From Candidatus Poribacteria bacterium (GTDB taxonomy: Bacteria; Poribacteria; WGA-4E; B28-G17), in NCBI GenBank assembly GCA_021162805.1, contig JAGGXZ010000160.1:1-52637 (forward strand): DNA of 52,637 nt. Direction: 5' to 3'. The notes below the pieces were generated by a model. The model had not been told where the DNA came from. It saw only the letters and a program-made list of their open reading frames with translations, and ran no database searches. The position numbers were made by a program, and so were the translations under genes. Below are positions 1 through 52,637 of the stretch, in pieces. Numbering within the stretch: position 1 is the stretch's first letter; each line of letters opens with the position of its first letter.

Positions 1-2
1 GT

Positions 3-82
3 AAACGCTTGTTTCATGCGCCTCTGTGAGATCGGATGATAATCAGGTCCGGTGTCCGTAAAACAGCATGAAGCGAGCGTTT
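3..82. repeat. 17-bp imperfect inverted repeat with 46-nt loop
   Basis: The arm at 3-19 (starting AAACGCTTG) pairs with the arm at 66-82 (ending GAGCGTTT). Fifteen of 17 positions are Watson-Crick and the other two would be G-U in RNA. It could be a structured RNA, or one end of a repeat element cut by the window edge. No T-run follows, so it does not look like a simple terminator. Confidence 0.5.
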
Positions 83-226
83 CTACCGAAGACAAACCCG
101 GTTCGGACGAAAAGTGCAAAACTATAGGGTATAAAATATATCACGGTTGAGGGATGATGTCAATTGATGACCAGCTCGCGCTTATGCACCCCGGTTTTTC
201 AGATTGATTTGTGTTATAATTAATAG

Positions 227-408
227 CGCTCATATTATCGTTAAGTGTAGCGGAGATCCGAGGAGGTCAGAAGAGCCTATTTCTCAGAGTTGGGAGGAGA
301 CAGGTAACAGGAAGCAGGAGGCAGGGAAAAATCTATATCCTTGTCTCCTGTTTCCTGCCTCCTGTCTCCTATCGGTGATACCGCTACACTCAAAGGAAAT
401 TTGAGCGT
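227..408. mobile_element. MITE-like element with terminal inverted repeats and possible 7-bp target duplication
   Basis: The ends form a gapped inverted repeat: CGCTCA (227-232) matches TGAGCG (402-407), and AGTGTAGCGG (244-253) matches CCGCTACACT (381-390). TTAATAG directly precedes the element (220-226) and recurs just after it (409-415), as expected for a target-site duplication. The core is a hairpin of degenerate CAGG-type heptamers (about 295-326 and 345-370), with AGGAGACAGG at 295-304 pairing perfectly with CCTGTCTCCT at 361-370. There is no transposase, so it would be non-autonomous. A related terminal repeat occurs at 34686-34709. Confidence 0.6.
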
Positions 409-524
409 TTAATAGAGGTGATTCAGGATAGGGAAGGCAGTTGAAAAGGTTATGCCTAATCCCAGGTCGCCGGATATGCCGATGGCCGAGATACTCACAG
501 CGACTATAACGAGGAGGATGTGAG

Positions 525-1169
525 ATGGCAATTCTCAAGGATAGGGATCGTGAGACATTGCTGAGGGAATTTGAAAAACTCACCGGTAAGGTCAAGATCC
601 TCTATTTCACTCAAGAGTTCGAGTGTGAGTTCTGTGAGATAACGGGCAATCTGTTGAGGGAGGTGGCGGATCTTTCGGATAAAATCGATCTGGAGGTATA
701 TGACTTCCAGAAAGATCAGGATAAGGTTGAAAGCTACGGAATAGATAAGATCCCAGCCGTGGTCGTTGAAGGTGAGAGGGATTACGGCATCAGGTTCTTC
801 GGCGTGCCCACCGGATACGAGTTCGCCTCGCTGATCGAGGATATATTGCTCGTTTCGAGGGGCGATCCCGGCCTTTCGCCCAAAACCCTGGAGCAGATAT
901 CGGGGATCGACAAGCCGGTTCACATCCAGGTTTTCATAACGCAGACCTGTCCCTACTGCCCGCGGGCGGTGATCCTGGCCCATAAACTCGCCATGGCTTC
1001 AGATCTTATAAGGGCCGATATGGTCGGGGCGATAGAGTTTCCGCACCTTGCCAACAGATATCGGGTCTTCGGCGTGCCGAAGATCGTCGTGAACGAGGAA
1101 CATAGCTTTGAAGGGGCGCTTCCCGAACCCCTTTTCGTGGCGGAGGTGTTGAAAGGGATTGGACGATAA
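525..1169 (+). CDS. Glutaredoxin-like protein disulfide oxidoreductase (two thioredoxin folds)
   Basis: The product is a 214-residue cytosolic dithiol/disulfide oxidoreductase of the type known from thermophilic archaea and bacteria (PDO, TIGR02187-like). It has two thioredoxin-fold halves. The N-terminal half carries a CEFC motif at residues 34-37 with the cis-proline of IPA at residue 77. The C-terminal half carries a canonical CPYC motif at 142-145 followed by a GVPK cis-proline segment. Both CxxC sites are intact, so both halves could be redox active. The ATG follows a strong GAGGAGG ribosome site. The last 11 nt overlap the RibD gene, suggesting translational coupling though no functional link is known. 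The family is well recognised; its partner (thioredoxin reductase-like or other) is not in the window. Confidence 0.9.
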   Translation: MAILKDRDRETLLREFEKLTGKVKILYFTQEFECEFCEITGNLLREVADLSDKIDLEVYDFQKDQDKVESYGIDKIPAVVVEGERDYGIRFFGVPTGYEFASLIEDILLVSRGDPGLSPKTLEQISGIDKPVHIQVFITQTCPYCPRAVILAHKLAMASDLIRADMVGAIEFPHLANRYRVFGVPKIVVNEEHSFEGALPEPLFVAEVLKGIGR

Positions 1170-2268
1170 GGACCGGATTTTCATGAAAAAGGCGCTGGAG
1201 CTGGCCGCGAGGGCCAGAGGCCGAACCAGCCCCAATCCGATGGTCGGCGCTGTCATCGTCAAGGACGGCTGTATCGTCGGGGAGGGATATCACGAGAGGG
1301 CGGGTCTGCCGCATGCCGAGGTGGTGGCACTGGAACAGGCAGGCGAGCTGGCGAAAGGAGCAACGCTCTACGTCACCTTAGAGCCCTGCTGTCACTGGGG
1401 CAGGACCCCGCCGTGCACGAGGGCCATCATCCGATCGGGCATAAAAAAGGTGATCGTCGCCACGCTCGATCCCAACCCCCTTGTCTCCGGAAAAGGGGTG
1501 GATGAGCTGCGACGAAACGGGATCGAGGTGGAGATCGGCCTGATGGAGGAGGAGGCTCGGAAACTCAACGAGTTCTTCTTCAAGCACATCACCACGGGTT
1601 TACCCTTCGTCATACTCAAGATCGCCATGAGCCTTGACGGGAAGATCGCAACCGCCACGGGTGAATCCCGATGGATAACCTCTCCCCAATCGAGAAGGAT
1701 GGTGCATGGGCTCCGGGATCAGGTCGATGCCGTGATGGTCGGGATCGGGACCGTCCTGAAGGACGATCCCCAGCTGACGACAAGGCTGCCGGAGGGAGAG
1801 GGAAAGGATCCGATCCGCGTCATCTTGGACTCATACGCTCGAACGCCCCCAACCGCCAGGGTGATAAACCCCCGTAGCTCCGCCCCCACGATCATCGCCA
1901 CAACCACGAAGGCCGATGGAGGAAAGATAAAGGCGTTGCGTGAGGCAGGCGCCGAGGTGGTGATCCTCAATGAGGATGAAGAGGGCAGGGTCGATCTGAA
2001 ATCGCTTATGGAGTATCTCGGCGGAAGGTCTATCCAGAGCCTGCTGGTGGAGGGCGGATCAGAGGTGGCGGGCTCGATGCTCATGAAGGGGTTCGTGGAT
2101 AAGGTGATGTTCTTCATCGCCCCGAAGATAATCGGCGGCGCGGATGCGCCGACGCCGATCGGGGGAATGGGCGTCCGAAGGCTTTCTGAGGCCATCACAC
2201 TTAAGGAGGTCGAGGTGAAAAGGATCGGACCGGATATACTGATACAGGGGTATGTAGAGCGATGTTGA
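1159..2268 (+). CDS. ribD: Bifunctional riboflavin biosynthesis deaminase/reductase RibD
   Basis: The protein deaminates the pyrimidine product of GTP cyclohydrolase II and then reduces its ribosyl side chain, two steps of riboflavin synthesis. The N-terminal deaminase domain (about residues 5-145) has the zinc site HAE at 52-54 and PCC...PPC with ligands C77 and C86. The C-terminal reductase domain (about 150-369) has the ALSLDGK-like segment, here MSLDGKIA, and LLVEGGSEVAG. The length of 369 is normal for the family. A TTG start at 1159 gives the usual N-terminus (residues 9-16 MKKALELA) after an AAAGGG ribosome site; ATG at residue 9 is the alternative. No other rib gene and no FMN-riboswitch-like leader are visible, so the pathway is split in this genome. 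Confidence 0.95.
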   Translation: MDDKDRIFMKKALELAARARGRTSPNPMVGAVIVKDGCIVGEGYHERAGLPHAEVVALEQAGELAKGATLYVTLEPCCHWGRTPPCTRAIIRSGIKKVIVATLDPNPLVSGKGVDELRRNGIEVEIGLMEEEARKLNEFFFKHITTGLPFVILKIAMSLDGKIATATGESRWITSPQSRRMVHGLRDQVDAVMVGIGTVLKDDPQLTTRLPEGEGKDPIRVILDSYARTPPTARVINPRSSAPTIIATTTKADGGKIKALREAGAEVVILNEDEEGRVDLKSLMEYLGGRSIQSLLVEGGSEVAGSMLMKGFVDKVMFFIAPKIIGGADAPTPIGGMGVRRLSEAITLKEVEVKRIGPDILIQGYVERC

Positions 2269-3614
2269 TCGTAACCCTCCTTTGGCTCATCATGACATCG
2301 CCCCGGGAGTTCCCTATCTGCGACGCGCCGGGGGATCAGCTTTTCCCCTCAGCGGTGCTGGGCGAGGACGGGATGATCCTCATCTGGCTCGACGGCAGGG
2401 AGGGGAAGCCGACCCTCTTCGCACAGAAGATCGATCGAGAGGGGAGAAAACTCTGGAGGGAGGACGTTCCCCTTTGCAGATCGGGTGGGAAACTGTTCGC
2501 GCCACAGGCCGTCGCAGATGGATCAGGTGGAGCTATAGTTGTCTGGGTTGAGCTGAGAGGTAGGGACAAGGATATCTATGCCCAGAGGATCTCCGGCGAT
2601 GGAAAGCTGTTGTGGGGTGAAAAGGGTAAACCGGTGTGCGTCGAGAAGGGGACACAGGATAACCTCATCCTGATCCCGGACGGGAGCGGCGGGGCGATCG
2701 TCGCATGGGAGGACTGGCGTAACGGCAATCAGGACATCTACGCCCAGAGGATCTCACACGAGGGCGATCCGGTCTGGAGCGAAAACGGCGTGCCGGTCTG
2801 CACTACCGCTGGAGGTCAATACGATCCCTTCTCGGCAGCGGACGAAGAGGGCGGAGCGGTGGTCGTGTGGTGGGATATCGCGGGGGATAGATGGGATATC
2901 AGAGCGCAGAGGATATCGAAGAGGGGTGAGAGGATGTGGGACCCCGAAGGGGTGCCGGTCTGCAGGGCGGCCGGTGGCAGAGGATCGCCCAGGGTGATCT
3001 CGGACGGTTCCGGCGGAGCCTTCGTCGTATGGGTGGATTACCGACGGGATAACGGCACTTTCAGAAACGGCGATATCTACGCCCAACACCTCGGTCCTGA
3101 CGGGAGGATGTTGTGGGACGGGGGAGGGGTGGCGGTATGTGACGCTGACGGGAATCAACAGTCACCTATCGCCGTAAACGACGGCTCAGGCGGAATGGTC
3201 GTCGCCTGGTGGGACGAGAGGGACGTATATGCTGACGTCTACGCCCAGCACCTCGACGGCGATGGGAGGATACTCTGGGAGCAAAACGGCAAGCCGATAT
3301 GTCAGGCTAGGGGAGTGCAGAAGGACGTGCATATAGTCCCCGCAGGAGATGATAAAACGGCGATATTCTGGAGGGATTTCAGGGAGGATTACGAGTTCCA
3401 GCCGGGGGATTTCATATTCGCCCAGTGTCTGAGCTTGAGTGATGGCAAGATCGGATTTCAACCTGACGGAATCCCCGTTACCAAATCCCCGGGCGAGAAA
3501 CCGCTCCTCTCAGCGGCGTATGACGGGAAGGGATGGCTGCTTTTCGTCTGGAGCGCTAAGGTGAAGGAGGATAGCGATATCTTCGGAAGATGGCTCGACG
3601 TGAGAGCGAGGTGA
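2262..3614 (+). CDS. Exported beta-propeller-like protein with about eight repeats
   Basis: The 450-residue protein begins with a short hydrophobic segment that may be an export signal. Almost all of the rest is about eight repeats of 50-58 residues. Each follows a pattern of D-G-S-G-G, then a V-V-W strand, an aspartate-rich turn, D-I-Y-A-Q-R and L-W, and ends in P-V-C. One cysteine ends most repeats. Such repeats suggest a beta-propeller, as in secreted proteins of Bacteroidota-like and candidate-phylum bacteria. No catalytic motif is visible, so the role is unknown and a binding or structural role is plausible. The ATG overlaps the end of ribD, and the stop lies 2 nt before the next ATG, so it is part of the operon. 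Confidence 0.75.
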   Translation: MLIVTLLWLIMTSPREFPICDAPGDQLFPSAVLGEDGMILIWLDGREGKPTLFAQKIDREGRKLWREDVPLCRSGGKLFAPQAVADGSGGAIVVWVELRGRDKDIYAQRISGDGKLLWGEKGKPVCVEKGTQDNLILIPDGSGGAIVAWEDWRNGNQDIYAQRISHEGDPVWSENGVPVCTTAGGQYDPFSAADEEGGAVVVWWDIAGDRWDIRAQRISKRGERMWDPEGVPVCRAAGGRGSPRVISDGSGGAFVVWVDYRRDNGTFRNGDIYAQHLGPDGRMLWDGGGVAVCDADGNQQSPIAVNDGSGGMVVAWWDERDVYADVYAQHLDGDGRILWEQNGKPICQARGVQKDVHIVPAGDDKTAIFWRDFREDYEFQPGDFIFAQCLSLSDGKIGFQPDGIPVTKSPGEKPLLSAAYDGKGWLLFVWSAKVKEDSDIFGRWLDVRAR

Positions 3615-3616
3615 AG

Positions 3617-6343
3617 ATGCGTTCAACGTTCCAACGTTTAACGTTCAACGTTCACAGGATATTGCTCGTTTTTGTCCTTCTGACGAGCGGATGTAATCCC
3701 CTCTTCTGGCGGGAAGCCCCGAAACCCATCATCGATAAGGAAACGCTTGATCTCATCGGCCGATACTCGTCTCAGGCGCAAAAAGCGGCCAGCTCCGGCG
3801 ATCTCAAACGGGCTGAGGAGCTGTATATGCGAGCGCTTGTCCTCAACCCGAACTCCGCCGAGCTTCACGCCAAGCTCGCCGGGATCTACGTCGCCCGAGA
3901 TGAGATCGAGAAGGCGATAGATGAATTCCAGAGATCTCTCACCCTTGACCCCTCGAACGTCCCAAACAGAAATTACCTCGGCTTTCTCTACGAAAAGCTG
4001 GGCAGATACCGACGGGCGGCCGAGGAATACGAAAGCGCCCTTGAGGTGAATCCGAAAAACCTCTATGCCCTCATCCACCTCGGTCTTGCCTATAGACAAC
4101 AGAGGAGGCTGCTTGAGGCGGAGGCCGTGCTTAAAACGGCGGCCAACTTAGACCCCGAATGCAGGAATCCCGACAGCCAAAACCTCTATAACTACCTCGG
4201 GCTGGTCTACCAGGACATGGGCAAATATGATAAGGCGATCGAGGCGTACAAAAAATCGATCCGGATCTCCCCGAAAGATACCTGGGCGCATAATCAGCTT
4301 GGAACCCTGTATGAGGCGTTGGGAAGGCTTTATGAGGCTCAGATGGAGTTCCTGGAGACGCTGAAATACGATCCCCAAAACGCCTTTGCGCTGGCAAGGC
4401 TGAGCGAGATCCAGCAAAAGGTTATAGCCGGCAGGATAAACGTTCAGCCGGTGGAGATCTCGCCCGCCGATGTCAGTTCCATCCTGAAGGGTGCACCATC
4501 GTCGGCCGATTACCCGGAGGCGGATGCCGTCGTGCTGCTCAATAAGTTCAGTCAAGAGGTGGGGAAAAACGGTCTCTCCCGATTTACCGTCCATCAGATC
4601 ATCAAGATCCTCACCTGGCGCGGCGCCCGGAGATATGGACAGGTGGCGATCCCGTTCAACAGAAGATACCAGAACATAGGCGTCAACGTCGCAAAGACAT
4701 ACCTGCCCGACGGGACGATCCTCAAACCCGCAGATGATGCCTTCACGGACGTAACCCCCCCAGGGCTGACCGAGTTCAACCTCTTCTCGGACATGATGTG
4801 GAAGGTGATCACCATGCCGGGCGTAGCTCCGGGGGCGGTGATAGAGTATGAGGCGACCATAGAGGACATAAGGGGAAATCTGGTCAAGGGGAAGGTATGG
4901 TTCTGGGGAGGGATGAGCTTCCAGGGATATGACCCGATACTCAGATCGGAATACGACCTGAAGGTGCCCGATGGACAGCATATCTTCTGGAAATCCTATA
5001 ACTGCGAGCTGAAACCCGATGTCAGGAGGGATAAAGGTTTCACCGTTTACACCTGGCGGTACGGCCGAAGCCAAGGCCTGAGGGATGAGCCCGGGATGCC
5101 GCCGACTGAGGAGATCGTCCCACGATTCAGCTTCTCATCGATAAAAAGCTGGGACGAGGTGGCGGGGTGGTTTAACGGCCTCATATCCGAAAAGAGGAAA
5201 CCCGGGCCCCAGATCGTCCAGAAGGTCGAGGAGCTGACCGCCGGGATGGAGGACGAGGAGGAGAAGATCAGGGCGATATACGATTTCGTCGCCTCGAAGA
5301 TACGTTACGTCGGGCTTGAGCTCGGCGAAGGGGTATATCAGCCTCATTCGGCAGGGGACGTGCTCGAAAACGGATATGGGGATTGTAAGGATAAGGTCGT
5401 CCTGATCCTGGCGATGCTGGATGTCATAGGGGTTAAGGGATACCCCGCCATGCTCAACCCCCGTCCCGGCGCCGATGCGGACGAATCCCTTCCCTCTCCC
5501 GGTCAGTTCGGCCATCTTATCGCCGTCCTCCCCCGGGAGAGCGGTTATCTCTGGCTCGATCCTACGGCCGAGACCTGTCCATACGGCGATCTGCCCTTCG
5601 CCGATCAGGGACGAAAGGCCTTTGTGATCAAGAGGGACGGAAGGTGGGAGTTCGCCGCGACCCCCATCTTCCCCGCCGAGCGAAACCTCTTGAGCTTCAA
5701 ATGTCTGCTGAAGCTGATGCCCGATGGAGCCATTAAGGGTAGGGAGATCATCTCCTCAAGCGGCCAACAGGCCATGATCCAGAGGCTGGCTTATAGATAC
5801 ATACCGGAACACAGGCTGAGGGAGTTCCTACAGATGGATCTGGCGACCAGATATCCGGGGGCGAAGGTGGAGAAGGTTAAGACGAGTGATCCACATGAGA
5901 TGCAGGATCCGTTCGAGGTGAACATATCCTTTTCGGCCCCTCAATACCCCATTCGCTCGGACGGCTCCTTCACCCTGACCATGCCGGGATATAGGTTTTC
6001 GGATATGGCGGCGATGGTGGCTAAAGAGAAAAGGAGGTACAGCCTCGATCTGGGTTATCCCTCCATCTATGAGAGGGAGGTGAAGATCGCCCTGCCGCGA
6101 GGGTTCGAGCCGAAGGATCTGCCCGATCCGATCTCGCTTGAAAACGATCTGGGCCGATTTGAAAGGGCTATCCAGAGGGTCGAGGGCAGCCTGGTATACC
6201 GGATGAGATTTGAGCTCGATGAGAGCATCGTGAACCCTCAAAAGTATCGTGAGGCCAAAGATCTGATTGAGACGCTCGCTCGCGAGGACAGAGTTGCTAT
6301 CCTCATCAGGCGAACCGGATGGAAGGAGGCAAAGGCGCGATGA
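3617..6343 (+). CDS. TPR / DUF3857 / transglutaminase-like lipoprotein
   Basis: This is a 908-residue envelope protein. A signal peptide (residues 1-25) ends in LTSGC, making C26 a likely lipid anchor. Residues about 45-265 are TPR units, followed by a DUF3857 domain (about 290-480) and a transglutaminase-like domain with an intact triad: C590 in GDCKDK, H633 in FGHL and D648 in WLDP. Families of this architecture are common in Gram-negative bacteria, but the substrate is unknown. The start at 3617 is preferred over 3590 because GAGGTGA lies immediately upstream and the signal peptide then starts normally. Unusually, the first ten or so codons are written in a degenerate GTTCAAC-type heptamer repeat. 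It is coupled with the next gene (ATGA overlap). Confidence 0.85.
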   Translation: MRSTFQRLTFNVHRILLVFVLLTSGCNPLFWREAPKPIIDKETLDLIGRYSSQAQKAASSGDLKRAEELYMRALVLNPNSAELHAKLAGIYVARDEIEKAIDEFQRSLTLDPSNVPNRNYLGFLYEKLGRYRRAAEEYESALEVNPKNLYALIHLGLAYRQQRRLLEAEAVLKTAANLDPECRNPDSQNLYNYLGLVYQDMGKYDKAIEAYKKSIRISPKDTWAHNQLGTLYEALGRLYEAQMEFLETLKYDPQNAFALARLSEIQQKVIAGRINVQPVEISPADVSSILKGAPSSADYPEADAVVLLNKFSQEVGKNGLSRFTVHQIIKILTWRGARRYGQVAIPFNRRYQNIGVNVAKTYLPDGTILKPADDAFTDVTPPGLTEFNLFSDMMWKVITMPGVAPGAVIEYEATIEDIRGNLVKGKVWFWGGMSFQGYDPILRSEYDLKVPDGQHIFWKSYNCELKPDVRRDKGFTVYTWRYGRSQGLRDEPGMPPTEEIVPRFSFSSIKSWDEVAGWFNGLISEKRKPGPQIVQKVEELTAGMEDEEEKIRAIYDFVASKIRYVGLELGEGVYQPHSAGDVLENGYGDCKDKVVLILAMLDVIGVKGYPAMLNPRPGADADESLPSPGQFGHLIAVLPRESGYLWLDPTAETCPYGDLPFADQGRKAFVIKRDGRWEFAATPIFPAERNLLSFKCLLKLMPDGAIKGREIISSSGQQAMIQRLAYRYIPEHRLREFLQMDLATRYPGAKVEKVKTSDPHEMQDPFEVNISFSAPQYPIRSDGSFTLTMPGYRFSDMAAMVAKEKRRYSLDLGYPSIYEREVKIALPRGFEPKDLPDPISLENDLGRFERAIQRVEGSLVYRMRFELDESIVNPQKYREAKDLIETLAREDRVAILIRRTGWKEAKAR
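3619..3655 (+). repeat. Degenerate heptamer repeat (GTTCAAC type)
   Basis: About five consecutive units of GTTCAAC, GTTCCAAC, GTTTAAC, GTTCAAC and GTTCACA run from the start codon into the signal-peptide coding region of the DUF3857 lipoprotein. The same heptamer family, in the opposite orientation, lies at 42422-42450. It resembles the short tandemly repeated repetitive (STRR) sequences known from cyanobacteria. Confidence 0.7.
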
Positions 6344-7218
6344 GGACGATCATGATCATCATCCTCCTGATATCCCCCGTCCAGACGGCTATAGGAGGCT
6401 GGGATTCGGTGGAGGAGGAGAAGCTGTTCCGATTTGCCAACTCCCTCTTCAAGGAGGGGGAATACAGGGCCGCGCTGGCGGAGTATAAGCGGCTCATCTT
6501 CCTTTACCCGAAGGGCGATCGGGTTGATGAGGCCCGTTACCGTATAGGGGCGTGCTATCAGAACCTGGAGTTGTACCATAACGCCATAGCGGCCTATGAG
6601 GCATATCTGGCGAGATATCCGAGATCGCCTTTGAGGGAACGGGCCAAGCTCAACATAGCGGAGTGTTATCTGCTGGCAAGAGAGAGGAAGGAGGCGAAGA
6701 GGAGGTTCGAGTTCCTGATCTCAAGCGCGGATGACGAGGTGGCGATCAGGGCGAGGTTTCTCCTGGGGCTGATGAGCGTCGAGGAGGAGGACTGGTCTGA
6801 GGCGATCAGATGGTTTCGTTCCATAATGAAGTTGTATCCCCACTCCGATCAGGCTTCCTTGGCGGGAAGCATGTACGATCTGGCACAGCGCGGCGCATCG
6901 CTTAAGAAACGATCTCCGCTCAAGGCCGCCTTGATCTCGGCGCTGTTGCCGGGGGTAGGCCAGATATACGGCGGAAACCTCTCAAGAGGGCTCAAATTCG
7001 CCGCCGTTTTCGGCCTGTCAACCGTAAGTAGCATTCGCTACGCTAGAGAGGGACACACGGCCCTTGCTGTCCATATGGGGCTGTTGGCGGGGGCGATATA
7101 CCTGTGGAACATCAGAGACGCATCGGACGTCGCTAAGGAGAGCAATCTGTTCTCGCGATCCATCATTCTCAAGCGCATGAGAGATCAAATAGAGAAGGCG
7201 GGCGCCTTTAAACGATGA
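6340..7218 (+). CDS. Exported TPR protein with C-terminal DUF5683-like membrane domain
   Basis: The 292-residue product starts with a hydrophobic signal or anchor (residues 3-20). TPR units follow (about 25-190), of the type in BamD/YbgF-like proteins, with phrases such as YPKGDRVDEARYRIG. The C-terminal part (about 200-275) has LLPGVGQIYGGN and two hydrophobic segments, a pattern typical of DUF5683-like small membrane domains. ATG at 6340 is preferred to ATG at 6319 because GGAAGGAGG lies at the right distance and the start overlaps the previous stop (ATGA). The protein is probably inserted in a membrane with the TPRs in the periplasm. The function is unknown; neighbours point to envelope or cell-wall work. 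Confidence 0.75.
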   Translation: MRTIMIIILLISPVQTAIGGWDSVEEEKLFRFANSLFKEGEYRAALAEYKRLIFLYPKGDRVDEARYRIGACYQNLELYHNAIAAYEAYLARYPRSPLRERAKLNIAECYLLARERKEAKRRFEFLISSADDEVAIRARFLLGLMSVEEEDWSEAIRWFRSIMKLYPHSDQASLAGSMYDLAQRGASLKKRSPLKAALISALLPGVGQIYGGNLSRGLKFAAVFGLSTVSSIRYAREGHTALAVHMGLLAGAIYLWNIRDASDVAKESNLFSRSIILKRMRDQIEKAGAFKR

Positions 7219-9209
7219 TCCGACGGGGCGGGAACTTCATACTCATAAGCCTTGTGATCCTTACACTTGTTTCGATCTGTGTGGCCGATGAGGCGGACCG
7301 GAGCTTCAAAAAAGCCACCGAATACAGGCTCTCCGGGAAGCTCGAAAGGGCGATACAGCTTTACAGAAAGACCGTCGAAACCTCCAAAGAACCCCTATCG
7401 GAACACGCCCTATACCACATAGGGGAGATATCGGCGGCCTTGGAAAGATGGGACGAGTCGATCGCAGCCTTCCGTCTCTATCTGAGGAGATATCCTAGGG
7501 GCGTGAGAAGGAAGGAGGCGCTTCTGGGGCTCGGCGAAGGATATCTGAATGCCGGCCGATTTGACAAGGTCATCGAGGTCTATTCCGCTCTGCTTAAAGA
7601 GGGGTTAAACCCCGCCATGGCCCTGTTGAGGATCGGCAGGGGATATGAAGGGGTGGGTAAGTATAGGGAGGCGATCTCATATTACCGGAAGGTGATTGAG
7701 AGATATCCCTCCGCCTTTTACGCGGAATCGGCCATCTCCAGACTCGATGGCCTCGCGCGAAAGGGGAAGTTCCATTTCACACGGAAGGATCTCCTGTTGC
7801 AGGGGATAGCCCTCTATAGATCCGGCAAATACAGGGATGCCAGAAGGAGGTTTATAAGGATCAGATTGAGAAGGGGCGATTCCATATCGACGAAGGCGCT
7901 CTATTACACTGGAATGAGCCATATGGATGAGAGGAGATATAAGTCGGCCATCTCGATCTTCAACAAGCTGCTCAAATCCTATCCATATCCCGGATATGTC
8001 ACCTCCGCTAGGTTCAGGATCGCTCAGTGTTACAGGCGACGCGGCTATAGGAGGGAGGCCGAGAGGAGGTTCCTCGATTTTGCGAGGCGATATCCGTGGA
8101 GCAGATGGGCCGATGACGCCTTATATGAGGCCGGATCGATACAGATGGAGGAGGGCAGATACTCCGCCGCGGCGTATACGTTTCGGAGATTGGCGACTAA
8201 ATACGGCACGGGCAGACTTGCCGACGACGCGCTATGGCTGGCGGGATGGTGTGAGTATAAAAGACATAGGTACTCGAAGGCCCTTGAACCCTTCAGGGAA
8301 CTTCTCCGGTCGCATTCCAAAAGCAGGTTCGCCTCGGCGGCCAGATACTGGATGGCGAGAATCTATGAGAGGATCGGCAACAGAGCCAGCGCCCTCTACC
8401 ACTACAGGAGGTTGGCCGCCGATGATAACTGGTATTACGGGGTTAAGGCCAGGAAGAGGCTGAGGTCGATGGGGATGAAGGTGAGGGTTGATCCCAAAAG
8501 AAAAGCGAAATTGAGGGATTGGGATCTGAAACCCTTCCCGCGGGCGGACAAGCTCATCTCCCTCGGCGCCTATGACGATGGAGCGCGGGAGCTCACGGCG
8601 ATATTACCCGGGAATAGGAACCTGCGAGCCCGGATCTACTACAACCTCTCGGTCTGCTACGGCAGAATGAAATCCTACCCTCAATCGATCAAATATGGAA
8701 TATACCTCAGAGGAGTTCTGGGCGATTCGCCGGATGCGCTTAAACTCGCCTATCCGATGCCATATCGCCGGGCGATAGAGAGATGGGCCGCCGAATTCGG
8801 TCTGGACTCCGGTTTTGTGGCGGCGATGGCATATGAGGAGAGCAGGTTCGATCCGAAGGCGGTCTCCCCGGCCGGAGCGATCGGTCTGATGCAGATCATG
8901 CCTTCCACCGGAAAAAGCATGGCGAGGAGGCTTGGAATCAGGCGGTTCTCCTCCTCAAACCTCTTCAACCCCGAGCTGAACATCAGACTCGGATGTTATT
9001 ACATCTCCCAATTGATGAAGACCTTTAAAGGACAACTTGAACTTGTGGCGGCAGCGTATAACGGCGGCCCAGGCAGGGTGAACGGCTGGATCAAGCGATT
9101 CGGCGATGAGGAGATAGATGAGTTCGTCGAGGATATCCCCTATCCGGAGACCCGAAGACATGTCAAGAAGACTATCGCCACCTACGAGATATATCGGACG
9201 ATCTATTAA
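7215..9209 (+). CDS. Soluble lytic murein transglycosylase with TPR superhelix
   Basis: The 664-residue protein cleaves peptidoglycan glycan strands to 1,6-anhydro-muropeptides. It has an N-terminal signal peptide (about 1-24), a long stretch of TPR units (about 28-480), and a C-terminal SLT domain (about 515-655). The SLT domain shows the family motifs in order: EESRF with the probable catalytic E542, AIGLMQIMPST, NIRLGCYYI and AAYNGGPGRV. The architecture is like Slt70, whose helical superhelix is replaced here by TPR-like repeats. Its ATG overlaps the previous stop, completing the operon that began at 525. The only transcription signal seen nearby lies after it. Confidence 0.9.
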   Translation: MIRRGGNFILISLVILTLVSICVADEADRSFKKATEYRLSGKLERAIQLYRKTVETSKEPLSEHALYHIGEISAALERWDESIAAFRLYLRRYPRGVRRKEALLGLGEGYLNAGRFDKVIEVYSALLKEGLNPAMALLRIGRGYEGVGKYREAISYYRKVIERYPSAFYAESAISRLDGLARKGKFHFTRKDLLLQGIALYRSGKYRDARRRFIRIRLRRGDSISTKALYYTGMSHMDERRYKSAISIFNKLLKSYPYPGYVTSARFRIAQCYRRRGYRREAERRFLDFARRYPWSRWADDALYEAGSIQMEEGRYSAAAYTFRRLATKYGTGRLADDALWLAGWCEYKRHRYSKALEPFRELLRSHSKSRFASAARYWMARIYERIGNRASALYHYRRLAADDNWYYGVKARKRLRSMGMKVRVDPKRKAKLRDWDLKPFPRADKLISLGAYDDGARELTAILPGNRNLRARIYYNLSVCYGRMKSYPQSIKYGIYLRGVLGDSPDALKLAYPMPYRRAIERWAAEFGLDSGFVAAMAYEESRFDPKAVSPAGAIGLMQIMPSTGKSMARRLGIRRFSSSNLFNPELNIRLGCYYISQLMKTFKGQLELVAAAYNGGPGRVNGWIKRFGDEEIDEFVEDIPYPETRRHVKKTIATYEIYRTIY

Positions 9210-9304
9210 CTCCGCCTCCGTATCAAGGACACGCGCCGGGATATACCCCTTCCGCGCTCGATTATGCCGAATCGTTAAAAGATCGCGCGCTGCCATCTTC
9301 GGGC

Positions 9305-9335
9305 TTGACACGGTCGCTCATCCTGATGATATAAT
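9305..9335 (+). promoter_or_regulatory. Sigma70-type promoter for the secreted protein at 9375
   Basis: TTGACA (9305-9310) and TATAAT (9330-9335) are both perfect matches, but the 19-bp spacer is longer than the ideal 17. It lies in a 165-bp gap, 40 bp before the ATG, which has its own AAGGAGGAGG ribosome site. Confidence 0.6.
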
Positions 9336-9374
9336 TTCCCCTGTGAGAAACATCAAGGTTTAAGGAGGAGGGCG

Positions 9375-10112
9375 ATGAGGAGGTTGATGGTGTTATCGGT
9401 AGTTTTGATACTCCTGTGTCTCACCACCGCATCAGGTCAGCTCATCCATTACGCCCAGAACTTCGATGACCTTAAGGAGGGCGATCTGGCCGGGCAGGAT
9501 GGATGGGAGACCGGGCCGCCGGCCAATCAGCCGTCCACAAAGGTGACATCGGCTGTGAAACATGGAACTAAGGGGAAATCCATGGAGGTCAGCGCTAACC
9601 AGGAGGTCATCAGAACCTTCGACCCGATCATCAAAAAGGGCATCCATTTTCTCTCCATCTGGTTCAGGTTCGAGAACCCCGGCGTGTCGGATAACACCCT
9701 TCACATCTATATGGGGGAGGAGGTAAGGGAATGGAGGGCTGGTCCCGTCATCAGGATCGGAGCCCAATCCGGTGACTCGAACAAGGTCGGCGTGCACGAC
9801 GGGAACACCGTGAAGCCTGTCGGAGATATCAAAAAGGGGCAGTGGCAGCATATATTCGAGGTCATCGACGTGGACAAGCAGATATATACGGTATATCTGG
9901 ACGATGAGGTGATCGCCAAGGACTTCTCATGGCGTAATCCCGCTAACCATCACGGATTGGGCTGGCTCATGCTGGGGTTTGATCACGGGTCCGGCCTCAT
10001 CGGATATTACGATGACATCGTCTTCGGAGAGGGCGATAAACTTCCCTCCCTCGCCGTCGAACCGACGGACAAGCTTACGACGATGTGGGCGCGGCTGAAA
10101 AGAACGAGATAG
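9375..10112 (+). CDS. Secreted concanavalin/LamG-like protein of unknown function
   Basis: The 245-residue protein has a clear signal peptide (about 1-21, ending ASG-Q). The rest looks like a single lectin/glucanase-type beta-sandwich: an opening QNFDDLKEGDLAGQDGW segment, then alternating strands, a central segment resembling WQHIFEVIDVDKQIYTVYLD, and a closing YYDDIVF strand. These are hallmarks of LamG-like or DUF1080-like sandwiches. No glycosidase acid pair is obvious, so a binding role is as likely as catalysis. It appears monocistronic, with its own promoter and a following hairpin shared with the convergent SGNH gene. Confidence 0.7.
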   Translation: MRRLMVLSVVLILLCLTTASGQLIHYAQNFDDLKEGDLAGQDGWETGPPANQPSTKVTSAVKHGTKGKSMEVSANQEVIRTFDPIIKKGIHFLSIWFRFENPGVSDNTLHIYMGEEVREWRAGPVIRIGAQSGDSNKVGVHDGNTVKPVGDIKKGQWQHIFEVIDVDKQIYTVYLDDEVIAKDFSWRNPANHHGLGWLMLGFDHGSGLIGYYDDIVFGEGDKLPSLAVEPTDKLTTMWARLKRTR

Positions 10113-10119
10113 ATTGAAA

Positions 10120-10140
10120 CTCCCCGCCGACGGCGGGGAG
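10120..10140. terminator. Perfect 9-bp stem hairpin between convergent genes
   Basis: CTCCCCGCC (10120-10128) pairs with GGCGGGGAG (10132-10140) around a 3-nt loop. The plus strand has no T-run after it. On the minus strand the hairpin is followed by TTTCAAT. It lies 8 nt after the stop of the secreted protein and 15 nt from the stop of the SGNH hydrolase, so it probably ends both transcripts. Confidence 0.7.
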
Positions 10141-10154
10141 CCTCTCACCTCGAC

Positions 10155-10799
10155 CTAAAACCCCAACGCCTCAAGGAGGGAGAGGGCTATGACCATATGT
10201 CCGCTCGGATAGGGGTGAACCGGCTCGGGACAAAAATAATCCCGCGGACGATATCTGAGCTGTCTCTGGAATATCTCATGCGTCCTGACGTGAACGGCCT
10301 CGAATTCGGCGGCGAGTTTCCCAACGACCTCCAGATACTCAGGTATCAGCTTCAACACCTGGCTCTCGAACGATCCGGAGTCCGTATCGGTGCTGAGATA
10401 AAACGGGTCTATCAATATGAGCTTCGCCTTCGTCTTCTCCCTCGTTATGCTGAGGCACTCCCGGTATAACCTCTCATATCTATCGGGGGGAACGGCGGTT
10501 TCATCCCGGCGGAGGGTCCTGTGGAGATCGTTTATGCCCACTTTGACGGAAACCCAATCCGGATTATGGGCTATAACGTCAGTCTCCCATCGATTTCGCA
10601 GGTCCAATATGGTGTTCCCACCGATTCCCTCATTGAAGTATGTGATCTTCCTCTCGGGGTATCGAGCGGTGATGAGATCTATGGCGAACTTAACGTATCC
10701 GTTGCCGTAGGGGGCATGTTCGCCTCGCCTGCCGCAGTCGGTGATGCTATCACCGATAAAGACCACCTTCTCACCATCTTGAAAGACAAAACCACCCAT
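10155..10799 (-). CDS. SGNH/GDSL-family hydrolase
   Basis: The 214-residue protein lacks a signal peptide and is probably a cytosolic esterase of the SGNH superfamily. Block I is IGDSITD with the nucleophile S18; the block II glycine lies in GIGGNT; block III is VGINDLH with the oxyanion Asn; block V is EPVHPY with the catalytic His. In block V the usual D-x-x-H is E-P-V-H, so the acidic member of the triad is Glu in place of Asp. Substrate cannot be told from sequence, but family members often deacetylate sugars or lipids. An AAAGGAGGAGG site precedes the ATG. Confidence 0.85.
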   Translation of the reverse strand: MGGFVFQDGEKVVFIGDSITDCGRRGEHAPYGNGYVKFAIDLITARYPERKITYFNEGIGGNTILDLRNRWETDVIAHNPDWVSVKVGINDLHRTLRRDETAVPPDRYERLYRECLSITREKTKAKLILIDPFYLSTDTDSGSFESQVLKLIPEYLEVVGKLAAEFEAVHVRTHEIFQRQLRYRPRDYFCPEPVHPYPSGHMVIALSLLEALGF

Positions 10800-10834
10800 A
10801 ACCTCCTCCTTTCGACGTCGGGTTTCACCCGTAA

Positions 10835-10863
10835 TTGAATCTGCCTTCAGAACCTGCTAAAAT
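10835..10863 (+). promoter_or_regulatory. Promoter of the SAM hydrolase gene
   Basis: TTGAAT (10835-10840), a 17-bp spacer and TAAAAT (10858-10863). The start codon follows 46 bp downstream. It abuts a minus-strand promoter that reads in the opposite direction. Confidence 0.6.
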
Positions 10864-10892
10864 AGCATACATGACAGGGAAAACGACGTCAA
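10864..10892 (-). promoter_or_regulatory. Promoter of the SGNH hydrolase gene
   Basis: Read on the minus strand: TTGACG (10892-10887), a 17-bp spacer and TATGCT (10869-10864). Its start site would lie inside the plus-strand promoter at 10835-10863, so the two cannot easily be occupied at once. Confidence 0.5.
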
Positions 10893-10908
10893 GATCACGA
10901 GGTGTGGG

Positions 10909-11760
10909 ATGGGGGTTATCACGTTAACCACCGATTTCGGCCTGATCGACGGCTACGTCGGGATCATGAAGGGGGTCATACAAAGGATCTGCCCGAAGGC
11001 GGTGGTGATCGATCTCACTCACGATATCCCACCTCAGGACATCCTGTCGGCGGCCTTTCTACTCCACGTCTCCCATCCGTATTTCCCCAAAGATTCCGTG
11101 CATGTGGCGGTCGTCGATCCGGGGGTGGGAACGGAGAGAAGGGCCATCGCCCTGCGAACCTCAAACGCCCTCTTCGTAGCTCCCGATAACGGCCTGCTCA
11201 GCTTCATCGTCGAAAGCGAAAATGTAGAGGAGGTCGTAGACCTGAATAACCCCAGATATTGGCTTCCGAAGGTCAGCGCCACGTTTCACGGCCGGGACAT
11301 CTTCGCCCCCGTCGGAGCTCACCTAGCAAGGGGGGTGCCTCTGAGGGAGCTGGGACAACCTATAGATGTCGAAGACCTGATCGTTTTTCCCGTCCCCCGA
11401 CCTCACAGGGAGAACGACGTGATCTTCGCCCAGATCCTATACGTGGATCGATTTGGGAATCTCACGATCGATCTGCCGATGGAAAGATTCAAGGAGAAAG
11501 GCGAGGAACTGCTGATGATCCGTCTGCCTGATGAGGCCCGGCCGTTGACACTTCATCCTCAGGATCTGACGATTCACCTTGTGGGATGCGAGATCAGCGG
11601 AATACGGCGGGCCTACGCTGAAGGGAGCCCCGGTAAGCCGATGGCGCTTATCGGCAGCGCGGGATATCTTGAGGTGGCCGTCCCCGGCGATAGCGCGGCG
11701 CGGCTGTTGAGCGTGAAGGTGGGCGATGAGGTTAAGGTGAGGATCGAACGCGCCCCTTGA
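10909..11760 (+). CDS. S-adenosylmethionine hydrolase (SAM hydroxide adenosyltransferase, DUF62)
   Basis: The 283-residue protein belongs to the family that splits S-adenosylmethionine into adenosine and methionine with a hydroxide nucleophile, related to fluorinase and chlorinase. Visible family motifs are LTTDFG at residues 6-11, then VDPGVGT, APDNGLL, and FHGRDIFAPV. A C-terminal beta-barrel domain (about 170-283) begins near YVDRFGNLTID. No halogenase-specific insertion is apparent, so the hydrolase activity is the better call. The ATG has its own promoter. The last 29 nt overlap the convergent minus-strand gene. Confidence 0.9.
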   Translation: MGVITLTTDFGLIDGYVGIMKGVIQRICPKAVVIDLTHDIPPQDILSAAFLLHVSHPYFPKDSVHVAVVDPGVGTERRAIALRTSNALFVAPDNGLLSFIVESENVEEVVDLNNPRYWLPKVSATFHGRDIFAPVGAHLARGVPLRELGQPIDVEDLIVFPVPRPHRENDVIFAQILYVDRFGNLTIDLPMERFKEKGEELLMIRLPDEARPLTLHPQDLTIHLVGCEISGIRRAYAEGSPGKPMALIGSAGYLEVAVPGDSAARLLSVKVGDEVKVRIERAP

Positions 11761-12640
11761 GGGGAAACGCCGGCCTGAAACCGGCCTTTATAACCGATCC
11801 ACCTGAGGAGAAATAACCGAAGTTCCCCGGAGATCCTAGGATTTTTTTGAAAAAGCTCAGCCTCACGCCTGAAATCTCCAACACCACTCCCCCATCATAC
11901 TTTATCCCATCTTCAAGGGGAAGCTCGAATGGCAGCGGCTCGGGAGAAATACCCTCGGGTATCTTCCCCATCCTCTCCACCAACAGCTCCATCTTATCGG
12001 GTTGATACGGCAGCGAGGAGGGCACCTGTTCGTCAAATCGCATCAACGTGTTTATGAACCTGACAAATGCGATGGTGGGGTTATTCCTCAGATAATGCGG
12101 GAGAGAACTGGGATCATCGGGCAAGCCGTAGATCGTGATCTCGAGTTTCTGTTGTATCGTGTTAACCCTTAGCGTAAGGGAGGGCAATCCTCTGAGCGTT
12201 AGCCTGCCCTCCCTCAACTTTTCCTGAAGCGAGTAGACGTCAATTCGGAAAACCCCGGCCCTTCTGGCCTCATCCAGCAGCCTTTCAACCTCTCCTCGAT
12301 TCAGCCTTGTTTCCCTCCACGAGTATCCTCCGATTTGCTTGTAGATCACCCGTCCGTCGCCGAAGAGGGTAAAGACGGGAACTTCCTCCATAAATCTCCT
12401 CTCCAAATTTCCGTTCCCGCTTTTCCGCCATAGCTGTATCACGATCTCATCGGGCGATTCGGCGTAGTAGATTCGGCCGATCGGTCTCGTTGTATTGACA
12501 GATTGAACCTCCCGCCTCCCGCTTACCCTTTTCATCACATCTCCGAGATGGCCTATCCCATAGATGACCATCACCAAGGCGAGGGCGATGAGGAGCGGTT
12601 TGAGGAACCTGTAAATGGCTGGATATCCCTCATCGGCCAT
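11732..12640 (-). CDS. Membrane-anchored protein of unknown function
   Basis: The 302-residue product has one N-terminal transmembrane helix (about residues 11-30), which would leave the bulk outside the cytoplasm. I do not recognise the family. The soluble part shows beta-rich phrases (FTLFGDGRVIYKQ, then a helix ELVERLLDEAR-like segment, LTLRVNTIQQKLEITIYG), reminiscent of lipoprotein-like domains that bind or scaffold. It is the last gene of the minus-strand operon, starting 2 nt after the D-Ala-D-Ala ligase stop, so a cell-wall role is possible but unproven. Its 3' end overlaps the SAM hydrolase gene by 29 nt. Confidence 0.65.
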   Translation of the reverse strand: MADEGYPAIYRFLKPLLIALALVMVIYGIGHLGDVMKRVSGRREVQSVNTTRPIGRIYYAESPDEIVIQLWRKSGNGNLERRFMEEVPVFTLFGDGRVIYKQIGGYSWRETRLNRGEVERLLDEARRAGVFRIDVYSLQEKLREGRLTLRGLPSLTLRVNTIQQKLEITIYGLPDDPSSLPHYLRNNPTIAFVRFINTLMRFDEQVPSSLPYQPDKMELLVERMGKIPEGISPEPLPFELPLEDGIKYDGGVVLEISGVRLSFFKKILGSPGNFGYFSSGGSVIKAGFRPAFPLKGRVRSSP

Positions 12641-12642
12641 AT

Positions 12643-13608
12643 CTAACCTTCCGCTAAGGCGCTTTCAAGTATTCTGAGGATCAACTCGTCATATGGGATC
12701 CCGGCGCATTTCGCCTGGGCGGGCAGATCGCTGAGGTCCGTCAGACCGGGTACCGTGTTGACGTCGGTGACGAAGGGAGTGCCTTCGGGATCAACGCGTA
12801 TATCCACCCTGGATACCCCCTTACAGCCAAGGGCTCTATGGGCCATGAGGGCGACCTCTTGAATTCGGTCGTATATCTCCCTCGGGAAGGGCGCCGGCAG
12901 GATGAATCGGGTCATGCCGGGCGTATACTTCGCCTCATAATCGTAGAACTCCCTCCTGGGAACCAGCTCCAGAACCGGAAGGGGATAGGCTCCCTCGCCC
13001 GTGCCCAGGATTCCGACCGTAACCTCCCTGCCGGGGATAAACCTCTCAAGGAAGATATCGCCGAATTGGATGAGGGTTTTTCTGACCGTTTCGAGCAGGA
13101 ACGCCTCCTCCTTGACGATCGAGACGCCGAGGCTTGAGCCCTCGGAGGTGGGTTTGACCACGATGGGAAGGCCGATCCTTTTGATCGCAAGGCGGCACTG
13201 TTCGTTTAGATCTACGCCCGGGTCTATCACCATGAACTGAGGCGTCGGTATGCCGACGGAGAGGAAGATCCTCTTCGAGGCGACCTTATTCATCGCGAGG
13301 GCGCTGGCGAGCACGCCTGAGCCGGTATATGGTATGCTTAACGATTCCAGAAGGCCCTGGATAGCCCCGTCCTCGCCGCCTCTGCCGTGCAGGGCGATGA
13401 AGGCCAGATCGATCTTCCCGTCGATCAGCGATCGAACGAAGTCGGGGTCAGCGGGATCGATCTCCACAGCATCAAGCCCGTGGGATCGGAGGGCACGCAG
13501 GACGTTTCGGCCCGATCTCAATGAGACCGCCCTCTCGCCCGATGTGCCCCCCATTAACACTGCTATTCGTCTGCCCCTGAGCTTTCTTTTGATCTCCTCA
13601 AGCTCCAT
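12643..13608 (-). CDS. ddl: D-alanine--D-alanine ligase
   Basis: The 321-residue ATP-grasp enzyme joins two D-alanines for the peptidoglycan pentapeptide. The N-terminal domain has VLMGGTSGERAVSL (about residues 17-30) and ALHGRGGEDGAIQG. The ATP-grasp part shows PYTGSG, MNKVASK, VKPTSEGSSLGVS and the metal-binding end D-V-N-T-V-PGLT. The last is a slight variant of the usual E-x-N-T-x-PG-M/F-T. Length is normal. It sits between a sugar-isomerase-like barrel (4-nt gap) and an anchored unknown, away from mur genes. Ribosome site GAAGGG precedes the ATG. Confidence 0.93.
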   Translation of the reverse strand: MELEEIKRKLRGRRIAVLMGGTSGERAVSLRSGRNVLRALRSHGLDAVEIDPADPDFVRSLIDGKIDLAFIALHGRGGEDGAIQGLLESLSIPYTGSGVLASALAMNKVASKRIFLSVGIPTPQFMVIDPGVDLNEQCRLAIKRIGLPIVVKPTSEGSSLGVSIVKEEAFLLETVRKTLIQFGDIFLERFIPGREVTVGILGTGEGAYPLPVLELVPRREFYDYEAKYTPGMTRFILPAPFPREIYDRIQEVALMAHRALGCKGVSRVDIRVDPEGTPFVTDVNTVPGLTDLSDLPAQAKCAGIPYDELILRILESALAEG

Positions 13609-13612
13609 CCCT

Positions 13613-14371
13613 TCAGTAACCGCACTCCCTGAGATGTTGAACCGATTTCTCCATCCTCTCGAGCATCTGTTCCAGGGTGAGGTTTTCGCCCTTAATCCCC
13701 TCGATCTCGATCGTGAAAGGCCCGAAGAACCCCCTGGCGTTCAGCAGTTCTCTCACCTTCCTGAAGTCCACTATCCCCTCACCCAGGGTGGGGAAATACC
13801 AGGTTTTGGGTTGTCCGTTGGTGTCCTTCAGATGCACGCCCTCGATATAGTCCAGAACCTTCTTCATCTCCTCGATCCCATCCACGCCCTCATTATAATA
13901 GTAGATGTTGGCGGTGTCGAAGTTGATCCTGACGTTGGGGTGATTCACACCTTTCATCGTTTCGAGCGCCACATCGCCATTGGTGACGAGGTCCGGATGG
14001 GTTTCCATGATGACGATCACATCCTTCTGGGCCGCCACGTCGCCGATTCGGCGGAGCCTCTCGTAGACGATGGATTTATCGAGCCCGCCGGTATGGACGC
14101 TGGTGAATATCCGGCTTGCACCGAGACGACTGGCTACCTCGACGGCCACCTTGAATTGATCCACCACGGCCTCGTTCTTTATATCACAGGGAGCCTGTAT
14201 GCTCCCGACCGACAGCCCATATCTGGAAAGCTCATCGAGCACCCTCTCCACGTCTTCGGCCTTTGGCATCGGTATCTCGACGTGTGTCACGCCGATCTGA
14301 GACAGGTGCTCATACGCCTTATCCCTGTATCTGCCATAGCTGGAGGGACGGCAGGATATGATGTTCCTCAT
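13613..14371 (-). CDS. Sugar phosphate isomerase/epimerase-like TIM barrel
   Basis: The 252-residue protein has the xylose-isomerase-like (AP endonuclease 2) TIM-barrel fold. Expected metal-site residues sit at the strand ends: Glu in IMETHPD, Asp in NFDTANI, His in GVHLKDT, and Glu near the end in TIEIEG. The family includes sugar and inositol isomerases and epimerases, and the substrate cannot be deduced here. It follows the CcmD-like peptide with an ATGA overlap and precedes ddl by 4 nt. There is no signal peptide, so it is cytosolic. Confidence 0.85.
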   Translation of the reverse strand: MRNIISCRPSSYGRYRDKAYEHLSQIGVTHVEIPMPKAEDVERVLDELSRYGLSVGSIQAPCDIKNEAVVDQFKVAVEVASRLGASRIFTSVHTGGLDKSIVYERLRRIGDVAAQKDVIVIMETHPDLVTNGDVALETMKGVNHPNVRINFDTANIYYYNEGVDGIEEMKKVLDYIEGVHLKDTNGQPKTWYFPTLGEGIVDFRKVRELLNARGFFGPFTIEIEGIKGENLTLEQMLERMEKSVQHLRECGY

Positions 14372-14511
14372 CTCACCTCTCCTTTGTCTTTCATGATTTC
14401 ATTCAGGGCCTTGACCTTTTTTTCAAGTCTGACGACCCTTCTGAAGATGTAGAAGAGGTATCCCATAAGGAAACCCCATATGAGCAGGTATGCAGAGATG
14501 AAGTATGCCAT
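14368..14511 (-). CDS. CcmD-like single-helix membrane peptide (47 aa)
   Basis: This short gene encodes a 47-residue peptide starting MAYFISAYLLIW. It has one N-terminal transmembrane helix (about residues 4-23), a basic turn (FRRVVRLEKK), and a short charged helix. That is the layout of CcmD, the small partner of the CcmABC heme exporter. A strong GGGAGGAGG site precedes the ATG, and the stop overlaps the next start (ATGA), so it is very likely translated. No other cytochrome c maturation gene is nearby, so the CcmD role is inference. It is the first gene of the operon running to 11732. Confidence 0.7.
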   Translation of the reverse strand: MAYFISAYLLIWGFLMGYLFYIFRRVVRLEKKVKALNEIMKDKGEVR

Positions 14512-14544
14512 TTCGGCCTCCTCCCTTGCGGCTGCACCTTAAGT

Positions 14545-14573
14545 ATTATACCACCCTTTACCCTTAATTGGAA
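14545..14573 (-). promoter_or_regulatory. Promoter of the ccmD-like/ddl operon
   Basis: On the minus strand a perfect TATAAT (14550-14545) is preceded by a weak TTCCAA (14573-14568) with a 17-bp spacer. It lies 34 bp upstream of the ATG at 14511. Confidence 0.5.
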
Positions 14574-14641
14574 GTTATTCTTTCGCCCTAATGATTCGGT
14601 GATAGGAACATGTCCTGTGCGTGCGGAGCTAGAGACGAACG

Positions 14642-14670
14642 TTGTATTTCGATGCTCTGTGTGGTAAAAT
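14642..14670 (+). promoter_or_regulatory. Promoter of the thioesterase/nadB operon
   Basis: TTGTAT (14642-14647), a 17-bp spacer, and TAAAAT (14665-14670), with the preferred ATG 34 bp further on. Its presence argues against the longer reading frame that would start at TTG 14642. Confidence 0.6.
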
Positions 14671-14704
14671 ACCGTCTGGATTTAAGCTTGCAAGGAGATC
14701 GGGG

Positions 14705-15136
14705 ATGGAGCTTTGGGACGATAGCAAATGCTTCGCCTGTGGCAAGTCGAACCCTATCGGTTTAAAGCTGGAGTTTGAGATATCGGAGGGAGGGCGTAGG
14801 GTGAAAACCGAATGCCTTCCCAACCCATGGTTCCAGGGGTGGTCGAATATAGTCCATGGAGGGATAATAGCCACGATACTGGATGAGGCGATAAGCCGAA
14901 TCGGGACCGTCATCTGGGGCGCTTCACTGACAGCTTATCTTCAGGTGAGGTTCAGAAAACCCGCGCCTGTAGGTGAAAAGCTCTACGTGGAGGCAGAGGC
15001 CACGAGGATCAGGAGCAGATTTGTGGAGGCGAAAGCCCGGATGAGCCTTGGCGACGGGACGATCGTCGCCGAGGCGATCGGCAAATGCGTGAATCCTATG
15101 GCTAAAAACGCCGGCTCCTCCCCCGTTGAGAGGTAG
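14705..15136 (+). CDS. PaaI-type hotdog-fold thioesterase
   Basis: The 143-residue protein has the hotdog fold of acyl-CoA thioesterases. It opens with CFACGKSNPIGL (residues 9-20), a signature of a cysteine-containing PaaI/thioesterase subgroup, and carries the active-site segment VHGGIIATILDEA. A strand pairing segment LTAYLQVRFRKPAPVGE follows. The substrate is unknown. ATG at 14705 follows AAGGAG at 7 nt and is preferred to an upstream TTG lying in the promoter. The stop is 4 nt before the NadB start. Confidence 0.85.
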   Translation: MELWDDSKCFACGKSNPIGLKLEFEISEGGRRVKTECLPNPWFQGWSNIVHGGIIATILDEAISRIGTVIWGASLTAYLQVRFRKPAPVGEKLYVEAEATRIRSRFVEAKARMSLGDGTIVAEAIGKCVNPMAKNAGSSPVER

Positions 15137-15140
15137 GAGG

Positions 15141-16757
15141 ATGGACCCGAGGTATATGGTCAACTTCGACTCCGAATCCGGCCCTCGCCTCCAAACCGAT
15201 ATCCTGGTGATCGGCAGCGGCGACGCCGGACTGAGGGCGGCCATAGAGGCGGCGGGAAGCTGTAAGGTGACGGTCGTAACGAAGGGCGATATCAAAGACA
15301 GCAGCACAGCCCATGCCCAGGGCGGAATAGCGGTCGCCCTGAGCGAGGAGGATACGATCAACTCGCACGTCGAGGACACCTTGATGGCCGGAGATGGTCT
15401 CTGTAATGAGGCGGCCGTCAAGGAAATGGTGCGTGAGGGAATAGATAGGGTCAGGGAGTTGATAGGGTGGGGGGCTCACTTCGACTCCGAAAACGGCAAG
15501 CTTTCTTTTGGCCTTGAGGCCGCCCACCGAAGAAGGAGGATCATCCACGCAAGGGGAGATGCAACCGGCGAGGAGACGCAGAACGTACTGGTCCAGCGCG
15601 CCGCAAACACACCCAACATCGAGTTGATAAAACATACCTTCGCCATCGATCTGATAACGATTGACGATAGATGCTGCGGCTGTGTGGCTTTGTTTCCCGA
15701 CGGACAGATAGGATGTATATTCGCCCAGGCGGTTATCCTCGCCTCAGGGGGATTGGGGCAGATATATAAATACACGTCCAACCCGGATGTCGCCACCGGC
15801 GACGGATACGCGATGGCATATAGGGCGGGCTGTGTTTTGACCGATATGGAGTTTGTCCAGTTTCACCCGACGGTGATGTGTCTCCACGGGGCGCCGAGAT
15901 TTCTCATATCTGAGGCCGTTCGCGGCGAAGGAGCTATCCTCGTAAACTCAAAGGGCGAAAGGTTTATGCCCAGATACGATCCCAGGGCGGAACTGGCCCC
16001 CAGGGATATCGTTAGCAGAGCGGTCTGGATTGAGATGCACCGCACGAAAAACGAGTGCGTCTATCTCGATGTGACCCACCTCGATCCGGAATTCGTCAAA
16101 AGGAGGTTCCCGACCATATACAGGGCCTGTTCGGAGATGGGATTGAACATAACGACCGATCTGATACCCGTCCAGGCAGCGGCCCATTTCATGATGGGCG
16201 GCGTTAAGACGGATCTTAGATCCACCACGTCGCTGAAAGGCCTGTTCGCCTGTGGAGAGGTGGCCTGCACCGGTGTTCATGGGGCGAACCGATTGGCGAG
16301 CAACTCGCTCCTTGAGGGACTGGTCTTCGGAAAACGAGCGGGCTCAACGGCAACCAGATTCGTCGCCGAAAACGGTATTGAACTCGACCGCATTAAGGTC
16401 TCCTGGCATAAGACGAAACCGGAGGGGGAGATCGAGGTCGAAAAGGCCGTAGAGGAGATAAGAGACCTGATGTGGGGGGCGGCGGGGATCATCAGGGACG
16501 GCTCCACCATGCGAAAGACATTGGAATACCTCGCCGGCCTGAACTATACCCCTCGCGATATGAAGAGGGAGGCGTTTGAGCTTTGTAATATGTTGCAAAA
16601 CTCGAAGCTCATCCTTCATGCTGCTCTGAAGAGAACCGAAAGCAGAGGAGCTCACTTTCGATCCGATTTCCCCGAGAAGGACGAGGTAAACTGGAGAAAA
16701 CACATATGCATACAAAGGGAGAACGGGGAGGTTAAACTGAGATGTTGCCCAAAGTGA
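15141..16757 (+). CDS. nadB: L-aspartate oxidase
   Basis: This FAD enzyme of 538 residues oxidises L-aspartate to iminoaspartate, the first step of de novo NAD synthesis. It can use fumarate as acceptor, which fits an anaerobe. Seen features: the dinucleotide site VIGSGDAGLRAA near the N-terminus, STAHAQGGIA, the substrate-domain segment EFVQFHPT, MGGVKTD, and the C-terminal FAD-contacting HGANRLASNSLLEGLVFG. Length is that of typical NadB. ATG 15141 directly abuts an AGGAGG, an awkward spacing; TTG 15126 and ATG 15156 are alternatives. No nadA or nadC lies nearby. Confidence 0.92.
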   Translation: MDPRYMVNFDSESGPRLQTDILVIGSGDAGLRAAIEAAGSCKVTVVTKGDIKDSSTAHAQGGIAVALSEEDTINSHVEDTLMAGDGLCNEAAVKEMVREGIDRVRELIGWGAHFDSENGKLSFGLEAAHRRRRIIHARGDATGEETQNVLVQRAANTPNIELIKHTFAIDLITIDDRCCGCVALFPDGQIGCIFAQAVILASGGLGQIYKYTSNPDVATGDGYAMAYRAGCVLTDMEFVQFHPTVMCLHGAPRFLISEAVRGEGAILVNSKGERFMPRYDPRAELAPRDIVSRAVWIEMHRTKNECVYLDVTHLDPEFVKRRFPTIYRACSEMGLNITTDLIPVQAAAHFMMGGVKTDLRSTTSLKGLFACGEVACTGVHGANRLASNSLLEGLVFGKRAGSTATRFVAENGIELDRIKVSWHKTKPEGEIEVEKAVEEIRDLMWGAAGIIRDGSTMRKTLEYLAGLNYTPRDMKREAFELCNMLQNSKLILHAALKRTESRGAHFRSDFPEKDEVNWRKHICIQRENGEVKLRCCPK

Positions 16758-17515
16758 AACTCGGCGAACATGAGATCACCAGGCTCATCATCGGCGGCAA
16801 CCCCTTCAGCGGCCATTCTCATGTCTCGGGTGAAATGAGCCGGGATATGATCAACTATTATACCGTGGGTAAGATCAAAGAGACGCTCAGGGAATGTGAG
16901 AGGCTGGGGATAAACACCTTGCTGGCCCGTGGCGACAATCACATAATGCGTATGCTCAACGAATATAGACTGGAAGGCGGCTCAATTCAATGGATCGCTC
17001 AAACGGTCCCTGAAAGGGCTTCCACCAGGAGCAATATCCGCCAGATAGCCTCATATGAGCCGATAGCGATCTACCACCACGGCGGCGCTACGGATAGGCT
17101 CTTCAAGGCGGGGAAGCTGGATGAGGTCAACGATCATCTCAAGTTCATACATGACCTGGGGTTAACGGCTGGATTAGGAACACATGACCCGGATGTCGTC
17201 AGATATGCCGAGGAACACGGTTTCGAGCTTGATTTCTACATGATATCATTTTATAATCTCACCGAGCGCGGCGAAGTATATCTGCCCGAGGACAGGGAAG
17301 CGGCCTGCAGGGTGATACGTGAGGTGGATAAGACCTGTCTGGCCTTTAAGATCATGGCGGCCAGCAGAAACGATCCCGTGGAAGCCTTCCGCTATGCGTT
17401 TGAGAACATAAAATCCAAAGACGCCGTGGTCGTCGGGATGTTCACAAAATATAAACCCGATATGATCCGCCAAAACGTGGAATTGACCCTGAGATTCGCC
17501 GGAGGTGGAGGTTGA
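16742..17515 (+). CDS. TIM-barrel-like protein, aldo/keto-reductase-like
   Basis: The 257-residue cytosolic protein opens with LGEHEITRLIIGGNPFSG, close to the first strand of aldo/keto-reductase-type barrels. It continues with alternating helices and strands (LGINTLLARGDNH, IAIYHHGGATD, FYMISFYNLTE) consistent with a TIM barrel. I cannot identify the full Asp-Tyr-Lys-His reductase tetrad, so enzymatic function is open. It overlaps nadB by 16 nt and the next gene by 4 nt, so it belongs to the operon. GGGGAGG precedes the start. Confidence 0.65.
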   Translation: MLPKVKLGEHEITRLIIGGNPFSGHSHVSGEMSRDMINYYTVGKIKETLRECERLGINTLLARGDNHIMRMLNEYRLEGGSIQWIAQTVPERASTRSNIRQIASYEPIAIYHHGGATDRLFKAGKLDEVNDHLKFIHDLGLTAGLGTHDPDVVRYAEEHGFELDFYMISFYNLTERGEVYLPEDREAACRVIREVDKTCLAFKIMAASRNDPVEAFRYAFENIKSKDAVVVGMFTKYKPDMIRQNVELTLRFAGGGG

Positions 17516-18444
17516 TTAAAGCCATCGCCTGGTTGATATCGATCATGTCGATCCTGATTCTCATCGGATGTGCCTATTCCCCATCCGGTGAACCTCAATC
17601 CTCACATCCATCCGAGGGCGAGGAGGTTCAAACCAAAAGTGGAAGGCTTCAAAAGGATGAGATATGGTCGGGTGAGGTATGGATATCCGGCGAGCTGGTG
17701 ATACCGAGGGAGGTCTCCGTGACGGTCATGCCCGGCACGCTTGTGAGGTTTAAATCAGATGGAGGACGTCCTGGGAAGATAGTGGTTGAGGGCTCATTTT
17801 ATGCCCAGGGGAATCCCGATCGTCCGATTATCTTCAACTCGTTGTCGTCCTCCGGGGGGTGGGATGGGATATTCTTCACCAAACAGAGCATGGGCTCGGC
17901 GCTCAGATCCTGTATCATACAGAACCACAGGCAGATATACGTCAATACCGACGCGGTGAGGATAAACGACTGTGTGATCAACGGCGCCGAGGAGGCCGGG
18001 ATCGTGGTGGATGGGGTTTCACCGAGGCTGACCAACATCAGCGTCAGCCAGAGCAGCACCGGCATCTACTGTCTTAACGGCGCTTCACCCGAGATATCCC
18101 AGTCCTCCATAACCATGAACGGCTATGGGATCGTATGCGAATCGGGCGCTTCCCCTATTATCTCCAACAGCGTCATAGCCAACAATCGCATGCACGGTGT
18201 GGTCTGTTACTCCGGTTCCTCTCCAAAATTGGTCTCCAACAATATCGTTCACAACGGTGGCTGGGCCGTATACGGCGGCGGCAGGCTGATCGACAACTTC
18301 ATAATGGGAAACAACAGACGTCCGCCGGATGAGGTCGAAACTGAGACGGGCCCTACCGGCAAGCAGTATCAACAGGTGGAGGAGATATCCGGCATGCGCA
18401 CCTCGCCGATCCCGTATGCCGGGATCAGAAGGGGGGAGATGTGA
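17512..18444 (+). CDS. Lipoprotein with right-handed beta-helix repeats
   Basis: The 310-residue product starts at TTG 17512 (preceded by GGAGGTGGAGG). Its signal peptide ends in LIGC, giving lipidated C20. Residues about 45-120 look like a LbetaH-like N-cap with VTVMPGTLVRF. Residues about 120-270 are short repeats (GIVVDGVSPRL, GIYCLNGASPEI, GIVCESGASPII, GVVCYSGSSPKL) typical of NosD/pectate-lyase-like parallel beta-helices. The repeats bind or cleave polysaccharide in some relatives; no catalytic site is evident. A heptamer repeat begins right after its stop. Confidence 0.8.
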   Translation: MIKAIAWLISIMSILILIGCAYSPSGEPQSSHPSEGEEVQTKSGRLQKDEIWSGEVWISGELVIPREVSVTVMPGTLVRFKSDGGRPGKIVVEGSFYAQGNPDRPIIFNSLSSSGGWDGIFFTKQSMGSALRSCIIQNHRQIYVNTDAVRINDCVINGAEEAGIVVDGVSPRLTNISVSQSSTGIYCLNGASPEISQSSITMNGYGIVCESGASPIISNSVIANNRMHGVVCYSGSSPKLVSNNIVHNGGWAVYGGGRLIDNFIMGNNRRPPDEVETETGPTGKQYQQVEEISGMRTSPIPYAGIRRGEM

Positions 18445-18445
18445 T

Positions 18446-18470
18446 ATTTCGAAATGCGAATTGCGAATTT
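18446..18470. repeat. Degenerate heptamer repeat (CGAATTG type)
   Basis: Three consecutive heptamers CGAAATG, CGAATTG and CGAATTT (18450-18470) overlap the palindrome ATTTCGAAAT (18446-18455). The tract starts 2 nt after the stop of the beta-helix gene and lies in the 48-nt gap before the ExeA-like gene. Confidence 0.6.
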
Positions 18471-18492
18471 AAGATGATTCGGTGGGATATCC

Positions 18493-19278
18493 ATGTATGA
18501 GGAATACTGGGGGCTGAGGGAGAAACCATTTGAAAACACGCCTGATCCGCGCTTTTTCTTCAAAACGCCCTCTCGTCAGATGGCTTTCCTCAAGCTGCTC
18601 TACGCCATCAGCGAGAGAAAGGGCTCTCTGATCGTGGGGGAATACGGCTGTGGCAAAACGCTCATGACAAGGGCTGTGCTCCAAGAGCTGGAGCCCGGCA
18701 GCTATGATCTCGCTTTAATTGTCAATCCTAATATGAAGTCGGAGGAGCTTTTAAGGCTGATACTTTACGAGTTCGGCGTGGAAACCAGTTCATCCGACAA
18801 AGACGAGCTGATTAAAAGGCTGAACACACTCTTCCTGGATAATTATGAGGCCGAACGCGGGACTGTGATAGTGATCGATGAGGCACATCTTATCAAGGAT
18901 GAGGATACACTTGAAGACCTCAGGATGCTTATGAACTTCCAGCTCAACGATGTAACCCTCGTCTCGATGGTCTTCGCTGCTCATCCGCAATTCCTCAGGA
19001 GAGTCGATCGAATGCCCCAGTTGAAACAGCGCCTCTCCGTTATCTATCAGCTTGATCCGCTCGGTTTGGAGGAAACACATGACTATATCGTGCACAGACT
19101 TAAAGTGGCCGGTTGTTCCAGGGAGATCTTCACCGAGGAGGCGATGAACCTGATATTCCGATCCACCGCGGGGATACCCCGCAGGATAAACAACCTGTGC
19201 GATATGTCGCTGCTGATGGGCTTCATCAAGAAAGCCGAGGTCATCGACGAAACGATCGTTGAGGAGGCGATGATATGA
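18493..19278 (+). CDS. ExeA/GspA-type AAA ATPase
   Basis: The 261-residue ATPase starts MYEEYWGLREKPF, the typical opening of the ExeA family. Walker A is GEYGCGKT at residues 49-56 and Walker B is VIVIDEAH ending at 132. A sensor/arginine region (LKQRLS) and a C-terminal winged-helix-like segment (GIPRRINNLCD) follow. ExeA relatives help assemble type II secretion secretins or act with transposition and regulatory systems. This one lacks the peptidoglycan-binding domain of full ExeA. The stop overlaps the HD-GYP gene (ATGA), implying they work together. Confidence 0.85.
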   Translation: MYEEYWGLREKPFENTPDPRFFFKTPSRQMAFLKLLYAISERKGSLIVGEYGCGKTLMTRAVLQELEPGSYDLALIVNPNMKSEELLRLILYEFGVETSSSDKDELIKRLNTLFLDNYEAERGTVIVIDEAHLIKDEDTLEDLRMLMNFQLNDVTLVSMVFAAHPQFLRRVDRMPQLKQRLSVIYQLDPLGLEETHDYIVHRLKVAGCSREIFTEEAMNLIFRSTAGIPRRINNLCDMSLLMGFIKKAEVIDETIVEEAMI

Positions 19279-20243
19279 GACGTATGACCGACTTGCTGCG
19301 GGCGGGGAAAAAAACGAAACGGGAGGACGTGGGGGCAACGGAGGTGGAGGAGAAGCCGGCGACAGAGAAGGCGGAGGAAGCGAAAGCTCCTTCCCGATTC
19401 CATTCCGCATTGAACCTCATTCGTGAGGCCTGCTCGAGGGATGAGATCGTTCCGGAGCTTTGGAGGAGAATCACCGCCGCCGCCGAAGCCGTTCTCGAAG
19501 ATGTCTTGATCTCGCCTGAAACGGCCATGGATTTTATCCTCAACGCCACCATCGAGGTCGAATCATACGTCCACATACATATGCTTAACCTCTCGATACT
19601 TTCCTCCTTGATCTGGAAGGAGTTAGGCGGCGGCGAGGTCGCGACGGTCTGCGCTATCGGTATGATTCACGACATCGGTATCTTCGATCTGCCATGGGAT
19701 CTGATCCACGGCGGACCGATATCCGATCCGGACTCCAGAAGATCGATAGAGGAACACCCCCGTCATACGCTTAGAAGGTTGGAACCTCTGAAGGGAACGA
19801 TACCGGATGAGATGATAAGAGCCGTCTATCAAGAGCACGAGCGGATCGACGGATCGGGATATCCGGAGGGCGTGGGAGGAGAGGAGATCACCCCTCTGGG
19901 CAAGATCATACAGGTCGCCGACCTCTTCGAGGCGATTACCCATCCCAGACCTTATAGAGAGAAGCATATGGAGCCCTTCGAAGCGATGTGTCATATCGTA
20001 GGAGAGGTTAAGGAGGGGAGACTCGATAGGGAAGTGGTCAAGCGGTTTATAGATCTGGTTTCCATGTATCCGGTGGGAAGTTTCGTCGAGCTGAGCGATG
20101 GCAGGATCGGTAAGGTTATATCCGCCAACAGGGGAGCACCGTTCCGACCGCGGGTGGCGTTTGAGGAAGAGACGGAGATAATCGATCTCATGGAGAGACC
20201 GGATCTATATATCAGACGACAAATCTCAACGCCAGCCTTATGA
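19275..20243 (+). CDS. HD-GYP domain protein, probable cyclic-di-GMP phosphodiesterase
   Basis: The 322-residue protein has a low-complexity charged N-terminal stretch (about 10-45) and an HD-GYP domain (about 75-290). The metal-binding HD pair is at 132-133 in MIHDIG, EEHPRHT follows at about 159-165, and the signature DGSGYP is at 192-197. The common HHE before GYP is EHE here (187-189). Known relatives hydrolyse cyclic-di-GMP. It is translationally coupled to the ExeA-like ATPase. The last 32 nt overlap ruvA on the other strand. Confidence 0.85.
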   Translation: MRRMTDLLRAGKKTKREDVGATEVEEKPATEKAEEAKAPSRFHSALNLIREACSRDEIVPELWRRITAAAEAVLEDVLISPETAMDFILNATIEVESYVHIHMLNLSILSSLIWKELGGGEVATVCAIGMIHDIGIFDLPWDLIHGGPISDPDSRRSIEEHPRHTLRRLEPLKGTIPDEMIRAVYQEHERIDGSGYPEGVGGEEITPLGKIIQVADLFEAITHPRPYREKHMEPFEAMCHIVGEVKEGRLDREVVKRFIDLVSMYPVGSFVELSDGRIGKVISANRGAPFRPRVAFEEETEIIDLMERPDLYIRRQISTPAL

Positions 20244-20799
20244 TCTCCTCAACTCTGGCCTCTCTGCCCAGAATCTGGCTCGCCTGATAGACGGCACTTT
20301 CGGCCACCCTTCGATTTGATCCCAACTCCACGAGGGCTGCTATCGCCTGAGCTATTCTGTCCGCCTCCCTCTCGATCTCGCCCTCGGTCTCAGGAAGGGA
20401 TTGAACCTTATCCTTGAGTTCCAATATCAGCCTCTGAGCCGTTCTGGAGCCGATTCCGGGGGCTGATTTCAGCGTCCCTACATCTTCCTTCAGAATGGCC
20501 GATCTAAACTGAGCCGGGCTTATCTTCGACAATATCCCTAAAGCGGCTTTCGGGCCCGCTCCCGAAACGGTCAATACCAGCCTGAAGACAGCCAGCTCGT
20601 CCTCCGTCAGGAATCCGAACAACGACATCTCGTTCTCCCTGACGAGCTGATGCGTATACAGCTTAACCGGATCTCCCACGCTTGGAAGCCCTTCGTAGGT
20701 GGATATCGGGATCAGTATCTCATAACCGATCCCGTTGACGTCTATTATGACTCTGTTCGGTTCCTTTCGTTCGAGAATCCCCTTGATGAAAGCTATCAT
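20212..20799 (-). CDS. ruvA: Holliday junction branch migration protein RuvA
   Basis: The 195-residue DNA-binding subunit of the RuvAB branch-migration motor. It shows the OB-fold N-terminus (MIAFIKGIL), the acidic-pin region HQLVRENEMSLFGF, two helix-hairpin-helix motifs (VSGAGPKAALGIL and APGIGSRTAQRLILELKDK), and the RuvB-binding C-terminal helix bundle. It has no ribosome site of note. It is the last gene of a minus-strand run starting with two flotillins, and ruvB and ruvC are not beside it. Confidence 0.95.
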   Translation of the reverse strand: MIAFIKGILERKEPNRVIIDVNGIGYEILIPISTYEGLPSVGDPVKLYTHQLVRENEMSLFGFLTEDELAVFRLVLTVSGAGPKAALGILSKISPAQFRSAILKEDVGTLKSAPGIGSRTAQRLILELKDKVQSLPETEGEIEREADRIAQAIAALVELGSNRRVAESAVYQASQILGREARVEEIIRLALRFVV

Positions 20800-20812
20800 G
20801 GCGGTCGACAGC

Positions 20813-21025
20813 TTAGAACTTCCTCTTCAGTATCTCGCCTATCACTATGGCTCGACGTATGGTCTCCGGCGTGAGCTCAAATCCGGCGATGCGGATCGGC
20901 GGTCTGGTCGGCTCGGATACGGGCTGTCTCTCAGGTTTCTCCTCTTCGGGAACGGGCTTGAACTCATCATCCGTTTCCTGCGGCATGGGAGTGGGCTCCT
21001 GCTGTGTTGGTTTCTCCTCCTTCAT
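20813..21025 (-). CDS. Small proline/glutamate-rich protein of unknown function
   Basis: The 70-residue product has a disordered, proline- and glutamate-rich first part (residues 1-42). A compact amphipathic end follows, IAGFELTPETIRRAIVIGEI, which looks like a conserved helical motif. A GGGAGG site precedes the ATG. It lies 17 nt after the second flotillin and 13 nt before ruvA in the same direction. I do not recognise it. The short conserved tail could be a docking peptide for the flotillins, but that is speculation. Confidence 0.6.
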   Translation of the reverse strand: MKEEKPTQQEPTPMPQETDDEFKPVPEEEKPERQPVSEPTRPPIRIAGFELTPETIRRAIVIGEILKRKF

Positions 21026-21042
21026 AATTCGGTATAACCTCC

Positions 21043-21939
21043 CTACGTGGTGGAGATGGCCCTGCCGGAGCGGAACGCCTCGGCGATGGCCCTTGGCACC
21101 TCGGCCTGCGCTTCGGCGACCTTGGCCCTCATCCTCTGCGCCAGTGCCTTCATCTCCTGTTCCCTGGCATGAGCCATGGCCAGTTTCTCCTCAGCCCTTG
21201 CCCTTGCGACGTTCAGATCAGCCTCCGCTCGATCTATCAGGAGCTTGGCGCCGATGTTATCGCCGATATCCACATCAGCTATGTCTATGGAGAGTATCTC
21301 GAAGGCCGTCTCTGCGTCCAACCCCTTTTCGAGCACCGTTTTGGATATGATGTCCGGATTTTCGAGCACGTCCTTGTAGGATTCGGCGGAACCGATGGCG
21401 GTGACTATCCCTTCGCCGACTCTGGCGATTATGGTCTCCTCGCCGGCACCTCCGACGAGTCTATCTATATTCGCCCTGACGGTGATCCGTGTGGTGGCCT
21501 TCACCTGGATACCGTCCTTTGCGACGGCGGTTATCATCGGGGTGGTTATGACCTTGGGCGTCACGCTCATCTGCACCGCCTCGAACACATCCCTGCCCGC
21601 CAGATCTATGGCGGCGGCGCGCTCGAATGTGAGCGGTATCCCGGCCTTATCGGCAGCTATGAGGGCGTTGACGACGTTTCCCACCCTGCCGCCGGCCAGA
21701 TAATGGGCCTCCAGCTTGGGGATGGTCAGATCGAGGCCGGCCTTAGAGGCGCTTATCATCGCCTTAACTATCGTCCCCGGCGGCACCCTCCTTATCCGCA
21801 TCGCCACCAGATCTCTGAAGGGCTTGACCTTCACGCCGGCGAACTTGGCGGCTATCCACAGCGGCACCGGCACCGCCCAGAGGAAGATTACCAGAAAGAG
21901 GATAACGCCTATGAGTATCAAAACTGCGATCGCTGCCAT
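21043..21939 (-). CDS. floA: Flotillin-like protein FloA, second copy (short C-terminus)
   Basis: The 298-residue protein has an N-terminal membrane hairpin segment (about 3-26), then the SPFH-type region with [18 protein letters not shown] and [22 protein letters not shown]. An Ala/Glu-rich coiled coil follows (about 225-285). FloA proteins scaffold membrane microdomains. This copy stops soon after IAEAFRSGR and lacks the roughly 40-residue tail of its neighbour, the first copy at 21953. It is also highly similar to that copy, with a 56-nt identical tract. AAGGAGGG precedes the ATG. Confidence 0.9.
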
Positions 21940-21952
21940 CCTTTTCCCTCCT

Positions 21953-22963
21953 TTAAACCACCGAGTATTCGGTTTTCCTCTCCCCCGCGCCCGGAGCGCT
22001 GCTTTCAGCTATAGCCTTCCGCATCTCGGTATCGGCCATGATGTTTCGCATTCGGTAGTAGTCCATGACGGAGAGTTTGCCCGATCTAAAAGCCTCGGCC
22101 ATCGCCAGGGGTATCTCCGCCTCAGCCTCGATGATCTTGGCCTCCATCTCCTGGGTGAGCGCCTTCATCTCCTGTTCCTCAGCCCTCGCCATCGCGCGAC
22201 GGCTTTCGGCCTTTGCCTGTGCTATGCGCATATCCGCCTCCGCCTGCTCCGTGCGCAGTCTCGCACCGATGTTCTTCCCGACATCCACATCGGCTATGTC
22301 TATGGAGACGATCTCAAAGGCGGTTCCCGCGTCCAAACCTTTCTCCAGGACGGTTTGGGAGATCTTATCCGGATTTTCGAGCACCTCCTCATGTGACTCG
22401 GCCGAACCGATGGTGGTGACTATTCCCTCGCCGACCCGCGCTATGACCGTCTCCTCGCCTGCACCTCCAACCAGCTTGTTTATATCCGCCCTGACCGTCA
22501 CGCGGGCGGTGGCTATTACCTGGACTCCGTTCTTGGCCACAGCCGCTATGGGTGGGGTTTTGATCACCTTCGGGCTGACGCTCATCTGCACCGCCTCCAG
22601 CACATCTCTGCCCGCCAGATCTATGGCGGCGGCGCGCTCGAATGTGAGCGGTATCCCGGCCTTGTCGGCCGATATGAGGGCGTTAACGACCCTTGTGACG
22701 TCCCCTCCTGCCAGATAATGCGCCTCGAGTTTATCCTGATCGAGCATCAGGCCGGCTTTCGCCGCCGTTATCCTGGCGTTAACGATCTCCGATGCCGGCA
22801 CCCTGCGAAGTCTCATAGCTATCAGATCGCCGAATAGCCTGACCTTCACCCCCGCGAACCTCGCCGTTATCCACAGCCCTAAAACCTGAGCGGCCATCAC
22901 AAGGATAACGAGAATCACAACGCCGGCTATAATCCCGATCAATATAATCAGATTGGCTGGCAT
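21953..22963 (-). CDS. floA: Flotillin-like protein FloA, first copy
   Basis: This full-length FloA (336 residues from ATG 22963) organises membrane microdomains. The hydrophobic N-terminus (about 4-27) is followed by the SPFH-type core and an Ala/Glu-rich coiled coil. The C-terminal tail includes [16 protein letters not shown], typical of FloA. ATG 22963 is preferred over GTG 22978 because GAGGTG lies 4 nt upstream and the product then begins [10 protein letters not shown] as in other FloA proteins. A promoter and a 7-bp inverted repeat lie upstream. The second copy follows 13 nt later. Confidence 0.93.
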
Positions 22964-22989
22964 GAAACACCTCATCACCTATGTTATCT

Positions 22990-23015
22990 TCCCAGGGGGC
23001 TTGTTATACCTGGGA
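22990..23015. promoter_or_regulatory. 7-bp inverted repeat in the floA leader
   Basis: TCCCAGG (22990-22996) and CCTGGGA (23009-23015) flank 12 nt. The repeat lies between the floA promoter and its start codon, so it could be an operator or an mRNA hairpin. No T-run follows in either direction. Confidence 0.35.
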
Positions 23016-23023
23016 ACAGTCTA

Positions 23024-23052
23024 ATTTTACACCATCCTTTCCCCCGTTTCAA
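23024..23052 (-). promoter_or_regulatory. Promoter of the floA-floA-ruvA operon
   Basis: On the minus strand TTGAAA (23052-23047), a 17-bp spacer and TAAAAT (23029-23024). It is back-to-back with the plus-strand promoter at 23065-23094. Confidence 0.65.
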
Positions 23053-23064
23053 GGATAAAATCGC

Positions 23065-23094
23065 TTGAAATACCGATAGATCCAATGCTATAAT
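23065..23094 (+). promoter_or_regulatory. Promoter of the TPR/TonB envelope operon
   Basis: TTGAAA (23065-23070), an 18-bp spacer and TATAAT (23089-23094), 20 bp before the ATG. An AGGAGGT ribosome site is at 23103-23109. It is the only clear promoter before the seven-gene run to 32949. Confidence 0.7.
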
Positions 23095-23114
23095 AGGCTA
23101 GCAGGAGGTAAAAG

Positions 23115-26100
23115 ATGAGCCGGATGAGAGGTTTGCCCTTTTTATCGAGCATCTTGATACTCCCCTTCGTCGCCATCACGGCCTTTTCGGGCGAACTGGA
23201 GGACTATAAGTTCGCCTATGAGCTCTATAAAAACGGGGCCTATGATCTGGCCGAGAAGAACCTGCTGAAATTCGTCCAGGATTACCCCGAAAGCTCTAAT
23301 GCCGACGATGCCCTGTTTTTGGCTGCCGATTGCGCCTTCAAACTTCATAGATTCCACGACGCCATAAGGTATTACAAACAACTTGAGGCGGATTACCCCT
23401 CCAGCCCGCTGAGGCTCGACGCCGTTCGAGGCGTGGCATTGAGCTGGTTCCAGCTTGGGAGATATGAGGAGGCGATAAAAGGTTTTGAAGAGGTGCTCAA
23501 GAGGGCAAAGGACCCAGCCGTTATCTCCTCATCCCTCTTCTGCATAGGCGAATCTCACTTCAATTTGGGCAATTACGCCAGAGCCGTCTCATATTACGAC
23601 CGGCTCCTGACCAAATATCCCAAGGCCGCTGAGAGGAAATCGGCCCTTTATTCGAAAGGTTGGAGCCTATATCATCTTAAAAGCTACAGGACGGCCTATG
23701 ATACCTTCAGGATGGTTGTCCAGGAGTTTCCCGAAAGCGACGAGGCGGCCGAATCGGCCTACAGGATGGCCGAATGTCTCTTCGCTCTCAAGAAGTGGGA
23801 TAGGGCTGCTGAGGCATATAAGACGGTCATATCCAGATACTCCTCCAAGTCGAAATGGACACAGCTGGTGGCCAACGCCAATTTCAGATTAGGCGAGTGC
23901 TATTTCCAGATGAAGAGAATGGACGAAGCACGCAGACAGTTCGATCTATTGCTACATAGATACCCTACGATGGAGGATGTCGCCGCCGATGCCCAGTTCT
24001 GGATAGCCGAGGTGTTGCTCTCACAGGGCAAGTTCACCGAGGCGATCCACGAGTACAACAAGGTTATAGAGCTCTATCCGACCAGTAAGGTCGTGGATGA
24101 TGCCAGATACGGCATCGCCTTCGCCTATTTCAGACAGGGCGATTATAGGGAGGCTTATAGGCAGTTCAAATTGGTCGCCGAGGACCCGACCTCAGAGCTG
24201 GCTGATGCCGCGAGGTTCTACATGGGGGAATGTCGTAGGATGGACTCTCAGTATAACTCGGCCATACTGGAATATAAGCGCGTCAGCCGCAGATCGGAAT
24301 ACGGGGATGACGCCCTCTTCGGCATAGGTTCCTCATATTATAGCCTGCGCGATTACAAATCCGCCGTATCGGCGTTCAAGGATCTGCTGAAAGTTTACCC
24401 TAAGACCCCGCTTCGGCCGTATGCCCTATTTCAGCTCGGACTGGCCTATTTCAGCGGCGGGGATTATCGTAACGCCGCCGAGACCTTGGAAACCTTTCTG
24501 AAGGAGAACCCGGACGGAATCGGAGCAAAGGCGCCCGCCGACGAGGCGCTCTACTGGCTCGCAAGGGCGAAGTTCGAGATGAAGGAGTATCGAGGGGCGA
24601 TCGATGCCTGTCGGCAGATTATAAACCGGTTTCCCCACAGCCGTTTCCTCTATAAGGCCCATTTCTTCCTGGCGGAGAGCTTGTATTGGCAGGGGGATTA
24701 CGCCGAAGCGCGTAGGGAATATGAAAGCATACTCAATGAGTTCCCGAACGGCGAGTGGAACGATAGATGTCAGTATGGGATCGCATGGACGTATTTCTCC
24801 GAGGGGCAGAGTTCCAGCTCATCCTCTCAGCGCAGGGCTAAATTTCAGGCCGCCCTCAAGGCGTGGAGGAAAGTGGTGGAGACCTATCCTCAAAGCCCTC
24901 TCGCCGATAAATCGCAATACTATGTCGGGATATGTCTGATCAACCTCAAAAGGTACAGGGAGGCGCTGGATGCCTTCAAGATCATCCCACTCAAATATCC
25001 GAAGGGCGATTGGGTGGATAACGCCCTTTACAGGATCGGCTGGGTGCTCTACAAGATGGAGAGATACGATGACGCAATAGAGGCTTTCACCAACCTGCTT
25101 AAAAAGTTCCCATCGACACCTCTGGCGGCACAGGCGATCTTCGGCGTCGCCAACAGCTTCTTCAAAAAGGGCCTTTACAGGGAGGCGATAAAGCAGTATC
25201 AGATCATAGTCACGAAATATCCCAATCAGAAGATGCAGGTCCAGGAGGCAGGCGAGGAGAAGATGGTGGATCTCAGACCGGAGGCTCAGTACGAAATCGC
25301 CGAGTGTTACTATAACCTGGGGGAATACAGAAAGGCGATTGAGAACTACCACAAGCTGGTGGAACTGTTCCCGAAGAGCGAGTGGGCGGATGATGCACTC
25401 TACGCCATAGCCTCATCATATCAACAGCTGAATGACGAGAAGAGGGCCACAGCGGCCTATCAGGAACTCCTGCGCAGGTATCCTCAGAGGGAACTGGCGC
25501 CCGATGCCCTGCTCAACGTCGCCATTTCATATTACGACTCCGGGAACTACCAGCAGGCGATAGCCGAGTTTCAAAAGGTGGTTGAGAACTATCCGCGCTC
25601 CGATGCCGCGGATCAAGCGCAGTATAACATCGGACGTAGCTACTACAAGCTTCGATCCTACGACCAGGCCATAGAGGCCTTCGGCAAGGTGAATCCCAAA
25701 AGCGAATACGGACCGATATCCCGATATTTCATCGGCTGGTGTCTTTATGATCCCAACAATCCGAGAAGGGATCTCAAAAGGGCGATAGACGCTTTCCAGA
25801 AGGTGGTGGCGAGATATCCGAAATCGGACGAGGCCGCCAGGTCCCTGTTGGCCATCGGCAGATGTTATGAGGAGATGGAACAGCTGGATAAAGCCGTTCA
25901 GATATACTCCACCTTGGTCGAGAGATATCCCAAATCGCCGCATATCGAGGCTGCCCTTCTGGCGATGGGTATGGCGCTCCACAAACAGGGCAAAAACGCC
26001 GAGGCCATCTCCGTCTTCGATAGGATATTGAACGATAAGAGAGGACGATACAGCGATGATACGAAGATCTCCGCCCTGCTGAATAAAGCCGAATCGCTTT

Positions 26101-26378
26101 ATGACCTCGGCAGATACGCTCAGGCGGCCGAGACATATCTGAAGATGGCCCTGGTCTATGATCGGATCGACCCGGATGACGCCCTCATCGCCCTCGTTCG
26201 GGCCGGGAACTGCTACGAGAAGCTCCAGAGGTGGGAAGATGCCAAAACCTGGTATAGACGGGCGGTGCAGCAATACTCCAAACATCCCAAGAAACGGAGC
26301 TCCTGGAGTAAGACGCTCAAGCATGCTCGGGATAGATTACGGGCACTGGAGAGCCTCTCCTCCTCATCCCCGAGGTGA
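23115..26378 (+). CDS. Giant exported TPR protein (YbgF/BamD-type repeats)
   Basis: The 1087-residue protein has a signal peptide (about 1-25, ending in TAFSG). It is then filled with some 25 TPR units, most ending in a YP-x-S/K turn followed by a D-A-x-Y/F-x-I/L-G helix, the pattern of periplasmic YbgF/CpoB and BamD repeats. No other domain is visible, so it is probably a long periplasmic superhelix for protein contacts. It heads an operon containing an outer-membrane barrel, ExbB and TonB, which suggests a scaffold role across the periplasm. In Myxococcus-type gliding complexes, large TPR proteins take similar positions; that comparison is inference. Confidence 0.85.
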   Translation: MSRMRGLPFLSSILILPFVAITAFSGELEDYKFAYELYKNGAYDLAEKNLLKFVQDYPESSNADDALFLAADCAFKLHRFHDAIRYYKQLEADYPSSPLRLDAVRGVALSWFQLGRYEEAIKGFEEVLKRAKDPAVISSSLFCIGESHFNLGNYARAVSYYDRLLTKYPKAAERKSALYSKGWSLYHLKSYRTAYDTFRMVVQEFPESDEAAESAYRMAECLFALKKWDRAAEAYKTVISRYSSKSKWTQLVANANFRLGECYFQMKRMDEARRQFDLLLHRYPTMEDVAADAQFWIAEVLLSQGKFTEAIHEYNKVIELYPTSKVVDDARYGIAFAYFRQGDYREAYRQFKLVAEDPTSELADAARFYMGECRRMDSQYNSAILEYKRVSRRSEYGDDALFGIGSSYYSLRDYKSAVSAFKDLLKVYPKTPLRPYALFQLGLAYFSGGDYRNAAETLETFLKENPDGIGAKAPADEALYWLARAKFEMKEYRGAIDACRQIINRFPHSRFLYKAHFFLAESLYWQGDYAEARREYESILNEFPNGEWNDRCQYGIAWTYFSEGQSSSSSSQRRAKFQAALKAWRKVVETYPQSPLADKSQYYVGICLINLKRYREALDAFKIIPLKYPKGDWVDNALYRIGWVLYKMERYDDAIEAFTNLLKKFPSTPLAAQAIFGVANSFFKKGLYREAIKQYQIIVTKYPNQKMQVQEAGEEKMVDLRPEAQYEIAECYYNLGEYRKAIENYHKLVELFPKSEWADDALYAIASSYQQLNDEKRATAAYQELLRRYPQRELAPDALLNVAISYYDSGNYQQAIAEFQKVVENYPRSDAADQAQYNIGRSYYKLRSYDQAIEAFGKVNPKSEYGPISRYFIGWCLYDPNNPRRDLKRAIDAFQKVVARYPKSDEAARSLLAIGRCYEEMEQLDKAVQIYSTLVERYPKSPHIEAALLAMGMALHKQGKNAEAISVFDRILNDKRGRYSDDTKISALLNKAESLYDLGRYAQAAETYLKMALVYDRIDPDDALIALVRAGNCYEKLQRWEDAKTWYRRAVQQYSKHPKKRSSWSKTLKHARDRLRALESLSSSSPR

Positions 26379-26381
26379 TGT

Positions 26382-28004
26382 ATGGTGATCGTGAGAAGGT
26401 TTCTCCTCACGTTAGCTCTCATTATAGGATGGTCTCTGACCTCTTCATTTTCGTTTTCTCAGGAGCAAAATACCGGTGAGAAACTGAAGGCGGAGAATCT
26501 TCCGGAGAGAATCGAGGCGAGGATAATAGATGTGACCAGGATATCGCTCACACAAAGGCCGCCCTTCACCGATAGCGCACTGCCCGATATACCTAAATAC
26601 TTGGTGGTCTATCCCAAAGAGAAGGTATGGAACCTACCCGGTTTCCTCTCGCCCAAGAAAATAACCAGGCGTATAGGAGGCGATCATATCGTTCGTCTCA
26701 TCTCAGCCGATCTGTTCTCAGGAGCGCCGGGGGGATTTAGTTCGGAAGCGATCGCCCTCAAAGAGGTGAAGGACGTAGCTGGCGCCCTGAGGATCAGGTG
26801 GTTTTCACTCGGCAACACCAGGACTAAGGATAGAGGGAGATATAACCTTCTGGATATGTCAGCCCATGGAAGGATAAAAGAGCTCAGCTCCGATCTGAGG
26901 TATGATGTCAAGGAGTTAGGATGGCTTAAAGTCGGAGACAAAGGGGTGGCGAGGCAGGACCTTTCACACCTGAACCTCTACGCCGGTTTGAGACGGAGGA
27001 CGTCGGGAACCACGACGTCAACCTTCAGAATTGAGCTTGATCGAACAACCATGAGCGGAGAATGGGGGATTGAAAATGAAAGCACCGACGTGGGATTTAA
27101 GGTGGATGTGGACACCTCCTATCCGTTCCTCAATCCGATCAAACTCGGATTTTCGGGAAGATACATCTCCTCGCGCCTGGGAGAAACGGAATCCCAGATA
27201 GGTGCTTTCAACATGTATTTCCGCGATAACTTCGAAAGGGTGGGACCTTTTGTCCTCAGCATCGGATTGAACCCCTATCTGTACGGCGAGCCGGATGGGA
27301 GCACGAGGTTCTCCTTAAATCCATCGATGGACGCCGTGACCCTTCTGGGCGAGATCACCCTCTTAAGGTTGAGGGCGGAATGGGGGAGAGTGATTTTGCC
27401 GGCCGGAAATGATATCTTCAGCAGGGATTTTACGGCATTGAACCCGGAGCTCAGGGCCGAGAGGATGAGTGAGATCGCTTGGGGGTTCGAGCTCAGACCT
27501 GAAAACGCCTCGCTTTCCGCCGAGGGATTCTATCTGCTCCGCGATGATATGCACGTGCTCAGTAGGATAAAAGGAGATGTGCTGGCCTGGAGCCCGATAA
27601 ACCTGAACGCGCGGATATTCGGTTTAAGGTTGAACCTGAAGGCTGAACCAGCGGAGGGGGTCGAAGCTCAGGCGAGATATACTCACGAGTTCCACAAGGT
27701 AAGCTCTGCCGAGCATATACCCTATCGCCCTGAGGACAGACTTGAGTGGGAGATCTCCTATGAGACTTCCGCTGGCATGAAGTTGAATCTGGGAGGTGGT
27801 TTCATCGGTAGAAGATATGTGGATAGGGACGGCGATAGGGCTTTAGATGCCTATGCCGTCTTTGATCCCTCTCTGAGTTTCCCCCTGGGGATGGGTATCT
27901 CCGGCTTTCTGCGCGGGAAGTTCTACACCGGCAGGGTGCAGGCCATGGAGGGATATGAATTGCCTCAAACGACGGTCGATTTCGGGGTGAGGGTGAGATT
28001 TTAG
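26382..28004 (+). CDS. TonB-dependent-receptor-like outer-membrane beta-barrel without a plug
   Basis: The 540-residue protein has a signal peptide (about 1-27). An N-terminal stretch of about 100 residues resembles no plug domain I recognise. The rest is amphipathic strands ending in a C-terminal aromatic strand TVDFGVRVRF, the usual outer-membrane signature. Segments such as FELRPENASLSAEGFYLLRDD and LRLNLKAEPAEGVEAQARYTHEF resemble the last strands of TonB-dependent receptors, but the barrel is short. GAGGTGA overlaps the preceding stop. It precedes exbB by 2 nt and probably interacts with the TonB encoded just after. Confidence 0.7.
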   Translation: MVIVRRFLLTLALIIGWSLTSSFSFSQEQNTGEKLKAENLPERIEARIIDVTRISLTQRPPFTDSALPDIPKYLVVYPKEKVWNLPGFLSPKKITRRIGGDHIVRLISADLFSGAPGGFSSEAIALKEVKDVAGALRIRWFSLGNTRTKDRGRYNLLDMSAHGRIKELSSDLRYDVKELGWLKVGDKGVARQDLSHLNLYAGLRRRTSGTTTSTFRIELDRTTMSGEWGIENESTDVGFKVDVDTSYPFLNPIKLGFSGRYISSRLGETESQIGAFNMYFRDNFERVGPFVLSIGLNPYLYGEPDGSTRFSLNPSMDAVTLLGEITLLRLRAEWGRVILPAGNDIFSRDFTALNPELRAERMSEIAWGFELRPENASLSAEGFYLLRDDMHVLSRIKGDVLAWSPINLNARIFGLRLNLKAEPAEGVEAQARYTHEFHKVSSAEHIPYRPEDRLEWEISYETSAGMKLNLGGGFIGRRYVDRDGDRALDAYAVFDPSLSFPLGMGISGFLRGKFYTGRVQAMEGYELPQTTVDFGVRVRF

Positions 28005-28006
28005 CC

Positions 28007-28696
28007 ATGAACGGAATAATTGAGATGATCCGGGGTGGGCTGGAGCAGATAATAAATGCCGGATGGCTTATGGCGGTGATCGGCGTTTACTCGATGATCT
28101 CGCATGCCGTGATCCTGGAGAGGGCGATCAATTTGAGACGAAGCAAATTGATCCCGGCCCAGTTCATAGCCAGGATATATAACGTGCTTGAAAGGGGTAG
28201 TCCGGAGATAGCGATAGCGTTATGCGATAAAAGGCCTGGCCCCTTGACTAACATCATCAAAGCCGGTATAATACATCGACACTACGATGAGGAGAGGCTT
28301 AAGAAGGTCGTCCACTTCGCCGGGCTCCAGGAGAAACCGAAGATCGAGAGGTATCTCTCTCTGCTGGGCGTCATTCCGCCGCTCGCCACATATACGGGAC
28401 TGTTGGGCACGGTTATCGGGATGATCCGCTCCTTCGGGGCGCTGGGGATGATGGACATATCGATCAATGCCGAGGTCAATATGGCTAAAGGTATATCTCA
28501 ATCCCTCATGACCACGGCCGCGGGGTTGGTGGTGGCCCTTCCGGCCTTCATAGCTCATCAGTATTTCTCAAACCGTGCCGATTCTATCCTGCGCGAGATG
28601 GAGAGACATTCGATGTCGCTGGTTAAGTTCCTCGTGTCGGCTGAAGCCAAATTCTTGGGAGAGTTCGAGGAGATAGGGGGGGATGAAGATGTTTAA
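28007..28696 (+). CDS. exbB: MotA/TolQ/ExbB-family proton channel protein
   Basis: The 229-residue inner-membrane protein has three predicted transmembrane segments: about residues 17-35, 118-140 (LLGVIPPLATYTGLLGTVIG) and 160-183 (TTAAGLVVALPAFIAHQYF). The middle and last ones match the ExbB/TolQ pore helices, and G-L-L-G-T-V-x-G-M is the family signature. Such proteins convert proton flow into force with an ExbD/TolR partner. Here tonB follows directly with a 14-nt overlap, so no exbD lies between. Confidence 0.9.
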   Translation: MNGIIEMIRGGLEQIINAGWLMAVIGVYSMISHAVILERAINLRRSKLIPAQFIARIYNVLERGSPEIAIALCDKRPGPLTNIIKAGIIHRHYDEERLKKVVHFAGLQEKPKIERYLSLLGVIPPLATYTGLLGTVIGMIRSFGALGMMDISINAEVNMAKGISQSLMTTAAGLVVALPAFIAHQYFSNRADSILREMERHSMSLVKFLVSAEAKFLGEFEEIGGDEDV

Positions 28697-29537
28697 ATGG
28701 AGTCTAAAGACGTGTCTGTTTATAGCCTTCATCGAGCATATCCTTCTTACCATTGTCTTCGCCATGGTCATATACACCAAACCGGCGGAGAGGGAGGAGT
28801 TCGAGAGGCCGATAGAGGTGGATATCATCCAGCTTCCCCAGATGCCGGAGAGGTTGGAGATGACTCAGTTCCAATCCCTCCAAAAGGTGACCGCTGAAAC
28901 GCCGGAGAAGATACCGGAATTCAAGGGCAGAGATGTGATAAACAGGGTTCTGGGATCGGTGGAAGGAGATCAGAGGTTCAGAACGAGGTTGCGTTCGCCC
29001 GCCTCCGAGCTCAATCCCGATCGGTTCACGCTCGATCTCTCACGATCGCGGCGGGCCATGGAGGGGATCGAGCGAGGAGCAGATACGACGTTGAAGGTTA
29101 AAGAGATCCTATCGCCCGATAGGGAGAGGATACCGATTCCCAGACGGTCCGAGGGCGGAGAGAGCAGGATAAGCATGAGCCCTCCTCGGGGAAGCTTCAC
29201 GACCCGTATCTCCCAACCTTCTTCCCTGAGCCCGAAGGTCGGGGAGCCCGCCGGATTGCCGTTCGAGATCAGAGGGGAGGTGATCGGAAGGGAACTGGTC
29301 TACATGCCGCCTATACCCGAAGCGCCCAGCAAGGAGGTCGGAGAGGTGGTTCTAACCTTCTGGGTAACTCCTCAGGGTGACGTGTATAAGGTGCAGCGTA
29401 AGAAGACGGCGGGTGACCCGAAGCTTGAAAGGATAGCCAGGGAATGGGTGAGCAGGTTGAAATTCGCCCCCCTGGAGGGACGGGTTGAGCAAAAACCCCA
29501 ATGGGGTGAGATAACCATCAAATTTTTAAGAAAATAA
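28683..29537 (+). CDS. tonB: TonB-family energy transducer
   Basis: The 284-residue protein has a single N-terminal membrane anchor (about residues 7-31) and a long periplasmic linker rich in Arg, Ser, Pro and Glu without the classic EP/KP repeats. A C-terminal TonB domain follows (about 205-284), including GEVVLTFWVTPQGDV and REWVSRLKFAPL. It transfers force from the ExbB-type motor to an outer-membrane partner, probably the barrel encoded at 26382. An alternative ATG lies 6 nt downstream. The linker is unusual and would be worth comparing with TolA and GltG-like proteins. Confidence 0.85.
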   Translation: MKMFKWSLKTCLFIAFIEHILLTIVFAMVIYTKPAEREEFERPIEVDIIQLPQMPERLEMTQFQSLQKVTAETPEKIPEFKGRDVINRVLGSVEGDQRFRTRLRSPASELNPDRFTLDLSRSRRAMEGIERGADTTLKVKEILSPDRERIPIPRRSEGGESRISMSPPRGSFTTRISQPSSLSPKVGEPAGLPFEIRGEVIGRELVYMPPIPEAPSKEVGEVVLTFWVTPQGDVYKVQRKKTAGDPKLERIAREWVSRLKFAPLEGRVEQKPQWGEITIKFLRK

Positions 29538-29558
29538 GACAAAAGGAGGAATCCAGAG

Positions 29559-30809
29559 ATGTCCCGAAGAATTCTTCTCATTCTGATCCTCGCTTTCGGG
29601 GTGATCCTTTACGGGTGTTCGATGAAAGGGGCTATATTCCAGAACGCCGAAAATGCCTTCGATCGCGGGGATTATGCTGAGGCAAAGAAGCTTTACACCG
29701 AGGTAATACGGAAATATCCCGGCTCCGAGTTCGCCACGAAAGCCAAATTCAGGCTCGCTCAGATCTGTGAAAAGGAATACGATTGGGATAACGCACTCAA
29801 ATACTATGAGCAGGTTACGAAGGAGGTCAAAGGGGGATATCTGGACGCTCAGTCCAGAAGCAGGATGGCCCTCATCAGAAAGGCCCGTCAGGATATAGCC
29901 AAGGCCAAATACATATACGATAACAACCCCGGCAGCGAGAGGGGAAACAGAGCCGCCGCTCAGGCGCTTTACGATATGGCTCAGGCCTACGAAAGGCTGG
30001 GCCAGTATGAAAAAGCCATCGAGACATACGAGAAACTGCTGAAGGAGTTCCCGAAATACAAAAACGCAGATCAGGTGCAGTATCAGATCGGGATGATATA
30101 TTTCTACAAGCTATATGACTACGGAAAAGGATGGAAAGCCTTCATGAAGGTCATCAAGAACTACCCGGATTCGGATCTCGCCAAGGCTTCCGACAGATTG
30201 TTGAAGAAGACGCAGAACACGTTGAACGAGATAGCGGCGTTGATAGAGGACGTCAAGAAGATCCGAAACGAGGTGGCGATGAAGTTCGAAAAGATGGGAC
30301 GACATGTGAGCCAGGCCGATAAATACAGCATCCACGCCGAAAAGGCCGCTCAGGACTACATCGGAATCGCCGAGGGATGGAAGAAACTCAAGAACTATCC
30401 CAACGCCATAAAGGCCTATAAGGAACTGGCTGACGAGATCCCGTTCGGACAGTGGGCTCCGAACGCCCTGTTTAACGCGGCGAAGCTGTATCAGGAGATG
30501 GGCGATTACGAGATGGCCGTCAAGACCTATGAAGAGCTCTTTAAGAGATACCCCCACTCCTTCAGAAGAAACGACGCGATATACAACGAGGCGATATGCT
30601 ACGAGGCGATGCGTGAGTTCGCTAAGGCCTATGACCTGTATAAAACCTATATCTCCCTCGATGACACCGATGAGAACAAGCTCAGAAGGGCTGAGGAGAA
30701 GGTGGCACAGTGGGGATATGATGAGGACGGAGACGGATTCCCCTTCTATATGGAGGCGCAATACGGAACCTCCGATAAGGACCCAACCTCGTATCCGGAG
30801 AAAAAATAA
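29559..30809 (+). CDS. TPR lipoprotein with C-terminal calcium-binding-like motif
   Basis: This 416-residue lipoprotein has a lipobox LYGC with C20 as the probable anchor. It has TPR units at about 25-95 and 130-215, a helical linker (about 215-265), and more TPR units (about 270-385). The C-terminus carries YDEDGDGFPFYMEAQYGTS, like the D-x-D-x-D-G calcium-binding (thrombospondin type 3) motif of surface-anchored proteins. AAGGAGG lies 9 nt before the ATG. In the operon it probably acts as a CpoB/YbgF-like or GltE-like lipoprotein beside TonB. Exact role unknown. Confidence 0.8.
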   Translation: MSRRILLILILAFGVILYGCSMKGAIFQNAENAFDRGDYAEAKKLYTEVIRKYPGSEFATKAKFRLAQICEKEYDWDNALKYYEQVTKEVKGGYLDAQSRSRMALIRKARQDIAKAKYIYDNNPGSERGNRAAAQALYDMAQAYERLGQYEKAIETYEKLLKEFPKYKNADQVQYQIGMIYFYKLYDYGKGWKAFMKVIKNYPDSDLAKASDRLLKKTQNTLNEIAALIEDVKKIRNEVAMKFEKMGRHVSQADKYSIHAEKAAQDYIGIAEGWKKLKNYPNAIKAYKELADEIPFGQWAPNALFNAAKLYQEMGDYEMAVKTYEELFKRYPHSFRRNDAIYNEAICYEAMREFAKAYDLYKTYISLDDTDENKLRRAEEKVAQWGYDEDGDGFPFYMEAQYGTSDKDPTSYPEKK

Positions 30810-30821
30810 ATTTATATTGAA

Positions 30822-30843
30822 GGGGCGGCACACGTGTCGCCCC
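30822..30843. repeat. 22-bp near-palindrome between operon genes
   Basis: GGGGCG (30822-30827) pairs with CGCCCC (30838-30843), and the inner bases continue the stem with one G-U pair to a 2-nt loop. It starts 12 nt after the TPR lipoprotein stop and lies 19 nt before the next ATG. It has no T-run, so it may be an attenuator, processing site or protein-binding palindrome. Confidence 0.5.
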
Positions 30844-30862
30844 AATCCCAGATCTTTCGGAT

Positions 30863-31288
30863 ATGATCTTAAGATATCTCATCCCAACCCTTATGATTCC
30901 GCTTTTATCCCTGACCTCCTGCTCCTACATGAGAGGTCCATCCCCTGCCGTGATGTCCGACGCCCGAATGGAAATAGCCCTTGCTGAGCAGGTGGATGCC
31001 TCTACCTTCGCCTCAAGGGAGATTGATGAGGCGAGGATACTCCTCTCACAGGCCGAGAGGGCGGCAAGAAGGGGAGATGAGAAGGAAGCTGAACGCCTGG
31101 CGGAGAGGGCGCTTCTGACGGCGAGATACGCCAGAATTCTGGCCTCTTACAGAAAGCTGAAAAAAGAGGTCGAAAGGGAGGAGATCGAGCTTCAAACCCT
31201 ACAGAGGGAGGTTGAATCCGCTAAGGTCAAACGTCAATCGGCCGAGGTCGAGCTGAGGAGATTGACCAGGGGGGGAGGTGGAAAATGA
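30863..31288 (+). CDS. DUF4398-like small helical lipoprotein
   Basis: The 141-residue product has a signal peptide ending LTSC, with C20 as the probable lipidation site. The mature part (about 30-135) is a long alpha-helical, Ala/Glu/Arg-rich region (LAEQVDASTFASREIDEAR, LLSQAERAARRGDEKEAER) matching DUF4398-type lipoproteins. These often sit beside OmpA-family genes. It overlaps the next gene (ATGA), which carries the same helical module fused to OmpA. No strong ribosome site is visible. Confidence 0.8.
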   Translation: MILRYLIPTLMIPLLSLTSCSYMRGPSPAVMSDARMEIALAEQVDASTFASREIDEARILLSQAERAARRGDEKEAERLAERALLTARYARILASYRKLKKEVEREEIELQTLQREVESAKVKRQSAEVELRRLTRGGGGK

Positions 31289-32949
31289 GATCCCGCCTCC
31301 TGGTCCTTTTGCTTCCCGCCCTTATAGCAGGATGTGCCGCCAGAATCAACCCCGTGATGATTCAGAGATCGATCTCCGACGCACAATCGGCCCTGAAAGA
31401 GGCGGAGGATGCCGGCGCATCGGAGTACGCCTACGCCGAATACACCAGAGCGAAACAGTTCCTGGATGAAGCTCTCAAGACCTCAGATCCCGTCCGCAGG
31501 CTCGATCTGGCGCGGAAAGCCTCTCTACACGCCAAAATCGCGGAGGCGAAATCGAGATATCTCTCAGCTCAAGAGAGGCTGGACGGGATCAAATCCGAAA
31601 GGGTGAAGCTGCTCATAGATAAGATGGCTGAACAGGTGGCGGAAGCCCAGGCAAGGCGATCTATAGCCGAATACAAAATGCGAAAGGCGGAAGAACGGGC
31701 CAGGATCGCCCAGGAGGAGGCCGCCGAGGCGGAAGCTAAAGCAGAGGCCGCTCAGAGGGAGATGCTCAGGAGGATCGCCCAGGGTAAGGCGGAGCTTGCC
31801 ATTGCCAAAGCCGAGCTGGCTCAGGGGGTGGCTCAGGATGTAGGAGCTGAGAGATATGCCGCGGATCTCTACGGCCAGGCATCCGTCAAATTGGATGCCG
31901 CCAAAGAAGCTCTGGCCTCGGAGAGGTTCGATGACGCTGTAAAGTTCGCCTCTGAGGCGGAGGCGAAGTTCAAGGAGGCGAGAAACTCGGCAATGACCCT
32001 CGCAAAGGCGCAAAAACGCAAGGTCGAACTCTCACAACAGCAGCTATACTCTGAAGCCTTCGCCTCGATCGGCAGGGCAGAGCTGTTGCTTCAAATGGCC
32101 CGATCCTTCAACGTCCAGAAATTCGCGCCGCAAAAGCTCAAAGATGCTCGACTGAAGCTCGATAAGGCGAAAAAGGCGATCTCAGAAAGAAAATACGATG
32201 AGGCGAGAAATATCGCCCTCGAGGCGGAGAAATCGGCGCTCGCCGCACAAAAATTGGCCCAGATCAGGTGGAGGGAGGAACAGATAAGCCTTTCAGGCGA
32301 GGAGCTCGAAGCCTTGGCGAAGGACGCCGTGTTCAAAGCCAAAACGTCGATGGACGAAAATCCGGATTTGAAGAAACTGAGCCCGGATCTATATCGAGCC
32401 GCTGATGATCTCCTCTCTCAGGCTGAAAAGGCGATCGAGGAACGGGATTATCAATCCGCCCTGGTCTTCGGATCTCAGGCTGCCGCTCTCATCGAAAACG
32501 CCAGGAGGAGATGGACGGAGCTGGAGAAGAAGGAGTCGGAGATGATCTCAAAGCTCTCCAAAATCGATAGATTCCAGGTTCTAAGGGATTCAAAGGGCAT
32601 CCTGGTCAGGATAAGCGGAGACCTGTTCGCCCCCGGTGGAAGCAATATCAACTCGAAATACAGGGGATCTCTCAGGAAACTGGCGGAGGTTCTCAAGGGA
32701 TATCCTCAGTTTACGGTTCTGATCGAAGGCCATACCGACAGCATAGGAGAAGCCGAGGATAACCTCAAGCTCTCCATCGCAAGGGCGGTGAAGTTCAGGG
32801 ATTTCTTGGTTAAACAGGGGGTCGAGGGCCCAAGGCTGATACCCATCGGCTACGGAGAATCCAGACCGATAGCTTCTAACATAAACGAGGCCGGACGGAG
32901 GAAAAACAGAAGGATAGACCTCATAATCCTCACCCGCTCTTCGCTTTGA
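31285..32949 (+). CDS. OmpA/Pal-type lipoprotein with DUF4398-like helical repeats
   Basis: The 554-residue protein has a lipobox LIAGC (C17). It has a long helical, Ala/Lys/Glu-rich region (about 25-420) made of repeated DUF4398-like helix pairs. The C-terminal OmpA-like peptidoglycan-binding domain (about 435-550) has VLIEGHTDSIGEAEDN, LSIARAVKFRDFLVKQGV and NEAGRRKNRRIDL. It would tether the outer membrane to peptidoglycan, as Pal does in the Tol-Pal system. It ends the operon, and its last 20 nt overlap the convergent M48 protease gene. Confidence 0.88.
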   Translation: MRSRLLVLLLPALIAGCAARINPVMIQRSISDAQSALKEAEDAGASEYAYAEYTRAKQFLDEALKTSDPVRRLDLARKASLHAKIAEAKSRYLSAQERLDGIKSERVKLLIDKMAEQVAEAQARRSIAEYKMRKAEERARIAQEEAAEAEAKAEAAQREMLRRIAQGKAELAIAKAELAQGVAQDVGAERYAADLYGQASVKLDAAKEALASERFDDAVKFASEAEAKFKEARNSAMTLAKAQKRKVELSQQQLYSEAFASIGRAELLLQMARSFNVQKFAPQKLKDARLKLDKAKKAISERKYDEARNIALEAEKSALAAQKLAQIRWREEQISLSGEELEALAKDAVFKAKTSMDENPDLKKLSPDLYRAADDLLSQAEKAIEERDYQSALVFGSQAAALIENARRRWTELEKKESEMISKLSKIDRFQVLRDSKGILVRISGDLFAPGGSNINSKYRGSLRKLAEVLKGYPQFTVLIEGHTDSIGEAEDNLKLSIARAVKFRDFLVKQGVEGPRLIPIGYGESRPIASNINEAGRRKNRRIDLIILTRSSL

Positions 32950-34570
32950 TCTCCCCCTTCACCTCATTTATGAGCCTCTGCAGGTTTTGTCTGACCTTTT
33001 TCTCCGAGACCATGTCACGTAATCTCTCGAAATCCTCCAGCGCCTTTTCAGGCGATCCCTCCTCATAATATATCATACCCCTCAGCAGGTAGGCCTCCTT
33101 ATAGGTGGGATCGATCGATATGGTTTTGTCCATCTCCTTCAACGCCTTATCCCACATCTTTTCCCTATGGAACTCAACCCCGCGCATGTAATGCAGATCG
33201 GCCTCCGATTCGAAAGCCGGTCCCCCGAAATTCAGAAGGACACCAAGCGCGATGGATGTGATGAAGATGGCAAGCTTCACCTCCGGCAGCATCTTCCTGA
33301 GCTCTAGCGCTTTCGGGTCTCCTATTAAAAATCTATCCACCATCTCTATTCTCTTCTCCACGGAAGGATGGGTGAGCGTCAGTTCGAAGATCCTCCTCAT
33401 GACCTTAGGCATGTAATTCAGCTCAGCCAGCTTAAGCAGGGAAACCTTGAAGCTTATGGGATCTCCGGTGACTTCCACGGAGTAGATATCGGCCTGATGC
33501 TCCAGCCGCCGGGATAGATATCTGAAGATGAGGACGAAGTAAAGGTAGAAGAAGATGAGGGTTGAGAGGGCATCTATCACGGGCCCTTCGCCCAGCAGGT
33601 CCTTCCATATCGGGGCCAGATAGGCGTAATAGAGGATCGCCGCCAGGAAATAGGTGAGCGAAAAGCCCATATATATCCACATATGTCTGTGCTTTATATG
33701 GCCGAGCTCATGAGCCACAATCGTCCTTATCTCCTCAGGGTGGAAGTTCTCCAACAGGCAATCCGTCAGGAAGATCTTTCGCGACCAGGGCAGTAGCCCT
33801 GCCACGCCGGCATTAGCTATCCTCGCCCCGCCGGTATGCCACACCATGATCTCCTTAAAAGTCACCCCTGTTTGTCGGGCTAGGTCGACGAGCATCTCCC
33901 TCAGGTGTGGATCCCGCAGTGGCGTGGCCCGCCATATCCCCTGGAGGATCTGTGGCGCTTTGATGTAGAGGGCGACTATCAGCAAAACCAAAACCAGCCA
34001 GTAAAGGTAAGGGTTATCTATGAAAAAAAGCCGAACTTGAAGAGGACAGCGGTCTATCAGGTCGTTTACGATCATGTAGGCCAAAAGCGGGAAAACGGGC
34101 AGGATCAGAAACTTCGCGTTCACAGACAGATACTCCCTCCTCCTCCACTCGCTCGTCCTTACCCTCCTTTCGACCTCATACTGCGCCGCTCTGATGAGAA
34201 GCATGCCGGCTAGAAGGGGCAGGATGGCGAATAGCTTTCTCGTATACGGGATAGGTATAAACCTTAACAGATCGTCGATAGCGAGCGGTAGCTTAAGGAG
34301 ATATACCGTCAAACCGAATCCACCGAGCAACATCAGCTCGAAGGCCAGGAACGACCGTCTGATGAGGAAAAACCTTCTAGCCGTCACCTCTTCCGTCCTT
34401 CGCGAAAGCCATCTTCCCCAGAGATACGCCAACCCGCCCGGAAGAAGCGCTAGGGCCAATCCCACCCATAGGGAGGAGCGATTCGGACTCTCCAACATCG
34501 CCAGCGTTCCCTCGTCGAAGGAGAAGAGAAAGATCAAACCGGCTATCAGGATTATGCTTACCTGTCCCAA
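32930..34570 (-). CDS. M48-family membrane metalloprotease with C-terminal TPR
   Basis: The 546-residue integral membrane protein has about six to eight hydrophobic segments. The M48 zinc site HELGH has H287, E288 and H291, and the third ligand is E357 in RRLEHQAD. A C-terminal TPR region lies at about 455-540. Relatives (HtpX/Ste24-like) cleave misfolded or lipidated membrane proteins. A TTG at 34570 after AGGAGGGG (3-nt gap) is the preferred start. The longer frame from 34717 would translate a repeat element. TPRs plus the neighbouring envelope operon suggest a quality-control role, which is inference. Confidence 0.85.
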   Translation of the reverse strand: MGQVSIILIAGLIFLFSFDEGTLAMLESPNRSSLWVGLALALLPGGLAYLWGRWLSRRTEEVTARRFFLIRRSFLAFELMLLGGFGLTVYLLKLPLAIDDLLRFIPIPYTRKLFAILPLLAGMLLIRAAQYEVERRVRTSEWRRREYLSVNAKFLILPVFPLLAYMIVNDLIDRCPLQVRLFFIDNPYLYWLVLVLLIVALYIKAPQILQGIWRATPLRDPHLREMLVDLARQTGVTFKEIMVWHTGGARIANAGVAGLLPWSRKIFLTDCLLENFHPEEIRTIVAHELGHIKHRHMWIYMGFSLTYFLAAILYYAYLAPIWKDLLGEGPVIDALSTLIFFYLYFVLIFRYLSRRLEHQADIYSVEVTGDPISFKVSLLKLAELNYMPKVMRRIFELTLTHPSVEKRIEMVDRFLIGDPKALELRKMLPEVKLAIFITSIALGVLLNFGGPAFESEADLHYMRGVEFHREKMWDKALKEMDKTISIDPTYKEAYLLRGMIYYEEGSPEKALEDFERLRDMVSEKKVRQNLQRLINEVKGEIKAKSG

Positions 34571-34599
34571 GTTCCCCTCCTGGATTATCCGATGAAAAG

Positions 34600-34660
34600 A
34601 GGTTAAGGCTGAGGTTAAGGTTGAGATTCTTCCTCTTAACCTCAACCTAAACCTTAACCT
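34600..34660. repeat. Degenerate hexamer repeat forming a hairpin (AGGTTA type)
   Basis: Units AGGTTA, AGGCTG, AGGTTA and AGGTTG (34600-34623) are followed by complementary units TTAACC, TCAACC, TAAACC and TTAACC (34637-34660). GGCTGAGGTTAAG (34607-34619) pairs with CTTAACCTCAACC (34635-34647) apart from one C-A mismatch. The tract sits in the leader of the M48 gene. Confidence 0.65.
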
Positions 34661-34685
34661 GTTTCGGGTGAGTTTTTGCGTCCTA

Positions 34686-34709
34686 CTACACTCAGTGACA
34701 ATATGAGCG
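34686..34709. repeat. Copy of the MITE-type terminal repeat
   Basis: This 24-nt stretch runs from CTACACTCA to ATATGAGCG. It matches the right end of the element at 227-408 at 19 of 24 positions without gaps, and the reverse complement of its left end at 20 of 24. No partner end is visible on the other side of the hexamer hairpin, so this looks like a truncated or one-ended relative. Confidence 0.55.
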
Positions 34710-34747
34710 ATTGTCATTTATCGTCATTTAAAAGACGGCAAGGCCAA

Positions 34748-36139
34748 TCAGGTCCCCGCTATATTTAGCGATAAAAGGATGTAAGCGAGGTTATAATCCC
34801 TCCTTCCTGGAGCATGGAAGTCGTTGTATCTTCGCCTCAGATACGGAAAGGCATCGATCAGGCACTCGTAGATCATCGGATGTCTGTTTTTGAACTCCGA
34901 CCATAACCTACCCGGCTTCTCCGTATCGGTTAGCAACTCCACATCCTCGAACCCCTCCCTTCGGCAGATCTCCTCCCACCATCTAAGCTCGTCCTCCAGC
35001 TCCCAATCCTCCCTATACATGACGGGCCATACGAAGCAGTCATCCCTTATAAGCAATCCCAGGCCATCGTCGAAGACATGTATGAGATCTATCGCCTCGA
35101 CCCAATCCCGCATCAGGGCCAAAAGGGCGAGGGGGATATCCTGGGGAACCCTGTGATAGTAGAACCTCTCTATCTCCTCCGCCATCCTGACCTCGATGAA
35201 CTTCCTGGAATCCACAAGCGAAAGGGCATCATCCCCCTCCAGGAACAGAAAGGGGACATTGCCATTTGTGACGTCCATCATCACCGGCTCATCCTCGATT
35301 CGATACAGCAGCGCCATATGCTGCCAATAATTGGTGTATTTCTTCCCGTAGGCGAAATCCCTCTCATCGATCATCTCCCTGAGCCTTTCGACGGGAAATC
35401 CCCCCCTTGCGTCAGGCCCTGCAAGCAGATATTCGGCCTCGAATCCGAACCGGTCGGAGATCATCTTCATGGCCGAGGCTTTCTCAGAGCAGATTCCCCC
35501 GTGGCCGGCGATGATGTTTTCCAGCGTCTCAGAGCCGTCCTTATATCTGATTCGATCTCCGATGAAGCGGGAGTAGAGCTCGAAGTTCGCCTCCCATATC
35601 CTCCTTCCGACGGCCTTTAGGAATTTCCTCCTAGAGTCAGCCGACCCCAGTTTCATGATCCTCGACGCCTCCGTCCCGTAGGCTGAGACCAGCGTCTTCT
35701 CGATGAAACCATCGAACAGATCCTCGTTTTTGCGCCACTTTCTGAGGTTATACCCCCGCTCGTTCAGGTTAAATATGGCGTCCGACCGATCTATCCGCAG
35801 CTCGATCAGGAGGAATCTCTCCCGCTCGGTCTGAACCAGATCAAAGGCTATCTCCTGATCCCACTCGACGGGTTCAGTTCCGTTTGACAGATAGACCCCA
35901 TCGACCGGATCGGGGAGAAGCTCACCTGATTCATCTATCTGGAAAACCCTATCCTGTATCTTGTCCGCCCAACGGATCTCATCAGCGGATATCCTCCCGC
36001 TTCGGGTGAGATCATCCACATCCGCCCGACGCAGATACTTATCCAGTAGGCCGCCGTATGTCATCGGCTCATCTTCGGAAAGGATCACGGAGAAACCCCA
36101 TCCCGTCAGTATATCCGTTATTCTGAGCACTTTCTTCAA
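34748..36139 (-). CDS. Transglutaminase-like superfamily protein
   Basis: The 463-residue protein has no clear signal peptide and looks cytosolic. A transglutaminase-like core lies in the middle: GHGGICSEKASAM provides a probable catalytic Cys, WQHMALLYRI the His and VMMDVTNGN the Asp. The flanking regions are acidic, with many Asp, Glu and Trp, and I do not recognise them. The frame starts at TTG 36139, 5 nt after the retropepsin-like gene, without a good ribosome site; GTG 36130 or ATG 36064 are alternatives. Its neighbour suggests a peptide-bond-related role. Confidence 0.7.
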   Translation of the reverse strand: MKKVLRITDILTGWGFSVILSEDEPMTYGGLLDKYLRRADVDDLTRSGRISADEIRWADKIQDRVFQIDESGELLPDPVDGVYLSNGTEPVEWDQEIAFDLVQTERERFLLIELRIDRSDAIFNLNERGYNLRKWRKNEDLFDGFIEKTLVSAYGTEASRIMKLGSADSRRKFLKAVGRRIWEANFELYSRFIGDRIRYKDGSETLENIIAGHGGICSEKASAMKMISDRFGFEAEYLLAGPDARGGFPVERLREMIDERDFAYGKKYTNYWQHMALLYRIEDEPVMMDVTNGNVPFLFLEGDDALSLVDSRKFIEVRMAEEIERFYYHRVPQDIPLALLALMRDWVEAIDLIHVFDDGLGLLIRDDCFVWPVMYREDWELEDELRWWEEICRREGFEDVELLTDTEKPGRLWSEFKNRHPMIYECLIDAFPYLRRRYNDFHAPGRRDYNLAYILLSLNIAGT

Positions 36140-36144
36140 CTTTT

Positions 36145-36717
36145 CTAATCCTCGGCTTTGGTCGGATCTATCAGAAACCCCTTTAGATCCCTTCTGCCTA
36201 TTATCATCGGGTATCTCAGATTGCCTCTATCGGCGATCGTGACGGCCGATCTGATCCTAACGCCGGCCAAGTAAAACGTCAGAGGAACTTTTATCCTGAG
36301 CGTTGTGCCATTTGAGCTGTAGACGAAGACCGCCTCGATGATATCCGGATGTTTCGCCAATTTCCTCTTGATCCCCTTCGCCCTCAACTCCCTGACCTCC
36401 CTTCTCGTCAGGGTTCTCCTCAGCCCGAAGCTTTTGTAATATTCGATGGCATCTCTAAACCCCAGTTTGAGAGCCAGCCTCTCATCTATGGAGCTGGAAT
36501 AGGCACCGGTATCTATTCTGGCCTTCACCTTGATGCTTTCACGGGAATCCCTGGACAGAATCTCCACGGTCTCAACCGGTCCGAGCACGCGATAGCGGCG
36601 GAGACAACCGTCAAGGGAGATGAGGACGAGGAGGATCAGGAGTGATGAGATCCATCTATTCGGAAGGCGTGCCCGCCCAGAGAGCTCCCCTCTGCAAAAG
36701 CAGCTTGAACATCTCAT
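36145..36717 (-). CDS. RimK-associated retropepsin-like aspartic peptidase, probable lipoprotein
   Basis: The 190-residue product has a hydrophobic segment ending SLDGC, a likely lipobox. The following domain belongs to the retropepsin-like family often labelled ATP-dependent zinc protease or RimK/LysX-associated. It has KARIDTGAYSSSID with the catalytic DTG, LKLGF, VKVPLTF-like strand IKVPLTFYL and MIIGRRDLKGF. The start is uncertain because the upstream part overlaps the ThuA gene. ATG 36717 is the best ATG but leaves a long n-region before the hydrophobic core. It is followed closely by the transglutaminase-like gene. Confidence 0.75.
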   Translation of the reverse strand: MRCSSCFCRGELSGRARLPNRWISSLLILLVLISLDGCLRRYRVLGPVETVEILSRDSRESIKVKARIDTGAYSSSIDERLALKLGFRDAIEYYKSFGLRRTLTRREVRELRAKGIKRKLAKHPDIIEAVFVYSSNGTTLRIKVPLTFYLAGVRIRSAVTIADRGNLRYPMIIGRRDLKGFLIDPTKAED

Positions 36718-37279
36718 GTTGACACGCCTTTGGGTCATGCCCCAATGCCAGATAAAAGACCCTTCCCTTGCCCCAGGATTTCGTCCAGGCAACCGGCATC
36801 GCCTTACCCCTATAGAGCGCCGTGCATAACACATTCACGCGCGGGTCATAGTCCAGGATATACTGTTCATCGGTGACCATGAACTCGTCCATCCCTTTCG
36901 TTATAGGATGTTCGGGATCGACGACGCTCACCTGATATTGTCTGTATCGAGGATGCGTAACGAAGTGTCCACCGACCATCGCCCGATATTCGGGACATCC
37001 TCTGAAGGAATCGGCCGCGGAGTGTATCCCGACGTACCCCTTGCCGGACGCCACCCAGTTGAGCAGGCCGTTTTTCTGCTCATCGGTTATCGTCCCCACG
37101 GTGTAGTAGAAGACGATCAGATCATACGGATCCAGCGCCTTCAGCACGTCGAGATCCTCCTCCATATAGGTGATATCGAACTCCTCCCTCTCGGAGAGGA
37201 TCTCCCTTATAGCCTTACCACATCCCTTAAAATCGTGTATCTGTCCCCCGGCGAAGACGAGGGTCTTTATCCTTTCCAT
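36656..37279 (-). CDS. ThuA-like domain protein
   Basis: The 207-residue protein is a ThuA (trehalose-utilisation) type, class I glutamine amidotransferase-like fold. Visible family features are VFAGGQIHDF near the N-terminus, DLIVFYYT, the segment GKGYVGIHSAADSF, MVGGHFVTHP, and the end GRVFYLALGHD. ThuA-like proteins in many phyla occur with sugar-metabolism genes; their activity remains unclear. AAGGGGAG precedes the ATG, and its own promoter lies at 37316-37344. Confidence 0.88.
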   Translation of the reverse strand: MERIKTLVFAGGQIHDFKGCGKAIREILSEREEFDITYMEEDLDVLKALDPYDLIVFYYTVGTITDEQKNGLLNWVASGKGYVGIHSAADSFRGCPEYRAMVGGHFVTHPRYRQYQVSVVDPEHPITKGMDEFMVTDEQYILDYDPRVNVLCTALYRGKAMPVAWTKSWGKGRVFYLALGHDPKACQHEMFKLLLQRGALWAGTPSE

Positions 37280-37315
37280 CTCAGCTCCCCTTATCTTGAC
37301 GTTTTGCAGGATATC

Positions 37316-37344
37316 ATTCTACCATAGATCGCCGCGTTGATCAA
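37316..37344 (-). promoter_or_regulatory. Promoter of the ThuA/retropepsin/transglutaminase operon
   Basis: On the minus strand TTGATC (37344-37339), a 17-bp spacer and TAGAAT (37321-37316), 37 bp before the ThuA ATG. It is divergent from the aldehyde oxidoreductase promoter that begins 8 bp away. Confidence 0.55.
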
Positions 37345-37351
37345 TGAGGAA

Positions 37352-37380
37352 TTGACCTGACCGCTGAATCCTGATATACT
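37352..37380 (+). promoter_or_regulatory. Promoter of the aldehyde ferredoxin oxidoreductase gene
   Basis: TTGACC (37352-37357), a 17-bp spacer and TATACT (37375-37380), 34 bp before the ATG. A strong GGAGGAGG ribosome site is at 37404-37411. Confidence 0.65.
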
Positions 37381-37414
37381 TTGATATACCGAACGACCTT
37401 ATGGGAGGAGGAAT

Positions 37415-39301
37415 ATGGGATACGGATATTGGGGAAAAGTTCTAAGGATTGATCTCAGCTCGGGCAGGATCGAGGTTGAGACGCCTGACCCGATCATATA
37501 CAGGAGATATCTCGGAGGAAGTGCTTTCGGTCTTCACTACCTTCTGAAGGAGCTTAAGCCCGGGATAGATCCGCTCTCTCCCCAAAACATGCTCATATTC
37601 ACCAGCAGCGTTCTGGGGGGCACCCCTCTGCCGGGGGCTACAAGGCTGAGCGTTCTGGGGAAATCACCCCTTACCGGAGGTCTGGGAGAGACGGAGGCAG
37701 GGGGATGGTTCGCACCTGAGCTCAAAAGGGCCGGCTTCGATGCCATCATCATCAGAGGCAGATCGGACAGGCCGGTCTATCTCTGGATAAAGGACGGCAA
37801 GGCGGAGATTCGAGACGCATCACACCTGTGGGGGAAGCTCACGGGTGAGGTTTCGGATATCCTCAAGGAGGAGCTGGGGGATAATCGCGTCAGGATAGCG
37901 CAGATCGGCCCTGGCGGGGAGAAGCTGGTTCGATATGCCGGGATAGTTAACGAGCTCCATCACTTTAACGGTCGAACCGGCATGGGAGCGGTTATGGGTT
38001 CCAAAAACCTGCGCGCTATAGCCGTCCGCGGCACACAGGAGGTGCCGATGTATGATCCCGAAAAGGCCAGGGAGATCGTACGATGGTTCGTTCGGGAGTA
38101 TTACAAGCCCCAACCCGGCGATATGCATGACCTGGGGACGTCCAGGATAGTCAAACCGCTCAGCGATACAGGCATACTGCCCACGCGTAACTTCCGCGAG
38201 GGCTCTTTCGAAGGGGCAGAACAGATCAGCGGGGAGAGAATGAGGGATACGATCCTGATAAGACGGGGCACCTGCTACGCCTGTCCGATAGCGTGTAAGC
38301 GGGTTGTCAAGGTCGATGAAGGTCCGTTCAAGGTCGATCCGAAATACGGCGGACCGGAATACGAGACCGTCGCCTCGATGGGATCGCTGTGCGGTGTGAG
38401 CGATCTGAGGGCTATCGCTAAGGCGAATGAGATATGCAGCAAATACGCCGTCGACACGATCTCATGTGGCGTCTCCATAGCGTTCGCTATGGAATGTTAT
38501 GAGAACGGGATCCTGACCAAGGAGGACACGGGGGGTTTAGATCTGAGGTTTGGAAACGCCGAGGCATTGGTGAAGATGGTCGAGATGATCTGCAGACGTG
38601 AGGGATTGGGGGATATTCTGGCCGAAGGCGTCAAGCGAGCTGCCGAGAAGATAGGTAAAGGCGCCGAGAGATTCGCCATGCACGTTAAGGGGCAGGAGGT
38701 TCCGATGCACGAGCCGCGCGGCAAGAAATCGCTCGCATTGGCATATTCGACTTCCCCAACCGGCGCCGATCACATGGAAGCACCGCATGACCCCGCCCTT
38801 GAAAATCTCGGCCCCGAGGCCGGCGATCCTCTTGAGCCCTTGGGATTGATAGAGCCGATGCCATCCCTGGAGTTCACCCCGCGTAAGGTTAAAGCCTATT
38901 ACTACTGCCAGATCCTCTGGAACCTCTACAACTGCATCGATATGTGCGATTTCGTCGGCGTGCCGCTTGGTCCCTTCCCGATAAACAAACTCGTCGAATA
39001 CACGCGGGCGGTGACGGGATGGGATACCTCATTGTGGGAGCTGATGAAGGTCGGTGAGAGGGCCGCCACAATGGCGAGGATCTTCAACTTCCGAGAGGGA
39101 TTCACCAGGGAGGACGACACGCTGCCCGAAAGGCTGTTCCAGGGGCTCGAGGGCGGAACGCTCAAGGGAGAGAAAATAGATAAGGAGAAATTCGAAGAGC
39201 TTCTCGAGCTGTTCTATCAGATGTACGGCTGGGATCCGAAGACCGGATTCCCGACAAGGGGAAAACTGGCAGAGCTGGATCTCCTGTGGGCGGTGGAGTG
39301 A
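37415..39301 (+). CDS. Aldehyde ferredoxin oxidoreductase family tungsten/molybdopterin enzyme
   Basis: The 628-residue oxidoreductase probably oxidises aldehydes to acids with ferredoxin as acceptor, using a tungsto-bispterin cofactor and one [4Fe-4S] cluster. Family features in order: an N-terminal segment GYWGKVLRIDLSSG, YLGGSAFG, the pterin-binding NGRTGMGAVMGSKNLRA, the cluster motif CYACPIAC, and a late Cys in CIDMCDFVG as the fourth ligand. Length is normal. It is monocistronic, with its own promoter and a hairpin at the stop. Tungsten enzymes of this kind are oxygen-sensitive, pointing to an anaerobic host. Confidence 0.92.
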   Translation: MGYGYWGKVLRIDLSSGRIEVETPDPIIYRRYLGGSAFGLHYLLKELKPGIDPLSPQNMLIFTSSVLGGTPLPGATRLSVLGKSPLTGGLGETEAGGWFAPELKRAGFDAIIIRGRSDRPVYLWIKDGKAEIRDASHLWGKLTGEVSDILKEELGDNRVRIAQIGPGGEKLVRYAGIVNELHHFNGRTGMGAVMGSKNLRAIAVRGTQEVPMYDPEKAREIVRWFVREYYKPQPGDMHDLGTSRIVKPLSDTGILPTRNFREGSFEGAEQISGERMRDTILIRRGTCYACPIACKRVVKVDEGPFKVDPKYGGPEYETVASMGSLCGVSDLRAIAKANEICSKYAVDTISCGVSIAFAMECYENGILTKEDTGGLDLRFGNAEALVKMVEMICRREGLGDILAEGVKRAAEKIGKGAERFAMHVKGQEVPMHEPRGKKSLALAYSTSPTGADHMEAPHDPALENLGPEAGDPLEPLGLIEPMPSLEFTPRKVKAYYYCQILWNLYNCIDMCDFVGVPLGPFPINKLVEYTRAVTGWDTSLWELMKVGERAATMARIFNFREGFTREDDTLPERLFQGLEGGTLKGEKIDKEKFEELLELFYQMYGWDPKTGFPTRGKLAELDLLWAVE

Positions 39302-39310
39302 TACCGCCCA
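39287..39310 (+). terminator. 8-bp hairpin spanning the aldehyde oxidoreductase stop
   Basis: TGGGCGGT (39287-39294) pairs perfectly with ACCGCCCA (39303-39310) around an 8-nt loop holding the stop codon. The tail CCTTCTTATG is only partly T-rich, so termination may be weak. Confidence 0.5.
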
Positions 39311-39322
39311 CCTTCTTATGTG

Positions 39323-40459
39323 ATGTGTCGGATTCGAAAACCACAGCTCATGAAGGAATTCGAGGAACGGGTGCTGATACTTATCTCAGCCCTCATTAAT
39401 TTTACTTTGTATCCCAATAAGCTTGATCCTAAAAGGCCGCCTAAGAGGATCCTCATCATCAAACCCGATCACATAGGAGATTTAATACTTGCCATCCCGG
39501 CGATTAAAACCCTCAGGCTTGCTTTCCCCCATTCCAATATCACGGCGTTGGTAGGTGAATGGTGTTTACCTCTAACGGAGCTCATCCCCGAAATAGACGA
39601 AGCGATAGGCTACAGACCGGGGTTATTTGCGAGGGATCGGAAAAGCGGGCTTCGGGAAAGGATAGGATTGCTCGCCCGTCTGTGGCACGGCGGATTCGAT
39701 ATGGCCGTTGATCTCCGTCCTACATGGCTCTCCGTCGCCCTCGCGGTATCGAAGCGGTTTAAATGGCGGATAGATCGATCCTCACATAGGCTTCGGATGA
39801 GGATGCGCGGAAAAACCTCGATCTGGGATCATGAGGTTAAAAGAAATCTGGAGCCGCTGAAGATGGCCGGAATCCCGACGCCCTCCCATATAAGTCTTTC
39901 CCTCACCATCCCCAGACATATAAAGGATAACGTCGATGAGATGTTCGATAAGCTCTTCACCGGAGAAACGGGACCTATCGTGGCCTTCCATCCCGGATCG
40001 CCCGTTAAGCTCAAGAGATGGGCTCCATTCAACTTCGCCGAGCTGGGTGATAAACTCTGGGAGGAACTTGGCGCCCGAATATTGCTGGTCGGATCGAAAT
40101 CCGAGCTCGATATATCGCGTGAGATCATCTCGATGATGAGGCATAAACCGGTGGATCTGACCGGACGAACGGATCTTCCCACCTTAGCCGGAGTGCTTGA
40201 GAGATGCGATCTCTTCATCGGCAACGACAGCGGTCCAATGCACATCGCCGCCGCTTTGGGGATCAAGGTGATCGGTATATTCGGGCCATCCAGTCCTGAG
40301 AGATTCGGTCCCTATGGAAAAGGATGTTTGACGATCAGAGCCAAGCTCGATTGTCCCCCGTGCATGTCTGAGAGATGCCCTTTCCATACCGAGGGATGCG
40401 TCAATGAGGTAAAAGTCGAGGATGTATTCCGTGCAGCCCGCGATTTTCTGCTACACTAA
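39323..40459 (+). CDS. Glycosyltransferase family 9 (heptosyltransferase-like)
   Basis: The protein (378 residues from ATG 39323) is a GT-B fold transferase of the heptosyltransferase family that builds lipopolysaccharide cores. Motifs: ILIIKPDHIGDLILAIPA at the start of the first Rossmann domain, FHPGSPVKLKRW in the linker, and FIGNDSGPMHIAAALG plus GIFGPSSPERFGPYG in the nucleotide-sugar site. A cysteine-rich end (CPPCMSERCPFHTEGC) may bind a metal. GTG 39320 or ATG 39350 could also be the start; no good ribosome site is seen. It implies an LPS-type outer membrane. Confidence 0.88.
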   Translation: MCRIRKPQLMKEFEERVLILISALINFTLYPNKLDPKRPPKRILIIKPDHIGDLILAIPAIKTLRLAFPHSNITALVGEWCLPLTELIPEIDEAIGYRPGLFARDRKSGLRERIGLLARLWHGGFDMAVDLRPTWLSVALAVSKRFKWRIDRSSHRLRMRMRGKTSIWDHEVKRNLEPLKMAGIPTPSHISLSLTIPRHIKDNVDEMFDKLFTGETGPIVAFHPGSPVKLKRWAPFNFAELGDKLWEELGARILLVGSKSELDISREIISMMRHKPVDLTGRTDLPTLAGVLERCDLFIGNDSGPMHIAAALGIKVIGIFGPSSPERFGPYGKGCLTIRAKLDCPPCMSERCPFHTEGCVNEVKVEDVFRAARDFLLH

Positions 40460-40520
40460 GCGTAGCCAGTTACACCCCAACCGCTCGGCGGTAGTATAAG
40501 CGCGCTGCTATATCCCCGCT
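40460..40520. other. Short convergent intergenic region with small hairpins
   Basis: Two small stem-loops occur: GCTAC...GTAGC across the glycosyltransferase stop (about 40451-40467), and ACCGC-TCG-GCGGT (40480-40492). Neither has a T-run, so termination between the convergent genes is only a possibility. Confidence 0.35.
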
Positions 40521-42383
40521 CTACCTGACGGAGCCTGTATTAGAATCGAAAACGTGCTCAGGGCTTAACGACAACACGGGCGGCAGCTTCGGATCGAGCC
40601 GGATCGAGTGATCCTCCAAAATTCCCTCATCAGCCTTTGTCAGTTGAAGCGACCAGGTCCTTCCCGCCAGATCCCCCGCGTCCACTTTGATCTCGGCTTT
40701 CTCCCTTTTGAGCGTGGTCTGGCCCGTGGCAACCCTGTTTCCACTGGGATCGTAGACGTTCAGCCGTACGGTCTCACCGCCGCTCCCCCAGATGAAGATC
40801 GTAAACCGCTTGATCTCCTCAGGCACCTTGAAGTACAGCCGATCGACACCATGGATGAAGGACAATTTCCTGCCTGAGTATAGCCCCACGGGGACGTTTG
40901 AGCTTATAATGGAATAAGCGCAACTGCCGGAAGTCATCCCGATCAGGTAGATCCCAGCGGTCCCCGGTGTGAACCTTACAAAGCCGTCCTTTCTGTAGGG
41001 GATGGTCCCGCTGGCCACCGTTTTCAAAGAGATATCCCTCGCCTCCCAGAAAAGAGGTGATCGATAGCGCGCTACGGGACGGTTTTCAAGCTTGATCTCG
41101 ACGGGGTGACCTGCCTCGGCGGCGATCAACAGCAGATTTTCACCGCGCAGCTCCGCCTTTGGGAGCCTCACCGCCTTCCCCGTCACCTCAGGCGGCTTCA
41201 GCCGTTTAACCGACTCGACCGCCTGAGCGAAGATCCCCTGTGATATCAGACGTTCTGGTGTCTGACGGGGCTCGTGCCACGCGTTGAGTTTCCCTTCGGC
41301 TATCGCCCGGTTCGCCCATGAGAACCATTTGAAGTAGTCCGGGTGATCCACCTTATATTTTGGTCCTTCGTAGAAAACCCAATATCCACCGGTGATCTGA
41401 GAGATCATCACAGCATTTTTGCCGCAGAACTCCGGATCGGCTCCCCTCACGACCGGATCAATCCCTCCGGCATAGATGAAGTTGATACCTACCCTTTTCG
41501 GCACCTCTATCCTCTGGAGCAGTTTCTCGCGGTTTCTCCTGAGGGATTCAGCCTCCGGTAGGAGTCCCGGTCTGCCGTAGGTGCAGGCGTCGGCAAGGAT
41601 CAGCGGTGCTTTCTCGGTCGCCCACTCCGGATAGATCGCCTCCACTATGAAGGGTGTTCCAGGAGCAGGATAGACACAGAACCGGAACTTAGGATTATAT
41701 CTGTCCACGGCTTGGCGTAGTTCCCTACATCGCTCACGCCAGAGCTTGACCTGGAATCTCTCAAAATCATCGTGTAACCCTTTCTCCTGCAGCCATTTTT
41801 TCCTCCGATCCAGTGGCAGCTTCGGCAGATTGATCCCCTTGGCCTTGGCGAATTTCTCCATGATAATATCGTCGTAGGAGAGCGAGTAGAGATTTCCCTC
41901 TCTCCCGCCCGGGGCGTAGTTCTCGTAGTCGAGGAACACGCCTATGAGGCTGGGTATCTCGAGGCTGATCTTGGCGTATTCGACGATATAGCGGCTCATC
42001 CACTCCCATAGCTCATCCGAATTTGGACTCCAAAGCGGCTGTTCGGCTCCTATCGACCATACCATCCTTTTTCCCTCAGCCTTCTTCCCTTCAGGTGCCC
42101 TCAATGAACCGCGCATCCACACCATGTGGAAGATCCCGTATTTCCCACACCATTTAGCGACTTGTCTGACCTCCTCCATCCTGTTGTATCCGTGTCGCGG
42201 GCAGTAGACATTAAACCCAGTCTCGGCGGCCTCTTTGACCATCCACTCCTTCGTCACCCATCCCTCTTCGGGCTGCATGACCTTATCGACCAGTATCCTG
42301 AACTTGACGTTTTGACCTAAATCGTCCACGCTTATCATGGCCGAGGCTATAAACACCGTGACCAAACAGATCAGATGGCTCAT
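40521..42383 (-). CDS. Secreted glycoside-hydrolase-like TIM-barrel protein
   Basis: The 620-residue protein has a signal peptide (about 1-18). A large barrel-like region follows (about 25-390) with MVWMRGSL, an acidic strand end in SLIGVFLDYENY, FCVYPAPG, and GINFIYAGG. The second half (about 420-600) is beta-rich and sandwich-like (RSPLFWEARDISLK, YFKVPEEIKRFTIFIWGSGG, VRLNVYDPSGN). The arrangement fits uncharacterised glycosidase-like families of the DUF4434/GHL type, with D and E in FLDYENY as candidate catalytic residues. I cannot assign a substrate. GGAGGTGA precedes the ATG. Confidence 0.65.
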   Translation of the reverse strand: MSHLICLVTVFIASAMISVDDLGQNVKFRILVDKVMQPEEGWVTKEWMVKEAAETGFNVYCPRHGYNRMEEVRQVAKWCGKYGIFHMVWMRGSLRAPEGKKAEGKRMVWSIGAEQPLWSPNSDELWEWMSRYIVEYAKISLEIPSLIGVFLDYENYAPGGREGNLYSLSYDDIIMEKFAKAKGINLPKLPLDRRKKWLQEKGLHDDFERFQVKLWRERCRELRQAVDRYNPKFRFCVYPAPGTPFIVEAIYPEWATEKAPLILADACTYGRPGLLPEAESLRRNREKLLQRIEVPKRVGINFIYAGGIDPVVRGADPEFCGKNAVMISQITGGYWVFYEGPKYKVDHPDYFKWFSWANRAIAEGKLNAWHEPRQTPERLISQGIFAQAVESVKRLKPPEVTGKAVRLPKAELRGENLLLIAAEAGHPVEIKLENRPVARYRSPLFWEARDISLKTVASGTIPYRKDGFVRFTPGTAGIYLIGMTSGSCAYSIISSNVPVGLYSGRKLSFIHGVDRLYFKVPEEIKRFTIFIWGSGGETVRLNVYDPSGNRVATGQTTLKREKAEIKVDAGDLAGRTWSLQLTKADEGILEDHSIRLDPKLPPVLSLSPEHVFDSNTGSVR

Positions 42384-42421
42384 AACTTCACCTCCAGTCT
42401 ATTCCGGTTTTCAGGAAGTGT

Positions 42422-42450
42422 GGAACGTTAAACGTTCAACGCATTAACGA
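42422..42450. repeat. Degenerate heptamer repeat (AACGTTA type)
   Basis: Units AACGTTA, AACGTTC, AACGCAT and TAACGAG lie at 42424-42451, immediately at the stop codon of the heparinase-like gene (42444-42446). They belong to the same word family as the repeat at 3619-3655, in opposite orientation. Confidence 0.6.
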
Positions 42451-43985
42451 GCTTTTCCTCGATCCTCGACTCTTGTCCATTTCAGGAAATAATCACCCGG
42501 CATGGCGTCGAGATAAACGCATTTGCCCTCATCGGTGACCCGGATCTGTCCGATCCTCCCGCCGTTTCGGCTGAGGCTCCACATACCGGGTTCCAGATCA
42601 CAAATGAGCACCTTCACATTCTCCTCCCCTTCGATCGTAAGCCGGGCCTCCTTCAACAACCGGTTCTTTTTGGCGAAAAACACGGCGTAGTTCAACACCT
42701 GTGTGCCCACCATGGTTTCGGTTTCCGACGGATCGAATATCAGAAGGCCGTTTTTCGAGATGGTCTGATGGTAATAGTTCCTCCAGTGAGGCGAGCCATA
42801 CAGGTCGTAGACTCCCGTCGAGATCGCAAGCGGCCCTCGGTAGTAGATCTGAAAGGTTCCGAAGTCCTTGTGCTGATGGTTTCCGAAGAAATACTCGCCG
42901 ATGCGCATATGCACCACCGCGTCCCGGCTTTCCATCCCCATATCCCATCCCGTACGCGTCACCATCTCGCCCATCGGCGATGGGAAGTATTTGGTGAGGG
43001 GAAGCTCGCTTATGGGTTGCTTCTCCGATCCAGGCTTGCGGAACAGCAGCTCAAATACGCCGCCGATATCCCCGTAGCTCCTGAAGACGCCCGAATCGGC
43101 CATCCACAGCAGATACGGATCGTCATAGTAGGTCCCCGTCAACAGCATAAGCATTCGTTTCCCGGAGCTGTCGCCGCGCTCATCGAATGTATCTCCGCTG
43201 TGCATCTGCTTCCCGTCGGGGCGGAGATGATAGATGAGCTGATAGGGGACGAACCGCTGTTGAGGGCTGAAGACATCACCGGCGCCCATCCTCCGGAAAA
43301 GCCAGCTTACGGCTATATCGTGGATGAAGCGGGTCACTATGTAGGAGTCGCCCTGATGGTGCATGTGGGATCGATAGAGGAAGTTGCGGACGGGAACGAA
43401 CCTCTCGAAGAAAAGCCTGGCAGCGGCCTCATACATCGTTTTGGACTCATCATATATCGCAACCCTGACGGGAAGCTGACCGGTCAACAACCACCCTTCG
43501 GTGACGTGACCCACGACCGCCGGAGAGTTTGCCCTGGCCGGGTAACCCGGCGAGTGTGACGCTGCGATCCTCTCAAACGACTCGATGAGCTTTCTCCTCT
43601 CCTCATCGGTCAAAAGATTATAGCACCAGTCATAAACACAGGCCCCAACGTGCATATAGTTTAAAAAGACCCTGCCGAGCCGATCGGGGTTGTCCCAGTC
43701 TCCCTCCAGAGACTCAAACCATCGTTCGATAGCTTCCCGCCCTGCCTTCCCATCACCTGTTACAAGGTACAGAAAGGCCAGACAAAGAGGATGGTGAGAG
43801 CTTTTCACGGCCTCCCACGCTTTGGAAAACTCCGGCATCTCGATCTTACGCCTGATATCCGGTAGATCCTCAGGACGGACGTAGACCCGAGGATGTCCTG
43901 GCGGGACAGGGGGGATTTGAGGTCTACCCCCGGCCGCAAATGCGAGGATCATCATAAAAGCTGACACATAGATGAACTGGCTCAT
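42444..43985 (-). CDS. Heparinase II/III-like polysaccharide lyase family protein
   Basis: The 513-residue secreted protein has a signal peptide (about 1-18), a helical N-terminal toroid (about 30-290), and a beta-sandwich start (about 330-440). The latter has FFGNHQHKDFGTFQIYYRG and YYHQTISKNGLLIFD, the His-rich hallmark of heparinase II/III-type lyases. It is shorter than typical PL12/PL21 enzymes (about 650-770), lacking much of the C-terminal sandwich. The tail MWSLSRNGGRIGQI then D-A-M-P-G-D-Y-F-L-K-W looks like a short closing motif. GAGGTGA precedes the ATG, which overlaps the upstream gene's stop (ATGA). Confidence 0.8.
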   Translation of the reverse strand: MSQFIYVSAFMMILAFAAGGRPQIPPVPPGHPRVYVRPEDLPDIRRKIEMPEFSKAWEAVKSSHHPLCLAFLYLVTGDGKAGREAIERWFESLEGDWDNPDRLGRVFLNYMHVGACVYDWCYNLLTDEERRKLIESFERIAASHSPGYPARANSPAVVGHVTEGWLLTGQLPVRVAIYDESKTMYEAAARLFFERFVPVRNFLYRSHMHHQGDSYIVTRFIHDIAVSWLFRRMGAGDVFSPQQRFVPYQLIYHLRPDGKQMHSGDTFDERGDSSGKRMLMLLTGTYYDDPYLLWMADSGVFRSYGDIGGVFELLFRKPGSEKQPISELPLTKYFPSPMGEMVTRTGWDMGMESRDAVVHMRIGEYFFGNHQHKDFGTFQIYYRGPLAISTGVYDLYGSPHWRNYYHQTISKNGLLIFDPSETETMVGTQVLNYAVFFAKKNRLLKEARLTIEGEENVKVLICDLEPGMWSLSRNGGRIGQIRVTDEGKCVYLDAMPGDYFLKWTRVEDRGKAR

Positions 43986-46900
43986 GGCTTCACCTCGTAG
44001 AACCGAACGATACCGGCTTGATAGGCTATTAGCAGACCGTCCTGAAACCTCAGGAACTTCACGACGGGCGAATCGCTCGGAGGGATATGCCCGATCGGTT
44101 TGCCCGTCTCGGCGTCGAAGACGAAGGCGGCACCGGGTTTAGTGCCGACGAGCAGCAGCGGTCTGCCGCTCGAGCCCAACCTACCGACCCAAAGCGTCGT
44201 GATCTTCTGGCCCAGCAGAAGGTTCCAGACCGTTCTCAGCCGTATCGTTGGACCCTTCCGCAGACCCTCAGCCTGTACGGCGATGATCCTGCCTGTATCC
44301 GTGCCGCCGAAGATGATCGGCGCTCCGCTTTCAGGGTGATACAACGCCAGGGCTCGGAAATCGCCTGCAACGCCGTTGGCCACCTCACCGGCATATTCAC
44401 CCATCGCCCAGTAGGTTCGCATAGAGGAGTCGGCGCCGACCACGAAATGAGGTGTTCCCGGTCCGCCTAACAGGTTCGTCGCCACGACGCATTGCGGCAG
44501 GGGCAGCTTGTAAAGACCGTCCTTCTTGCGCCGATCTCGGTTGGGCGGATAGATGACCCTCCCATCGGAGCCGAAGATCATTCCGACGTGGTAGGTGTAA
44601 TAGAACAGGGCGAGAAGCTCTCGTCTGCCGTCGCCGTCGAAATCCGCTATCGCCCCGCAACGGAAGTCGCCGCTGATGTGACCGCGGGCGTAGATGAGAT
44701 AGTCCTCCCATTTGAGCTTCCCGTTCGCGTCCAGGCAATGCACCCAGTTTGCGCCGGCGACGATCTCCTTTGCGCCGTCGCTGTCCAGATCGACGATGCG
44801 CACGAAATCGGGCACCGGCGGGCCGGCCTTGTTCTCGCTCGGCTTACAGGTGAAGTCCCACCGCTTCCCGCCGACGGCATCCAGCAGGTAGAGCCTGTGA
44901 TCCTCACATCCAACCGCTATCTCCGGACATCCGTCTCCGTCCACATCCCCCACCTCCAGCGCCGAGCCCGATCTTTTCATCGGGAAACGCCATAGCAACG
45001 ACCCATCAGGACGGAGGGCGCTTACGCCCTTATCGCCGGCGACGATCCATTCGTCCCTGCCATCGCCGTCCAGGTCAGCTACGGCGATATCCGCTATGGT
45101 GCCGGGCACCCTCACAGTTCGCGCACGGATGGTAGGAGAGGTGGGAGCGATCGTAGTGGCTATCGGTCTGACGCCTGCGCATCGTCGTTCCGCCGCCTTT
45201 TGTTCTGCGGCGTCGAAGAGCTTGGATAACAACTCCGCCGTACGGTTTGCTCCCTCCCATCTCAGCTCATGCCGTCCCGGCTCCAACCGTATTGACTCCT
45301 TTCGCCCCACTATTTGGACGATGGTCGGCTCATCGTTCTCGATAACGCAATCGCCCCGCGTGGAGAGGAAGAGGATTACAGGTTGATCCGCCCGCAGGAT
45401 CATATTCTCCGATGTTCCGAGCAGCGTCGCGCCTGAAAGGAGGATCTGGTCGAGCGTGGCAGCGAAGAGATGCGCTTCCGCCACCTCGCCCGGCGGGTCA
45501 CCCATACCGTAGAGGCCGATCGGCTTGTCCTTCAATCGATCGAACACCATCGCACATCCGTCGGATGCGACCAGGAGGTCCAGCCGATCAAGCTCATCCT
45601 TCGAATCGGAGGCGATCAACATGTTGTGGAACCAGAGCGACTCACCCCGTCGGAGCCGTTTCGCCTTGTCCTCCTGGAGGATCTTCACGACCGGCTCGGC
45701 ATACGGATACCATCGGCGCCATTCATCGGGGTTATCGTAGGCGAGCCGTTCGACGTCAAGCAATGCCTCGCCGTCGGAGACGATATCACAGTATTTACCC
45801 TCTTGCGTCAGCCGCATCCTCGTCTCACGGAGCTCCTCCTCGCCCAGAGCTCGAAAGCTACAGCGAACCGTGAACACCCCGGGCTCCTTTGCCCTTACGC
45901 GATCTATCACCACGAAATGCTTCCCCTTCAACCAAAAGATGGACCTCTCCCAATCGGAGCCGGAGAAATCCTCGTAGAGCGACCGGACGAAGGCCAGATC
46001 TCCGCTCTCAGCGTGATCGAGCACACGCGCCTCGTGGCAGCGGTACGATACCTCGCCGTCACGGGTGATGTAGAGTCCAGAGTGATCCTTGATGGATCGC
46101 AGCCCGTAAGTGTGATCCACGAGCCACATCCGCCCCTTGTCGGTGAGATTGATTATCGTGTTCACATCGTCGTGTTTATGGCCGGCCGGTCCCGGCGGGT
46201 AAACTTTATCCGTCGGTTTGATCCATCTTCCGGCGGTATCCAGCAGCAGATACTGTGCGTCGGGACGCCACGCCTCGCGGAAGACGATCTTATTGAACCA
46301 CTGCGGCCCAGCCGGTTCCCTCGGCGCGAAGACGTACCCTTTAAGTGGAGCCCGGCCTGTGGGAGGCATCTTGTAGATGGGGAACAGGCGAAGGCCCGCC
46401 CACTTGACCGGCTCGCGAGCTTGGACGGTGAGATCGTATGGCAGCGCTATCTGAAACGCCCTTAACGACGTCGCCCGCGGCATATGATGTTGGATGATCC
46501 AGCTCAGACGGGGATCACGATAGTACCAGGCCGCCTTCTCGATCACCTGATAAGCCGCGGGCAGCATCAGTGAGGGAGAGTCGCCGAACCCGGTCGAGAG
46601 GCCAAGGTTGTTCACGGCGACCTGGGCGATGTATTCGGCATGATCCTTGGCGATTCCCGATTCCAGATATCGCAGGTCGCGGCTGGCGAAGGCGTAGGAG
46701 ATGGTTGTATCGGGACAGTAGCACATGTATCCGGCGGCGTCCTCCAGGATCTGATGGGTCGAGCACTGACCGGCGTAGATCGCCCGGGCGACGTCCATCC
46801 AATACTTGGCTTCGGGAAGATGATAATACTTGTCGAAATAGCGCCACGCCTGAAAATCCCGCCATGCGGCGAAGGTTCCGTGATTTTCATCTACGACCTG

Positions 46901-47908
46901 GACGTAACCTCCCTTCACCAGCCGGTGTACTGCCCGGCGTTCATGACCCAGCCGTGAGTCGCGCAGGAACGCGTTGGTGATCTCCAGCCGATCCCCATCC
47001 GTCCAGACCGGCAGCTCCTCAACGATATCCCACCACCTCAACATCTCGGCTGTGCCAGGTTCCATCTCAACCCGCTCCAGACCCACCTTCAATAGGTGTC
47101 GGTTGCGGTCGAAGAAAGCCTTCATGAGCGGCGGCAGATCGGGATCTCCCGTCCAAAACCACGTCTGCGCCATTCCGGCGATAGGCCCCAGCAGATTCAG
47201 AACGTTCCCCTTCTCGATATGCCTGATCCGACCGTTTTCATCCGTGAGCTGTCTCCTGTAAAACTCCGCCGTGCGATATTGCGGCTGGCGTTTAGCCCAA
47301 CCTGGTTTAGCCGGGGCGGGCAGGAACGGGAGATCGATGGGGGTGAACTTCACGTCGACAATGGGCTGGGTAAGAACGACGGTTCGGGATCTTTCGGGTA
47401 GATACCTCTCGCAGAACACGTCGACGGCCCTCCGAACCCCTTCTACGTCGGAGCCGGCGAGCACCACCACGTTGATCCCCCGGCCGAACGGGTCATGCAC
47501 CGTGCGGATCACATAGCCGCCCTTGTAAGGGTAGACCGAGTCCGCCACGACATATCCTTCGCCCCACAGGGCTGCGAGCAGGCGGTTATCGTTGATGTTG
47601 CCGAGGGCGATCAAGTTGCGTTTGCCGATGTAATCGAATCGGATCTCCCAATCCTCTGAGATCACCTCATCGACGTCGATCAGCTCAGGCACCGCTCCTG
47701 TTACATCTTTCAGCCTATTCCTCAGCCGCCGGGCCTCCTTTTGGATGTATGTGTTCCGTGGGGAAACTATCACTGAGACCGCCTTCCCATCTACGATCAG
47801 GGGCGTCTCAGGGTAGAGCGGCTTTAGCTTCGTGATCTCCTCAGGTACGCCTCGGACAACGGACATCCATCCGAGCATAAGCATGACCGCCATCAGATCA
47901 TATCGCAT
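43982..47908 (-). CDS. Heparinase II/III-like protein fused to an FG-GAP/VCBS propeller
   Basis: The 1308-residue secreted protein has a signal peptide (about 1-20). An N-terminal domain (about 40-180, with VIVSPRNTYIQKEARRL) resembles caps of glucuronidase-type enzymes. A helical toroid spans about 190-520, and a heparinase II/III-like sandwich about 545-780 with GHKHDDVNTIINLTDKGR as its His motif. A further beta region runs to about 920. The C-terminal propeller (about 935-1300) has Ca-type repeats DLDGDGRDEW, DVDGDGCPEI, DLDSDGAKEI and DFDGDGRREL. The combination suggests a surface lyase with a binding propeller. AAGGAGATC precedes the ATG. Confidence 0.8.
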   Translation of the reverse strand: MRYDLMAVMLMLGWMSVVRGVPEEITKLKPLYPETPLIVDGKAVSVIVSPRNTYIQKEARRLRNRLKDVTGAVPELIDVDEVISEDWEIRFDYIGKRNLIALGNINDNRLLAALWGEGYVVADSVYPYKGGYVIRTVHDPFGRGINVVVLAGSDVEGVRRAVDVFCERYLPERSRTVVLTQPIVDVKFTPIDLPFLPAPAKPGWAKRQPQYRTAEFYRRQLTDENGRIRHIEKGNVLNLLGPIAGMAQTWFWTGDPDLPPLMKAFFDRNRHLLKVGLERVEMEPGTAEMLRWWDIVEELPVWTDGDRLEITNAFLRDSRLGHERRAVHRLVKGGYVQVVDENHGTFAAWRDFQAWRYFDKYYHLPEAKYWMDVARAIYAGQCSTHQILEDAAGYMCYCPDTTISYAFASRDLRYLESGIAKDHAEYIAQVAVNNLGLSTGFGDSPSLMLPAAYQVIEKAAWYYRDPRLSWIIQHHMPRATSLRAFQIALPYDLTVQAREPVKWAGLRLFPIYKMPPTGRAPLKGYVFAPREPAGPQWFNKIVFREAWRPDAQYLLLDTAGRWIKPTDKVYPPGPAGHKHDDVNTIINLTDKGRMWLVDHTYGLRSIKDHSGLYITRDGEVSYRCHEARVLDHAESGDLAFVRSLYEDFSGSDWERSIFWLKGKHFVVIDRVRAKEPGVFTVRCSFRALGEEELRETRMRLTQEGKYCDIVSDGEALLDVERLAYDNPDEWRRWYPYAEPVVKILQEDKAKRLRRGESLWFHNMLIASDSKDELDRLDLLVASDGCAMVFDRLKDKPIGLYGMGDPPGEVAEAHLFAATLDQILLSGATLLGTSENMILRADQPVILFLSTRGDCVIENDEPTIVQIVGRKESIRLEPGRHELRWEGANRTAELLSKLFDAAEQKAAERRCAGVRPIATTIAPTSPTIRARTVRVPGTIADIAVADLDGDGRDEWIVAGDKGVSALRPDGSLLWRFPMKRSGSALEVGDVDGDGCPEIAVGCEDHRLYLLDAVGGKRWDFTCKPSENKAGPPVPDFVRIVDLDSDGAKEIVAGANWVHCLDANGKLKWEDYLIYARGHISGDFRCGAIADFDGDGRRELLALFYYTYHVGMIFGSDGRVIYPPNRDRRKKDGLYKLPLPQCVVATNLLGGPGTPHFVVGADSSMRTYWAMGEYAGEVANGVAGDFRALALYHPESGAPIIFGGTDTGRIIAVQAEGLRKGPTIRLRTVWNLLLGQKITTLWVGRLGSSGRPLLLVGTKPGAAFVFDAETGKPIGHIPPSDSPVVKFLRFQDGLLIAYQAGIVRFYEVKP

Positions 47909-47928
47909 CGCCGATCTCCTTACCTAAT

Positions 47929-48987
47929 TCAGTACGATGGCTTGAGGATCACGCCGAGCGTTTCGTTCGGCGACCGGATCAACCTCTCGCAGGCCTCGGG
48001 TGCCCGTTCAAGCGGGAGGATGTGCGTAATCAGATTGCGCACGCGCAGGCGTCCTTCGTCGATGAGCCTGATAACAAGCTGCAAATTACGGCGCGTCGTC
48101 CAACGCACGAACACGTCCGGATAATCCGCACCCCGCTCCCATGCTTCGTCGTGATATCCCGGACCTGGGCGCGATGATGCGCGCAGATCCATATTGCCGA
48201 ACGCGGTTGGGAAACCAACGTTTAAGGTGGCACCGCCGACGATGGTTATACGCCCCATACGATGTGTATCGGGAGCGACCTTCATTATCTCGAGGAGCCC
48301 TTTCACCGCTTGTGTGGCATCGCCGCCGAAGGCGATTATCGCTCCATCAAGCCCGTGACCGTCCGTAAACCCACGTGCTATGGCTACGGCGTCCTCCTCG
48401 TCAACGTTCACGACGCGGTCGGCGCCGTTTTCCGCCGCCAGATGCAACCGCATCGGGAGCTTGTCCAGCGCGAGGACGTATGCGCCCGACAGACGGGCGA
48501 GTTGAGAGGCAACTTGTCCGATGATCCCAAGTCCTACGATGGCGATGTATTCGCCGATTTGTATCTCCGTGCGCCTGATCGCCTGCAACGCCGTCGCGGC
48601 GAGGTGATTGAACGCCGCCTCCTCAAAGCTCACGTTCTCCGGGATGGGCACGCACAGGTTCTTCGGAACGCATGCGTACGTTGCATGGAGGGCGTATCCT
48701 CCTCCCATACACGCGACGCGCATGCCTACCTCAAATTCATCGCATCCCTCGCCGAGGGCAACGATAACACCGGCGTTGCTATAGCCGAAGGGTTGCGCGG
48801 GCGCATCGGGCTTCGGATGCGCACGGCGCGCTTTGACGCCTCCCATTTCCGTGCCGGGGCTTATGAGCGACGCATACACCTCCACTAGCACCTCGCCCCG
48901 CCCTGGGGAAGGCATCGGACCTTCCTCAACGACGATCTGACCGTCGCCGGTAATAGCCGCATATCTCCTCGTTTTGGGAACCATCAT
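47929..48987 (-). CDS. Medium-chain dehydrogenase/reductase lacking classic zinc ligands
   Basis: The 352-residue enzyme is an MDR-family (alcohol-dehydrogenase-like) protein. The cofactor domain has VGLGIIGQVASQLARLSG (about 150-167). The usual catalytic Cys motif is replaced by SLISPGTE, and the second ligand His-Glu by FGYSNAG, as in the zinc-free subgroup that includes BchC-like proteins. It could oxidise a sugar or polyol from the nearby hydrolases. ATG 48987 after GGGAGG is preferred to TTG 49032. Arg codons are mostly CGN here, unlike most neighbours, so recent transfer is possible. Confidence 0.85.
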   Translation of the reverse strand: MMVPKTRRYAAITGDGQIVVEEGPMPSPGRGEVLVEVYASLISPGTEMGGVKARRAHPKPDAPAQPFGYSNAGVIVALGEGCDEFEVGMRVACMGGGYALHATYACVPKNLCVPIPENVSFEEAAFNHLAATALQAIRRTEIQIGEYIAIVGLGIIGQVASQLARLSGAYVLALDKLPMRLHLAAENGADRVVNVDEEDAVAIARGFTDGHGLDGAIIAFGGDATQAVKGLLEIMKVAPDTHRMGRITIVGGATLNVGFPTAFGNMDLRASSRPGPGYHDEAWERGADYPDVFVRWTTRRNLQLVIRLIDEGRLRVRNLITHILPLERAPEACERLIRSPNETLGVILKPSY

Positions 48988-49028
48988 ATGCTCCTCCCTA
49001 TTCCTTAGTCCCTCTGACGTATCCTCAA

Positions 49029-49937
49029 TCAACCACCGGCTTGGAGGAATTCAAGCACGGCTTTGTTGAACTGGGTGTAACGTTCGATCTGTGGGGCGTG
49101 GCCGCATCCTTCGAAGATGATCAACTTTGCGTTTTTTATCCTGTGGTAAGCGGCATAGGCATATCTGACAGAGATGACCCTATCTTCCTCGCCCCATACT
49201 ATCAACACGGGCATCGAAAGCTCGTGAAGTCTATTGATGAGGACGTATCGCCTTTTGATTCCCCAAAGGCTTACCCCGTTTCGTATGACTGAGAGGAAGG
49301 GATGTTTGATTCCCGGAAGCTTCGAGATACGGTATGCCTCCTCAACCCAATCGTCCGTCAGAAATTTCGGGTCGTAAAAGGAACTGCTCAATGCCCTGCG
49401 TAGCTCCTCCTTTGATCCCTTGCCGATCAGCACTCTCCCCAACAAAGGTATGGAGAGAATCCTCAATCCCCAGCTTACGTCCCTACCTATGAGGGCGGGA
49501 TCGACGAGGACGAGCTTTTCGACCCTATCGGGATGTGAAAGGGCGAAATAGAGGGCTATCCCGCCACCTAGGGAGTTCCCGATGAGAACCGCCCGTTTGA
49601 TACCGAGCGTGTTGAGGAATCCAAGCAGAAAAGCATCGAATGTCTCCACATCATACTTTATCCTGGGTTTATCCGATCTACCGAATCCTATCAGATCCGG
49701 TGCGTAGACGGAGAAACGTTTGGCGAGAACGGGGATGTTATATAGCCAGCTTTCGGCGAAAACCCCCAGACCATGGAGTAAAACCATCGGATCGCCCTGC
49801 CCGGCATGAAGGTATCTGATCCGATAGCCATCCACATTCACATATCGCTCCTCAACCTGGCTTTTGAGCTCATTAAGCGGTATGGGATGGTTTTCGGCAG
49901 CATTTATGACGAGGATCGCCAGCAGAATGAGGTTCAT
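49029..49937 (-). CDS. Alpha/beta hydrolase
   Basis: The 302-residue protein has a short hydrophobic N-terminus (about 1-14), perhaps a signal or anchor. The alpha/beta-hydrolase core shows the oxyanion motif VLLHGLGVF, DLIGFGRSD, the nucleophile elbow GNSLGG, an acid in WGEEDRV, and the His in FEGCGHAPQ. The catalytic triad is complete. Relatives include esterases and C-C bond hydrolases; substrate unknown. Its ATG overlaps the stop of the upstream esterase gene (ATGA), so the two are probably translated together. Confidence 0.88.
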   Translation of the reverse strand: MNLILLAILVINAAENHPIPLNELKSQVEERYVNVDGYRIRYLHAGQGDPMVLLHGLGVFAESWLYNIPVLAKRFSVYAPDLIGFGRSDKPRIKYDVETFDAFLLGFLNTLGIKRAVLIGNSLGGGIALYFALSHPDRVEKLVLVDPALIGRDVSWGLRILSIPLLGRVLIGKGSKEELRRALSSSFYDPKFLTDDWVEEAYRISKLPGIKHPFLSVIRNGVSLWGIKRRYVLINRLHELSMPVLIVWGEEDRVISVRYAYAAYHRIKNAKLIIFEGCGHAPQIERYTQFNKAVLEFLQAGG

Positions 49938-51940
49938 CTGCTCGTTTCAATCCAAGATTTGATCTCCTCCCAGCTCATCTTACCTCTGGATATCCTCTGC
50001 CTTCCCTCAGCGCCGATCGCCCGATACACGTCGGATATCCACGATGGAACGGAGTGATCGGCAAGGTTATGGATGAAGAGCGGCGCGGGAGCTATAAGCG
50101 CCCCGGCGATTTTGAGGTCCCCGACCCTCCTGATGCACGGCACGTAGAGCCTTTCGATCCATTCCTCGTCATCTTCGGCGTTGAATCTATCCATATCGAC
50201 AACTACATGACTCAACTCTCCGTCCACCCCTGCGGCCAGCATCCCCCACAGTCCCGCCTCGTCGAACCCGATCAAGTTCAGCCTTTCAACTCCGTCCTGA
50301 CCCCTCAGGTATGCCAGTGCCGTGAGGATATCCTGAACCCTCTCCGCCGTATCCGTTCGGTTGAAGGTGGTGAAGAACTTCACGCCTTCATCCCGCCTGA
50401 CCGGCTGGGAGAGATATTCCCCCGTCATGAAAGGATCGATCGACATCACGAGGTGACCATCATCGAGGAGATCCCTAACCCTGGAATCCGGTTTCCCCTC
50501 CTCATCCATGAAGGCCGATTTCCCATGCGACGAGATCAAAAGCGTTCCATCTCCTTTTCTCTCAAGCGGGATGAACAGCACGGCAGGGATCGATTCGCCC
50601 TTGCGTGAGAGCAGCAATCTTTGGATCGCATATCCGTCACCTTTGGTCGTTCCCAGCGACTTAGCCTTAACATCCTCCGGTTCGGGTCTCTCGACGCAGA
50701 GAGCATGCCGCAGAGCCGGACACATGATCCCCTTGAACCTCCCCAGTCCCTCTTTATCCCGCGGCTTAAGCTCCTCCAGCTTCCCACGGGCCTTATCGAT
50801 GAGATATCGGACGATCCCTTCAGGGTCAAGGGCGTTTTCGGGTTTGGGGTGCTCGTAAAATACGAGCAGGTCCTCCTTTTCCTCGACCTGGAACGGCCTT
50901 TCGCGCAGCTTCTCCCTATCCGTCTCTCCCAACAGCCATTTCCCGAAGAAGGTGTAGACCGCCTCTCTGCTCTGCCTGTCGTAGTTATGACCGGCCTCCA
51001 CCTGGACAGATTCCACCTTATCCTCCTCACCATATAGCCTGTAGATGCTACGTATAGCAGGGTATTCCACGAAGGGCGTGTTGGCGGTCCAGTCGCCGGT
51101 GGCTGAGACCATGATTAAAGGCCTGGGAGCCATCAGAGCGGCTATCTCGACGTTGAAGGTATCGACTCGGAGGTTCGGGGCGTTCTCACAGACGCATCCC
51201 CCTTGGAAATGAGCTGAGACCATACATACCGGCGCGGCGACCTTAACCCTATCATCTACCGCCATCAGCATGAAGGTCTGTGTGCCGCCTCCTGAAGCGC
51301 CCGTGCAGGCGATCCTCTCCGGATCGACATCCTCAAGCGATTGGAGGAAATCCACAACCCTGATGCTGTTTAAAAGCTGGAGCCCCATCACGCTGATGCC
51401 CCATAGATGTTTGCGTTTATCATCGAACTCCCGATGCGGTATCTGGAAGCTGTCGTTATATCCGATCATATCATACGAAAAGACCACATATCCCTGTCTG
51501 GCGAGCGTTATGCATCTGCCGGGCACCGATCCGCTCTCCTCGTGACCGAACCTGCCCTCCCTCCAATGTCCGTGAGGACACGCCACGCCGGGGAACAGCC
51601 CCTTTTTGCCCTTAGGGCGATAGAGGTTGCCCGTCACGTAAAACCCCGGGAAGCTTTCGAAATAGACCTTCTCGATGGTATAATCCCCTCTCTCTATCCT
51701 GCCGAAGATGGTGGGATTGAGAGGTGTTTTATCGAGTTGAGGGTAAAGGCCGCAGCTTACGAATATGTGGATGCGCAGGTCGGATGCCCTTCTCTCCCAT
51801 TCCTTAAGCGATCGGTAAATGGGGAAGGCAAAGGGCATATCCCCATGACGCACCTCATATAGCCTCATATCGTTAAGCCTCTCCCCCGTCGTCTGGGACA
51901 AAATCGAGGCGAGGGCTATCACGGCGGTTATTCCTATCAT
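49934..51940 (-). CDS. Secreted acetylxylan-esterase-like protein with two alpha/beta-hydrolase domains
   Basis: The 668-residue secreted protein has a signal peptide (about 1-18). Its first alpha/beta-hydrolase domain (about 75-345) has PHGHWREGRFG, the elbow CTGASGGGTQTF with the Ser nucleophile, CENAPNLR, and VEAGHNYD with the His. This resembles acetylxylan and glucuronoyl esterase-like families. The second domain (about 420-668) repeats the fold, but its elbow is IGFDEAGLWG, so the Ser is Asp and the domain is probably inactive. AAGGAGAG precedes the ATG. It is the upstream member of the carbohydrate cluster. Confidence 0.82.
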   Translation of the reverse strand: MIGITAVIALASILSQTTGERLNDMRLYEVRHGDMPFAFPIYRSLKEWERRASDLRIHIFVSCGLYPQLDKTPLNPTIFGRIERGDYTIEKVYFESFPGFYVTGNLYRPKGKKGLFPGVACPHGHWREGRFGHEESGSVPGRCITLARQGYVVFSYDMIGYNDSFQIPHREFDDKRKHLWGISVMGLQLLNSIRVVDFLQSLEDVDPERIACTGASGGGTQTFMLMAVDDRVKVAAPVCMVSAHFQGGCVCENAPNLRVDTFNVEIAALMAPRPLIMVSATGDWTANTPFVEYPAIRSIYRLYGEEDKVESVQVEAGHNYDRQSREAVYTFFGKWLLGETDREKLRERPFQVEEKEDLLVFYEHPKPENALDPEGIVRYLIDKARGKLEELKPRDKEGLGRFKGIMCPALRHALCVERPEPEDVKAKSLGTTKGDGYAIQRLLLSRKGESIPAVLFIPLERKGDGTLLISSHGKSAFMDEEGKPDSRVRDLLDDGHLVMSIDPFMTGEYLSQPVRRDEGVKFFTTFNRTDTAERVQDILTALAYLRGQDGVERLNLIGFDEAGLWGMLAAGVDGELSHVVVDMDRFNAEDDEEWIERLYVPCIRRVGDLKIAGALIAPAPLFIHNLADHSVPSWISDVYRAIGAEGRQRISRGKMSWEEIKSWIETSR

Positions 51941-52362
51941 CTCTTCTCTCCTTCTCTTGCTCTCCTGGCTATCTCTCGTTTGCAGAACTTGAAGAAATGT
52001 CTGAAATCGTAATATCGGCTCATGATCCTTGAGACCACAAGGGATCGCTCAACGGGATCGCGCTCCATTACCATCCCGCCACGGATCGCCCTGAAGGCCA
52101 GCAAAGGATGGGCTCGATTGAGTGGAATCAGATCCACTTTTCGCTTCAGCTTTGACTCCAGCTCAGCCCCGATCTCCAGTTCCAGCTTAAAGGATTTCTC
52201 ATCGCTCAGGCTCTCGTCGAGATAGATCGCCACGTCCACGTCGCTATCTTTCCTTTCGAACCCTTCCGATACCGATCCGAACAGATATCCGAAGTTCACA
52301 TTGGGGAAATCTCTCAGGACGGCCCCTATCCTCTTTATGATCTCATCCTTACCCAATTTCAT
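51937..52362 (-). CDS. MNT-type nucleotidyltransferase (HepT antitoxin family)
   Basis: The 141-residue protein has the minimal nucleotidyltransferase fold with GSVSEGFERKDSDVDVAI, that is GS-x10-D-x-D, and a third acid in KVDLIPL. In HepT/MNT modules, the MNT protein AMPylates and silences the HEPN RNase HepT. Its gene overlaps the stop of a truncated hepT remnant by 14 nt, and it overlaps the esterase start by 4 nt. Without an intact HepT it may be an orphan antitoxin. Confidence 0.85.
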   Translation of the reverse strand: MKLGKDEIIKRIGAVLRDFPNVNFGYLFGSVSEGFERKDSDVDVAIYLDESLSDEKSFKLELEIGAELESKLKRKVDLIPLNRAHPLLAFRAIRGGMVMERDPVERSLVVSRIMSRYYDFRHFFKFCKREIARRAREGEKR

Positions 52363-52483
52363 CCTCCAGGAATCTTATGATCTCCCCAGCGAATTCGGTG
52401 AAATCCGAGGTATTGGATCTGAGGTTATTATAGACGATCTTCGGATCGATCTCAAGGTAGCGCTATCGTTCATGTATAATGTT
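52349..52483 (-). pseudogene. Remnant of a hepT (HEPN toxin) gene
   Basis: Read on the minus strand, the codons before the MNT gene give YLEIDPKIVYNNLRSNT, then SDFTEFAGEIIRFLEDEIG and a stop. This is the end of a HepT-like HEPN protein, where a His-x-Y-x-x-I-D segment is followed by such helices. Just upstream come R, a TAG stop (52463-52465) and NIIHER, which matches the conserved RNxxxH active region in outline. Further upstream no HepT sequence is seen; instead there are inverted repeats. The toxin is therefore broken by a nonsense codon and truncation. Confidence 0.6.
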
Positions 52484-52486
52484 ACC

Positions 52487-52637
52487 GGAATAGGGTTACC
52501 CCCATTTTTTAGACAAAAAATGGATGGAATTAAGGTGTAAACCCAACCTGCTTTGGAGATCAAAGGGAGCGAAAACCTAACTCCTCTTTGATCCCCTATT
52601 TCATCTGCCTCTCTTATCTTATCACATATCACCATCA
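52487..52637. other. Non-coding tail with inverted repeats
   Basis: No gene is supported here. CCATTTTTT (about 52502-52510) pairs with AAAAAATGG (52515-52523). GATCAAAG (52558-52565) pairs with CTTTGATC (52586-52593). The region may be an inserted element that truncated the hepT remnant, but the window ends before a boundary can be seen. Confidence 0.45.

Follow-up and report, generated by a model that had tools for sequence, protein, structure and literature searches.

Which kind of envelope machine is encoded by a run of Candidatus Poribacteria genes that brings together TPR proteins, an outer-membrane barrel, a channel subunit of ExbB/TolQ type and a TonB-type transducer, and what drives it? 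The run lies on contig JAGGXZ010000160.1, within a stretch of 52,637 nt that was analysed as a whole and is called the window here. The original prediction, made from the letters alone, had likened it to Tol-Pal or to a gliding-type apparatus.

A conserved core of five genes

The locus comprises seven plus-strand ORFs with intergenic gaps of 3, 2, -14, 21, 53 and -4 bp, consecutive and nearly abutting as originally described. The first encodes a giant periplasmic TPR solenoid protein (1087 aa; positions 23115-26378) with a Sec-type signal and without a lipobox, the second a TonB-receptor-like beta-barrel without plug (540 aa; 26382-28004), and the third the ExbB/TolQ-type channel subunit (229 aa; 28007-28696). 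The gene for the TonB-type transducer (284 aa; 28683-29537) follows directly 3' of exbB and is itself followed by that for a TPR lipoprotein (416 aa; 29559-30809; lipobox LYGC). The last two genes encode a DUF4398 lipoprotein (141 aa; 30863-31288) and a DUF4398/OmpA lipoprotein (554 aa; 31285-32949). Lipoboxes of the forms LYGC, LTSC and IAGC are legible in the window proteins. Pfam recovers the domains that had been proposed: MotA_ExbB in the channel subunit (PF01618, 89.6 bits), TonB_C in the transducer (PF03544; also TIGR01352), TPRs in the TPR lipoprotein, DUF4398 once in the smaller and twice in the larger of the last two proteins, and OmpA in the larger. The window ExbB aligns with TolQ/ExbB structures, and its closest relatives in named genomes are on Candidatus Poribacteria contigs. 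Directly upstream of the ATG of the TPR gene at 23115 lies the best promoter-like site of the same strand (TTGAAA-18-TATAAT with an extended TG; 23065-23094), which scores 11/12 and agrees, as a consensus match only, with the proposal of a single promoter.

The conserved part of this set consists of five genes and not of seven: those for the giant TPR protein, the barrel, ExbB, TonB and the TPR lipoprotein. Sampling covered eight poribacterial families (f1, f2, f4-f7, f9 and f10), of which two belong to other classes, and in nearly every sampled locus the genes for a TPR protein of ~1100 aa, the barrel, ExbB and TonB occur on one strand in the same order. They are contiguous, with gaps mostly <100 bp, and the TPR lipoprotein usually comes next, its homologue adjoining tonB in most loci; in one genome a DUF4058-type gene is inserted between exbB and tonB. 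Gene neighbourhood in related genomes had been proposed as the check on this set, and its conservation across eight families makes it more than a chance cluster. In clade f3 (six genomes, G005-G010, some of them incomplete) parts of the system are found in five of the six, in several of them with the genes on separate contigs, and family f8 (59 genomes) is without the core.

The DUF4398-OmpA genes, which the original prediction had counted as members of the set, stand outside this core. All 85 genomes, f8 included, encode the pair or a protein related to its OmpA member, usually away from the core: the pair adjoins the core only in the genome of the window (G000) and in G002, lies within ~6 kb of it in G014 and G015, and is 2.7 Mb away in the single-contig genome G022, while in G001 the DUF4398 gene alone adjoins the core and the contig ends there. 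Since these genes are ubiquitous and seldom adjacent, we regard the locus as a five-gene core with two optional neighbours, whose linkage to the core is old yet not required. A strong hairpin (30822-30843, plus strand; -21.5 kcal/mol for a 71-nt stretch, z -3.0) separates the DUF4398 gene from the core here.

The comparison with Tol-Pal is to be judged in this light. The locus could be a diverged Tol-Pal system, acting in outer-membrane attachment and in constriction at division, with the TPR lipoprotein in the place of CpoB and the OmpA lipoprotein in that of Pal. A TolQ-like channel, a TPR lipoprotein and a nearby OmpA lipoprotein are indeed shared features; in NCBIfam and the PDB the window ExbB matches TolQ slightly better than ExbB, the TPR lipoprotein scores above the cut-off of the YbgF model, a peptidoglycan-binding OmpA domain is encoded next door, and by the TolB test the phylum has no other Tol-Pal. 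However, TolB (TolB_N) itself is absent from 84 of the 85 poribacterial genomes while being found in the E. coli control, no TolR is encoded in the poribacterial core loci, and in most genomes the Pal-like gene lies apart from the motor genes, while it also occurs in f8 genomes without a motor. The YbgF model responds to TPRs of any kind and also hits the 1087-aa protein, and neither a barrel of TonB-receptor type nor a giant TPR protein is a Tol-Pal part. A Tol-Pal identity is thus improbable, and the analogy falls away.

The resemblance to gliding or cell-surface motility machines of the Glt/Agl type is confined to part types, namely a TolQ-type channel, a TonB-like protein, TPR proteins and a barrel. 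Among the seven window proteins, GltC reaches 64.8 bits against a cut-off of 450 and GltE 30.1 against 225, no other Glt protein is matched, and the locus lacks an AglQRS set. A motility machine of this kind is therefore very improbable, and this second analogy is not borne out either.

TPR proteins and a barrel without a plug

In the 1087-aa protein, 17 TPR_6 stretches pass in Pfam. Among the seven window proteins, a match to the model of PorW/SprE, the TPR protein of type IX secretion (185 bits, cut-off 250), is generic for TPRs. At the C-terminus of the TPR lipoprotein is a calcium-type, thrombospondin-3-like motif (DEDGDGFPFYMEAQYGTSDKDP; 30720-30797, plus strand), which had been recognized from the sequence and is kept phylum-wide in those relatives for which the contig includes the C-terminus.

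The absence of a plug from the barrel, likewise part of the original description, is seen in Pfam, which finds PF00593 only, and in an AF2 model (pLDDT 80, pTM 0.71), which contains ~22 strands and in which residues 20-103 form a mostly unstructured N-terminal stretch of low confidence. Among PDB folds, this model best matches TonB-dependent transporters such as FrpB and BtuB. Close to the mature N-terminus a stretch IIDTTxIxL is conserved, which resembles a Ton box. An open barrel of 22 strands would need a gate, and the giant TPR protein encoded next to it would be the first choice for this role.

With such a receptor fold, the locus might represent an ordinary nutrient-uptake Ton system, with a barrel that happens to be plug-less and with TPR scaffolds as in the TonB2 system of Vibrio (TtpB2, TtpC2, ExbB2, ExbD2, TonB2, TtpD2), which requires the 425-aa TPR protein TtpD2 encoded in its operon (PMC6957404). 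The Vibrio system, however, has ExbD and TtpC and serves siderophore uptake. Poribacterial genomes, moreover, already possess 3-20 plugged receptors each as well as other TonBs, one of which is encoded beside a receptor on contig C25, and both a 1087-aa TPR protein and a missing plug are atypical of uptake receptors. An ordinary uptake function is accordingly unlikely, if a little less so than a Tol-Pal identity. Given the other TonBs and the many plugged receptors, the window TonB is better seen as an extra, dedicated one.

The missing exbD and the TonB-ExbB contact

The original description had overlooked two properties of the core: ExbD is absent, and the interface between TonB and ExbB is altered. 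None of the poribacterial loci has ExbD in the core, and tonB directly follows exbB. Most core-bearing Poribacteria carry two ExbDs elsewhere; in the genome of the window both are beside another ExbB on contig C17, and in G022, a single contig, both lie near 0.67 Mb and the core cluster at 2.43 Mb. This other ExbB-ExbD-ExbD operon also encodes a 1068-aa protein. Outside the phylum, exbD adjoins exbB for 12 of the 12 ExbBs read, mostly in the order exbB-exbD-tonB. Two such loci have the arrangement TPR-barrel-ExbB-ExbD-TonB with a barrel homologous to that of the window (L149, HMM E 6.7e-18; L136, hhalign 97.9%, E 3.8e-13), and further loci of other phyla read TPR-OMP-ExbB-ExbD-TonB, their OMP being either unrelated or diverged; for the barrels of two loci, L144 and L152, homology to the window barrel could not be shown. 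The ancestral operon most likely contained exbD, as these loci still do, and would have lost it on the way to the Poribacteria.

The loss is accompanied by changes in residues that connect transducer and channel. In known systems a conserved network comprises TonB Ser16 and His20, ExbB Ser34 and Trp38, and helix prolines (PMC12215075). In the membrane helix of the window TonB, Glu18-His19 (28734-28739, plus strand) occupies the position of Ile19-His20 of E. coli; compared with the canonical SxxxH, the cluster TonBs have kept His, mostly replaced Ser by Ala, and added Glu. All 16 TonBs of the alignment share this Glu, and 19 poribacterial genomes encode a TonB with Glu directly ahead of the conserved His. 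Of the other poribacterial TonBs, those whose helix can be read are canonical in 19 of 20 cases and never have an acid at this position (0/20), and the cluster TonBs outside the phylum have SxxxH as well. On the side of the channel, HMMER alignments to solved structures place ExbB His33 (28103-28105, plus strand) at TolQ Trp32, or Trp38 of E. coli ExbB, which contacts TonB, and Thr128 (28388-28390, plus strand) at the conserved pore-helix proline, TolQ Pro138. His is present at position 33 in 19/19 ExbBs of the Glu type against 0/23 comparison ExbBs, and the proline is lost in 19/19 and kept in 22/23. These counts are not independent: in the tree the poribacterial cluster ExbBs all fall into a single clade, so that some two evolutionary events may account for them. 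The tree leaves the monophyly of the Glu-type ExbBs unsettled: the Glu type was either gained twice, or gained once and reversed in concert in f3. As judged from the alignments, the network has been replaced as a set, with TonB Ala15, Glu18 and His19, ExbB Ser29 and His33, and Thr128 instead of the proline. The five f3 genomes with parts of the system have the canonical residues.

Two explanations for these changes have to be weighed. On the one hand, the motor could work with two proteins and without ExbD: the TonB helix with its Glu would enter the ExbB pore and take over the proton role of the ExbD Asp, and motor and force arm would be one protein. Such a motor would fit an operon without exbD where homologous loci elsewhere have it, the invariant Glu, the retention of both ring threonines of ExbB and the loss of the pore-helix proline together with ExbD. 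A precedent exists in TolQ-like/TPH-vWA pairs (PMC12204202), in which a TolQ-type gene is combined with a single-helix partner in the absence of a TolR or ExbD gene, and the helix of this partner itself carries the pore Asp. That partner, however, has no His motif, whereas the window TonB keeps its His and its D-box and ends in TonB_C rather than vWA. The idea that Glu replaces the ExbD Asp is weakened on three further counts. First, TonB retains the site for ExbD: in E. coli, ExbD binds a TonB strand in which hydrophobic and polar residues alternate, with prolines on either side (PMC10907165), and the D-box-like strand of the window TonB (IEVDIIQ; 28812-28832, plus strand) reads P-IEVDIIQ-LP, a pattern that is kept in its relatives. 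Second, the change in ExbB is at the TonB-contact position and not in the pore; as the TonB equivalent of His20 is kept and ExbB has gained a His exactly at this peripheral contact site, the Glu is better placed at the periphery as well. Third, both the Glu and an ExbD in the locus are missing from clade f3. A D-box-like strand is present in both f3 TonBs read. The conserved Phe, Ala, Glu and His of the Glu-type helix span 180-280 degrees and thus share one face, with a weak conservation moment (0.2), and conservation of the TonB helix is far below that of the ExbD pore helix (mean identity 0.44 vs 0.70). We therefore consider a motor without ExbD unlikely, and slightly more so its full form, in which TonB, through Glu18, would be rotor element and force arm at once and drive the unplugged barrel by way of the TPR scaffold.

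On the other hand, ExbD may be borrowed and the Glu may serve the contact between TonB and ExbB. This explanation is favoured because the D-box and the ring threonines are kept and because f3 lacks both the local ExbD and the Glu. Given the retained strand and threonine ring, the motor most likely obtains its ExbD in trans, from the phylum-wide ExbB-ExbD-ExbD operon. The loss of the pore-helix proline argues against this, as it would be odd if an ordinary ExbD dimer occupied the pore. The likeliest role of the changed residues would be an exclusive pairing of this ExbB with this TonB, insulated from the other TonBs of the genome.

A probable dedicated Ton-type machine

Taken together, the five genes are best explained as a dedicated energy-transducing machine of the Ton type, with a rewired TonB-ExbB interface and an ExbD that probably acts in trans, pulling on an assembly of barrel and TPR proteins; we give this explanation a chance of about one in two. 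The inner-membrane part would be a pentamer of ExbB with its own TonB, and TonB would cross the periplasm to act on the plug-less barrel, the giant TPR solenoid and the TPR lipoprotein. The TPR proteins may act as a gate of the open barrel or fill it, and pulling by TonB could either move a large substrate through the barrel or remodel it. Computation shows the gene order, the missing ExbD, the co-varying residues and the plug-less state of the barrel, from which the pairing, the supply of ExbD in trans, the pull on the barrel and the function are inferred. Known Ton systems have in common with this locus the ExbB channel, the TonB C-terminal domain, the D-box strand and a barrel of TonB-receptor type; the poribacterial operon differs from them in its lack of exbD, the plug-less barrel, the giant TPR protein, the Glu of the TonB helix, ExbB His33 and the lost pore-helix proline. 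The more general part of the original prediction, a distinct motor-driven envelope complex, fares well: the order of the core is conserved phylum-wide and partly beyond, the barrel is plug-less, and motor and transducer appear as a dedicated pair, distinct from the other TonBs of the genome. A literature search, which fell short of most subscription papers, found no description of an ExbD-less Ton system or of a plug-less barrel linked to TPR proteins.

How force is transferred from the channel to TonB or TolA in Ton and Tol motors is an open question, for which the Poribacteria offer a case in which a whole set of residues has been replaced. Clade f3, with its canonical residues, provides the comparison, and the network can be tested through residue swaps in ExbB and TonB of E. 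coli. Operons of the TPR-barrel-Ton type occur in several phyla, and no published account of this type was found. Rather than a Tol-Pal system or a gliding machine, the poribacterial locus is an unusual variant of the Ton system, conserved in the phylum, which lacks exbD, most likely through loss, has a rewired contact between transducer and channel, and has TPR proteins and a barrel as its presumed partners.

Surroundings of the core in the window

The TPR-barrel-ExbB-TonB core is preceded by two FloA flotillin-like genes, which lie in tandem on the minus strand (window 21043-22978) and diverge from it; no match to these adjoining genes was found at the core loci read in the relatives. On its 3' side the core is separated from the DUF4398 gene (30863-31288) by a 22-nt near-palindrome, GGGGCGGCACACGTGTCGCCCC, at 30822-30843, which occurs only once within the window.

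Variation among core loci

The TonBs of families f9 (L085:8719-9987) and f10 (L087:8525-9778) are extended at the N-terminus by approximately 130 residues, and several membrane helices are predicted in this extension, ahead of the helix in which Glu directly precedes the conserved His. In genome G004 a DUF4058-type gene (L073:2632-3432; family assigned by sequence reading) is inserted between exbB and tonB, and in genome G008 the TPR lipoprotein that bears the calcium motif is encoded twice in tandem (L095:6504-9492).

Family f8 and the second ExbB operon

The entire core is absent from the large Poribacterial family f8, which comprises 59 genomes (G026-G084). The OmpA lipoprotein is nevertheless retained in this family, as are receptors with a plug, ExbDs and TonBs other than that of the core.

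A second trans-envelope operon is found on the minus strand of contig C17 of the window's genome (L069:8482-13831), and operons of this type are present at all other, non-core Poribacterial ExbB loci read, except L104. They encode an ExbB with a carboxypeptidase-regulatory domain, usually two ExbDs that differ from each other, and a large protein of more than 1000 residues with a lipobox and an acidic DDDDDDDWPDD stretch. The large protein has no match in a Pfam search, and its identity between families, f8 included, is 52-55%.
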